DNA of 37,166 nucleotides from a virus, in IMG/VR virus record IMGVR_UViG_3300033146_002002, positions 1 through 37,166 of that record. One strand, written 5' to 3'. Made by a program: the position numbers and the translations under genes. The notes under the pieces were generated by a model. That model was given only the letters and a program-made list of their open reading frames with translations, was not told the origin of the DNA and did not search any database. Below, piece by piece: positions 1 to 37,166 of this stretch. How positions within the stretch are numbered: the stretch's first letter is position 1; each line of letters starts with the position of its first letter.

Positions 1-174
1 TTAGTAATAGAATTAGATATATTACTTAAAAATAAACTCATATATAAATTAAATGATAATTGTTATTAAATAGAATGATATTGTAATTGATAATTTACAT
101 ATAAATATTGATTATTAAATTTATAATACTTATTGTTATATTACTATGTTATTATTTGGTTTTTAAAACTTAAA

Positions 175-208
175 TTTGGTAGTTATAATATTTTTATGTA
201 TAGTTTAA
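175..208 (+). promoter_or_regulatory. Possible early-type promoter of the polymerase-like gene
   Basis: TTTGGTAGTT at 175-184 is identical to the upstream element of the early-type promoters at 7927, 14326 and 16918. The downstream element is poor: TATAGTTTA near 199-207 instead of TATATTTG. The rest of 1-212 is AT-rich with no ORF or structure that I can support. Confidence 0.4.
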
Positions 209-212
209 AATA

Positions 213-1979
213 ATGATACAAGAACAATCCATATCGACCCTTAGCAGAAAAGAGCTGAATAATATATTGAAAAATAATAGTCAATATGAATCATTCCTAT
301 CTAATAAGAAAACCATATTCATTATTAATCAGTTAGTTAATGATATAAAGGCACAATCAGATTATAATCCATCATTATTGTATTATTATTTGTATTTTGT
401 TCATTATATTATTGATAGGAATAATAGAATAAAATCAAATTTATTAGATAAAGTACCAATAAATGCAATACGAATACAAAACTTATTAGATGTAAGATAT
501 TACAAAGAAGTTTTATCATTTCTTACTAACCATAAATTTATTAATAGAGATTATTATATTCCAAAGCATAATAAAGAAGGATTAAGAGGTAGATTTTATC
601 ATTATAGCTTAAATCCAAAATATATTCAGTATAAAGTAGAACGCAAAGTTGTTGAAAATGAATTCATTAAGTCATTGAATGGTAAACAATTTCATATTTT
701 CTATAAAAACGCATATAGCAAATTACAAAATCATGATAAAATAGATTTTATTATCAATTGCTTGAATGATTTACAAATACATGATGACCATGCAATTGAT
801 TTTATTAATAAATCAGATTTAGATAAGTTTGAATATGAGTCTAGGTATCTGAATATCAATAAGTTTAATACGAGTTCCAGTTTTGTAATTGATAATACTG
901 GAGGAAGATTACATTCAAAAATAACAACATTATCTGCGGATTTGCGAGATAGATTTTTATTTTTGAAATCAGACCCATCTGCAAAATTAGTTCAATTGGA
1001 TATTGGAAATTCACAACCATTGTTTTTTGCTTTATTATTACTTGAAAAATATAAGCCAAGTAATCCAATTAAACAATATACTATATATTCAAAAGATGTT
1101 GAATATCAACGATTACGGAAATTAAATAATTCGTATTTTACAAATAAAACCAGATATAAGAATCAGTATAAAGATGAGTTAAAGAAATATATTAGATGGG
1201 TTGAAAGCGGCAATTTTTATAAGCAATTTGCAAATAAAAGCAAAATGACTGATATAGAATATAAGAATTTTAAGGTTAACTTCTTTTCTCATGTATTTTA
1301 TAATGATTTTAAAAAACCATATGTTACGAAGGAAGAAAAAGTATTTATGAATCATTTTCCTGTGATATACAACATTATATGCCATATAAAATATAATGAT
1401 TTTAAACAATTCCCAATTCAATTACAACGTAAGGAATCAAAATTTATAATTAAATTTGTTTCTGATGAATTATTTGCCCGCAAAATATTTTTTGTAACAA
1501 TACATGATGCAGTAGTAATAAAGGAACAATATGTACAGGAAGTATATGGTATAATTAATAAATTATTTATTGATAGTGGGATAACAGCAAAGATTAAAAT
1601 AGATACATTGTTTAAGTCAAATTTAGATATATCGGATTTAGAATTAAGTAAGAAGGAGTTTGAAGGATTTGAAATAGGTGAGTTGGTTGATTATGATATA
1701 ATGAATATTTATGTAAATACTAGATTAGAAAAGGAAAATAAGTCGATTAAAGATGTAAAATTAAAAAAGCAAAGAAGTTTTTTTAAATTAATGAAAAAAA
1801 ACAATATTGATTTATATCATTCTTCTGACTCTATATTTTATAAAATGAATACAAAAACACATCCAGTGTTTGTTAATTATCTAAAAACAATAAGATATGA
1901 TAACATAATAATAAAATGTAAAAATCAAAAAGAATTAATAACAACATTAAAATATTTAAAATATGAATGGGATAATTGA
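213..1979 (+). CDS. Divergent family A DNA polymerase-like protein
   Basis: 588 aa. The C-terminal half carries the palm/fingers signatures of the polymerase I superfamily in the right order. Motif A is LVQLDIGNSQP with D263, where the usual Glu five residues later is Gln (Q268). A motif B-like helix is K354-x3-F358-x3-F362-Y363. FPIQLQRKES (400-409) matches the N-x-PIQ-x-x-AAD strand, and motif C is TIHDAV with H431-D432. No 3'-5' exonuclease motifs are visible in the N-terminal 230 residues, and about 145 residues after motif C are unassigned. From memory, similar uncharacterised proteins occur on Bacteroidota mobile elements with a D-x-x-NSQP motif. It could be a replicative, primase-like or terminal-transferase-like polymerase; activity is inferred only from motifs. 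The stop is TGA and the downstream gene overlaps by 17 nt. Confidence 0.6.
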   Translation: MIQEQSISTLSRKELNNILKNNSQYESFLSNKKTIFIINQLVNDIKAQSDYNPSLLYYYLYFVHYIIDRNNRIKSNLLDKVPINAIRIQNLLDVRYYKEVLSFLTNHKFINRDYYIPKHNKEGLRGRFYHYSLNPKYIQYKVERKVVENEFIKSLNGKQFHIFYKNAYSKLQNHDKIDFIINCLNDLQIHDDHAIDFINKSDLDKFEYESRYLNINKFNTSSSFVIDNTGGRLHSKITTLSADLRDRFLFLKSDPSAKLVQLDIGNSQPLFFALLLLEKYKPSNPIKQYTIYSKDVEYQRLRKLNNSYFTNKTRYKNQYKDELKKYIRWVESGNFYKQFANKSKMTDIEYKNFKVNFFSHVFYNDFKKPYVTKEEKVFMNHFPVIYNIICHIKYNDFKQFPIQLQRKESKFIIKFVSDELFARKIFFVTIHDAVVIKEQYVQEVYGIINKLFIDSGITAKIKIDTLFKSNLDISDLELSKKEFEGFEIGELVDYDIMNIYVNTRLEKENKSIKDVKLKKQRSFFKLMKKNNIDLYHSSDSIFYKMNTKTHPVFVNYLKTIRYDNIIIKCKNQKELITTLKYLKYEWDN

Positions 1980-2289
1980 AATAATAAATGGAGAGGATAT
2001 AAAAGTTGCATTTGGAGTTACTAAGGAATATTTCAATAATGAAATTCTTAATTCTAGGCAACTGTCAAAATCTAGTATAAATCAATATGGTGTTGAATTA
2101 CAACAACACGATGTATGCTTAAAGCTGTATTTTATGATGGCAAGTGATATGTCAATTGAAGTTGCATTTAAAGATATGCCTGAATTGGAAGAACAAATGC
2201 AAAATGATTTTGATAATATTGCAGTTGGTAACATGATAGATTATAAAGAACGACTGAGGAGAGGATTAAAAATGGATAAACGAAAATAA
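1963..2289 (+). CDS. Hypothetical protein
   Basis: 108 aa, starting inside the last codons of the polymerase-like gene (17-nt overlap in another frame), so translation is probably coupled. No recognised domain. The C-terminus is basic (RLRRGLKMDKRK) after an acidic stretch around residues 65-80. The function is unknown, and the tight overlap suggests co-expression with the polymerase-like protein. Confidence 0.6.
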   Translation: MNGIIEIINGEDIKVAFGVTKEYFNNEILNSRQLSKSSINQYGVELQQHDVCLKLYFMMASDMSIEVAFKDMPELEEQMQNDFDNIAVGNMIDYKERLRRGLKMDKRK

Positions 2290-2301
2290 AGTTTTAAAAA
2301 T

Positions 2302-2499
2302 ATGAATATTAATTTTATAACGCCAGATGAGTATGAAAAAGCTAAGAAAATATATAATTCAGAAGTTTTTATTCCTAATATCATTGATACAAATCAAAAT
2401 ATTAGTATTAATCTATTAAGTGATGATAATTCAGTATTTTATAATAGTGAAATAGTTGAGAAATATTCAGAATTTTTAAAACATTTTGATAAAAAATAA
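2302..2499 (+). CDS. Small hypothetical protein
   Basis: 65 aa, 12 nt after the preceding gene and in the same direction. No recognised domain. It ends 5 nt before the end of the convergent gp53-like gene, so the two transcription units face each other here with no clear terminator between them. Confidence 0.5.
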   Translation: MNINFITPDEYEKAKKIYNSEVFIPNIIDTNQNISINLLSDDNSVFYNSEIVEKYSEFLKHFDKK

Positions 2500-2503
2500 A
2501 ATA

Positions 2504-2778
2504 CTATTTTATTTTTGCTTTATTTGGGACTACTAATTGTAATCCAGATTCTAATTGCAATGACCCATGTCCAATACTATTTGCATTTGCAATGATAGAC
2601 CACAAACTTACATCCCCATAAAACCGATAAGCAATAATGTCTAATCTGTCCCAGATTGTGTTCTAATATATGTATCAGTTGAATCTGGAACATATGTTTC
2701 TGATATTTTTGTTTCATAATATCGTTCCCCAGAAATATTCTTTAATACTAGATTGTTTTTGTACCGGTTGTATGCCAT
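2504..2778 (-). pseudogene. gp53-like baseplate wedge (LysM-like) gene with a 1-nt frameshift
   Basis: Read on the minus strand from ATG at 2778, the first frame gives MAYNRYKNNL... and about 39 sensible codons. A shift of one base near 2660 then gives NTIWDRLDIIAYRFYGDVSL, then IANANSIGHG and LVVPNKAKIK before TAG at 2504. The WDRLDxIAYxFYGDxxLWxxIAxAN pattern is characteristic of small LysM-like/gp53-type baseplate wedge proteins of T4-like phages. The span is 275 nt, one short of 92 codons, and the break lies at AGAACAC, where AGAAACAC would restore the frame. It has its own late-type promoter (2789-2797). The lesion is either a homopolymer sequencing error, a real mutation or a programmed frameshift; since gp53 is normally essential, an error or recoding seems more likely than loss. 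Confidence 0.8.
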
Positions 2779-2788
2779 ATATTTTAAT

Positions 2789-2797
2789 TATAAATAG
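2789..2797 (-). promoter_or_regulatory. Late-type promoter of the gp53-like gene
   Basis: CTATTTATA on the minus strand, followed by ATTAAAA and the ATG 10 nt downstream. It is divergent to the late-type box at 2816-2824, forming a two-way late promoter region. Confidence 0.6.
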
Positions 2798-2815
2798 TGT
2801 GTTAAATAAAAAAAA

Positions 2816-2824
2816 CTATTTATA
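2816..2824 (+). promoter_or_regulatory. Late-type promoter of the 2857 gene
   Basis: AAACTATTTATAGATAAAC is shared almost exactly with the tail tube promoter at 3376-3384. The start codon is 32 nt downstream. Confidence 0.6.
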
Positions 2825-2856
2825 GATAAACAATTAAACAATTAAAATTTATAAAA

Positions 2857-3357
2857 ATGAATAGACAGAAAACAACAGTAGTATTTAATCGAATTGCAAA
2901 CAGATTAAAATTAAATGAAAGCCAAAAGCGCAAGTATAAATCAAAATTAATAAGATTAATAAAAGAAGAGCAAGAAGAAAAAAAACAATTTGGATTTGCA
3001 ATTGATGTTGGTAATGAAGACCTGATAGAATCATTTGCAGAAGAAGATGGAATTGAATTAGATGATAAGGCATGGGATACGTTAAATAAAGATTTTTCTA
3101 AGATTGAGAAAAATATAATGAATTGGATGAATAAAAATGGTAGTGCATCTGACCATGGGCATTCTGGTTCTGAATTAGTTGGTGTATTTTTTCCAAATGA
3201 CAAAGTATTAGAAGATGTTGAGGACAGTGTAGGTGATGAGCCATTTATGACCACATCGGGTACATTTTCAGATTTAATTCCAGATAATGTTGCATTCCGA
3301 GGAACATCGAAATTAAGTAATTTAATTGATATTAATTTAGAATTTACAGAAGTATAA
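2857..3357 (+). CDS. Hypothetical virion-associated protein
   Basis: 166 aa. It lies between the gp53-like and tail tube genes, with its own late-type promoter, so a structural or assembly role is likely. The N-terminus (residues 1-45) is a basic, probably helical segment with the LRK/LIRLIKEEQ pattern that recurs in other late genes here (24181, 37033). LNES at about 18-21 resembles the prohead protease cleavage motif. The rest is acidic. There is no recognised family. Confidence 0.7.
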   Translation: MNRQKTTVVFNRIANRLKLNESQKRKYKSKLIRLIKEEQEEKKQFGFAIDVGNEDLIESFAEEDGIELDDKAWDTLNKDFSKIEKNIMNWMNKNGSASDHGHSGSELVGVFFPNDKVLEDVEDSVGDEPFMTTSGTFSDLIPDNVAFRGTSKLSNLIDINLEFTEV

Positions 3358-3375
3358 TTTTTTATTTTATTTAAA

Positions 3376-3384
3376 CTATTTATA
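3376..3384 (+). promoter_or_regulatory. Late-type promoter of the tail tube gene
   Basis: TTAAACTATTTATAGATAAAC precedes the tail tube ATG by 24 nt. The same 9-nt core occurs upstream of most structural genes in the window. Confidence 0.65.
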
Positions 3385-3408
3385 GATAAACAATTAAACT
3401 TATATAAA

Positions 3409-3903
3409 ATGGCACAATTTGTTGACCCGAATGAATTACTTTTCTCTACATGGGAACCAAAATTAGCAAACAGATTTTTAATGCGTATTGATGGGATACC
3501 ATCTTATTTAATTAAAAAGGCTCAGAGACCAACTATTGAATCTTCTGAAATAGAATTACCTCATATTAATATAACACGTTATACTAAAGGTAAAACAAAG
3601 TGGGGCGGGACCGCAGAATTAGAACTTTATGACCCAATTACTCCATCTGGAGCACAAATCGTAATGGAGGAAATCCGTAAATCACATGAAAGTGTAACTG
3701 GTCGTGATTCATATGGTGATTTTTTCATGAAAGACATGACCGTTGAGGTATTAGGTCCAGTGGGTGATGTAGTTGAAAGCTGGACTTATAAAGGTGCATG
3801 GATAAAGTCAGCAGACTTTGGTGGATTGGATTGGGCAGAAGAAGCTACACCACTGATGATTAACTTAACTATCCAGTATAATTATGCAATACTTCAATTT
3901 TGA
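3409..3903 (+). CDS. gp19: Tail tube protein, T4 gp19-like
   Basis: 164 aa, essentially the length of T4 gp19 (163 aa). It forms the inner tube of a contractile tail by stacking hexamers. Supporting features are the N-terminal NRFLMRIDGIPSYLIKKAQRP pattern (tube proteins begin with a strand that binds the inner face), the central KGKTKWGGTAELELYDPI, and a C-terminal SADFGGLDWAEE followed by LTIQYNYAILQF. All are typical of the gp19/VgrG-tube fold in myoviruses. It has its own late-type promoter. The stop is TGA. The minus-strand homing endonuclease gene ends 22 nt downstream. Confidence 0.9.
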   Translation: MAQFVDPNELLFSTWEPKLANRFLMRIDGIPSYLIKKAQRPTIESSEIELPHINITRYTKGKTKWGGTAELELYDPITPSGAQIVMEEIRKSHESVTGRDSYGDFFMKDMTVEVLGPVGDVVESWTYKGAWIKSADFGGLDWAEEATPLMINLTIQYNYAILQF

Positions 3904-3925
3904 CAACTATTTGAGAATTAGCAAG

Positions 3926-5629
3926 TTACACGGTTAGATGTAACTCAATATACCCACAATCGAAAATGGAATTTATGTTATCATTTAACGTATCTCTATG
4001 TTCGATTCTTTGTTTATAATTGTGCATAAACCATTCCTTTGGCTTATATGTATTTCCAATTTTAAATCCATTATCAGTAAATAATTTCACATCTGAATTA
4101 CTCATATCAAGTGTAATATTTATTCTGTTAACTGTCCGTTTATTAATATATTCAATTAATATAGGCAAAACAGTATGTGGAGAATATAATGTTTTAATAT
4201 GGATGATATTAAAATCAGTCTTATTAATATTATAAGACATAATACCTATTAATATTTTACCATACATTAATCCAATATTATTATCTGCAATAATATATTG
4301 TGATAATCCATATAATAGCATAAATTCAGATAATGTACTTTCATTGATTGTTTTAATTTCGATTCTACTATATTCAATATTGTCTGGTGATATTATATTT
4401 CTAATTATATTTTTAACTGCGATTTTTTTAAAATTCCAATCATCTTCAAATATATGTAATAACCTATTTCCCATGTTATTCATTGCAACTGTTTTGTTTA
4501 TATGATAATTGGGATTATCATGTCTATTTGTTGAATGCCAATATAGACCATTAAATTCTATTCCTGTTTTATATTCTGGTAGCCATATGTCAATTTCTTT
4601 TGGGTATAATATATTATTGTTATTTGATGATATTTTAATGTTTTGGTTTATACTGATAATATATTTTATTAATTCAGATTCAGCTTTTGATGCACTTATT
4701 GATGATGGATTACATTTTATGCATGTTGGAGTACTCCAACCGTGTAACTTCAAATTAAACATAGTATTACAACTGTTACATTTGAAATCATAATTATGTC
4801 CAAAACCATAGTATTCTGATTTATTAAATAATAGACTAACATGTTCAAATTTTGATATTAACTTATCATATGATATTGATAATTTATGCTTTGATATTTT
4901 ATATTTTACATCTGCAATTTGGGACACATTTTTAACTCCATATTTATTTAGATTGGTGTTAGCTACTTTATTTTTGATTGCTTGTTTAAATTCCGTACTA
5001 TGATTTGCAACTGTTTTGCTAATTTTTTCTTTTGTTTCTTTGACTTGCCCATTAAATAGAACACCATGTCGTTTTAAATTTTGCTGTTGATTATGGTCTT
5101 TAAACCAATCAGATTTGAATACATTATCAACTCCATATTTTTTTAAACATGTTTCTTTCATTTTCTCATGGACATCTTTGCTTTTGTGTACACATTTAAG
5201 TGAACAATATTTATTTGGCAGAAATGTTTTCGTATGAAATTCTGTCTTACATGTTGGACAAATTCGTATAGTATTTGATTGTTTCTTCCTATGCTCGTGC
5301 CTACATTTATTATTGCAATATTGTTGTGTTTTATGCTGTTTAACTTCATGTGTTTTTCCGCAATTTTTACATGAAATTATTTTCGTATTGCTATTTGACT
5401 TATATGTTTGATTGTGTCCTTTTAAAAATAATGCAAATCCTTTAGTTATACCATCAAATGTTGTTGTTTTGCCGCAACCACACTTACATTCTGGTATAAT
5501 TCCATTATAATTATATTTTAGACTATAATCATATGATGTCATTTTGTGTTTAAACCGTACATGCAATGATAATTTAGTCATCGTTTCAAATTTATCATTG
5601 CATATTTTACATTTAATAGTATTATTCAT
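3926..5629 (-). CDS. Free-standing homing endonuclease with zinc fingers and a Vsr-like nuclease domain
   Basis: 567 aa. The N-terminal part has a C2H2-type finger (CKICNDKF...HVRFKH, residues 7-30), then several CxxC/CxC pairs (about 50-160: CKCGCG, CKNC...CNNKC, CPTC...CSLKC). Next come two KYGV-type DNA-binding repeats, KKYGVDNVFKS and NKYGVKNVSQI, as in phage homing enzymes. The nuclease region is EIDIWLPEYKTGIEFNGLYW, with D347, E358 and H365, followed by LHIFEDDW. This matches the Vsr-fold (EDxHD, I-Bth0305I-like) homing endonucleases of phages. The remaining 130 residues may be a further DNA-binding domain. It lies directly after the tail tube gene in the opposite direction, so it is probably a mobile intruder rather than a phage function gene. 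Confidence 0.85.
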   Translation of the reverse strand: MNNTIKCKICNDKFETMTKLSLHVRFKHKMTSYDYSLKYNYNGIIPECKCGCGKTTTFDGITKGFALFLKGHNQTYKSNSNTKIISCKNCGKTHEVKQHKTQQYCNNKCRHEHRKKQSNTIRICPTCKTEFHTKTFLPNKYCSLKCVHKSKDVHEKMKETCLKKYGVDNVFKSDWFKDHNQQQNLKRHGVLFNGQVKETKEKISKTVANHSTEFKQAIKNKVANTNLNKYGVKNVSQIADVKYKISKHKLSISYDKLISKFEHVSLLFNKSEYYGFGHNYDFKCNSCNTMFNLKLHGWSTPTCIKCNPSSISASKAESELIKYIISINQNIKISSNNNNILYPKEIDIWLPEYKTGIEFNGLYWHSTNRHDNPNYHINKTVAMNNMGNRLLHIFEDDWNFKKIAVKNIIRNIISPDNIEYSRIEIKTINESTLSEFMLLYGLSQYIIADNNIGLMYGKILIGIMSYNINKTDFNIIHIKTLYSPHTVLPILIEYINKRTVNRINITLDMSNSDVKLFTDNGFKIGNTYKPKEWFMHNYKQRIEHRDTLNDNINSIFDCGYIELHLTV

Positions 5630-5650
5630 AATGTTGTTTTGTTATATATA

Positions 5651-5682
5651 TTTGGTAGATTAAAATATTTGTTTTATATTTG
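5651..5682 (+). promoter_or_regulatory. Early-type promoter
   Basis: TTTGGTAGAT at 5651, exactly 20 nt, then TATATTTGCA at 5675. This fits the Bacteroidota -33 TTTG / -7 TAnnTTTG promoter. It drives the 57-aa gene at 5716. Confidence 0.75.
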
Positions 5683-5715
5683 CATCAAATTAATAATCAC
5701 TAAACAAATATTAAA

Positions 5716-5889
5716 ATGATAAAAACAATAACAATAACAACAAAAAAATTATTGCAAATTGCAAAAGAAGCAGGTAAAGTTGTTTTAGATGCACAATATG
5801 AATTGGAAGAGCTTGGGGTGTATTATCAAGATAAAATACCATATGACCAAGTAAAAGCGATACTTGATAGTTACGACATACAATTATAA
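5716..5889 (+). CDS. Small hypothetical protein
   Basis: 57 aa (MIKTITITTKKLLQIAKEAG...). Its own early-type promoter lies 33 nt upstream and a Rho-independent terminator 5 nt downstream, so it is a complete monocistronic unit. No recognised domain; a charged helical middle is predicted by eye. The compact isolated unit makes it a convincing gene despite its size. Confidence 0.7.
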   Translation: MIKTITITTKKLLQIAKEAGKVVLDAQYELEELGVYYQDKIPYDQVKAILDSYDIQL

Positions 5890-5894
5890 TAAGA

Positions 5895-5919
5895 AAGCAC
5901 TAATTAAAGTGCTTTTTTC
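5895..5919 (+). terminator. Rho-independent terminator
   Basis: Stem AAGCACT (5895-5901) / AGTGCTT (5908-5914), 6-nt loop, then a run of T. It lies right after the stop of the 57-aa gene and may also end the convergent minus-strand gene at 5923. Confidence 0.8.
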
Positions 5920-5922
5920 TTG

Positions 5923-6233
5923 TTAATCAATTAAATCAGTATTATCTAACCAGTCTTTATCCACCAACAATAGTCCCAAATACCCAGTAATATCAACAAC
6001 ATCATTCCGTAATAATGTTTCTCCATTCATTACTCGATTAATTTTGTCATCTAGTCTTACTAATATTGACTTTGTTGATTGATTTTTTTCTGTTGAAATA
6101 TGCTTACTGAAAATTGATAGCGGATTTAATGCACTATTTCCGTATTTCCGTATTTTTTATTCTTAGCTAAAACAATATTCATTACCGAATTGAATGCTTT
6201 TTTAATATTTTCTTGTGATTTTTCTATTGTCAT
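5923..6233 (-). pseudogene. DUF1599/Nmad1-like protein, disrupted by an 8-bp tandem duplication
   Basis: From ATG at 6233, frame one gives MTIEKSQENIKKAFNSVMNI... up to KNKKYGN. The frame then breaks, and frame two gives NSALNPLSIFSK, then VRLDDKINRV and DVVDITGYLGLLLVDK to TAA at 5923. KYGNSALxPxxIFSK...RxDDKxxR...DxxGYLxLL is the signature of a small phage protein family annotated DUF1599/nucleotide-modification-associated (MazG-like all-alpha). The break is exactly a duplicated ATTTCCGT (6136-6143 and 6144-6151); removing one copy restores a 100-aa ORF. The start is 3 nt after the preceding minus-strand stop, so the two form an operon. The precise family name is from memory. Confidence 0.7.
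6136..6151. repeat. 8-bp tandem duplication inside the DUF1599-like gene
   Basis: ATTTCCGT is present twice head to tail. One copy is sufficient to encode KYGNSAL, so the second copy is the frame-breaking insertion. Confidence 0.85.
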
Positions 6234-6236
6234 GAT

Positions 6237-6641
6237 TTAAAATTTAAAGGGGTTATCACTACCATTGTAGTACTGAATTGAAAATATTTGTAATCCATTT
6301 AATACTGCATCTAATCCCAACTCAGACTCAGTTAATATATTACTTAATGTAAGTCCAACCTCTTTTAATTTACTATATTGTAGATAAAACACTGGTTCAT
6401 AATCCGTTGGATAGTTATCTTCCATAAAATATACCCAACCATAATTTCCTTCAATATCAATATGTGGTTGCCATTTATACATTCCATTATCATAAAATAA
6501 ATCATAATACCATTCATCTAAATTTGTCAATGAATTAAATTCAGTCCCAAAGAATCCTTTAAAATATTCAATTGCATCTTCATTAGTTTTAATGGTGTGT
6601 AACTTATATGATACACCATGTATTTTTGCATAATCACTCAT
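6237..6641 (-). CDS. Hypothetical protein
   Basis: 134 aa, acidic and rich in Tyr/Trp, with no recognised domain. It is the first gene of a minus-strand pair with the broken DUF1599-like gene 3 nt downstream. Its start region faces the promoter of the 6743 gene, so the 100-nt intergenic stretch is a divergent control region. No clear early-type or late-type promoter is visible on its own strand. Confidence 0.65.
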   Translation of the reverse strand: MSDYAKIHGVSYKLHTIKTNEDAIEYFKGFFGTEFNSLTNLDEWYYDLFYDNGMYKWQPHIDIEGNYGWVYFMEDNYPTDYEPVFYLQYSKLKEVGLTLSNILTESELGLDAVLNGLQIFSIQYYNGSDNPFKF

Positions 6642-6684
6642 AAAATATATTTTTAGTTAATTTTTAAAAAATATACATAAAAAG

Positions 6685-6715
6685 TTTGTAAAATCAAAAT
6701 AAATTATTATCTTTG
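6685..6715 (+). promoter_or_regulatory. Bacteroidota-type promoter
   Basis: TTTG at 6685-6688, 19 nt, TATCTTTG at 6708-6715. It lacks the GGTAG extension of most other early-type promoters here. It precedes the 6743-7150 pair. Confidence 0.65.
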
Positions 6716-6742
6716 CACTAAATTAACTAAAAAATAATAAAT

Positions 6743-6925
6743 ATGAATGAAGTATTAGACCACTGGGGTCGAGAATTAGAAGAAGGTGAAAAAGTTGTTT
6801 TTGACCAAACAAAACACACAGCTAAAATCGGTATAATTTTATTTATTGAATTTGGGATATTAACAATTAAAACCGAAGATAACCAAATATATATTAGAAA
6901 AAGCCAGTTAGTAGAAATTGCATAA
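6743..6925 (+). CDS. Small hypothetical protein
   Basis: 60 aa, beginning 27 nt after a Bacteroidota-type promoter. No recognised family. Strands with alternating hydrophobic residues (IGIILFIEFGILTIKT, IYIRKSQLVEIA) suggest a small beta-barrel fold. The next gene starts 3 nt after its stop. Confidence 0.65.
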   Translation: MNEVLDHWGRELEEGEKVVFDQTKHTAKIGIILFIEFGILTIKTEDNQIYIRKSQLVEIA

Positions 6926-6928
6926 GAA

Positions 6929-7150
6929 ATGGAAAAATTAACAATTGATGATTTTGAAAATCAAACAACATTTGCAGTAGTTTTGCGAAAAGCAGGATTG
7001 GTTGTTTCAATGGCTACAAAAATAATAAATAGTAAGCCTGAAACTATATTTCATATCCAAGGTGTATCACATGAGTATCCAACAATACATAGTGTGATTA
7101 ACGCAATAAATGATTGTAATATTAAAAGAGAGGCTATATTAAATGGATAA
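6929..7150 (+). CDS. Small hypothetical protein
   Basis: 73 aa, second gene of a two-gene unit with 6743. No recognised domain. Confidence 0.6.
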   Translation: MEKLTIDDFENQTTFAVVLRKAGLVVSMATKIINSKPETIFHIQGVSHEYPTIHSVINAINDCNIKREAILNG

Positions 7151-7176
7151 TTGGGATTAGAGATGCAAGTGGTGTT

Positions 7177-7208
7177 CTTGGTAAATTAAAATTTAATTCT
7201 TATATTTG
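7177..7208 (+). promoter_or_regulatory. Early-type promoter overlapping the HD gene start
   Basis: CTTGGTAAAT at 7177, 20 nt, TATATTTGCA at 7201. The ATG of the HD gene is only 4 nt after TATATTTG, so the transcript should begin at or next to the start codon. Confidence 0.7.
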
Positions 7209-7212
7209 CAAA

Positions 7213-7788
7213 ATGATAAATAGATTACCAAATAACATAATCACAAAATTAAAAGAATCTAAGCAGAATTTGGAATACCATCCAGAAGGTTCTGTTTATA
7301 ATCATATCATCCAAGTTCATAAAAATGCTACTGAATTTTGGAATGATATTGATTTAGAAGTTGCCGCAGTAATACATGATTTGGGAAAGCTTGATAAAGT
7401 TCAATTAAAATCTGTATTTAAAGAAGATGGAACTTTTTCACATACTAAAATTTCAAATATTGGGCATGAATATGCATCACTAGATTATATTGATTTAGTG
7501 AAAGATTTATTTTCGGATTTAGATATAAACTGGGATAAAGTACATTCAGTTGTAAAGAATCATATGAAATCTCATTTATATTTGAATGGTAAATTAAAAC
7601 GACCACATAAAAGAAATTTATTTGAAAATCTTGAATATTTCAAAGATATTATTAAATTTTCAGTATGTGATGAATATAACCCAATGAAATCTAAAAATCA
7701 TAAAAATCATTCAATTGAGTTACAGGATGGAACAAGATTGAAAATAAATTATGATGGTGATAAATATAATTTAGAAATTTTAAACTAA
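7213..7788 (+). CDS. HD-domain phosphohydrolase
   Basis: 191 aa. The N-terminal HPEGSVYNHIIQVH (H23, H31, H36) and AAVIHDLGKLD (H55-D56) are the metal-binding His/Asp pattern of HD phosphohydrolases. The HPEG...H arrangement resembles the HD domain of CCA-adding enzymes and related phage proteins. Further His residues (HVVKNHMKSH-like region near 115-125) and a late Asp (CDEYNPMK) would complete the site. Substrate unknown: a nucleotide or cyclic phosphate is plausible. The promoter sits directly against the ATG, implying a leaderless mRNA. Confidence 0.75.
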   Translation: MINRLPNNIITKLKESKQNLEYHPEGSVYNHIIQVHKNATEFWNDIDLEVAAVIHDLGKLDKVQLKSVFKEDGTFSHTKISNIGHEYASLDYIDLVKDLFSDLDINWDKVHSVVKNHMKSHLYLNGKLKRPHKRNLFENLEYFKDIIKFSVCDEYNPMKSKNHKNHSIELQDGTRLKINYDGDKYNLEILN

Positions 7789-7790
7789 AT

Positions 7791-7889
7791 ATGAAACATC
7801 AAATATTTGGCTTGTTAACAAGTACCGATTATGATATATTAGTATTTGTTGATAAGTTTAAAGAAACAATAAAAGAAAATTCTAATTGA
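7791..7889 (+). CDS. Possible 32-aa peptide
   Basis: ATG two nt after the HD gene stop, 32 codons to TGA (MKHQIFGLLTSTDYDILVFV...). Only its position in the operon and its open frame support it. Confidence 0.35.
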   Translation: MKHQIFGLLTSTDYDILVFVDKFKETIKENSN

Positions 7890-7926
7890 ACAAATGAAAA
7901 AATAAATTAAAATATTGTATATTATA

Positions 7927-7958
7927 TTTGGTAGTTAATTATTTTATTTTTATATTTG
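7927..7958 (+). promoter_or_regulatory. Early-type promoter
   Basis: TTTGGTAGTT at 7927, 20 nt, TATATTTGCA at 7951. It starts the 7994-9569 operon. Confidence 0.8.
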
Positions 7959-7993
7959 CAATGTAATTAAAAACAATAATTAAATTAAAAACT

Positions 7994-8179
7994 ATGTATG
8001 ACATTTTAGAACACAAAAATTTTAATAAAATTGGAGAATGTAAATTAGATAATATTACATCAAGTATTGAAAAATTGAAAAATAAATCAGTAAAATATTT
8101 TGAATGGTTAGATAGAGAAAATGTTAAATTTTATTTTACTGATTCTACAACCATAGAATTGTTATTCCGTAAAGCATAA
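7994..8179 (+). CDS. Small hypothetical protein
   Basis: 61 aa, first gene after the 7927 promoter and 3 nt before the kinase-like gene. No recognised domain. It is part of the operon with the kinase-like, KH and HAD genes. Confidence 0.65.
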   Translation: MYDILEHKNFNKIGECKLDNITSSIEKLKNKSVKYFEWLDRENVKFYFTDSTTIELLFRKA

Positions 8180-8182
8180 AAT

Positions 8183-8575
8183 ATGAAAATTTTATATATT
8201 TTAAGGTCAACCTCCGGGTCTGGGAAATCAACACTTGCAAAAACATTAAGTGCATTTTACGTTGAAGCTGACATGTTCCATTATGACTCAAACGGGAATT
8301 ATAACTTTGATGTGAAAAATTTAGGTGCAGCCCATAAATGGTGCAAAGACACCGTTGAAAATCACATGAAGGCAGGAGTTGAAAAAGTTGTTGTATCCAA
8401 TACATCAACACGTGAAGCAGATGTTAATGTTTATAGAAAGTTAGCATTGAAATATGGTTATACTCCGTTTGTAATGATAGTTGAAAATTGGCACAATGGT
8501 ACTGATATTCATAATGTACCATTAGTAGTAAAAGACAAACAAAAATCACAAATTTTAAATTCGATAAAATTATGA
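8183..8575 (+). CDS. P-loop polynucleotide kinase-like protein
   Basis: 130 aa. Walker A is STSGSGKST (residues 9-17). VVVSNTSTREADVNVYRKLA matches the DNT-x-T-x-x-E-x-x-Y-x-x-x-A pattern of N4BP2-like/polynucleotide kinase P-loop proteins, followed by the GYTPFVMIVE strand. It is about the size of an isolated kinase domain. The ATGA overlap with the KH-domain gene indicates coupled translation. Given the HAD phosphatase two genes downstream and the RNA ligase at 14404, it may supply the kinase half of a split T4 Pnkp-like RNA repair function; this role is inference. A nucleotide or protein kinase cannot be excluded. Confidence 0.75.
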   Translation: MKILYILRSTSGSGKSTLAKTLSAFYVEADMFHYDSNGNYNFDVKNLGAAHKWCKDTVENHMKAGVEKVVVSNTSTREADVNVYRKLALKYGYTPFVMIVENWHNGTDIHNVPLVVKDKQKSQILNSIKL

Positions 8576-8889
8576 AATTATCAAAATACGATGTAAAACA
8601 AGAATTTTTAAGATATTTTGAAGGTATCTCATTTTCATTTGACCCATATTCAGAACCACCCATAGATGATATTCCCGTATATAAATTTAGTATTACTGGA
8701 TTTGATGTATCATTCCCAATTCAAAAAGGTGCAAATATCAAATCAATATTAATTGAAATTGAATTAGCTAGACCGGGAATGTTAATTGGTAAAGGTGGAA
8801 GAACAATTAATGCACTGACTAAATACTTAACTGAATGGTCAAAAACAACAGTTGAAATTAAATTAATTGAATTTGATATTTGGAAATAA
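8572..8889 (+). CDS. KH-domain RNA-binding protein
   Basis: 105 aa. ARPGMLIGKGGRTINALTKY (66-85) is the GxxG loop and following helix of a type II KH domain, as in ribosomal protein S3 and KhpA; the GKGG loop is at 73-76. The N-terminal 55 residues are unassigned. It overlaps the upstream kinase-like gene by 4 nt and the downstream HAD gene by 1 nt (TAATG). A stand-alone KH protein is unusual in a phage; position suggests it acts on RNA with its neighbours. Confidence 0.75.
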   Translation: MKLSKYDVKQEFLRYFEGISFSFDPYSEPPIDDIPVYKFSITGFDVSFPIQKGANIKSILIEIELARPGMLIGKGGRTINALTKYLTEWSKTTVEIKLIEFDIWK

Positions 8890-9569
8890 TGATAGACCAA
8901 GAAAAATACTTAACTGATATTGATAAAAAATTAGACCACGATACATTAGTAAAACATGGTCTTCATAAAACATTGCTAGTGAGACGTGAGTCAATTCATT
9001 GGAAGCATGTATTTACGGAGGTGTTTATAAGAAAGACAGTTGATATTGGCATTCTTAAAGCAATGCGAATTGACTTGTTAAGATATGTTGAAATAATGAC
9101 AAATAGATTACGGTCGATTTACAAGATTAATCGTGAATATCATTATGAAAATGATACGGATGATATTATCAACACAACAAAGAAAACATTTTTTACTTAT
9201 TTGGATTTATTTAAGAATTGTAAAGATGCAAGATTAATTTTGGATTTTGATGGTGTTATAACAAATAAACATATCCAAAGTATTTGGAACATTCTATTTG
9301 ACAAAATGAATATTATTGTTTGTTCTGCAAATCCGACAGTTTCTAAAGAATGGTTTATTAATCGAAATATTAAAGTTCCTACTATTTATGCAAATAAAGG
9401 AATGAATAAGAAATTGATAAAATTAAGACAATTAGCAGAACGATACCCAATTCTTATTTATGTTGATGATGAATCTAAATATTTAACACCTGCTTGGTTA
9501 CTTGGTATTCATACGTTTACGATTAAAAAATCAGGCGAAATAAAAAATTATTCATTAAATAGTAAATAA
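8889..9569 (+). CDS. HAD-superfamily phosphatase-like protein
   Basis: 226 aa from the ATG at 8889, which overlaps the KH gene stop (TAATG); an in-frame TTG at 8880 is less likely. HAD motif I is LILDFDGVITN (nucleophile D119, acid D121), motif II is IIVCSANPT, a Lys-rich stretch (KGMNKKLIKL) could supply motif III, and motif IV is LIYVDDES (D193-D194). About 110 N-terminal residues are unassigned and largely helical. It could be the 3'-phosphatase partner of the kinase-like protein, since T4 Pnkp joins a P-loop kinase to a HAD phosphatase. Its TAA stop is immediately followed by CGG, giving TAACGG like the array sites downstream. Confidence 0.75.
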   Translation: MIDQEKYLTDIDKKLDHDTLVKHGLHKTLLVRRESIHWKHVFTEVFIRKTVDIGILKAMRIDLLRYVEIMTNRLRSIYKINREYHYENDTDDIINTTKKTFFTYLDLFKNCKDARLILDFDGVITNKHIQSIWNILFDKMNIIVCSANPTVSKEWFINRNIKVPTIYANKGMNKKLIKLRQLAERYPILIYVDDESKYLTPAWLLGIHTFTIKKSGEIKNYSLNSK

Positions 9570-9599
9570 CGGTACAGTACTTAATTAGTGCGTATTAAT
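9564..9599 (+). repeat. Possible degenerate attC-like half-site at the left edge of the array
   Basis: TAACGGTACAGTACTT overlaps the HAD stop codon, like the left arms of the array sites. The right side is only GTGCGTATTAATG with no GTTA core, so at most a remnant is present. Confidence 0.3.
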
Positions 9600-9649
9600 G
9601 AACTAAAATAAATATAAATTAAATAATAAATAATAAATAATAATAAATA

Positions 9650-9826
9650 ATGGGGAATTGGGATAGATTATATAAAGCTTGTAAAGATGCAACAGGTACA
9701 GAAATTGTAGATACGTATGACGCTCATTTGGTAGTTGAAATGTTAGATAGTAGATGCAAAAGTTTAGAATTAGAAAAGAAGCAATTACTATCAGCTTTGA
9801 AGTTGTTTGTTGATAATGAAATATGA
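9650..9826 (+). CDS. Small hypothetical protein (first array segment)
   Basis: 58 aa (MGNWDRLYKACK...), with a Lys/Glu/Leu-rich probable helix in the second half. No recognised family. It overlaps the next ORF by 11 nt. No promoter is visible; the leader is a run of AATAAATAAT repeats. Confidence 0.5.
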   Translation: MGNWDRLYKACKDATGTEIVDTYDAHLVVEMLDSRCKSLELEKKQLLSALKLFVDNEI

Positions 9827-9914
9827 AAATAATGACTGGATTGCTCAAAATGGGGACAAGATATCTGAATATGATTTAAGAATAATATCTTGGTGTTATT
9901 TGGGGACTTTATAA
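9816..9914 (+). CDS. Possible 32-aa peptide before site 1
   Basis: ATG within the end of the preceding ORF, 32 codons (MKYENNDWIAQNGDKISEYD...) to TAA, 5 nt before the first attC-like site. Placement against the site resembles the other cassette ORFs. Confidence 0.4.
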   Translation: MKYENNDWIAQNGDKISEYDLRIISWCYLGTL

Positions 9915-9918
9915 TTGG

Positions 9919-10002
9919 TGATAACGAATATGTGTTTAAATTGTAAAACAATTTAAACAAAACAATAATTTTACATGGCATTATTTAAAAACAATGTTAT
10001 GC
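9919..10002 (+). repeat. attC-like site 1
   Basis: Left end GTGATAACG (AAC at 9923-9925), right end AATGTTATGCGC (GTTATGC at 9996-10002), 84 nt. TGTTTAAAT on the left pairs with ATTTAAAAACA on the right with a bulge. An internal hairpin TGTTTAAATTG/CAATTTAAACA is also present. Confidence 0.7.
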
Positions 10003-10087
10003 GCTTTATTTTCAATAGCTTATAATTTAATTTAAAAATAATTAAAAGATATTTGATTTTTATAGTAGATTATTCAAATATTGTTCT

Positions 10088-10095
10088 TATATTTG
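10088..10095 (+). promoter_or_regulatory. Promoter -7 element inside cassette 2
   Basis: TATATTTGCATC, as in the 5675 promoter. No good TTTG lies at the 20-nt distance. The first ATG downstream is at 10144. Confidence 0.5.
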
Positions 10096-10143
10096 CATCA
10101 GATAACAATAACAATATTTAATAACAATTTAAAAATAAAAATT

Positions 10144-10399
10144 ATGGCAAGCTACTCAGAAAAATTTGAAGAAAATTTATAATGAATTTAAGTTTAGTGT
10201 TCAAGTCGGGGTTGCTCAAAATCCTGAATGTTATATGTTAGAGATTGAGACTCACAAAAGAAGTGAGGTGAATAAATTCATAAAAAAAGCTGAAAAGGAA
10301 TTAATAAACGAAATAATAAAAGGTGTGTATGGTTCTTTTTATGTAACGTGCAAGGTAGGCGAAAAGGTATTGTTTGAAAAGACAATAAGACTAAATTAA
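10144..10399 (+). pseudogene. Cassette 2 gene 1, hypothetical, with a probable 1-nt frameshift after nine codons
   Basis: ATG at 10144 gives MASYSEKFE and then runs into a stop in that frame. From 10166 the next frame continues as KKIYNEFKFSVQVG... for 76 codons to TAA at 10397-10399. Inserting one A at GAAGAAAA would join them as MASYSEKFEKKIYNEF, about 85 aa. Alternatively translation starts at the TTG at 10166 (77 aa). The promoter element at 10088 favours the ATG. There is no recognised domain. Confidence 0.55.
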
Positions 10400-10434
10400 T
10401 AAAAACGAGGCTAAAGTCTCACAATAAAAAAATT

Positions 10435-10596
10435 ATGGAACTAACGGAAAAAGCAAAAGAAGCGGCTCTAAAAATAGTAGAGTTGCAAAAAGAAATTGAT
10501 AATATTATTTTAAAATATTCAAAGCTTGCAGAATATAAAGCAAGCTTAAAAGCTTATGTAAACGTATTTAATTATGAAACAAAAGGGAAGCAATAA
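10435..10596 (+). CDS. Cassette 2 gene 2, small helical protein
   Basis: 53 aa (MELTEKAKEAALKIVELQKE...), with heptad-like Leu/Ile spacing over most of its length, so probably a short coiled coil. It starts after AAAAAAATT like other cassette genes. It overlaps the next ORF by 23 nt. Confidence 0.5.
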   Translation: MELTEKAKEAALKIVELQKEIDNIILKYSKLAEYKASLKAYVNVFNYETKGKQ

Positions 10597-10753
10597 CCAC
10601 GGTGGAGCTCGTAAAGGTGCAGAATGACCTCCACCGTCGCCAACTTATAGACATCAAATTAATACAGATAGTAATAACTGGATTAGATTAAAGCAGACCC
10701 GAACATCTAAGGAAATTAATAAATTGATAAATATATATTTACTTAGTTTATAA
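10574..10753 (+). pseudogene. Cassette 2 gene 3, GGARKGxGR-type small protein with an in-frame TGA
   Basis: MKQKGSNNHGGARKGAE, then TGA at 10625-10627, then an open frame PPPSPTYRHQINTDSNNWI... to TAA at 10751-10753. The GGARKGAGRPP signature is common at the start of small Bacteroidota proteins with a ribbon-helix-helix-like tail; here GAE-stop replaces GAGR. The C-terminal 40 residues resemble the tail of the intact 13843 gene in layout. It ends 6 nt before site 2. Either a nonsense lesion, an error or stop readthrough. Confidence 0.5.
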
Positions 10754-10759
10754 AATTGC

Positions 10760-10839
10760 GTATAACGAATACAGCTATTGAGGTCGTTGAAAAACCATTT
10801 TTCTTGTTTTTTTTAATGACTTCAAAGCTGATGTTAAAC
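10760..10839 (+). repeat. attC-like site 2
   Basis: Left end GCGTATAACG (AAC at 10764-10766), right end GATGTTAAACAC (GTTAAAC at 10833-10839), 80 nt. CAGCTATTGAGGTCGTT pairs imperfectly with AATGACTTCAAAGCTG, leaving unpaired bases as in attC folds. The left end matches the reverse complement of the site 1 right end at 8 of 9 positions. Confidence 0.75.
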
Positions 10840-10889
10840 ACCCAATTTATATGTTGTATAGCATCTTTTGAAAAATAATTGCTTTTAAA

Positions 10890-10921
10890 TTTGCTTTATG
10901 ATACTCAATTGTGTATTTTTG
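10890..10921 (+). promoter_or_regulatory. Bacteroidota-type promoter inside cassette 3
   Basis: TTTG at 10890-10893, 20 nt, TATTTTTG at 10914-10921. No GGTAG extension. Confidence 0.55.
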
Positions 10922-10961
10922 TGTCATAGAAATTAACATTAATCAGTCAATAAATAAAAAC

Positions 10962-11291
10962 ATGAAAAAAGCAGAAGTAGAATTTAGAGCCACTACAATT
11001 ATAATCAAAAATAATATTACAGTATTTTCAAACACTGCGATAGGAAGTTTTAAAGGTAATATTTATTCGATGTTAAACTACTTGGAGAATGTTGGATTAG
11101 ATTTATATTTATCTAAATTATACAACTTGAAAAATACAATTGAATATTTAATTAATGATAATAATTTAAACAATATAACTGTTGATTTTAATAAAAATGA
11201 TTTGTTTGAAGATACACTAAATAAAAAATTATCTTTTCATGTAAAGATTGAAAGGATTACAAAAGTAACCCCTTATTTTAATAAAAAATAA
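10962..11291 (+). CDS. Cassette 3 gene 1, hypothetical protein
   Basis: 109 aa from ATG 10962 (MKKAEVEFRATTII...). An in-frame GTG at 10911 lies inside the promoter and is rejected. No recognised domain; alternating strands and a helical middle. It is monocistronic with the 11310 ORF 18 nt downstream. Confidence 0.6.
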   Translation: MKKAEVEFRATTIIIKNNITVFSNTAIGSFKGNIYSMLNYLENVGLDLYLSKLYNLKNTIEYLINDNNLNNITVDFNKNDLFEDTLNKKLSFHVKIERITKVTPYFNKK

Positions 11292-11309
11292 TAAATAAAT
11301 AAATATATT

Positions 11310-11459
11310 ATGATAGAATTTAGATGCAACTGGATTAAAAATGGAAAAGTTGAAGTCAGCTCAATTTATGAAGCATATAGTTTATGTGATGCTAAGAAAA
11401 AAGCTGATTATTATATGAGATGTAACCCTAATAAATATGATAGATACGAGATATATTAA
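11310..11459 (+). CDS. Cassette 3 gene 2, small hypothetical protein
   Basis: 49 aa (MIEFRCNWIKNGKVEVSSIY...), ending 8 nt before site 3. The final RYEIY and the pattern of Tyr/Arg are unremarkable; no family recognised. The leader is AAATATATT directly before ATG. Confidence 0.5.
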   Translation: MIEFRCNWIKNGKVEVSSIYEAYSLCDAKKKADYYMRCNPNKYDRYEIY

Positions 11460-11467
11460 AAAATTAC

Positions 11468-11534
11468 CTTTAACGGATACGTGTTTGTTTAGTTGGGCTT
11501 TTTCAGCCCAATTAAATCAAAAACAATGTTATGC
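11468..11534 (+). repeat. attC-like site 3
   Basis: Left end ACCTTTAACG (AAC at 11472-11474), right end AATGTTATGCAC (GTTATGC at 11528-11534), 67 nt. The core is a GC-richer hairpin TTGGGC/GCCCAA with an outer imperfect stem TGTTTGTTTAG / AAATCAAAAACA. Its left end fits the site 2 right end only at TTTAAC. Confidence 0.8.
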
Positions 11535-11601
11535 ACTTTGTTGTATTTCATTTGCTTATCAAATTATAATTAAATTATTAACAATCAAAAATACTAAAAC
11601 T

Positions 11602-11910
11602 ATGTTTCAATTTAAAAAAGAAAATCAAGACCCGAGAGCAGAATTTGCTAATGAAGTGTGTCAATTAATGATAAATGACTGTAATGGTGATTTTGAAAAA
11701 GCATCAAAAAAAATAGCAAGATTTAAAGATGTCCATTTCGAGGAAAATGTAAGGAATATTTACGAATTAATTGACAATCAAATTCCATTATTTGCATTAT
11801 ATGATTTGGAATTGAACGGTGCTGCCAATTATGGTTTTTCAGAAGGAGAATACAAATTAGCCATTAAAGACACAAAAGAAGCTTGTGTAGAGTTTTATAA
11901 TTGTGCATAA
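11602..11910 (+). CDS. Cassette 4 gene, hypothetical protein
   Basis: 102 aa from ATG 11602 (MFQFKKENQDPRAEFANEVC...). The open frame extends back to 11437, but that part runs through attC-like site 3, so the upstream start is rejected. Mostly helical, no recognised domain. The TAA stop (11908-11910) lies inside the left end of site 4 (GCATAACG), a packing typical of gene cassettes. Confidence 0.7.
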   Translation: MFQFKKENQDPRAEFANEVCQLMINDCNGDFEKASKKIARFKDVHFEENVRNIYELIDNQIPLFALYDLELNGAANYGFSEGEYKLAIKDTKEACVEFYNCA

Positions 11911-11976
11911 CGGCAACTGCTTTGATTTGGAAATTTTTATTCCCAAAAATTTATAAATACAAAGCAAATGTTAGGG
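11905..11976 (+). repeat. attC-like site 4
   Basis: Left end GTGCATAACG (AAC at 11909-11911), right end AATGTTAGGGGC (GTTAGGG at 11970-11976), 72 nt. GCTTTG pairs with CAAAGC. The left arm TAACGGCAACTGCTTTGA and right arm CAAAGCAAATGTTA are the same as in site 7. The left end is the exact reverse complement of the site 3 right end (9/9). Confidence 0.85.
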
Positions 11977-12034
11977 GCTTTATTCCTATCGTTTGCTGAA
12001 TTATCAAAATACTAATCTTTTAAAAATAAACAAA

Positions 12035-12286
12035 ATGGGTGTAATGTCATGTAGTAGAAAAGGCTGTGAAAATATCATGTGTGATACATATATTGATGGT
12101 GCGGGGTATATTTGTTATGAGTGTAAATCTGAATTTAATTTATACTTACGTCAATTAGATAACGAGGTAAAATATGAAGGTGGGATAAAAAGAGAATTAA
12201 TTAAATTCATGGATACCGAAAAAGATGAGTTTGTTAAAGGTGAGGTAATATCTGTTGATGATTTTTTTAGTAAATATACATCGTAA
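12035..12286 (+). CDS. Cassette 5 gene, small zinc-ribbon-like protein
   Basis: 83 aa from ATG 12035; an upstream in-frame TTG at 11993 lies in the cassette leader. CSRKGCENIMC (residues 5-15) and YICYECKSEF (about 25-34) give CxxxxCxxxxC...CxxC spacing, likely a zinc-binding knuckle. The second half is acidic, ending VDDFFSKYTS. No specific family is recognised; DNA, RNA or protein binding are all possible. Confidence 0.65.
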   Translation: MGVMSCSRKGCENIMCDTYIDGAGYICYECKSEFNLYLRQLDNEVKYEGGIKRELIKFMDTEKDEFVKGEVISVDDFFSKYTS

Positions 12287-12308
12287 AATATTAGGGGTTT
12301 ACTATTGC

Positions 12309-12371
12309 CCTTAACGTGGCACTTGTTTTAGGCGTGCCCGAAAAGGGCACGCCTAAAACAAAGTGTTATGC
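12309..12371 (+). repeat. attC-like site 5 with a strong GC-rich hairpin
   Basis: Left end GCCCTTAACG (AAC at 12313-12315), right end GTGTTATGCTT (GTTATGC at 12365-12371), 63 nt. An 18-bp stem CTTGTTTTAGGCGTGCCC / GGGCACGCCTAAAACAAAG has a GAAAA-type loop and one extra A on the right strand, like the extrahelical base of attC. The left end matches the site 4 right end at 8 of 9. The stem could also act as a transcription terminator. Confidence 0.8.
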
Positions 12372-12416
12372 TTATTCTCTTTATTCATCGAATTATTAAC
12401 AAATAAAATAGAAAAA

Positions 12417-12929
12417 ATGACAACAAAAACAAAACGAGCAATTACTATGTTTCGCAATATTTTACAAGAAATTGATATTTCTGATTTAGTTGTGAATGGA
12501 AATTTAAAAGAAAGCTTCATTGATGCGTTGCACACAAATATTGATAATATTGAAGCTTCTTATGATAAAGAAGTTCAAGAAGTTGAAGTATCTGATATTT
12601 TAGAAGAAGCAGGTTACTCATATTCGTGAATTTCAGACATAATAAATAATGAACCTGAACGAAAAAATGAATTATTATACGCAATTGATAATCAATATTG
12701 CAAACTGAGAGATGCTTATGAAATTCAGAAAAATAAAACAAATAGTATAGACGGAAGTTTACGACATATTGTTTCTTGTTTTTTGCATTTTCATCAAAGC
12801 TTAATTAACAATAAAACTTTGACAGAGGATAAATTAACTTATTCAAAATCAAATGGGGATAATGTTTTAATTCACATCGAAAGTTCAAATCAAATTAAAT
12901 ATACTTACAAACGTGCTGATTTAGATTAA
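12417..12929 (+). pseudogene. Cassette 6 gene, hypothetical protein interrupted by an in-frame TGA
   Basis: From ATG 12417 (MTTKTKRAITMFRNILQEID...) 70 codons lead to TGA at 12627-12629. The same frame then stays open for 99 codons (ISDIINNEPERKNELLYAID... to KRADLD) ending in TAA at 12927-12929, directly before site 6. Without the TGA the protein would be 170 aa. The open frame back to 12363 crosses site 5 and is rejected. TGA may be a TGG mutation, a read error or a readthrough codon. The first part alone is acidic and helical; no domain recognised. Confidence 0.6.
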
Positions 12930-12997
12930 GCATAACGGCATACTTGCTTAAATTGGTTTTGCTTTTCGCAAAACTTGTTTTAAGCAATATGTTAAGT
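12930..12997 (+). repeat. attC-like site 6
   Basis: Left end AAGCATAACG (AAC at 12934-12936), right end ATATGTTAAGTGC (GTTAAGT at 12991-12997), 68 nt. TTGCTTAAA pairs with TTTTAAGCAA and an inner GGTTTTGC pairs with GCAAAACT. The left end is the exact reverse complement of the site 5 right end (9/9). Confidence 0.85.
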
Positions 12998-13059
12998 GCT
13001 TATTTTTCATCACTTAGCATACAAATTAAAACAAATTATTAACTATTAAATATAAAATT

Positions 13060-13392
13060 ATGATGTCCGAAGAAGTTTTTAAAAAATTGTGTAAAGATTT
13101 TAAATTAACAGAAAAAGAAGAAGAGGAATATCGGTATTATGATAATTATAAAACCGTTGAGAGTATTAAAAAAACTGAACTATTCTCCGACGAAGTATTA
13201 GATAGAATTTTCCATGAATATGAAAAATTGGTAAAAGGTAATTTAGATGAACAAAAAACCATTAAATTATTTAAAGAGCAAGGCATGGATATTTCTAAAA
13301 GTAATCAATATTGGTGGGCAGAAACAATATTTAATGAAGTAAATAGACGTGGAGGTTCTGTTCCTGAATATTATTTTACTGCAACTTCTTAA
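13060..13392 (+). CDS. Cassette 7 gene, hypothetical protein
   Basis: 110 aa (or 109 aa from the next ATG). Strongly charged and helical, rich in Glu/Lys (LTEKEEEEYRYYDNY), ending WWAETIFNEVNRRGGSVPEY. No recognised domain. The leader after site 6 (TTATTTTTCAT...TTAACTATTAAATATAAAATT) resembles other cassette leaders. Its stop lies 4 nt before the left end of site 7. Confidence 0.65.
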   Translation: MMSEEVFKKLCKDFKLTEKEEEEYRYYDNYKTVESIKKTELFSDEVLDRIFHEYEKLVKGNLDEQKTIKLFKEQGMDISKSNQYWWAETIFNEVNRRGGSVPEYYFTATS

Positions 13393-13396
13393 TTGC

Positions 13397-13464
13397 ACTT
13401 AACGGCAACTGCTTTGAATATTAAAAACTTTTTTGTTTTTATTATTGCAAAGCAAATGTTATGT
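13397..13464 (+). repeat. attC-like site 7
   Basis: Left end GCACTTAACG (AAC at 13401-13403), right end AATGTTATGTTT (GTTATGT at 13458-13464), 68 nt. TGCTTTG pairs with CAAAGCA. Both arms match site 4. The left end is the exact reverse complement of the site 6 right end (9/9). Confidence 0.85.
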
Positions 13465-13525
13465 TTTTGTTTTTCAATCATATAGCATTATAATTAAAAA
13501 TAATTTCACTTTTTATTAAAATAAG

Positions 13526-13557
13526 TTTGATTATGTGAAACTTTTTTCATATCTTTA
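13526..13557 (+). promoter_or_regulatory. Bacteroidota-type promoter inside cassette 8
   Basis: TTTG at 13526-13529, 20 nt, TATCTTTA at 13550-13557. No GGTAG extension. The start codon is 47 nt downstream. Confidence 0.55.
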
Positions 13558-13604
13558 CGTATAATTAAGAAAGAGACAGTTTCTAACTTACTAAGCTTGA
13601 AATT

Positions 13605-13853
13605 ATGAAAACAACAGATAAAGCGGCATCAAAAAATCTTTATACATTTAGAAAGCAATGTATAAAAGCTATATCGTCGTTATTCGGCTTTGAAATAAAG
13701 CCTGATGAAGAATTTTGGTCAATGGAAAAGGATGGATTATCTTTTTATGAAATATTAAAAAGAGATAACCAATTATTATATAATGATGAATTTATCGCAG
13801 TATCATTTCAATTTGATGCTGAAATATATACTGATAAGACAAATGGAAACTAA
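13605..13853 (+). CDS. Cassette 8 gene 1, hypothetical protein
   Basis: 82 aa. A basic, helical N-terminus (FRKQCIKAISSLFGF) is followed by an acidic stretch. No recognised domain. It overlaps the RHH-like gene by 11 nt, so the pair is co-translated. Such a small pair is compatible with a toxin-antitoxin module, which integron cassettes often carry, but nothing in this sequence shows toxicity. Confidence 0.6.
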   Translation: MKTTDKAASKNLYTFRKQCIKAISSLFGFEIKPDEEFWSMEKDGLSFYEILKRDNQLLYNDEFIAVSFQFDAEIYTDKTNGN

Positions 13854-14028
13854 AAGAGGTGGGAAAAGGAAAGGTTCAGGACGTAAAAAACTGACGAACC
13901 CTAAAAACAAAAAGGTTTCCGTTTCTTTTTCGGAAGCTGAATATTTAGAATTAAAAGCCATTTTCACAGAATATGGCGAACTTTCAAAAGTTATTGCTGA
14001 ACTTGTATACAACGAGTATTTAAGTTAA
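13843..14028 (+). CDS. Cassette 8 gene 2, GGKRKGSGRK-type ribbon-helix-helix-like protein
   Basis: 61 aa from ATG 13843; an in-frame ATG at 13783 would add 20 residues inside the upstream gene and is less likely. N-terminal METKRGGKRKGSGRKK is a basic arm common in small Bacteroidota proteins. KKVSVSFSEAEYLELKAIF (strand plus helix) followed by a second helix ending LVYNEYLS resembles a ribbon-helix-helix DNA-binding domain. The role may be autoregulation of the pair. The TAA stop lies one base before the ACATAAC end of site 8. Confidence 0.6.
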   Translation: METKRGGKRKGSGRKKLTNPKNKKVSVSFSEAEYLELKAIFTEYGELSKVIAELVYNEYLS

Positions 14029-14072
14029 ACATAACGATTATATTGTAAACACGTCATTATACGAATAACAAT
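14029..14072 (+). repeat. attC-like site 8, partial, right edge of the array
   Basis: Left end AAACATAACG (AAC at 14033-14035) is the exact reverse complement of the site 7 right end (9/9). ATATTGTA and AACAATACAA can pair, but no GTTA right end follows, so the site appears truncated or degenerate. The array ends here. Confidence 0.6.
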
Positions 14073-14134
14073 ACAACTACATGAAAATCTTTAACTTAAT
14101 AGGTTTTAGCCAGTATATAATAAAAGATAAAATT

Positions 14135-14323
14135 ATGTATAGAAATTCGTATAAAGTTAAGGATAAGCTTTGCAAATTCAAATACATTTCAGAACGAGTT
14201 ATAACCCGTACTATTAAAGACGGTGTAGTTGGATATTATTTAATTAAAAATAATAAACGGAAATTTTATTCATTATCAATATTACGGCACAGACTAAAAC
14301 AATGTACATCAAAAAGAAAATAA
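14135..14323 (+). CDS. Small hypothetical protein
   Basis: 62 aa, very basic (Lys/Arg/Tyr), from ATG 14135, chosen because it follows an AAAATT leader like its neighbours. The same frame is open from ATG 14081, which would give 80 aa. No recognised domain; a nucleic-acid-binding role is possible from charge alone. It ends next to the RNA ligase promoter. Confidence 0.5.
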   Translation: MYRNSYKVKDKLCKFKYISERVITRTIKDGVVGYYLIKNNKRKFYSLSILRHRLKQCTSKRK

Positions 14324-14325
14324 TA

Positions 14326-14357
14326 TTTGGTAGTTAAATATTATTGTATTATATTTA
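14326..14357 (+). promoter_or_regulatory. Early-type promoter of the RNA ligase operon
   Basis: TTTGGTAGTT at 14326, 20 nt, TATATTTA at 14350, then CAATGTAATTAAAAA as at 7951. Start codon 46 nt downstream. Confidence 0.75.
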
Positions 14358-14403
14358 CAATGTAATTAAAAAATGATAATCATTTAAAAATTAAAAAATT
14401 TTA

Positions 14404-15552
14404 ATGAAATATTTTATTCCAACATATTCAGAAGCTCGGTCATATTGTGTGAATGAGCAATTTTATTTCACTACTCATTGGGTAGAAGGATATAGAATTG
14501 ATTTGTTTAATTACAATGATTATCGTGTTTGGTATGATGAATTTCTACCAAATAAAAAAGAGATGCGAGGTCTTGCATTTATCTTTAATGATAACATTCA
14601 TCCTGATATTGAATATCCAACTGAATATCTAAATGATAATGTATTTAATCATTCGATTGCATTAGAAAAGTTTTGGAATGTTAATCAGGTATCTGGAACT
14701 CAATTTGAATTATTAAAAGATGAACCGATATTATCAATTTATGAAAAGGTAGATGGTTCCATTATTAATTTTATTAAATTGCCAAATAACAAAATAGTTG
14801 CAAAATCAAAGATGTCATTTGCATCTCTACAAGCTATTGCAGCAACTCGAATTTATAATGAAAATACAAATATCAAAAAATTTGTAAATTCACAACTTGA
14901 AATAAATAATTCAGTTACGTTTGAATATGTTGCTCCAACTAATCAGGTTGTCCTTTATTATAAAGAAGAAAACTTAATATTGCTTAGAGTTCGTGATAAC
15001 AAAACAGGTGAATATATCGACATAGACGCATTTAAAGGACTATCTAAAGCAGTTAATCATACTTCTGAATATAGAACACTCGCTGAACTAAATGTAGCTT
15101 TAAAACAGCTTAAAGGAGTTGAAGGTTATGTTGTTCAGTTACCAACACAAATGGTAAAGTGGAAAACTGATTGGTATTTTGACCATCATAAGCTTTATAC
15201 TAATAATTTGAATTATGAAAACTTATTAATCGAAATGATTTTAGACAATACGATTGATGATGTTTGTTCACAAATTCAATTGGATGATGCAAAGCAGGAA
15301 CAAATAAAAACCATCAGGTTCAAGTTATCACTCAAAATTACTGAAATAGAAAATATCATTATCCCAATTATAAAAACATTCTCTGGCAATTTTAAAGAAT
15401 TTGCAATTGAATATCGGACACATGAATATTTTCCAATGATAATGCAAGTTGTTAGGAATAATTCAGTAATCCGTGATGTTGTAATTAATAGAATTAAAAA
15501 AGATACAAAACAACAAATGAATGCAATTGCATTTTTAAATGATATTAATTAA
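14404..15552 (+). CDS. rnlA: RNA ligase 1 (T4 RnlA/gp63 family)
   Basis: 382 aa, close to T4 RnlA (374 aa). It seals broken RNA ends, typically tRNA cleaved by host anticodon nucleases. The nucleotidyltransferase motif I is EKVDGS, with the AMP-accepting lysine K115. EMRGLAFIF and ALEKFWNVNQ match the RG-IMF and MEKFFNLNE segments upstream of motif I in T4 RnlA. Motif IIIa/IV segments are TFEYVAPTNQVVL and LLRVRDNKTGEYI; motif V is KGVEGYVVQL followed by VKWKTDWYF. The C-terminal 130 residues are the helical domain specific to Rnl1. With the kinase-like, KH and HAD genes at 8183-9569 it suggests an RNA repair set, now separated by the cassette array. Confidence 0.93.
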   Translation: MKYFIPTYSEARSYCVNEQFYFTTHWVEGYRIDLFNYNDYRVWYDEFLPNKKEMRGLAFIFNDNIHPDIEYPTEYLNDNVFNHSIALEKFWNVNQVSGTQFELLKDEPILSIYEKVDGSIINFIKLPNNKIVAKSKMSFASLQAIAATRIYNENTNIKKFVNSQLEINNSVTFEYVAPTNQVVLYYKEENLILLRVRDNKTGEYIDIDAFKGLSKAVNHTSEYRTLAELNVALKQLKGVEGYVVQLPTQMVKWKTDWYFDHHKLYTNNLNYENLLIEMILDNTIDDVCSQIQLDDAKQEQIKTIRFKLSLKITEIENIIIPIIKTFSGNFKEFAIEYRTHEYFPMIMQVVRNNSVIRDVVINRIKKDTKQQMNAIAFLNDIN

Positions 15553-15554
15553 AT

Positions 15555-15845
15555 ATGAATATTACACAAGTAGATGAACTTATTGATAAAATTGATAATA
15601 TTAATTGTACTATTACTCCCAATTTATTATTATGGAATGCATTTAAACGAAATAATAAATTTAATTTAGCATTCCATATCACTGGATTTAATAATGCACA
15701 ACGCAAATATAATGAAATAGAGCTTATTATCGCAGTTAAAAACTGGATTGGATTAAATTTATATGATTTTAATTATTTACACAATATTGAATTCGGTAAT
15801 TATAAAATTATTATAGTTTTAACATTTGAAATTGAAAATGAATAA
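15555..15845 (+). CDS. Hypothetical protein
   Basis: 96 aa, 2 nt after the RNA ligase stop and overlapping the ParB-like gene by 8 nt. No recognised domain; alpha/beta composition with a basic middle (FKRNNKFNL) and a C-terminal hydrophobic strand (YKIIIVLTFEI). In the ligase operon. Confidence 0.6.
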   Translation: MNITQVDELIDKIDNINCTITPNLLLWNAFKRNNKFNLAFHITGFNNAQRKYNEIELIIAVKNWIGLNLYDFNYLHNIEFGNYKIIIVLTFEIENE

Positions 15846-16089
15846 ATGGATAAACATTTCTGATATAGTAATAATTGGGAAGTTACCATTAAATCAAATA
15901 TCTCTTAACTTTGCTATAAAAATAAAAGAAGGATTTAATATTAGACAATTGCCACCTATTACAGTTGAAGCTAATGGAAATGGTCAATATATTTTAAAAG
16001 ATAGTAGGCATAGATATTTAGCTTTTAAGTTAAATGGAATACAACAAATATATGCGAAAGTATATAAATTAAATTACATCCGCATTTAA
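15838..16089 (+). CDS. Small ParB-like nuclease-fold protein
   Basis: 83 aa from ATG 15838; an in-frame TTG at 15826 is less likely. LPPITVEANGNGQYILKDSR followed by HRYLAFKLNG matches the ParB/Srx core: PPI strand, GxYxLxDGxHR loop and the helix after it. It is a single-domain version without the HTH part. Phages encode such domains as nucleases, CTP-binding proteins or regulators; which one cannot be told here. Confidence 0.7.
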   Translation: MNKWINISDIVIIGKLPLNQISLNFAIKIKEGFNIRQLPPITVEANGNGQYILKDSRHRYLAFKLNGIQQIYAKVYKLNYIRI

Positions 16090-16128
16090 CTACTATATCC
16101 GTAGTTATTTGCATAACTAAAATATAAA

Positions 16129-16491
16129 ATGACAGAACCAGATAAAATTAAATTTGAAAATACTCATTTAGATACAATGAGAATTAGAAAGTATCCATTA
16201 GGTAGTCTAGGCAATACAATAGATTGGCTTAATGCGTATGGATTAATACAATATGATATTGTTCAGATTGGTGAAAATGATATTACATTGCATGGCAAGC
16301 TAATTGCAACATACATAATTGATAATATTGAGCAACACCCAGTCTTTGCATTTGAGCCTGAATTTGATTGGTTAAATGATGTACAGGAACATTATTTGAG
16401 AATGTTTAAGACTGAATATGGAATTAACTTTATTGCAGAATATAAAAAAAAATACGAAAACATATCTAAATTATTTACCTGTAAAAAATAA
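16129..16491 (+). CDS. Hypothetical protein
   Basis: 120 aa, acidic, with no recognised domain. It sits in the ligase operon 39 nt after the ParB-like gene; a short hairpin AACTAC/GTAGTT lies in that gap without a convincing T run. Aromatic and acidic residues dominate the second half (EPEFDWLNDVQEHYLRMF). Confidence 0.6.
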   Translation: MTEPDKIKFENTHLDTMRIRKYPLGSLGNTIDWLNAYGLIQYDIVQIGENDITLHGKLIATYIIDNIEQHPVFAFEPEFDWLNDVQEHYLRMFKTEYGINFIAEYKKKYENISKLFTCKK

Positions 16492-16500
16492 TATTAAAAC

Positions 16501-16695
16501 ATGTTAGTACCAAGAATCCCAACACCATCAAGACAATTATTAGATAGTATTACAACTACAACCGAAACATGTGATTGTAAAAATATCAAATACGAAACTG
16601 TTTATTTTACATTTATGTTTATGACATGGTATAAAACTGTTAAAATTTGCAGGGATTGTAATACCGTAACAGTTAGTAGATTAAAAAAATTATAA
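16501..16695 (+). CDS. Small putative zinc-binding protein
   Basis: 64 aa. CDCKNI (about 24-29) and CRDCNTVTVSRL (about 52-63) give two CxC/CxxC knuckles spaced to bind one zinc. MFMTWYKTVKI lies between. No family assigned. Confidence 0.6.
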   Translation: MLVPRIPTPSRQLLDSITTTTETCDCKNIKYETVYFTFMFMTWYKTVKICRDCNTVTVSRLKKL

Positions 16696-16725
16696 TATAT
16701 TAAATTTATTTAAACCAATAATATT

Positions 16726-16896
16726 ATGAACTTTAAATTGATAAAATTATATCCTGGCACAATGTGTAAATTAGGGGATATTGCAGTATATAATAAAAAC
16801 ACAAGTGGTTACTATATACAAAATAATAGTGACAATTTACACCTACCAACATCCCATGTTGAAAATTGGGCAGAATTTTGGGAAAGAATTGATTAA
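16726..16896 (+). CDS. Small conserved phage protein
   Basis: 56 aa (MNFKLIKLYPGTMCKLGDIA...HVENWAEFWERID). The KLYPG...LGDI start and the ENW-x-EFWE end are familiar from small hypothetical proteins of many tailed phages, which by that pattern seem to form a short beta domain. Function unknown. It ends before the promoter at 16918. Confidence 0.65.
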   Translation: MNFKLIKLYPGTMCKLGDIAVYNKNTSGYYIQNNSDNLHLPTSHVENWAEFWERID

Positions 16897-16917
16897 TTAA
16901 AATAAATATCAAATTTA

Positions 16918-16949
16918 TTTGGTAGTTAATTATTTTATTCATATATTTG
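16918..16949 (+). promoter_or_regulatory. Early-type promoter
   Basis: TTTGGTAGTT at 16918, 20 nt, TATATTTGCA at 16942. Drives 16975-17621. Confidence 0.8.
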
Positions 16950-16974
16950 CACTGTAATTAAAAACAACAATGAT

Positions 16975-17244
16975 ATGACTAGAAATTTTAAAACAGATAA
17001 GTCAGTAATTACTGACTATGAATTATCAGAGCAACTACCATCAGGTTATGTTGCAATTTCTGATAGCGATGATTCAGGCTTCATCTATGATGTTAATGTA
17101 GATGAATTTGTTGCAACCTTTAAAATTGGATTATATGAATTTTGGGTTGATTCTTTTCAGGAAACTGAATTAGATGAATACAATTCAACTCAGGAATTGT
17201 TAATTGAAGCAGTTAATAAGTTTAACGATAAATTCTTTTTATAA
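16975..17244 (+). CDS. Hypothetical protein
   Basis: 89 aa, strongly acidic, with DSDDSGFIYDVNVDEF in the middle. No recognised domain. Its last base overlaps the ATG of the next gene (TAATG), so the two are translationally coupled. Confidence 0.6.
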   Translation: MTRNFKTDKSVITDYELSEQLPSGYVAISDSDDSGFIYDVNVDEFVATFKIGLYEFWVDSFQETELDEYNSTQELLIEAVNKFNDKFFL

Positions 17245-17621
17245 TGGTAAAAGTAACAACTAGTTCGCCATACGGTATATTAGGTGGCAGCGGCGGAGCT
17301 GCGATAATTAATATTGAAAAATACCCAGGATTAATAAATACTCCAGGTGAAACAGTTCGCCATAATATTTATTTACATGGTGACTTAGAAACAGACGCAG
17401 GATTTGATATTCCAATATTTTTAGAAGGCGAATATACCGATTCAGGTATCCATGATGTTGAATTTATTTTTCCAGATAAAGTTACAATGTGCAAAATGTA
17501 TCTTTGGAATTTTAAAGAATTTGGAATTAAACGGGTAAATGGGTTAATTGTAGATATTAATGATACAGAATCACTAGAATATGCAATTTCAAGTTATGAA
17601 TCAAAAACGAAAATGTTATAA
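17244..17621 (+). CDS. Hypothetical protein
   Basis: 125 aa. The N-terminus is Gly/Ser-rich (SSPYGILGGSGGAAIINIEK). No recognised domain. It is the second gene of the 16918 promoter unit and is followed by a terminator. Confidence 0.6.
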   Translation: MVKVTTSSPYGILGGSGGAAIINIEKYPGLINTPGETVRHNIYLHGDLETDAGFDIPIFLEGEYTDSGIHDVEFIFPDKVTMCKMYLWNFKEFGIKRVNGLIVDINDTESLEYAISSYESKTKML

Positions 17622-17647
17622 CATCCAGTTATTATTATAAAAATATT

Positions 17648-17678
17648 AAAGACTAACATTAATTTGTTAGTCTTTTTT
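17648..17678 (+). terminator. Rho-independent terminator
   Basis: Stem AAAGACTAACA (17648-17658) / TGTTAGTCTTT (17665-17675) with a 6-nt loop and a T run. Confidence 0.85.
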
Positions 17679-17723
17679 GTTTTATTATTTGTATAATTGT
17701 ATTTTTTTTATTATAGTTCCAAT

Positions 17724-19487
17724 ATGAAATATATTGAGATACACACAATAAGAAAAAGAAAACGAGTATTTTTCTTTTTTGAATTTAATCGGACATTAAT
17801 AGATAAAATTAATCAAATTCCTACTGCATCATTTGACTACAATGATAAGACGTGGAAATCAAACTTAAATAATACAACTGCTGAATATATTTATGTATTT
17901 TGTACTTATTTTAAATTTGATATGCCAGATGAATTTATTAATATATACGATGAATACAAAGCAAGCAATAAATTAAATGAAAGTTTAAGTAAAGCAGAAA
18001 CATCTAATATAGAAATTAAACACGGCTTTGTTGGTACACCATATGAATTTCAAACAGCAGGAGTTGAATTTATAATTAAAAATATTAAACATAGTTTTAT
18101 TGGTGATGAGCAAGGATTAGGAAAGACAATTGAAGCAATATTAAGTATCCATCATTTAGATTTATTTCCTGTTTTATTAATCATGCCTAATTCACTACGA
18201 TATAATTGGGCAGATGAATTTAAAAAATGGTTACCATATATTTCAGATAGTGATATTTCAATTGTTGGTCGAACTGGTGTAATAGAAGATTTCCAAAAAA
18301 AGATTGTAATTGTCAATTATGATAAATTCAGTAGAATGACAATCCATGACCTGTTTTTTAAACAAATTCAGAAAATAAAATTCAAGTTAATGGTACTTGA
18401 TGAAAGTCATTATTGTAAGTCAAGTAAATCTCAAAGAACAAAATCAATAGTATCATTAAGTAAGAAAATCCCACATAAAATTCTGTTAAGTGGAACCGGT
18501 TCAACTGGATTAAATGTTGATTTAGTCCCACAACTTAATATTTTGAATGTGTTAAAGGAATTTGGAGGGTCAGTCGCATTTAAAAACCGTTACTGTGACC
18601 CAAATGAAACTAAATGGGGGATGGAATATAAAGGTAATACAAACAATAAAGAATTACATACTAAACTCCGTCAGATATGCTATTTAAGACGAAATAAGAA
18701 AGATGTACTTAAAGATTTACCAGATAAGATACGTTCAGGTATATATGTTGAATTAACTAATCAAAAGCAGTATGCTAAGGCAGAACTGAATTTTAGAAAA
18801 TATATATTAGATAAGAAAATGAATGATGCTGACTTTTTAGATAGCATTAAAGATATGAGTCCAAAGCAGAAACACATAAATAAAAGACTGCATATGGCAA
18901 CCGAGAAAAAGAAAATTAATCTTGCTGAAACATTATTAAAATTGCAACATCTTAACGAATTAGCATTAAAAGGCAAAAAGAAAGGAATAATTGATTGGGT
19001 TGAAAATTTCTTTGAATCAACAACAAACCAGAAATTAGTATTATTTGCCCAACGAACTCAATTTATTAAAGATTTAGCTAATCATTTTAAATGTGATTAT
19101 ATTATTGGTGATGGTGATATTAAAGATAGGCAACGTATGATTAATGATTTTCAGACTAAACCAGAAAATAATTTAATTATATTGAATGAAGCAATTGGTG
19201 TAGTTGGTCATACACTTACCGCAGCAAGTTATCTTGCATTTTGTGATATTCCTGATAGACCACATACAGTAAATCAAGGCGAAGATAGGATTCATAGAAT
19301 TGGACAAGAAGATGTTGCAAATATTTATTTCTTTATTGGTAAAGACACATTAAATGAGGAACACTATGCTCGGGTAATTGATATGATGAAAATTACAAAT
19401 ACAGTTAATGCTGGAGTTGAAGATGAACAAATAATTAGTCATAATTTTGATGTAAATACAGAAATGATAAAATATTTTTCAAGGTAA
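17724..19487 (+). CDS. SNF2-family helicase/translocase
   Basis: 587 aa from ATG 17724; the frame extends to a TTG at 17697 but ATG is the better start. Superfamily 2 motifs: I GDEQGLGKT (K134), II LDESH (226-229, DESH variant of DEAH), III LLSGTGST, and VI QGEDRIHRIGQ (518-528), whose RxHRIGQ ending is diagnostic of SNF2 enzymes. Between motifs III and IV is a Lys-rich insert (370-430). The first 110 residues could be the HARP-like domain seen in SMARCAL1-type annealing helicases, though I cannot confirm this. T4-like phages use UvsW for branched DNA remodelling; this gene may play a similar part in recombination or replication restart. Confidence 0.88.
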   Translation: MKYIEIHTIRKRKRVFFFFEFNRTLIDKINQIPTASFDYNDKTWKSNLNNTTAEYIYVFCTYFKFDMPDEFINIYDEYKASNKLNESLSKAETSNIEIKHGFVGTPYEFQTAGVEFIIKNIKHSFIGDEQGLGKTIEAILSIHHLDLFPVLLIMPNSLRYNWADEFKKWLPYISDSDISIVGRTGVIEDFQKKIVIVNYDKFSRMTIHDLFFKQIQKIKFKLMVLDESHYCKSSKSQRTKSIVSLSKKIPHKILLSGTGSTGLNVDLVPQLNILNVLKEFGGSVAFKNRYCDPNETKWGMEYKGNTNNKELHTKLRQICYLRRNKKDVLKDLPDKIRSGIYVELTNQKQYAKAELNFRKYILDKKMNDADFLDSIKDMSPKQKHINKRLHMATEKKKINLAETLLKLQHLNELALKGKKKGIIDWVENFFESTTNQKLVLFAQRTQFIKDLANHFKCDYIIGDGDIKDRQRMINDFQTKPENNLIILNEAIGVVGHTLTAASYLAFCDIPDRPHTVNQGEDRIHRIGQEDVANIYFFIGKDTLNEEHYARVIDMMKITNTVNAGVEDEQIISHNFDVNTEMIKYFSR

Positions 19488-19488
19488 A

Positions 19489-19520
19489 TTTGGCATAATG
19501 GAATTAATATTGTATATTTG
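19489..19520 (+). promoter_or_regulatory. Early-type promoter
   Basis: TTTGGCATAA at 19489, 20 nt, TATATTTGCA at 19513. It fixes the start of the next gene at 19561, because the longer frame from 19498 lies inside the promoter. Confidence 0.75.
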
Positions 19521-19560
19521 CACAATAATTAATATTAACAATCACGAAATATACGAAATA

Positions 19561-19824
19561 ATGATAGAAAAATATACAATTTGTGGAAAAGAATATTTGA
19601 TGGAAGTTGGTGCACCCCGTGAAGTAGGTGATAAATACGTTGGTCACGGATTAGCAGGTTATGCAATTTTTACTTGGCAAGAGTCACAAGCAGAATCATA
19701 CCCAAATGCAATAGGCAAAATAGTTCCAATGATTAGCATTGATGAAATTTGTAAAACAGATAAATTTCAATTATGGTTAAAATCAAATGATGGATTAACA
19801 CAGTTACAAAAGTTAGGATTTTAA
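19561..19824 (+). CDS. Hypothetical protein
   Basis: 87 aa from ATG 19561 (MIEKYTICGKEYLMEVGAPR...). No recognised domain; a small alpha/beta protein with many Gly and aromatic residues. It heads an operon of small phage genes reaching to about 21401. Confidence 0.6.
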   Translation: MIEKYTICGKEYLMEVGAPREVGDKYVGHGLAGYAIFTWQESQAESYPNAIGKIVPMISIDEICKTDKFQLWLKSNDGLTQLQKLGF

Positions 19825-19826
19825 AT

Positions 19827-20144
19827 ATGCAATTTGGAATAACAGATAAAAATGGTGACAACATTAGTCTTGGCGATACATTGGTATTTCCATATATTGC
19901 ACCAAATGGTAATATTACAACTGATGTTGATTTTACTGCAACTGTTGAATTTGAACATGGTTGTGTTGGTTATCATGGTCCAACACGATTTGTGCCATTA
20001 ATAGAATGGCAATTTACTAAGGTAGGTGATTATATTCCAAATGAAGGAAATATGACCGTTTATACTGAATCATATCCATTTTGGATATTAACACAATCGA
20101 ATGAAAGTAAAAATTATAAATACAGCTTAATCAACACGTATTAA
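19827..20144 (+). CDS. Small conserved phage protein
   Basis: 105 aa. The sequence D-x-NGDNISLGDTLVFPYIAP, then DFTATVEFEHG and FVPL.EW, is a pattern I recognise from hypothetical proteins of tailed phages; it reads as a small all-beta domain. Function unknown. It begins 2 nt after the preceding stop. Confidence 0.65.
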   Translation: MQFGITDKNGDNISLGDTLVFPYIAPNGNITTDVDFTATVEFEHGCVGYHGPTRFVPLIEWQFTKVGDYIPNEGNMTVYTESYPFWILTQSNESKNYKYSLINTY

Positions 20145-20187
20145 GAACTTTAAATAAGTTAGTTAATAATTATTAAAAACTGATAAA

Positions 20188-20394
20188 ATGGCACGAATTG
20201 ATATAGAAGATTTAACACATTTAACGAATGATGAAATAAGACAATGTTACTTAGCTGAAAATATTGATGAATTACCAAATATACTTAATAAATATAAAAC
20301 AAATAACAAATCTCATGTTCTTTTACTAAACAGAATTATACATTTATTAAATGTCAGTATAGTTGATAAGTTTCTCAATAAAACAATTAATTAA
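20188..20394 (+). CDS. Small hypothetical protein
   Basis: 68 aa, helical, no recognised domain. The following gene starts 1 nt after its stop. Confidence 0.55.
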   Translation: MARIDIEDLTHLTNDEIRQCYLAENIDELPNILNKYKTNNKSHVLLLNRIIHLLNVSIVDKFLNKTIN

Positions 20395-20395
20395 T

Positions 20396-20734
20396 ATGAA
20401 AAATAAGAAAAAAGACATAAAAATATTTGTTACTAGTATTATTGAATTTATCAATGATTTAACATCTGAAAAAATTATAAATATTAATAGATTTGATGGT
20501 GATGATTACTATGAATTTAAAATCAATGGGAAATCAAATACACTCAATTTATTTTTACGTGAAGACCAGCAATTTTTATATAGTGTGTTTTGTAGATTTA
20601 ATACTCCAACATATTTAAGTGGTCAAAATTGTAAATTTAATTTTCATAGTGTAATAACTGATTTAATTGATTTGAATTTAATAATTGAACTTGCAAAAGA
20701 ACATATCAATAATGCTGTTAATGAATTAAAATAA
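20396..20734 (+). CDS. Hypothetical protein
   Basis: 112 aa from ATG 20396 (MKNKKKDIKIFVTSIIEF...). The frame is open back to 20363 but that would overlap the upstream gene. Alternating strands in the middle and a C-terminal amphipathic helix; no family recognised. Confidence 0.6.
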   Translation: MKNKKKDIKIFVTSIIEFINDLTSEKIININRFDGDDYYEFKINGKSNTLNLFLREDQQFLYSVFCRFNTPTYLSGQNCKFNFHSVITDLIDLNLIIELAKEHINNAVNELK

Positions 20735-20739
20735 AATAT

Positions 20740-21204
20740 ATGAAGTCAATATCAATTGAGCAAATACGAAATTATATAGGTTGTAATGTTGAAGTACAAC
20801 ATCTTAATTATAAGTCAAATTATAATGGAAATGAATATGGCATTCTAAATGGTGTATATCCACTTTACAATCGTAATAAAGAAATATTTTGGCAATATAC
20901 AACTGATAATAATTCAACTGGTCAATCACTTGAAAGTTGTAAGTTAGTATTAATACAAATGTCAGATATTGAAAACTATTTCAATTTAGATGCGTTTGAA
21001 ATTCCAGAGTTTAGAGAATTTGTAGGTGGTGATTGGTGTGATATTTATGATAATGCCATAGTTCATATCGCTGAAAATATAAATGATATAAACATTAGTG
21101 CATTACCGTTTAAACTTATTGAGTGGTTATTAATTAATAAATTTGATATTTATGGTCTGATTAAACTAGGATTAGCAATTGATATAAATAACAAAGTAAA
21201 TTAA
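20740..21204 (+). CDS. Hypothetical protein
   Basis: 154 aa. The N-terminal 70 residues (YIGCNVEVQHLNYKS..., YGILNGVYPL) look like a small beta domain, and the C-terminal half is helical and acidic. No recognised family. Last larger gene of the 19561 operon. Confidence 0.6.
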   Translation: MKSISIEQIRNYIGCNVEVQHLNYKSNYNGNEYGILNGVYPLYNRNKEIFWQYTTDNNSTGQSLESCKLVLIQMSDIENYFNLDAFEIPEFREFVGGDWCDIYDNAIVHIAENINDINISALPFKLIEWLLINKFDIYGLIKLGLAIDINNKVN

Positions 21205-21254
21205 TACGTTTACAAAAACTAATTATAGTAAACTAATATGTTTACTTAAATGAT

Positions 21255-21401
21255 ATGAAACGAGAAGATTATATAAAGGCAAATAGAAAAGGTTCACGGG
21301 ATGCTGAATTGGAGATATGTACTGGTTTTATTTCTAAACACAAAATACATATCTCCAAGAAAACATATTCAAGAAAGAATAAGCACAAAAAATTTAATTG
21401 A
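21255..21401 (+). CDS. Small conserved phage protein
   Basis: 48 aa (MKREDYIKANRKGSRDAELE...), very basic, ending in KKTYSRKNKHKKFN. The KANRKxSRxAELE start is familiar from short proteins of T4-like phages, often annotated only as hypothetical. It is too short for most gene callers. Nucleic-acid binding is plausible from charge. Confidence 0.65.
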   Translation: MKREDYIKANRKGSRDAELEICTGFISKHKIHISKKTYSRKNKHKKFN

Positions 21402-21455
21402 GTCATACTTTTCACATTGTGTTTAAATATCAGAACCAGATAACTCAATTAGGTT

Positions 21456-21794
21456 TTAATCCTCTGCTGCATTCTCCAAATCCCATTGTAATTGTTGTAA
21501 TAATCCATCATAATTTTCATATTTTATAATTTATTCTGATGCATATCTTTTTATTACTTTCCTAATTGCAACTCGTTCTTTTTTATCAAATTCAAATACA
21601 ATATGGCTAAGTAATCTATCCAAATACATTGCAAATAATTCTCCTGAATTATATTTATCAAAGACCCATCACGGATACCAGCGATTAATGTATCAATTTC
21701 ATTTCTTACTTTTGCATCACTTTCAGTTATTAACTGTTTGTGTTACTTTCATTCGTACTAATTTTCTTAATTTGTTTTCTTGTAATTTAGTCAT
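21456..21794 (-). pseudogene. Broken late gene, two frameshifts and one stop
   Basis: From ATG 21794 the minus strand reads MTKLQENKLRKLVRMKV. A one-base shift in GTAACAC gives HKQLITESDAKVRNEIDTLI and then IAGIRDGS. A second shift in a T run gives FDKYNSGELFAMYLDRLLSH and ERVAIRKVIKRYASE. An in-frame TAA then precedes IIKYENYDGLLQQLQWDLEN and a final TAA at 21456. The KLRKLVR start and LITES cleavage-like motif match other virion proteins here. It has a late-type promoter at 21806-21814. Originally about 110 aa. Confidence 0.65.
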
Positions 21795-21805
21795 AATGTT
21801 TTTAA

Positions 21806-21814
21806 TATAAATAG
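21806..21814 (-). promoter_or_regulatory. Late-type promoter of the broken gene
   Basis: AAAAACTATTTATATTAAAA on the minus strand; ATG 11 nt downstream of the core. It overlaps the 3' edge of the glycosyltransferase gene. Confidence 0.6.
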
Positions 21815-21817
21815 TTT

Positions 21818-22444
21818 TTAATTATCAATAAATCTAGGTATATGATGAACAACATATCCAGTATTTTTTATTTTCTTATATTTATTCGACTTCATTAATT
21901 TAGTGTTAATAAAAGTCCAATCATGTCCATATCCATTACACCCAACCCAATTAAATTTATCATTAATTTCATGTGCAAGATTTGATGTTCCAATTTTTGC
22001 TGGTTTTAATTCTACATGTCTCATGATTTCATTTGGTACGGTATTTATAACATCATCATAATACAACCAATCAATATTATCATTAAAATTTTCTACAATA
22101 GTAAACAAATGGTGAGGTTTAATCGTATCATCTGCATCTAAATATGTTACTATACCACATTGACCTGTTAATGTCTTTAATCCAGTATTACGGACGTTTC
22201 CAGAAAACAATGGTTGTTTTTCAATTTTAATAAATTTAATAGTATCAATATTACTAAATTTATCAAAATATATTTGTTCTGAAATTTTACACCCATCACT
22301 TATAATGATTAATTCCTTATTCTGATATGTTTGATTTAAGAAACTTTCTACTGCACGGCTGAATTTATATTCTTTATTGCTTGCTGAATTTTGATAGTTG
22401 CCAAGGAATACTGGCATTATTACGTTGATTTTAGTTTTAAACAT
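21818..22444 (-). CDS. Family 2-like glycosyltransferase
   Basis: 208 aa. INVIMPVFLGN (6-16) is the nucleotide-binding start of GT-A enzymes; SFLNQTYQNKELIIISDG (about 35-52) is the usual second motif; NVRNTGL and TYLDADD (DxD metal/sugar-nucleotide site) follow, with HDWTFINT later. It is a compact GT2 catalytic domain. In T4-like phages such enzymes modify DNA bases, virion proteins or host glycans; the target here is unknown. A late-type box precedes it, which suits virion modification. It is divergent to the terminase gene. Confidence 0.82.
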   Translation of the reverse strand: MFKTKINVIMPVFLGNYQNSASNKEYKFSRAVESFLNQTYQNKELIIISDGCKISEQIYFDKFSNIDTIKFIKIEKQPLFSGNVRNTGLKTLTGQCGIVTYLDADDTIKPHHLFTIVENFNDNIDWLYYDDVINTVPNEIMRHVELKPAKIGTSNLAHEINDKFNWVGCNGYGHDWTFINTKLMKSNKYKKIKNTGYVVHHIPRFIDN

Positions 22445-22453
22445 GTTTTTGAT

Positions 22454-22462
22454 TATAAATAT
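22454..22462 (-). promoter_or_regulatory. Late-type promoter of the glycosyltransferase
   Basis: ATATTTATAATCAAAA on the minus strand, 9 nt before the ATG. One mismatch to CTATTTATA. Confidence 0.5.
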
Positions 22463-22484
22463 TCAATAAAAAGTTTTTGTAGTG

Positions 22485-22493
22485 TTATTTATA
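22485..22493 (+). promoter_or_regulatory. Late-type promoter of the terminase gene
   Basis: TTATTTATAGTTAAAA, 15 nt before ATG 22509. One mismatch to the core. Divergent to the glycosyltransferase box. Confidence 0.5.
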
Positions 22494-22508
22494 GTTAAAA
22501 CGATTATA

Positions 22509-24140
22509 ATGAATCAAAAACAAGTAAATTTAAAAATAAAACAAGAACTGATAAAATGTAAAAAGGACCCAGCTTACTTTATGCGAAATTATTGTTTCAT
22601 TCAGCACCCACAACGAGGGAAAATCAAATTTGATTTATACCCGTTTCAGGAAGATGCGTTACATGATTTACATGACCATAGGTTTAATATTATATTAAAG
22701 TCACGACAACTCGGCATATCAACATTATCCGCAGGAGATGCACTATGGAACTGTTTATTTACTCCTGATTTTAATGGACTTATTGTTGCAACTAAATTGT
22801 TGGTTGCAAAAAATTTGTTGAAAAAAATAACTGTAATGTATAATATGTTACCTGATTGGTTTAAAACTAAAAATTTAAAAATGAACAGGATTGTTGATAA
22901 TGTATTATCACAGGGATTTGCAAATGGTTCAACTATTTTAGCTGAAGGTTGTACTGACCAAGCAGGCAGGTCAGGGAGTTTTTCTAAAATTTATATAGAT
23001 GAAGCTGGATTTATCAACGAGCGACTTATTACTGATTTATGGAATGCTATTTTTCCAACCTTGTCAACTGGTGGGCGAGCTGTCATTTTGAGTACTCCAA
23101 ATGGTATTGGAAACTGGTTTCACAGAATGTGGACAGATGCAGAAGAACAGGACAATGCAAAAAATAACGGATTTAACCCAATAAAGCTACACTGGACAGT
23201 CCACCCAGACAGAGACCAAGATTGGCGAGATGAACAAACCCGAATATTAGGAGTAACAAATGCTGGGCAAGAATGTGATTGTGATTGGCTAGCTGCAGGT
23301 TCAAATTTCATTAGTTTAAGATTACTTCAAAAAGAATATGAACCAAATCTAGTTGACCCAATCGACCGTCTTGGCCCTGAAAATGGGTATTGGAAATTTA
23401 AGTATCCAGATTTCTCACGCCAATATATAATTAGTGCTGATGTTGCACGTGGCGATGGAACTGATTACTCCACATTCCATGTTTTAGATGTTCATACATT
23501 AGAACAGTGTGCTGAATTTAAAGCACAAGTTGGAACAACTCAATTTGCAGTTATATTAAATGAGATTGGTAAAGATTGGAATAACGCATTATTAGTTGTT
23601 GAAAATAATAATAATGGATGGGCAGTTGTAACTAAGTTAGAGGAATTAGAATACCCAAATCTGTATTATTCACCTAAAGATATTCGTGCATATGATTCAG
23701 AGGTATATATGAAAAAGAATCATCATTTGAAAGATGAAAGAACTGAAATGATTCCTGGGTTTACTACTACAAAAAAAACTAGACCATTATTGCTAAGTAA
23801 CCTTCAAAATCATTTTAACGAAGGTACACTTAAAAATTTAATTAAATCAAAACGACTATATAATGAATTTACAGTTTTTATATGGAAATCAGGAAAACCA
23901 CAATCAATGTCAGGATACAATGATGATTTAGTTATTGCATATGGGATTGGATTATGGATACGTGATACTGTAATGAAGTTAGAAACTGCTGGTGTAAATT
24001 CAAGTAAGCAAATGTTAAATGGAATAAATTCAGGATTAAACATGTTACCGCAATCAACATTAAACACGTATAATAAACAAACATATATGTGGACTGATAC
24101 AAGGGGTAATGTTGAAGATTTACGTAAATATCAGCGATAG
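22509..24140 (+). CDS. terL: Terminase large subunit, T4 gp17-like
   Basis: 543 aa from ATG 22509; the frame is open from a GTG at 22482, which lies in the promoter. N-terminal ATPase: Walker A SRQLGIST (65-72, the gp17-type variant of GKT), Walker B IYIDEAG (D164-E165) and coupling motif LSTPNG. C-terminal RNase H-fold nuclease: ISADVARGDGTDYS with D311, then VVENNNNG with the second acidic residue. It packages DNA into the prohead through the portal. The usual small-subunit neighbour is not seen. The stop is TAG. Confidence 0.93.
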   Translation: MNQKQVNLKIKQELIKCKKDPAYFMRNYCFIQHPQRGKIKFDLYPFQEDALHDLHDHRFNIILKSRQLGISTLSAGDALWNCLFTPDFNGLIVATKLLVAKNLLKKITVMYNMLPDWFKTKNLKMNRIVDNVLSQGFANGSTILAEGCTDQAGRSGSFSKIYIDEAGFINERLITDLWNAIFPTLSTGGRAVILSTPNGIGNWFHRMWTDAEEQDNAKNNGFNPIKLHWTVHPDRDQDWRDEQTRILGVTNAGQECDCDWLAAGSNFISLRLLQKEYEPNLVDPIDRLGPENGYWKFKYPDFSRQYIISADVARGDGTDYSTFHVLDVHTLEQCAEFKAQVGTTQFAVILNEIGKDWNNALLVVENNNNGWAVVTKLEELEYPNLYYSPKDIRAYDSEVYMKKNHHLKDERTEMIPGFTTTKKTRPLLLSNLQNHFNEGTLKNLIKSKRLYNEFTVFIWKSGKPQSMSGYNDDLVIAYGIGLWIRDTVMKLETAGVNSSKQMLNGINSGLNMLPQSTLNTYNKQTYMWTDTRGNVEDLRKYQR

Positions 24141-24158
24141 TTTTTTTAATAATAAAAA

Positions 24159-24167
24159 CTATTTATA
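24159..24167 (+). promoter_or_regulatory. Late-type promoter of the 24181 gene
   Basis: AAAACTATTTATAATTAAAA; ATG 13 nt downstream of the core. Confidence 0.65.
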
Positions 24168-24180
24168 ATTAAAATATAAT

Positions 24181-25005
24181 ATGCAACGAAAACGAATAAT
24201 AAGAAAATTAACAGAAGCACAAAAAGAACGGTCTATTAAACAAATGTTAAATATGTTTAAGCGATTTATGCATAAACAGTATGGAGATTATAATAAAGAA
24301 AAAGATTACTGGGATGAATTTGTAAAACGTGGACATGATGTTTATAATTCATTTATATATGATGTAATTGCAGAGGCATTAATTGATGCAAATTTCAGCA
24401 AAGAAGCAAAAAAATTAAGAACCGATGCAGATATTAATAAATATTTTAATGTGTCAAATTTTGATACAGAAAAAGGACATAAAAGTGAATATGACGAGTT
24501 TAAAGAATATGCATTTGAATATGGTACCAAATTAGCAAATATTGCTACTTGGGATGCAAATAAAATTAAAGACGTTGGTAGTCAATTTCTGAAATTACAA
24601 GGTATGGATAATTCACATATTAATAAATTAGTAATTGAAAATAAAATGAATAAACTACAAGAAAATAAATTACGTAGAGTAATAAGAAAAATAATCAAGG
24701 AACAACAATTAAATGAAGCAAGTGGATATTCATTAAAACCTGCCCACCGTAAATTCATTTATAATTTTTTAATGAATAATGATTCATCAGATGGTTCTAA
24801 AATTGGATTTGAGATTAAAGATAAAAATGGCACTCAATATTTACGTGGAATGGGACAAACACTTGCAAGCCATAAACCTGGGGACATGACTGTTTATTAT
24901 GCAGGTGCGATGGGAAACATGAGTCAAACAGCAATTAATTCAATTAAGCGCCAGGCAAAGAAGGCAGGTTATAAAATAGAATATGCAGAAATAGGAAACA
25001 AATAA
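24181..25005 (+). CDS. Probable virion protein of unknown function
   Basis: 274 aa. Basic N-terminus (MQRKRIIRKLTEAQKERSIK). A second basic helix follows at about 160-178 (KLRRVIRKIIKEQQLNEASG), whose LNE|A is a good prohead protease cleavage candidate; this would release a C-terminal domain of about 95 aa with YLRGMGQTL and a basic helix near the end. It has its own late-type promoter and follows the terminase, so a head component is likely. No family recognised. Confidence 0.65.
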   Translation: MQRKRIIRKLTEAQKERSIKQMLNMFKRFMHKQYGDYNKEKDYWDEFVKRGHDVYNSFIYDVIAEALIDANFSKEAKKLRTDADINKYFNVSNFDTEKGHKSEYDEFKEYAFEYGTKLANIATWDANKIKDVGSQFLKLQGMDNSHINKLVIENKMNKLQENKLRRVIRKIIKEQQLNEASGYSLKPAHRKFIYNFLMNNDSSDGSKIGFEIKDKNGTQYLRGMGQTLASHKPGDMTVYYAGAMGNMSQTAINSIKRQAKKAGYKIEYAEIGNK

Positions 25006-25021
25006 ACAATAAAAATATATT

Positions 25022-25062
25022 AAAAAAGAGCTTAATAAATTAATATTAAGCTCTTTTTTATA
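25022..25062. terminator. Bidirectional Rho-independent terminator
   Basis: AAAAAAGAGCTTAATA / TATTAAGCTCTTTTTT separated by a short AT loop. It lies between the convergent 24181 and ParB-like genes and has T runs in both directions. Confidence 0.85.
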
Positions 25063-25076
25063 TTAAAAATTAAAAA

Positions 25077-25868
25077 TTAGAATCTAACTCCATATTCTTT
25101 AATTTTATCAGTTAGTGTTTTTAATTGTTCGTCTGAAACTACAATATCAAAAGTTTCTTCAATTGCAATTAATAATCGGTCTTTATCAGTTTCACTCATT
25201 TCAAGTTCAGTTGGAACAAATACTTTTTTCGCTGGCTTCACATCTTTCACTTTAATTTTTCCTTCTGTTTTTTTAGCTAATTCAGTAAATTTTTCATTTT
25301 GTTCATCAATTGACTTAAATGACCCACTTGAAAATTCACGAGCAGCAGTAATTGTTATGTCACCATTTTTCACAGCATCTTTAACTCTCTTTGTGGCATT
25401 TTCATCAAACGCAAGTAAATCACGAACTTTTTGGTAGTTGTGTCCTGTTTTTGTTGCGATTTCTTTGATTTCATACCCATAATTGCGAAGTTTTACAAAT
25501 ATTGTACTTAATTCAAGTGCAGTAAGTGGTTTGCCTGAATTTTTTGTTACATGGTCAAGCAAAATTTGTTCATCATTTGCACGTGTAATGTTTACTGGAA
25601 CATGTGTGATGTCAGCACCGTTGGCAATTAAATTTAAAACTGCCTTGGTGCGTCTAAACCCATGTACAACTCTGTAATCATCTGACCCTTTTACTTGTTG
25701 AACTGTGATTGGGTAATGTAACCCACTTTCTTTGATACTTGCTTCTAACATTTCAAAGTCTTCACCTTCATAAGCATCTTCGCCTAATCTTACATTTGTT
25801 GCAAAATCTACAACGATATTGTTAACTGGTAAATCGTAAGTTTTTTGGATTTTTTTAAGTTTACTCAT
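25077..25868 (-). CDS. ParB-family partition-like DNA-binding protein
   Basis: 263 aa. N-terminal ParB nuclease-fold domain: IVVDFATNVRLGED, then IKESGLHYPITVQQV, then YRVVHGFRRTKAVL (the GxRR nucleotide-binding loop). It is followed by the helical HTH region (LTALELSTIFVKLRNYGYEI, IATKTGHNYQKVRDLL) and an acidic C-terminus. Lytic phages do not need partition, so it may be a transcription regulator or genome organiser. It is read opposite to the head genes and has an early-type promoter, giving a timing different from its neighbours. Confidence 0.85.
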   Translation of the reverse strand: MSKLKKIQKTYDLPVNNIVVDFATNVRLGEDAYEGEDFEMLEASIKESGLHYPITVQQVKGSDDYRVVHGFRRTKAVLNLIANGADITHVPVNITRANDEQILLDHVTKNSGKPLTALELSTIFVKLRNYGYEIKEIATKTGHNYQKVRDLLAFDENATKRVKDAVKNGDITITAAREFSSGSFKSIDEQNEKFTELAKKTEGKIKVKDVKPAKKVFVPTELEMSETDKDRLLIAIEETFDIVVSDEQLKTLTDKIKEYGVRF

Positions 25869-25915
25869 TTTTATATTTTTTAATTATTAATAAATGTTAT
25901 TTCTTAATTACACTG

Positions 25916-25947
25916 CAAACATATAACAATATTTTTAATCTACCAAT
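25916..25947 (-). promoter_or_regulatory. Early-type promoter of the ParB-like gene
   Basis: On the minus strand: ATTGGTAGAT, 20 nt, TATGTTTGCA. Same extended -33 element as the other phage early promoters. Confidence 0.75.
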
Positions 25948-26006
25948 TCCAAATGTATATTTTAACACTTTTTAACATATTTAAAATAAACAATTTTAAT
26001 TTTATA

Positions 26007-26015
26007 CTATTTATA
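26007..26015 (+). promoter_or_regulatory. Late-type promoter of the HD hydrolase-portal unit
   Basis: TACTATTTATAATTAAAAA; ATG 12 nt after the core. Confidence 0.65.
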
Positions 26016-26027
26016 ATTAAAAAAAGA

Positions 26028-26570
26028 ATGAATAGTTTACAGTATTTATTATATGAATCAATTGCAGATTTGCCAATTAAAGAACGAGCATTGAAATTTG
26101 CCTCATTTATACATCGCAGGCAATTGCGCAAATATGAGACAGATGATATTGGAAATAAGCTACCATATATTGTACATCCCAAATCAGTATCAAATATATT
26201 AATGAAATGGGGTAAAAATGATACTATACAAGCAATCGGAATATTACATGATACAGTTGAAGATGGGAAGTTTCCAGCAATGACAAAAAAATTAATTAAT
26301 AAGTATTTTGGGTCAAAAATATTACGGTCAATATTGTATTTAACCCATGATAAATCTGATTCATATAATGATTATATTTTAGATTTAAGTAAGCAAAATA
26401 AATTGGCATTCATTGTAAAGATGGCAGATATGACTAGCAATTTACAAACTAGCCCATCAAAAAAACAAATAATTAAATATGCAAATGGTATTAAATTTTT
26501 AATTGATAACGGGGTTAGACCGATTCCTTCAAATTTAAAAGCAATTGCAAAAAAATATTCAACAAAGTAA
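26028..26570 (+). CDS. MESH1/SpoT-like HD hydrolase
   Basis: 180 aa from ATG 26028; the longer frame from 25953 crosses the promoter. The metal and catalytic residues of (p)ppGpp hydrolases are all in place: H29 in FIHRRQ, H50 in YIVHPKSV, ILHDTVED with H74-D75 and E78-D79, and VKMADMTSNL with D134 and N138. This is the H...HDxxED...KxADxxxN set of SpoT/MESH1, without the synthetase domain. It could remove host alarmones late in infection, or act on another nucleotide such as NADPH, as MESH1 can. It starts the late unit with the portal gene 6 nt downstream. Confidence 0.8.
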   Translation: MNSLQYLLYESIADLPIKERALKFASFIHRRQLRKYETDDIGNKLPYIVHPKSVSNILMKWGKNDTIQAIGILHDTVEDGKFPAMTKKLINKYFGSKILRSILYLTHDKSDSYNDYILDLSKQNKLAFIVKMADMTSNLQTSPSKKQIIKYANGIKFLIDNGVRPIPSNLKAIAKKYSTK

Positions 26571-26576
26571 ATTAAA

Positions 26577-28748
26577 ATGGCAGAGAAATCATTTTTTGAT
26601 AGATTAAATAATATATTCACGACTGCAATTTTGGTTAGAACCAAAAATTCAAATAAGATACGGAATATTGATATTGATAGATTACAGTCAATGTCAAATC
26701 TTGAAACTCGCAGATTAGCACAAAAGATTCCTGGAGTACGTAAATCAGCATCAGATATTGAATATGTTAATGTCGCTGGATTTAATATTAATCGACTAGA
26801 ATTATACAATGAATATGATGTAATGGATAAAGACCCAATTGTATCATCTGCCATTGATATTTATTCTGAGGAAGCAATTTCTAAAAATGATGTAGGGGAT
26901 ATATTAACAATTACAAGTGAAAATGAAAAAATCAAAGAAAATCTTGAAAATTTATTTTTTGATATTTTAGATATTGAATTTAATTTATTTCCTTGGATTA
27001 GGAATTTAGTTAAATATGGTGATTTTTATTTGAAACTAGAATTAGTTGAAAAAATAGGAGTTACATCTGTTATTCCACTAAGCCCATTTGCAATGACACG
27101 AATTGATAATGGAATTGACCAAGATATAAAATATAGATACGATGATACTGTCGGATTAAATGTATTTGGTTCAACTGGATATTCAGCAGTTAATTCACGA
27201 AATAAAGTATTTAATAATTTTGAAATTGCCCATTTTAGATTACTAAGTGATACCAACTTTTTTCCATATGGTCGTTCTATTTTAGAAAATGCTAGGAGTG
27301 CTTGGAAACAAGTTAAATTGATGGAGGAAGCAATGTTCTTACAGCGGATTATGAGAGCACCAGAACGTAGAATATTTAAGGTTGATGTTGGGAATATTGG
27401 GGTAGATGATATTGATAATTATTTATTACAAACAATTGCAAGATTTAAAAAAACTCCATTTATTGACCCTGCAACAGGGGAATATGATTTAAAATTTAAT
27501 TTAAAACCAATTGCATCATATAGTTTAATACCATTGTTAGATGGTAGAATAATAACAATAAAAGAATTAGCAACAGAAACAAAACGTGGTAGAGTTAATT
27601 GGGTATATTCAATAAATGAAAAAAAAGAAATAACACCTGGTAGAATAATATGGTGTGATGTAACAAAGAAAGATAGTAAATTAATAAGAATAGTGATTCA
27701 GGATAATTCATATTTGGATTTAGAACCAAGTCATCCAATAATGCTAACAGATGGAACATTTAAAGAAGCAAAAGATATTAAAGTAAATGATAACTTTATG
27801 CCATTTCGTACAAAAACAACAAACATGTATGAAGAAATATATGACCCATCAACTAAAAAATATAAAAATATATTATCAATATCAGAATCTGAAATACCTG
27901 AATTAGAAGAAATTATTACATGTACATCTGTTGATATATTACAACATACTGATGATGTATATTGTATGGAAATTGATAGTAATCATAATTTTGCAGTTAT
28001 AACAAATGACAATACTGGGTTTTTTGTAAAAAATTCTAGCTTAGAAGATTATTATTTCCCAGTTAGAGGTAATCAAACTGGGACTGAAATTGATACATTG
28101 CCTGGAATGGAATGGAACGGAATCGAAGATTTATCCTATCTTTTTGGCAAGCTATTAGCAGGACTTAAAGTTCCAAAATCATTTTTAAATTATGATGAGG
28201 AACTATCAGCAAAGGCTCATTTAGCTAGTGAGGATGTAAGATTTAGCCGCACTATTGAACGCATTCAGCGAATGGTTATAAATGAATTAACAAAGATAGC
28301 TATAATTCATCTTTACACTCAGGGATTTTCAGATGAAAATTTAACTGAATTTGAATTGGAATTAACTACATCATCTAAATTAGCTGAATTAGAACGGTTA
28401 GAATTATTAGACCAAAAAGTTGATACTGCAAGTAGTATGATAGATATAAATATGTTTTCAACCAAATGGATTTACGAAAATATATTTAATTTTAGTGAAA
28501 CTGAAATTGAAGAAATTCAAAAGGAAATTGTAAATGATAAACAAATGATGTTTAGATTTGAACAAATTGAACAAGAAGGGAATGACCCATCTAAAACATT
28601 TGAAAAGGTATCTGGAATTGAAGATAATGACGATGATAACCAAGTTGAAGAATCAAAAATACAACGTAAACAAATTAAAACAAAAACAAAATATACTTCA
28701 CTCATTGATAAATTAAATAAATCACACAAAACAAAGAAAATATTATAA
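26577..28748 (+). CDS. gp20: Portal protein, T4 gp20-like, with an in-frame mini-intein
   Basis: 723 aa. Without the insert (residues about 313-486) it would be about 549 aa, near T4 gp20 (524 aa). It forms the dodecameric DNA gate at one head vertex. Portal signatures include DKDPIVSSAIDIYSEEA (80-97), a region with LRDS-like RSILENARSAWKQVKLMEEA, MRAPERRIFKVDVGN, the interrupted FIDPATGEYDLKFNLKP / SSLEDYYFPVRG and LPGMEW. The C-terminus is acidic then basic. It is transcribed with the HD hydrolase. Confidence 0.92.
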   Translation: MAEKSFFDRLNNIFTTAILVRTKNSNKIRNIDIDRLQSMSNLETRRLAQKIPGVRKSASDIEYVNVAGFNINRLELYNEYDVMDKDPIVSSAIDIYSEEAISKNDVGDILTITSENEKIKENLENLFFDILDIEFNLFPWIRNLVKYGDFYLKLELVEKIGVTSVIPLSPFAMTRIDNGIDQDIKYRYDDTVGLNVFGSTGYSAVNSRNKVFNNFEIAHFRLLSDTNFFPYGRSILENARSAWKQVKLMEEAMFLQRIMRAPERRIFKVDVGNIGVDDIDNYLLQTIARFKKTPFIDPATGEYDLKFNLKPIASYSLIPLLDGRIITIKELATETKRGRVNWVYSINEKKEITPGRIIWCDVTKKDSKLIRIVIQDNSYLDLEPSHPIMLTDGTFKEAKDIKVNDNFMPFRTKTTNMYEEIYDPSTKKYKNILSISESEIPELEEIITCTSVDILQHTDDVYCMEIDSNHNFAVITNDNTGFFVKNSSLEDYYFPVRGNQTGTEIDTLPGMEWNGIEDLSYLFGKLLAGLKVPKSFLNYDEELSAKAHLASEDVRFSRTIERIQRMVINELTKIAIIHLYTQGFSDENLTEFELELTTSSKLAELERLELLDQKVDTASSMIDINMFSTKWIYENIFNFSETEIEEIQKEIVNDKQMMFRFEQIEQEGNDPSKTFEKVSGIEDNDDDNQVEESKIQRKQIKTKTKYTSLIDKLNKSHKTKKIL
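27513..28034 (+). mobile_element. Mini-intein in the portal gene
   Basis: About 174 residues with a Hint-domain layout. Block A is ASYSLIPLLDGRIITIKEL; block B is LEPSHPIMLTDG; block F is VYCMEIDSNHNFAVIT; the C-terminal junction is FFVKN followed by Ser. It has no homing endonuclease domain. The first residue appears to be Ala (A313) or Ser (S314) rather than Cys, and the penultimate residue is Lys instead of His. The N-terminal boundary is uncertain by one or two residues. It interrupts a highly conserved part of the portal protein. Confidence 0.85.
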
Positions 28749-28766
28749 TTTTTAAACATTTAAAAA

Positions 28767-28775
28767 CTATTTATT
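28767..28775 (+). promoter_or_regulatory. Late-type promoter of the protease operon
   Basis: AAAACTATTTATTTAAAAA; one mismatch in the core, ATG 22 nt downstream. Confidence 0.55.
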
Positions 28776-28797
28776 TAAAAATAACATAACATAAAGC

Positions 28798-29652
28798 ATG
28801 AAAACAAAATACAGCCACAATAAATTAAAAAATACAGGTATTTTATTTGAATTATTAATTCGACAAATTACATCTGATATATTAAATAATGCTGATAATG
28901 TATTTGCTGAACAATTAATAAAGAAACATTTCAGTAAAAAGACTGAATTGGCAAAGGAATTAAGTTTATTTCAATCGCTGATTTATGATAAATTTTCAAA
29001 AATTAAATTAAGTGAAGAATTAATATTAGTTGTACTAAATAAGCGGAAAAATCTAAATGAAAGCAAGTTAAAGGCTGATAAATATAATTTAATTAAAGAT
29101 TTGCGGGAGAATTTTAATATTGATGAGTTTATGAAATCACGAATTAATAATTACACATTAATGTCCTCAATTCAAACATTATTTGATGATGCAATAAACA
29201 AAACTGTTCCGCCTAAACTAGTTGTTAAAAGTAAACATACTATTTTAGAACATGTACAGCAAAAGAAAATTGTTACACAACAAGATGAATCAATTGATAA
29301 TTTTAATAAATTAGATAATGATGTTAAAATTTTGAGTATGAGATTATTAATGGAAAAATTCAATAAAAAATATTCAAAGTTAACTGATAAGCAACAAGAA
29401 ATATTGAAATTATTTATTGGTAATACATCAAATAATGCAACATTAAAATTACGGATAAATAAAGAATTTACAGCTATACAGGAACAATTGTTAACCTTCA
29501 AGAGGAAAACAGATGATAGAATTCAAGTTAAACTTGAACGAGTTATAGATAAATTAGAAATGCTAAAGGAAGGTCAAATATCAAAAAATACTGATATTGA
29601 AATATTATTACGAACTCATTCATTACTAGATTCACTTAAAAACATAAAATAA
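28798..29652 (+). CDS. Hypothetical head-module protein
   Basis: 284 aa, Lys-rich and helical. The N-terminal KYSHNKLKNTGILFELLIRQ pattern (4-23) is one I recognise from uncharacterised proteins beside the portal and protease genes in T4-like marine phages. NLNES near residue 85 resembles a protease cleavage motif. It starts 2 nt before the protease gene, so it is probably a prohead assembly or core component. Confidence 0.7.
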   Translation: MKTKYSHNKLKNTGILFELLIRQITSDILNNADNVFAEQLIKKHFSKKTELAKELSLFQSLIYDKFSKIKLSEELILVVLNKRKNLNESKLKADKYNLIKDLRENFNIDEFMKSRINNYTLMSSIQTLFDDAINKTVPPKLVVKSKHTILEHVQQKKIVTQQDESIDNFNKLDNDVKILSMRLLMEKFNKKYSKLTDKQQEILKLFIGNTSNNATLKLRINKEFTAIQEQLLTFKRKTDDRIQVKLERVIDKLEMLKEGQISKNTDIEILLRTHSLLDSLKNIK

Positions 29653-29654
29653 AG

Positions 29655-30272
29655 ATGGAAAAACAAAATTTAATCGAATATATACCATTTGTAATTTCAA
29701 AGCAACAATTAACAGAATCAACATCATCAAATGGTGAGCTGAATGTTGTTGGGACAATACAACGTGCAGATTCTAAAAATCAAAACGGGAGAATATATCC
29801 AAAGGCAATATTGGAATCAGCAGTAAATGAGTATAACAGTAGTAAAATAGCAAAAGGCAATGCAATAGGTGAATTAGACCATCCAGATTCAAGTGTAGTA
29901 TCATTAGAAAGAGGCTCCCACAATATTAAAAAAGTTTGGTGGGAAGGTAATGATTTAAAAGCTAAAATTGAAATATTATGTAAAAATAATATTGATGAGG
30001 GAACACCAAATGGGAACATATTAGCAAGTTATTTACGTAGAGGAATTCCCGTTGGAATATCTAGTCGGGGACTTGGTAGTGTTGAAAACATAAATGAAGA
30101 TACTGTAAAGGTGAATGATGATTTAGAATTCCTTTGCTGGGATTTTGTTAGTGAGCCAAGTACACAGGGTGCATTCATGGAACAAATTAAAGAAGGAGTA
30201 ACACACAAAAAAACAATAAATAAATACAAGAAAGTAGAGTCAATTATTGACAGTATTTTATTTTCTAATTAA
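29655..30272 (+). CDS. gp21: Prohead protease, T4 gp21-like
   Basis: 205 aa. IQRADSKNQNGRIYPKAIL is the typical N-terminal substrate strand; GELDHP contains the catalytic His (H76), GISSRGLGS the catalytic Ser (S136 or S137), and LEFLCWDFVSEPSTQGA closes the fold (herpesvirus protease-like serine peptidase). It cleaves scaffold and capsid proteins during head maturation. QQLTE|STSS at 17-25 fits an autocleavage site removing the first 21 residues, similar to processing in T4. Confidence 0.92.
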   Translation: MEKQNLIEYIPFVISKQQLTESTSSNGELNVVGTIQRADSKNQNGRIYPKAILESAVNEYNSSKIAKGNAIGELDHPDSSVVSLERGSHNIKKVWWEGNDLKAKIEILCKNNIDEGTPNGNILASYLRRGIPVGISSRGLGSVENINEDTVKVNDDLEFLCWDFVSEPSTQGAFMEQIKEGVTHKKTINKYKKVESIIDSILFSN

Positions 30273-30285
30273 AAATATTATAACT

Positions 30286-31020
30286 ATGTACGCAACTGAT
30301 AGAAAAGATAATCTTGTTGGTAAAAACGATACAATAACAATTAAGGTTAAAGACCAACTTATTGAGGCAACTATTTATGAAATTAATTCTAAATATGTCC
30401 GATGTAAAACAAACAACAATAAAAATATTAAATTAAGCCGTAAAAATTTTACAAAGTTTGCTTCAATATTAACTGAAGATGTAACTCAAAGTGACGATAT
30501 TACATCATCAGCTATATTCAAATCGTTACTTGAAAATACCAAATATGATTCCCCATTAACTGAGGCTTTAAATGTTAGTGTACCAATAGTACAACTGCAA
30601 TCGTTAGGATTAAATGTTTCACCTGGATTTAATATCGGTAGTAAAAATAAAAGTAATTCAGAATTAAAACATAAACAACAAATTCATGAATTATTTAATA
30701 AAATATATAAATTGTCAGTTAAATATGATGATTTATCAGGCATAACAAATGTTTCAAAAAAATATATGAAACATATGAAACAAAACTTACAGGAATATAG
30801 AGATAACATACACAATATATTAGACCATAATATGATTATGACTGGTGACTTAGTTATGTTTGAAGGTCATGGAAAAATGTATGTGAATAATCCATTTTTT
30901 AGTACAAATGAATTTTCTGTTACAGATAATGAATTGGATAGATTTAATGAACATGCAAAAAGTTGGTCAATAAGTAAAAATAGAGCATTACAAATTTTAG
31001 AAACTGCCAAATCAAATTAA
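30286..31020 (+). CDS. Hypothetical head-module protein
   Basis: 244 aa from ATG 30286; a TTG at 30247 in the protease gene is rejected. The first 60 residues look like a small beta domain (DTITIKVKDQLIEATIYEIN). ILTEDV and PLTEALNV around residues 70-100 are candidate gp21 cleavage sites. The C-terminal 130 residues are helical. Operon position suggests prohead core or assembly function. Confidence 0.65.
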   Translation: MYATDRKDNLVGKNDTITIKVKDQLIEATIYEINSKYVRCKTNNNKNIKLSRKNFTKFASILTEDVTQSDDITSSAIFKSLLENTKYDSPLTEALNVSVPIVQLQSLGLNVSPGFNIGSKNKSNSELKHKQQIHELFNKIYKLSVKYDDLSGITNVSKKYMKHMKQNLQEYRDNIHNILDHNMIMTGDLVMFEGHGKMYVNNPFFSTNEFSVTDNELDRFNEHAKSWSISKNRALQILETAKSN

Positions 31021-31022
31021 AT

Positions 31023-31457
31023 ATGAAAAAAGATAAAACAATACAATCATTATTATTTGAAAATGATTCAGATGTTTGGGATGAATTAATAGATGATGGT
31101 GGAATGAAAGACAAAAGAAAGGAATTATTCTTTTCTCAATTAAAAAATATCCAACAATACAATAAGACTGTTTTTAGAGACCAATCACTTAAAGAAGTTG
31201 CAAAAAAACTAACTGTTATTTCAAAACTAGCTGAGGAAATCATTTTAAATGAACAAGATGATTGGTTTGATAAAATTACATTGAAAAACGACACCAAACA
31301 CTTAATGAACTCGTGTGTATTATTTGAACAAACAGCTAAGGAAATTTCAACTTTAGAATTTAGAATGACATCATCATATGAGGATATTATGCAAAAATTA
31401 AATAAATATTTTAATATTGATTCAGATAATGAATTAACTGAATTTGATTTAAAATAG
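31023..31457 (+). CDS. Hypothetical head-module protein
   Basis: 144 aa, acidic and helical, 2 nt after the preceding stop. LLFENDSDVWDELIDDGG near the N-terminus; no recognised domain. It is the last gene before the scaffold leader, and probably a core component. Confidence 0.6.
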   Translation: MKKDKTIQSLLFENDSDVWDELIDDGGMKDKRKELFFSQLKNIQQYNKTVFRDQSLKEVAKKLTVISKLAEEIILNEQDDWFDKITLKNDTKHLMNSCVLFEQTAKEISTLEFRMTSSYEDIMQKLNKYFNIDSDNELTEFDLK

Positions 31458-31479
31458 TAATTTTTTACAAAAAATAAAA

Positions 31480-31488
31480 CTATATATA
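31480..31488 (+). promoter_or_regulatory. Possible late-type promoter of the scaffold-capsid unit
   Basis: AAAACTATATATATTAAAC; CTATATATA differs from the core at one position. It would give a leader of about 90 nt, much longer than at other late genes. Confidence 0.45.
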
Positions 31489-31498
31489 TTAAACAAAT

Positions 31499-31563
31499 AG
31501 TTCTACATCAAATTAGAACTCACCCTAATTTTTATTCAAAATAATAAACTCAAATAGTTTATT
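31499..31563 (+). promoter_or_regulatory. Two hairpins in the scaffold leader
   Basis: Hairpin 1: AGTTCTA (31499-31505) / TAGAACT (31514-31520), 8-nt loop. Hairpin 2: AATAAACT (31543-31550) / AGTTTATT (31556-31563), loop CAAAT. Neither is followed by a T run, so they look like leader structures rather than terminators. Confidence 0.45.
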
Positions 31564-31587
31564 CAGAAACACAATTATAACACAATA

Positions 31588-32604
31588 ATGAAAACAAAAG
31601 ACATGTTAACAGAAGCCGTTGCAGATGCAACACTTCTTAAAAAAGCTGCATTAGCAACAGCAAAAGAAAAGTTACAAGAACAATTTACACCACATCTTGA
31701 AAAACTATTTAAACAACAATTAGAGGATGAATTTTTAGACGGAGATACAACTGAAATTGAAGAAATGGTTGATGATGAGGAATTAGACACTGATTTATCA
31801 GATGTATCTGATGAGGAGTTGGAATTGGATGATGAGGAACTTGAAATTGAAGATGAAAATATTGATGATGAGGAACTTGACATTGATTTAGACGACTTAG
31901 ACTTAGAAGATGAGTTGGAAGATGATGATTTTGATGCTGAATTAGATGAGGCACTTACAGAGGACGATGAGAATTTGGAAGATGATGACCTTGATTTAGA
32001 CGACTTAGACTTAGAAGATGAGTTGGAAGATGAGTTGGAAGATGATGATTTAGAGGATGATGACCTTGATTTAGACGACTTAGACTTAGAAGATGAGTTG
32101 GAAGATGATGATTTAGAGGACGAAGATTTTGATGATGAATTAGAAGAAGCAATAAATCAATTAACTCAGGAACACCGAGTACCAAAGAAATCAAATCTGG
32201 GCCGAGAAAACAGACAGTTAAAGCGCAAATTAGAACAACAGCGTAAAGAAATTGTAACAATTTCAAGAAATCTTAAAGAAGCAAAGCTTACAAATGCTAG
32301 AATGTTAAGTGTTACTTCATTATTTAAACAATTTAATTTAACAGAATCACTAAAGCTTAAGGTTATTAAAGCCATTGACCGTGCAAAAACTGCAAGGGAA
32401 TCTAAATTGGTTTATGAAAGCTTAAAAGTATCTTTGTCAAATAAATTACCAACTGCAAACCGCAAAAGTAGAAATACAAAAGTTATCAAGGAAATAAAAA
32501 CAAAGCGTGATAACACATCTGTTTCAACTAAAAATAAAACAATTCTTAATGAAAGTGAAACAACAAAAAGGATACAGCGAATTGCAGGAATTATTAAAGA
32601 CTAA
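31588..32604 (+). CDS. gp22: Prohead scaffold (core) protein, T4 gp22-like
   Basis: 338 aa. It lies between protease-linked genes and the capsid gene, where T4 carries the major core protein gene 22. The N-terminus MLTE|AVADATLLKK has a candidate gp21 cleavage site after residue 9. Residues about 50-190 are an extremely acidic Asp/Glu/Leu tract with repeats of LDLDDLDLEDELEDD. The C-terminal 140 residues are basic and helical with a coiled-coil-like stretch (RENRQLKRKLEQQRKEIVTI) and TILNE|SETTK near the end. The composition suits a disposable internal scaffold. Confidence 0.85.
   Translation: MKTKDMLTEAVADATLLKKAALATAKEKLQEQFTPHLEKLFKQQLEDEFLDGDTTEIEEMVDDEELDTDLSDVSDEELELDDEELEIEDENIDDEELDIDLDDLDLEDELEDDDFDAELDEALTEDDENLEDDDLDLDDLDLEDELEDELEDDDLEDDDLDLDDLDLEDELEDDDLEDEDFDDELEEAINQLTQEHRVPKKSNLGRENRQLKRKLEQQRKEIVTISRNLKEAKLTNARMLSVTSLFKQFNLTESLKLKVIKAIDRAKTARESKLVYESLKVSLSNKLPTANRKSRNTKVIKEIKTKRDNTSVSTKNKTILNESETTKRIQRIAGIIKD
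31885..32120 (+). repeat. In-frame DNA repeats coding the acidic scaffold tract
   Basis: A unit beginning GATTTAGACGACTTAGACTT recurs at 31885, 31993 and 32068 (spacing 108 and 75 nt, both multiples of three), almost identical at DNA level, so the tract expands or contracts by recombination without losing the frame. Confidence 0.8.
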
Positions 32605-32630
32605 AAATAAACAATTTAAAAATAAACAAA

Positions 32631-34280
32631 ATGGCAAAAATTTTTGATATTATTGAACAAGATTCACGAACTGAGTTCAATGCAAATAGAGCAAAAGCCC
32701 AAAGACTTGTTAAAAAGTGGGCTGACACTGGTCTATTAGAGGGTATTAAAAAAGAACATGACAAAACAAACATGGCAGTTCTTTTAGAAAATCAAACAAA
32801 ACAATTAATTACTGAAACATCAGCAACAGGCGGAGTAGGCTCAGAAGAATGGTCAGGTATTGCTTTACCATTAGTACGTAGAGTATTTTCTGAAATTGCT
32901 TCTAAAGATTTTGTAAGTGTTCAACCAATGACTATTCCTTCTGGATTAGTATTCTATATTGATTTTAAATATGGTACTAATCAACCAGGATTTAAGACTA
33001 CTGAATCACCTTACGAACAATCAAATAGTATATATGGTGTTACAAACCAATCAGGTGATGCAACTGACGGATTATATGGTGCAGGAAGATTTGGATATTC
33101 AATCAATGATTATTCAGCATCTATATCTCCAGCAACAAGTTCAGTATCAGAAACTGATGTGTGGTTTAATCCTGCATTATCAAGTTCAGCAGTAAGAGCA
33201 AATTTAAGACGTGTTACAGTTGATATGACAGGTTTAAATTATGATATTGAAGGAACACGTGCATTTGCAATTACAAATGATTCAACAATTACTACTTATT
33301 ATCCAGCTTATACAACTCCAACAGATGAAACAGGTGCAGCTTCAACAACAAAAGTTACATTTATCGCATTGCAAAAGGCAAATATTACTGGTACAGATGT
33401 AGTAATTAACTATCAAAAACAACCTACATCAAGTACAAGAGGTGATTTTGAACAAACACACGAAGTGCTTAATACCCCAGATTCAGGTGGTATATCAGAT
33501 GATTATGTACTTGATATTCCTGAGATTAACTTAGACATGAAGCAAAAAGCGGTTGTGGCTAAGACTAGAAAGCTAAAAGCTGTTTGGACTCCTGAATATG
33601 CACAAGATTTGCAAGCTTATCACTCAATTGATGCTGAGGCTGAATTAGCAAGTATGCTAAGTGAACACGTTTCAATGGAAATTGATATGGAAATCTTAGA
33701 TATGTTGATAAAGGCTGCTTCTATTAATGAGCTGTATTGGTCAGCACGAATTGGTGAAGTTTATAATCCAACAACTGGAACATTCTATACACAAGATAAC
33801 CAGCAAGGTCGCTCTTTATCTTATACTCAACCTACTTGGTATCAAACATTAGGAATTAAAATGCAACAATTAAGTAACCAAATCCATAGCAAAACTATGA
33901 GAGGTGGAGCAAACTTTGCAGTTGTAGGTCCTAACGTAGCAACAATTATCGAATCAATGACTAATTGGAATGCTGATACTGACGGTAATCAAGAATCATT
34001 TGCAATGGGCGTGCAAAAGGCAGGTACATTGAATAGTAGATTCACTATCTATAAAAATCCATACATGACTGATAACTTGGTTTTAATGGGATTTAGAGGT
34101 AGTCAATTCTTGGAGACTGGGGCAACTTATGCACCATATGTACCACTTCAAATGACACCAGTGATTTACTCGGAGACTAATGCTACCCCAAGACGTTTCA
34201 TATCAACACGTTACGGAAAAACAGTAACTCGACCAGAATATTACGGTAGAATTATAGTACAGAGTTTAGACTATGTATAA
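32631..34280 (+). CDS. gp23: Major capsid protein, T4 gp23-like
   Basis: 549 aa, near the length of T4 gp23 (521 aa). The N-terminal delta domain (1-62) is charged and helical and ends with KQLITE|TSATGG, a gp21-type cleavage site after E62. Then SEEWSGIALPLVRRVFSEIA and VQPMTIPSG match the start of mature gp23-type capsid proteins. Later segments include YDIEGTRAF, VVAKTRKLKAVWTPEYAQDL, FAVVGPNVATIIE and a C-terminal VTRPEYYGRIIV. It is transcribed with the scaffold and ends at a terminator. Confidence 0.94.
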   Translation: MAKIFDIIEQDSRTEFNANRAKAQRLVKKWADTGLLEGIKKEHDKTNMAVLLENQTKQLITETSATGGVGSEEWSGIALPLVRRVFSEIASKDFVSVQPMTIPSGLVFYIDFKYGTNQPGFKTTESPYEQSNSIYGVTNQSGDATDGLYGAGRFGYSINDYSASISPATSSVSETDVWFNPALSSSAVRANLRRVTVDMTGLNYDIEGTRAFAITNDSTITTYYPAYTTPTDETGAASTTKVTFIALQKANITGTDVVINYQKQPTSSTRGDFEQTHEVLNTPDSGGISDDYVLDIPEINLDMKQKAVVAKTRKLKAVWTPEYAQDLQAYHSIDAEAELASMLSEHVSMEIDMEILDMLIKAASINELYWSARIGEVYNPTTGTFYTQDNQQGRSLSYTQPTWYQTLGIKMQQLSNQIHSKTMRGGANFAVVGPNVATIIESMTNWNADTDGNQESFAMGVQKAGTLNSRFTIYKNPYMTDNLVLMGFRGSQFLETGATYAPYVPLQMTPVIYSETNATPRRFISTRYGKTVTRPEYYGRIIVQSLDYV

Positions 34281-34300
34281 CTAAAATAACATAAATATTT

Positions 34301-34332
34301 AAAAGCTAGTGCATTATGTACTAGCTTTTTTT
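34301..34332 (+). terminator. Rho-independent terminator of the capsid gene
   Basis: Stem AAAAGCTAGT (34301-34310) / ACTAGCTTTT (34320-34329) with a run of T. The stem sequence recurs at 36547-36572. Confidence 0.85.
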
Positions 34333-34387
34333 TTGTGGATTGAACTGATTGCAGTACCACCCGTTTTATTTGGTAAATTCATTATTT

Positions 34388-34396
34388 TTATTTATA
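34388..34396 (+). promoter_or_regulatory. Possible late-type promoter of the nuclease-methyltransferase fusion
   Basis: TTATTTATACTATTGAAAAG; one mismatch to the core, ATG 29 nt downstream. Confidence 0.4.
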
Positions 34397-34425
34397 CTAT
34401 TGAAAAGTTAATTTAAAACAAACTA

Positions 34426-36537
34426 ATGTATAAATGTAAAATATGTGATAAGAAATATAAAACCGAAGGTGTTTTTACTCGCCACATAACCCAAAAACAT
34501 AAATTAACAAAATTCGAGTATTATAAAACAATTGATACTGATATTTTTAAGTTAAAATATCACAAATGCAAAATGTGTGATAATTATTGTAAAATAACAA
34601 AAATTTACTGTGGGAATGATTGTATGCACTCAGATGATGAATTAAATGCAAATAGAGCAAGAAAAGTAGAAAACGATAAGACTAAAATGTTAGAATGTAA
34701 CATTTGCAATCATACAATTATTGATACATTAAATTTAAGTGGTGCAGTAACAACACATTTACGAGATGTACATAATATAGATAATTCAGATTATATGCAG
34801 TATTTTACATTAAAAGATAGACCATTAAAATATTGTCCATATTGTGATTATTATACTCCAGACGTTAAAAATAGACATGGAGAGTTTACACGGCATTTAT
34901 TGTCAGAACATAATTTAACAATTGATAACCATGTCAAGTTATATCCAAATGATAAAGTATTATTTATTGTACATTTTGATAAGCAGAAACGGATAGATAA
35001 ATTAAATGAATCATCAAAAAATAGAATTAAGTGTGAAATTTGCGGTGAAAATTTTATGAAATTGACACATAGTCATTTAGAAACACATGGTATAACTGTA
35101 CCTGAATATAAAGCAAAATACAATATAATATCAACCTGCTCTGAAACTGTTTCTAAATTACAATCCGAAATTACAACAAAGTATAACTTCGCAAGTGGTT
35201 CAGCAACAAGTAATAAAAAATCATCACTGGAAACGGATTTTGAAGCTAAGTTAAACAATAGTAATATTCAATATATTTCTCAATTTTTATATGATGGAAA
35301 ACGATATGATTTTTATATTCCAACATTAAATCAGTTTGTTGAAATAGATGGTACAGCGTTTCATCTACCAAAAATTAATGACTTACGATTCATGCATGTT
35401 TCTAATTTTATTAATGACTTTAATAAAACAGAAGCAATTAAAAACAAATACAACTTAGCTAGAATTTATTGGAATAAAAAAATGAATTTTAATAATATTG
35501 ATGAACTTACAACCGTATTATCAACACTATCATATGTACCGGATTATTCAATTGATTATTATACAAAAATAATACCAAAAGAATATTTTCAAAAATATAT
35601 CAATAATAAAGGTAAAGGAAAATTAGAAGAATACATACAATTATTATTCAGATTTATAACAACACTACATCCTAATTTTCCTTATTTACCACAAAAAGAA
35701 CAACTTAATAACACGATTAAAAAAATAAAAGATTATGATTTAACTAGATTATATTCAGATAACACATTTAGAAATAATTCAACGACATTAGGTATTAATT
35801 ATTTAAAATCAAATTCAACATCATATTGGAAATCAAGCTATAAAGGAAATAAATCACCAGTTGAAGCATGGAGAGATAAAAAAATAATGAAACGTGTTAT
35901 TAAATATCGAATGGGAATTAATAATAGTAATGAAATATTTGATTTTAGCCTACATCAAATTGTAAGAGGATTAAGTGCAATGCGATTAACCGTGAGTTTT
36001 TTTAAGCCTGTTCTAGCAGCCTCAATATATTCTGATTTATTGAAAGACACACTTTCGCCAACAGTAATAGACCCTAGTGCTGGATTTGGTGGCAGGTTAC
36101 TGGGATTTATAAGTACATATCAAAATGGAACTTATATAGGTATTGAACCAAATATTGAAACATACAAAGAATTAGTTAATTTAAAAGAAAACTTAACACG
36201 TGAATTAAGTCTGACTGATAATCAAATTCAGTTATATAATTGTAAGTTTGAGGAATTTAATAATATACCAGTTAATTATGATTTGGTATTTACAAGTATT
36301 CCATATTTTGATTTGGAAAGCTATTCCAATCCAGTTAAATATGATAACTTTGAAGATTGGAAACATGCATTTTTTGATTCATTGTACAGATTAAAAAATG
36401 TATATATTAATATGAATAGTGACTTATGTGATTTACTTAATATTCGTGATACTGAATTATATACTATTAAAAATAATACTTCACATTTTAATAAAACCAA
36501 AAATAATAAATCCGAATTAATTTGTAAGATAAATTAA
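34426..36537 (+). CDS. Zinc-finger / nuclease / DNA methyltransferase-like fusion protein
   Basis: 703 aa in three parts. Residues 1-235 hold several zinc knuckles: CKICDKKY...HITQKH, CKMCDNYC, CNICNHT...HLRDVH, CPYCDYYT...HLLSEH and CEICGENF...HLETHG. The HGITVPEYKAKY ending recalls MucR/Ros fingers. Residues 265-310 are a PD-(D/E)xK/Vsr-like nuclease: ETDFEAKL with E269/E273, YDFYIP with D295, and FVEIDG with E306. The last 160 residues have an amino-methyltransferase motif I, VIDPSAGFGGRLLG (547-560), then YIGIEPN, and motif IV TSIPYFDLESY (623-633), in which Ile replaces the first Pro of the usual S/DPPY. It follows the capsid gene and lies between two similar terminators. It could be a homing element or a single-chain restriction-modification-like enzyme. 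Confidence 0.8.
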   Translation: MYKCKICDKKYKTEGVFTRHITQKHKLTKFEYYKTIDTDIFKLKYHKCKMCDNYCKITKIYCGNDCMHSDDELNANRARKVENDKTKMLECNICNHTIIDTLNLSGAVTTHLRDVHNIDNSDYMQYFTLKDRPLKYCPYCDYYTPDVKNRHGEFTRHLLSEHNLTIDNHVKLYPNDKVLFIVHFDKQKRIDKLNESSKNRIKCEICGENFMKLTHSHLETHGITVPEYKAKYNIISTCSETVSKLQSEITTKYNFASGSATSNKKSSLETDFEAKLNNSNIQYISQFLYDGKRYDFYIPTLNQFVEIDGTAFHLPKINDLRFMHVSNFINDFNKTEAIKNKYNLARIYWNKKMNFNNIDELTTVLSTLSYVPDYSIDYYTKIIPKEYFQKYINNKGKGKLEEYIQLLFRFITTLHPNFPYLPQKEQLNNTIKKIKDYDLTRLYSDNTFRNNSTTLGINYLKSNSTSYWKSSYKGNKSPVEAWRDKKIMKRVIKYRMGINNSNEIFDFSLHQIVRGLSAMRLTVSFFKPVLAASIYSDLLKDTLSPTVIDPSAGFGGRLLGFISTYQNGTYIGIEPNIETYKELVNLKENLTRELSLTDNQIQLYNCKFEEFNNIPVNYDLVFTSIPYFDLESYSNPVKYDNFEDWKHAFFDSLYRLKNVYINMNSDLCDLLNIRDTELYTIKNNTSHFNKTKNNKSELICKIN

Positions 36538-36546
36538 CCATTAAAA

Positions 36547-36576
36547 AAGCTAGTAATTAATTTTACTAGCTTCTTT
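36547..36576 (+). terminator. Rho-independent terminator
   Basis: Stem AAGCTAGTAA (36547-36556) / TTACTAGCTT (36563-36572) followed by CTTTC. It ends the fusion gene and repeats the stem of the capsid terminator. Confidence 0.75.
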
Positions 36577-36593
36577 CATATAACCCATCAATT

Positions 36594-36917
36594 TTAATTT
36601 TCAATCCTGTCATGAATTTTCAACACTATTGGGATTCTGTTATCATTTAAGTCTATCCCACTCACCTCGCAATAATTTCCCCCAAACATGTGCCATTTAC
36701 TTTCTTGGTCATAATTAACTGGTTTTACATGATATACATCTTTACCAAATAAATGCCGTTTGATTAATAGTAGATGTGGCTCATTGTGATGAATTTCAAA
36801 TTGTGTAGGTATTCCTTTACCAATTAAAATCATGTTTGTAAATTGATTACTAACCCCATTTAAGGTTGAGTCACCACCTGCTTGTCTTAATATGTTTACT
36901 AGAATACCTTTTTTCAT
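36594..36917 (-). CDS. Small conserved phage protein
   Basis: 107 aa. MKKGILVNILRQAGGDSTLN and later HLLLIKRHLFGKDVYHVKPV are patterns I have seen in hypothetical proteins of T4-like phages; mixed alpha/beta composition, no catalytic motif visible. It has an early-type promoter, opposite in direction to the capsid-side genes. Confidence 0.65.
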   Translation of the reverse strand: MKKGILVNILRQAGGDSTLNGVSNQFTNMILIGKGIPTQFEIHHNEPHLLLIKRHLFGKDVYHVKPVNYDQESKWHMFGGNYCEVSGIDLNDNRIPIVLKIHDRIEN

Positions 36918-36964
36918 TTTTGTATATTTTTTAATTGATTAATATTGTTTTCTTAATTACTCTG

Positions 36965-36996
36965 CAAATATAAACTAATTAAATTAAACTACCAAC
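36965..36996 (-). promoter_or_regulatory. Early-type promoter of the 36594 gene
   Basis: On the minus strand: GTTGGTAGTT, 20 nt, TATATTTGCA. It lies back to back with the late-type box at 37015. Confidence 0.75.
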
Positions 36997-37014
36997 TGTT
37001 TTTAATATTTTTAT

Positions 37015-37023
37015 CTATTTATA
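37015..37023 (+). promoter_or_regulatory. Late-type promoter of the last gene
   Basis: ATCTATTTATATTAAAAA; ATG 9 nt after the core. Confidence 0.6.
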
Positions 37024-37032
37024 TTAAAAATA

Positions 37033-37166
37033 ATGAAATTAACACGTATATTAGGGGAACTAATTAAAGAAGAAGTAAATATAAATAAAATATTACATCC
37101 AGCTTCAATAGATTCTGAATACATTGAATTTTTAGAAAACTGGTTAAGTCAGTTTGATTTAAAGGG
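37033..37166 (+). CDS. Late gene, N-terminal part only (cut by the window end)
   Basis: 44 codons are visible (MKLTRILGELIKEEVNINKI...) with no stop before the window ends. The basic/hydrophobic first helix with LIKEE is like the starts of the 2857 and 24181 gene products and the broken gene at 21794, so a virion or assembly protein is likely. Confidence 0.6.
   Translation, partial: MKLTRILGELIKEEVNINKILHPASIDSEYIEFLENWLSQFDLK

Follow-up and report, generated by a model that had tools for sequence, protein, structure and literature searches.

A probable integrase-less cluster of integron-type cassettes with reverse polarity in a T4-like Bacteroidota phage

Layout of the cassette array

Positions 9917–14035 of the window (the whole stretch of viral DNA analysed here, 37,166 nucleotides) probably form an integrase-less, CALIN-like cluster of integron-type cassettes in a T4-like Bacteroidota phage, with reverse polarity and an enzyme that probably comes from elsewhere. 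The 37-kb window is a fragment of a T4-like phage genome, and the closest isolated relatives of this phage are Microcystis phage Mel-JY01 and the Flavobacterium Immutovirus. Relatives of 160–190 kb suggest that about 125 kb or more of this genome probably lies outside the window. Seven cassettes are delimited by seven attC-like hairpins and a half-site at the end of the array, and the seven sites lie within 4.1 kb. A profile search found no PF00589 match in the window contig, itself a fragment; the array is thus, like a CALIN, a tight cluster of two or more attC-like sites that lacks an integrase. The features are as follows (CM, covariance model score; R'' ends of S2–S8 as reverse complements, rc).

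9917..10004, + strand: attC-like site S1, the array's first hairpin (CM 51.4 bits, S1 itself being in the model); R' at 9996, GTTATGCGC
10758..10841, + strand: attC-like site S2 (CM 54.7 bits); R'' GCGTATAAC (rc GTTATACGC); R' at 10833, GTTAAACAC
11466..11536, + strand: attC-like site S3 (CM 58.9 bits); R'' ACCTTTAAC (rc GTTAAAGGT); R' at 11528, GTTATGCAC
11903..11978, + strand: attC-like site S4 (CM 79.7 bits); R'' rc GTTATGCAC; R' at 11970, GTTAGGGGC; core matching a site in Mu-like prophage contig L008 at 63/66
12307..12373, + strand: attC-like site S5 (CM 34.8 bits), the strongest hairpin (-23.1 kcal/mol, z -7.5); R'' rc GTTAAGGGC; R' at 12365, GTTATGCTT
12928..12999, + strand: attC-like site S6 (CM 55.2 bits); R'' rc GTTATGCTT; R' at 12991, GTTAAGTGC
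13395..13466, + strand: attC-like site S7 (CM 72.8 bits); R'' rc GTTAAGTGC; R' at 13458, GTTATGTTT; core matching a site in T4-like contig L003 at 62/62
14027..14035, + strand: terminal R'' AAACATAAC (S8; rc GTTATGTTT), matching the 5' end of the last cassette
14036..14080, + strand: right-flank (anchor) sequence, in part conserved downstream of the L003 array
14081..14323, + strand: ORF following the array on the right; a homologue right of the L003 array is 59% identical to the N-terminal part over 39 aa
9926..10766, + strand: unit 1, hairpin S1, small ORFs including 10166–10399, and R''; ends 8/9
10767..11474, + strand: unit 2, hairpin S2 and ORF 10962–11291; ends 6/9
11475..11911, + strand: unit 3, hairpin S3 and ORF 11602–11910; ends 9/9
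11912..12315, + strand: unit 4, hairpin S4 and ORF 12035–12286; ends 8/9
12316..12936, + strand: unit 5, hairpin S5 and ORF from 12417 with an in-frame TGA near 12627; ends 9/9
12937..13403, + strand: unit 6, hairpin S6 and ORF 13060–13392; ends 9/9
13404..14035, + strand: unit 7, hairpin S7 and ORFs 13605–13853 and 13843–14028; ends 9/9

Hairpins were present at all seven sites, with arms that were altered yet still paired, and the bottom-strand DNA fold z ranged from -1.8 to -7.5. AAC/GTT core boxes flanked the inner L''/L' stem at 7/7 sites; the full GTTRRRY consensus occurred in S2 and S6 only (2/7), the other sites being off at one position. A covariance model built from the window sites returned just those seven on the + strand of the window, and one weak echo of S4 on the minus strand. 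The position of the extra-helical base was considered as a polarity marker and was suggestive in S3, S4, S5, S7 and P12002L attC2, but was left out of the evidence because it was variable in the Flavobacterium phages. The terminal R'' (14027..14035) was followed by no significant hairpin (fold z -0.27), and we propose that it is the junction with the phage backbone. The cassette proteins had no above-cut-off Pfam match and no PADLOC match, the array DNA gave only AT-rich chance matches when compared with plasmids and phages, and no close IMG/VR relatives of the flanking genes were confirmed.

Matching of cassette ends

In array order, each R' end matched the next R'' end at 8, 6, 9, 8, 9, 9 and 9 of 9 bases, exactly as the sequence-only reading had claimed (four 9/9, two 8/9, and 6/9 for sites 2–3, the weakest match in the window). 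Four of the nine bases are the shared core GTTA/TAAC, leaving five informative bases per pair, and in-order pairing matched 30/35 of these. When the site ends were shuffled, as that reading had suggested, and GTTA was excluded, this pairing was the best of the 5,040 permutations and the sole assignment to reach 30, also among the 40,320 choices of seven from eight left ends. Four perfect pairs were reached by 6/5,040 permutations, and neither 30 nor four perfect pairs arose in 200,000 draws of random GTTA-led 9-mer pairs from the window. The left end of a site paired poorly with its own right end (0–3 of 5). The 5' end of a cassette was complementary to its own R'' in the window and in its relatives. 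Two observations had been named beforehand as speaking against the rule, namely equal matches between non-adjacent sites and the same 9-mers elsewhere in the genome. The former exist as local ties (the S1 R' fits S4 equally to S2, and the S2 R' fits S3 less well than S2 and S4), so that sites 1–3 by themselves are weak support, although the whole in-order pairing remained uniquely best. As for the latter, three of the four perfect 9-mers were unique in the window, and GTTATGTTT had one further copy (30853).

Related arrays in other phages and prophages

The end rule, which was to be checked in homologous arrays, was also seen in the T4-like contig L003, in Mu-like prophages of Bacteroidales MAGs (including L008), in L029, in Polaribacter phages P12002L/S and in Flavobacterium phages. 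Matches of 9/9 were found in L003, L008 (two cassettes) and P12002L gp35, with lower values in L029 (8/9) and in P12002L gp38 and gp40 (8/9) and gp36 (7/9). The Flavobacterium phage arrays contained about 10–15 sites each; among 29 distinct adjacent pairs in these isolates, 18 matched at 9/9 and two at 8/9, and some pairs failed the rule, partly through false sites of the simple detector. All nine Flavobacterium arrays terminated at a constant AAC|TACAATATTACATG, with a terminal match of 8–9/9. The last R'' lacked a following hairpin in the window, L003, L008, P12002L and the Flavobacterium phages, and decayed sites occurred in L003 near 4027–4091 and 5827–5887. Identical site cores were found in unrelated gene contexts, and the anchor sequences of different phage lineages were dissimilar.

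In viral contigs, an exact site pattern gave one match (L001), by chance, and two more patterns gave none. In 84,980 genomes, a first gapped pattern gave no matches and a looser one gave seven: L008, whose site, in a Mu-like prophage, is genuine; L004 (G002), with a weaker CM score (41.1 bits) and no clear R''; and five that look like chance. The flank conserved between the window and L003 was considered as a general attI, and was absent elsewhere in the places searched.

The search for a recombinase

The sequence-only reading held up in its cassette signature, but was made without knowing that the contig is a phage fragment without an integrase; the array is not a complete integron, as intI beside attI was not found in the window contig. 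Tyrosine recombinases were absent from all phage records searched, including nine complete array-bearing phage genomes, and no serine recombinase was found in the searched subset of phage records. Integron integrases were detected in 1/395 Bacteroidia genomes and 5/295 Bacteroidales genomes, and for Bacteroidetes proper IntegronFinder 2.0 reported a single complete integron (PMC9024848). Integrase matches in the L008 and L004 genomes were ordinary tyrosine recombinases. No R1-type sites were found in the stretches read of Bacteroidales contigs with true integron integrases, and a scan of an integron-integrase contig from the Bacteroidia class sample found no array.

It is possible, though we consider it doubtful, that another host tyrosine recombinase (e.g., XerC/XerD) rather than an integron integrase moves the units on folded single strands, given phages without a tyrosine recombinase and integron integrases that are scarce in Bacteroidia, yet arrays in several phage lineages. 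Xer enzymes occur in nearly all hosts. However, one such site is recognised by an integron integrase: in an assay, IntI1 recombined P12002L_attC2 on the bottom strand and not on the top strand (PMC9892861).

Cassette turnover and polarity

Flavobacterium phage isolates were ~99.9% identical, yet whole cassettes were gained or lost between them. Of 76 distinct homology edges between isolates, which are non-independent events, 62 lay at the hairpin left box (R'') and read TAAC^G, four lay at R', and 10 lay elsewhere, at least six of these also reading TAACG^ by eye. Phages mumin6-1 and mumin6-3 differed by nearly a single cassette, with TAACGTT at both junctions, and in P12002L versus P12002S the hairpin TTTGG... 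was kept with MTase B, whereas its left neighbour differed. Since R'' edges predominate, the mobile unit in the Flavobacterium phages is hairpin-gene-R'', the opposite of the normal gene-attC cassette; a crossover at G^TT of R', with attC 3' of its gene, was not the pattern in the relatives. Array ends in several lineages, together with the Flavobacterium and Polaribacter breakpoints, show that the hairpin moves with the gene on its right. The two array ends in the window, its sole own data on polarity, agree with this unit. Because a near-identical relative pair of the window phage was not found, we only infer the mobility and polarity of the window units themselves, which presumably share the reverse polarity of their relatives.

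The sequence-only reading had instead taken the attC to the right of a gene as belonging to that gene, an assumption overturned by the relatives' breakpoints and the array ends. The end rule is symmetric and therefore cannot tell polarity, so ordinary cassettes whose last attC was deleted or decayed would fit it equally; the decayed sites in L003 and the four R' breakpoints also favour this reading. We nevertheless consider it unlikely: five lineages lack the terminal hairpin, and the nine Flavobacterium arrays all lack it at the same constant junction; R'' holds 62/76 edges; the P12002L/S hairpin was kept with the right-hand gene; and S1 is a full hairpin without a left partner (no GTTATCAC that would match its left box GGTGATAAC lies upstream). 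A Y1 transposase acting on IS200/IS605-like units, with a hairpin at one end and insertion after the short target TAAC, would account for a unit of hairpin, gene and TAAC that invariably follows TAAC, but is very improbable: the Y1_Tnp domain was found in none of the nine phage records searched, IS605 elements have a hairpin at each end, and end complementarity past TAAC is an attC feature. Least plausible of all is that the hairpins act as transcription terminators or are repeats dispersed among the phage genes; the hairpins are intergenic and S5 is G+C-rich, but the ends match across genes (a cassette signature, as the sequence-only reading had argued), identical site cores stand in unrelated gene contexts, cassettes are gained and lost exactly at the boxes, and the sites have no T-run and no Rfam family, so that this reading is refuted for the boundary signature, although some sites may additionally terminate transcription.

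For reverse-polarity integron-type cassettes, we infer recombination on a folded single strand by an enzyme of host origin. Each cassette would be a unit capable of forming a circle, its attC-like hairpin folded from a single strand. The ends of a gene would be complementary because the circle joins them as the outer arm of the hairpin. The crossover would fall at the hairpin left box (TAAC^G in the gene sense, G^TTA in the complementary strand), and units would accordingly travel as hairpin, gene and right-end box, their genes facing the fixed junction that closes the array on the right. The enzyme would probably come from the host or from a co-resident element.

Comparison with known systems

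Phage-borne CALINs are already known, including that of Polaribacter phage P12002L (Qi et al. 2023, PMC9892861); the published CALINs had a minimum of two sites, and "divergent directions" were remarked on in P12002L (PMC9892861). They resemble the present arrays in having attC-like sites between small genes and no phage integrase, and the boxes and the end rule hold in P12002L. They differ from the seven cassettes in a T4-like phage and the about 10–15 sites in Flavobacterium phages, and from the cassette turnover observed directly here and the consistently reversed polarity. What is new relative to the published text (PMC9892861) is the reversed polarity, the size of the arrays, their turnover and the lack of a recombinase. 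Treponema "reverse integrons" likewise depart in orientation from the classical layout, but there intI is turned and the cassettes have ordinary polarity (PMC3607928, PMC6557892), whereas in these phages it is the genes whose orientation to the hairpin is reversed. Complete integrons share the cassette end rule, folded two-box sites and cassette-wise variation beside a fixed junction; in contrast, the phage records lack intI, their genes are reversed relative to ordinary cassettes, and the phage anchor is unlike known attI by eye. The Xer-dif (pdif) modules of plasmids likewise consist of genes between short sites for tyrosine recombinases, but pdif sites are duplexes of about 28 bp without the 50–120-nt hairpin.

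More tentatively, virulent Bacteroidota phages may have in common a distinct kind of cassette exchange, in which reverse-polarity attC-like units at a fixed phage junction are moved by a host recombinase other than an integron integrase, and by which phages swap small genes, among them anti-restriction genes. If lytic phages trade cassettes, arms-race genes could be swapped without homology, and transfer would be possible among phages, prophages and bacteria. Which enzyme moves the units is a question made sharper by the reverse polarity and by how scarce integron integrases are in the hosts. The Flavobacterium phages offer a natural experiment, in which near-identical isolates differ by a single cassette or a few. 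DNA methyltransferases account for several of the variable cassettes, and the authors of the collection tied plating efficiency to the presence of methyltransferase genes (PMC7077304).

Complementary ends of the attC-like sites

The array in the window comprises the following features:
9917–13466 (+), seven attC-like hairpin sites, S1–S7
14027–14035, a terminal left box, S8

In gene sense, each site has a left box on the TAAC side (R'') and a right box on the GTTA side (R'). The sequence-only reading had taken the units for integron cassettes and proposed that the right end of each site is complementary to the left end of the next, across the intervening gene. All the ends it listed are present in the window, and its counts are right (8, 6, 9, 8, 9, 9, and 9 of 9 for pairs 1–2 to 7–8). 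Every end shares GTTA/TAAC, so scoring was restricted to the remaining five bases, which vary, and these agreed at 30 of 35 positions for the pairs in order. When the site ends were shuffled, the in-order pairing was the unique best among 5,040 permutations. In 200,000 draws, GTTA-led ends picked at random from the window never equaled its score. Equal matches between non-adjacent sites had been named as evidence against the rule; the in-order assignment was the best overall, although the right end of site 1 fits sites 4 and 2 equally. The left part of the array is weak, with pair 2–3 matching poorly (6/9).

All seven sites form hairpins, in which the inner arm sequences differ while the pairing is kept. 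A covariance model built from them detected no further convincing + strand copy in the window. In-frame TGA codons break otherwise continuing frames in the unit 5 cassette gene (about 12627), in a GGARKGA-type ORF of unit 1 (about 10618), and, in the related phage contig L003 (near 4528–4412), in the homologue of window ORF 14081. These may represent decayed genes, sequence errors, or recoding.

Related arrays in phages and prophages

The window (a 37,166-base virus record; G+C 27%) carries T4-like head genes (terminase, gp20-like portal, prohead protease, and gp23-like capsid) in the same order as in Flavobacterium phage immuto, and its nearest terminase relatives are immuto and Microcystis phage Mel-JY01 (43–44% identity). 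Together, these features indicate that the window is part of the genome of a Bacteroidota phage of the virulent type; its complete relatives have genomes of 160–190 kb.

A search for relatives in viral contigs, using a gapped pattern derived from the site, identified two further phage contigs. L003 is a T4-like phage of the same clade as the window, with a tail gene matching Mel-JY01 and immuto; its site core is identical to that of S7 at 62 of 62 bases, its neighboring genes are different, and its cassette follows the end rule at 9/9. Pattern matches in bacterial genomes led to L008/L030 and L029, Bacteroidales MAG contigs with the appearance of Mu-like prophages, in which the ends matched at 9/9, 9/9, and 8/9; the covariance model matched in only 6 of 393 Bacteroidales genomes. 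The rule is also obeyed by Polaribacter phage P12002L, one of 17 phages in which Qi et al. (2023) reported attC clusters without an integrase, and P12002L_attC2 was recombined by IntI1 as the bottom strand, not as the top strand (PMC9892861). The general kind, phage-borne attC clusters, is therefore already known.

The L003 array (3965–6924) is located at an inversion breakpoint, between a gp6-like gene and the next tail gene, which are divergent in L003 and adjacent on one strand in immuto and Mel-JY01. The cassette 5' leaders after R' are alike in the window (11528–11590) and L008 (1015–1080), reading GTTATGCACTTT.TTGT.TTTCATTTGCTTATCAAA before different genes, possibly a leader or promoter shared by the window phage and the Mu-like prophage.

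Polarity of the mobile units

P12002S, a close relative of P12002L, contains one extra unit. In gene sense, GCAGGTAACG is followed directly by TTTGGTTATATGG... in P12002L, whereas in P12002S, TACTTG...hairpin...methyltransferase...GTTGCTAACG stands between the two. At the hairpin TTTGG... of these phages, the right-hand gene is kept and the left-hand neighbor is swapped, and the homology to the right ends at the terminal CAACG of that gene. An ordinary integron, in which a gene is followed by its own attC, would break to the right of the hairpin instead, at G^TT.

Nine Flavobacterium phage isolates from a Baltic collection had approximately 10–15 detected sites each. Among 29 distinct adjacent site pairs, 18 matched at 9/9 and two at 8/9, and some of the remaining pairs involve false sites, the detector being simple. 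In all nine arrays, the right end was constant (AAC joined to TACAATATTACATG), and the terminal box fitted the last cassette (8–9/9) and was followed by no hairpin; six different terminal boxes abutted this junction. Comparison of the isolates gave 76 distinct edges at which near-identical DNA stops. Most of them (62) fell at R'', mostly as TAAC^G; R' accounted for 4, and among the 10 at other places, six or more also read TAACG^. Edges from different isolate pairs share history and are hence not independent, but the excess at R'' is still large. The arrays of mumin6-3 and mumin6-1, which are 99.9% identical, differ by one cassette of ~0.5 kb, joined on either side within TAACGTT, and a further small exchange occurred at the R' box of another site. 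In these phages, the moving unit is therefore composed of hairpin, gene, and R'', so that the genes are carried backwards relative to the ordinary cassette.

Both ends of the window array look as the reversed layout predicts. At the left, S1 forms a full hairpin straight after phage genes, with a left box that has no partner. At the right, S8 is a left box that fits its own cassette and has no significant hairpin after it (z −0.27), an array end also seen in L003, L008, and P12002L. The integron-cassette interpretation was right in kind, but the ordinary polarity it assumed is contradicted by the array ends and the relatives' edges, and the window units probably have the reversed polarity of their relatives. 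In the right flank of the array, the window and L003 share partly conserved sequence, with different cassettes beside it, and the gene to the right of the array is homologous in the two over its N-terminal part. Because the anchors of different lineages are unlike each other, this end is termed here a fixed junction rather than an attI.

Source of the recombinase and cassette content

A search for tyrosine recombinase domains was negative for the window and for 13 related phage records, including eleven complete genomes (nine array-bearing isolates, immuto, and Mel-JY01). Y1 transposase and serine resolvase domains were likewise absent from the nine phage records tested. Integron integrases above the family cut-off occurred in 5 of 295 genomes of Bacteroidales and in 1 of 395 of Bacteroidia, and no array like that of the window was present in the stretches read around them. 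In agreement, IntegronFinder 2.0 reports that complete integrons are very rare in Bacteroidetes (PMC9024848). The enzyme is therefore probably supplied by the host, or by another element residing in it, and may be an intI of a rarely found kind or a different recombinase, for example Xer.

The small cassette proteins of the window had no Pfam match above the cut-off and no PADLOC match. Many cassettes in the P12002 and Flavobacterium phages encode DNA methyltransferases. According to the authors of the Flavobacterium collection, the phages with poor plating on LMO6 are missing a methyltransferase present in those that plate well (PMC7077304); its gene may or may not belong to a cassette.

Other features of the window

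The gp20-like portal (26577–28748) contains an intein splicing domain at residues 318–474 (Pfam PF14890; 37.9 bits, cut-off 35.8). Two large ORFs adjoining structural genes, at 3926–5629 (−) and 34426–36537 (+), have a zinc-finger/HNH-like look, with Pfam matches to DUF7487 and ROS_MUCR only, and are possibly homing endonucleases. An intergenic motif like TTTGGTAGTTAA is repeated before phage genes (~7910–7935 and 14325–14345 in the window; ~6885 in L003) and is perhaps a phage promoter.
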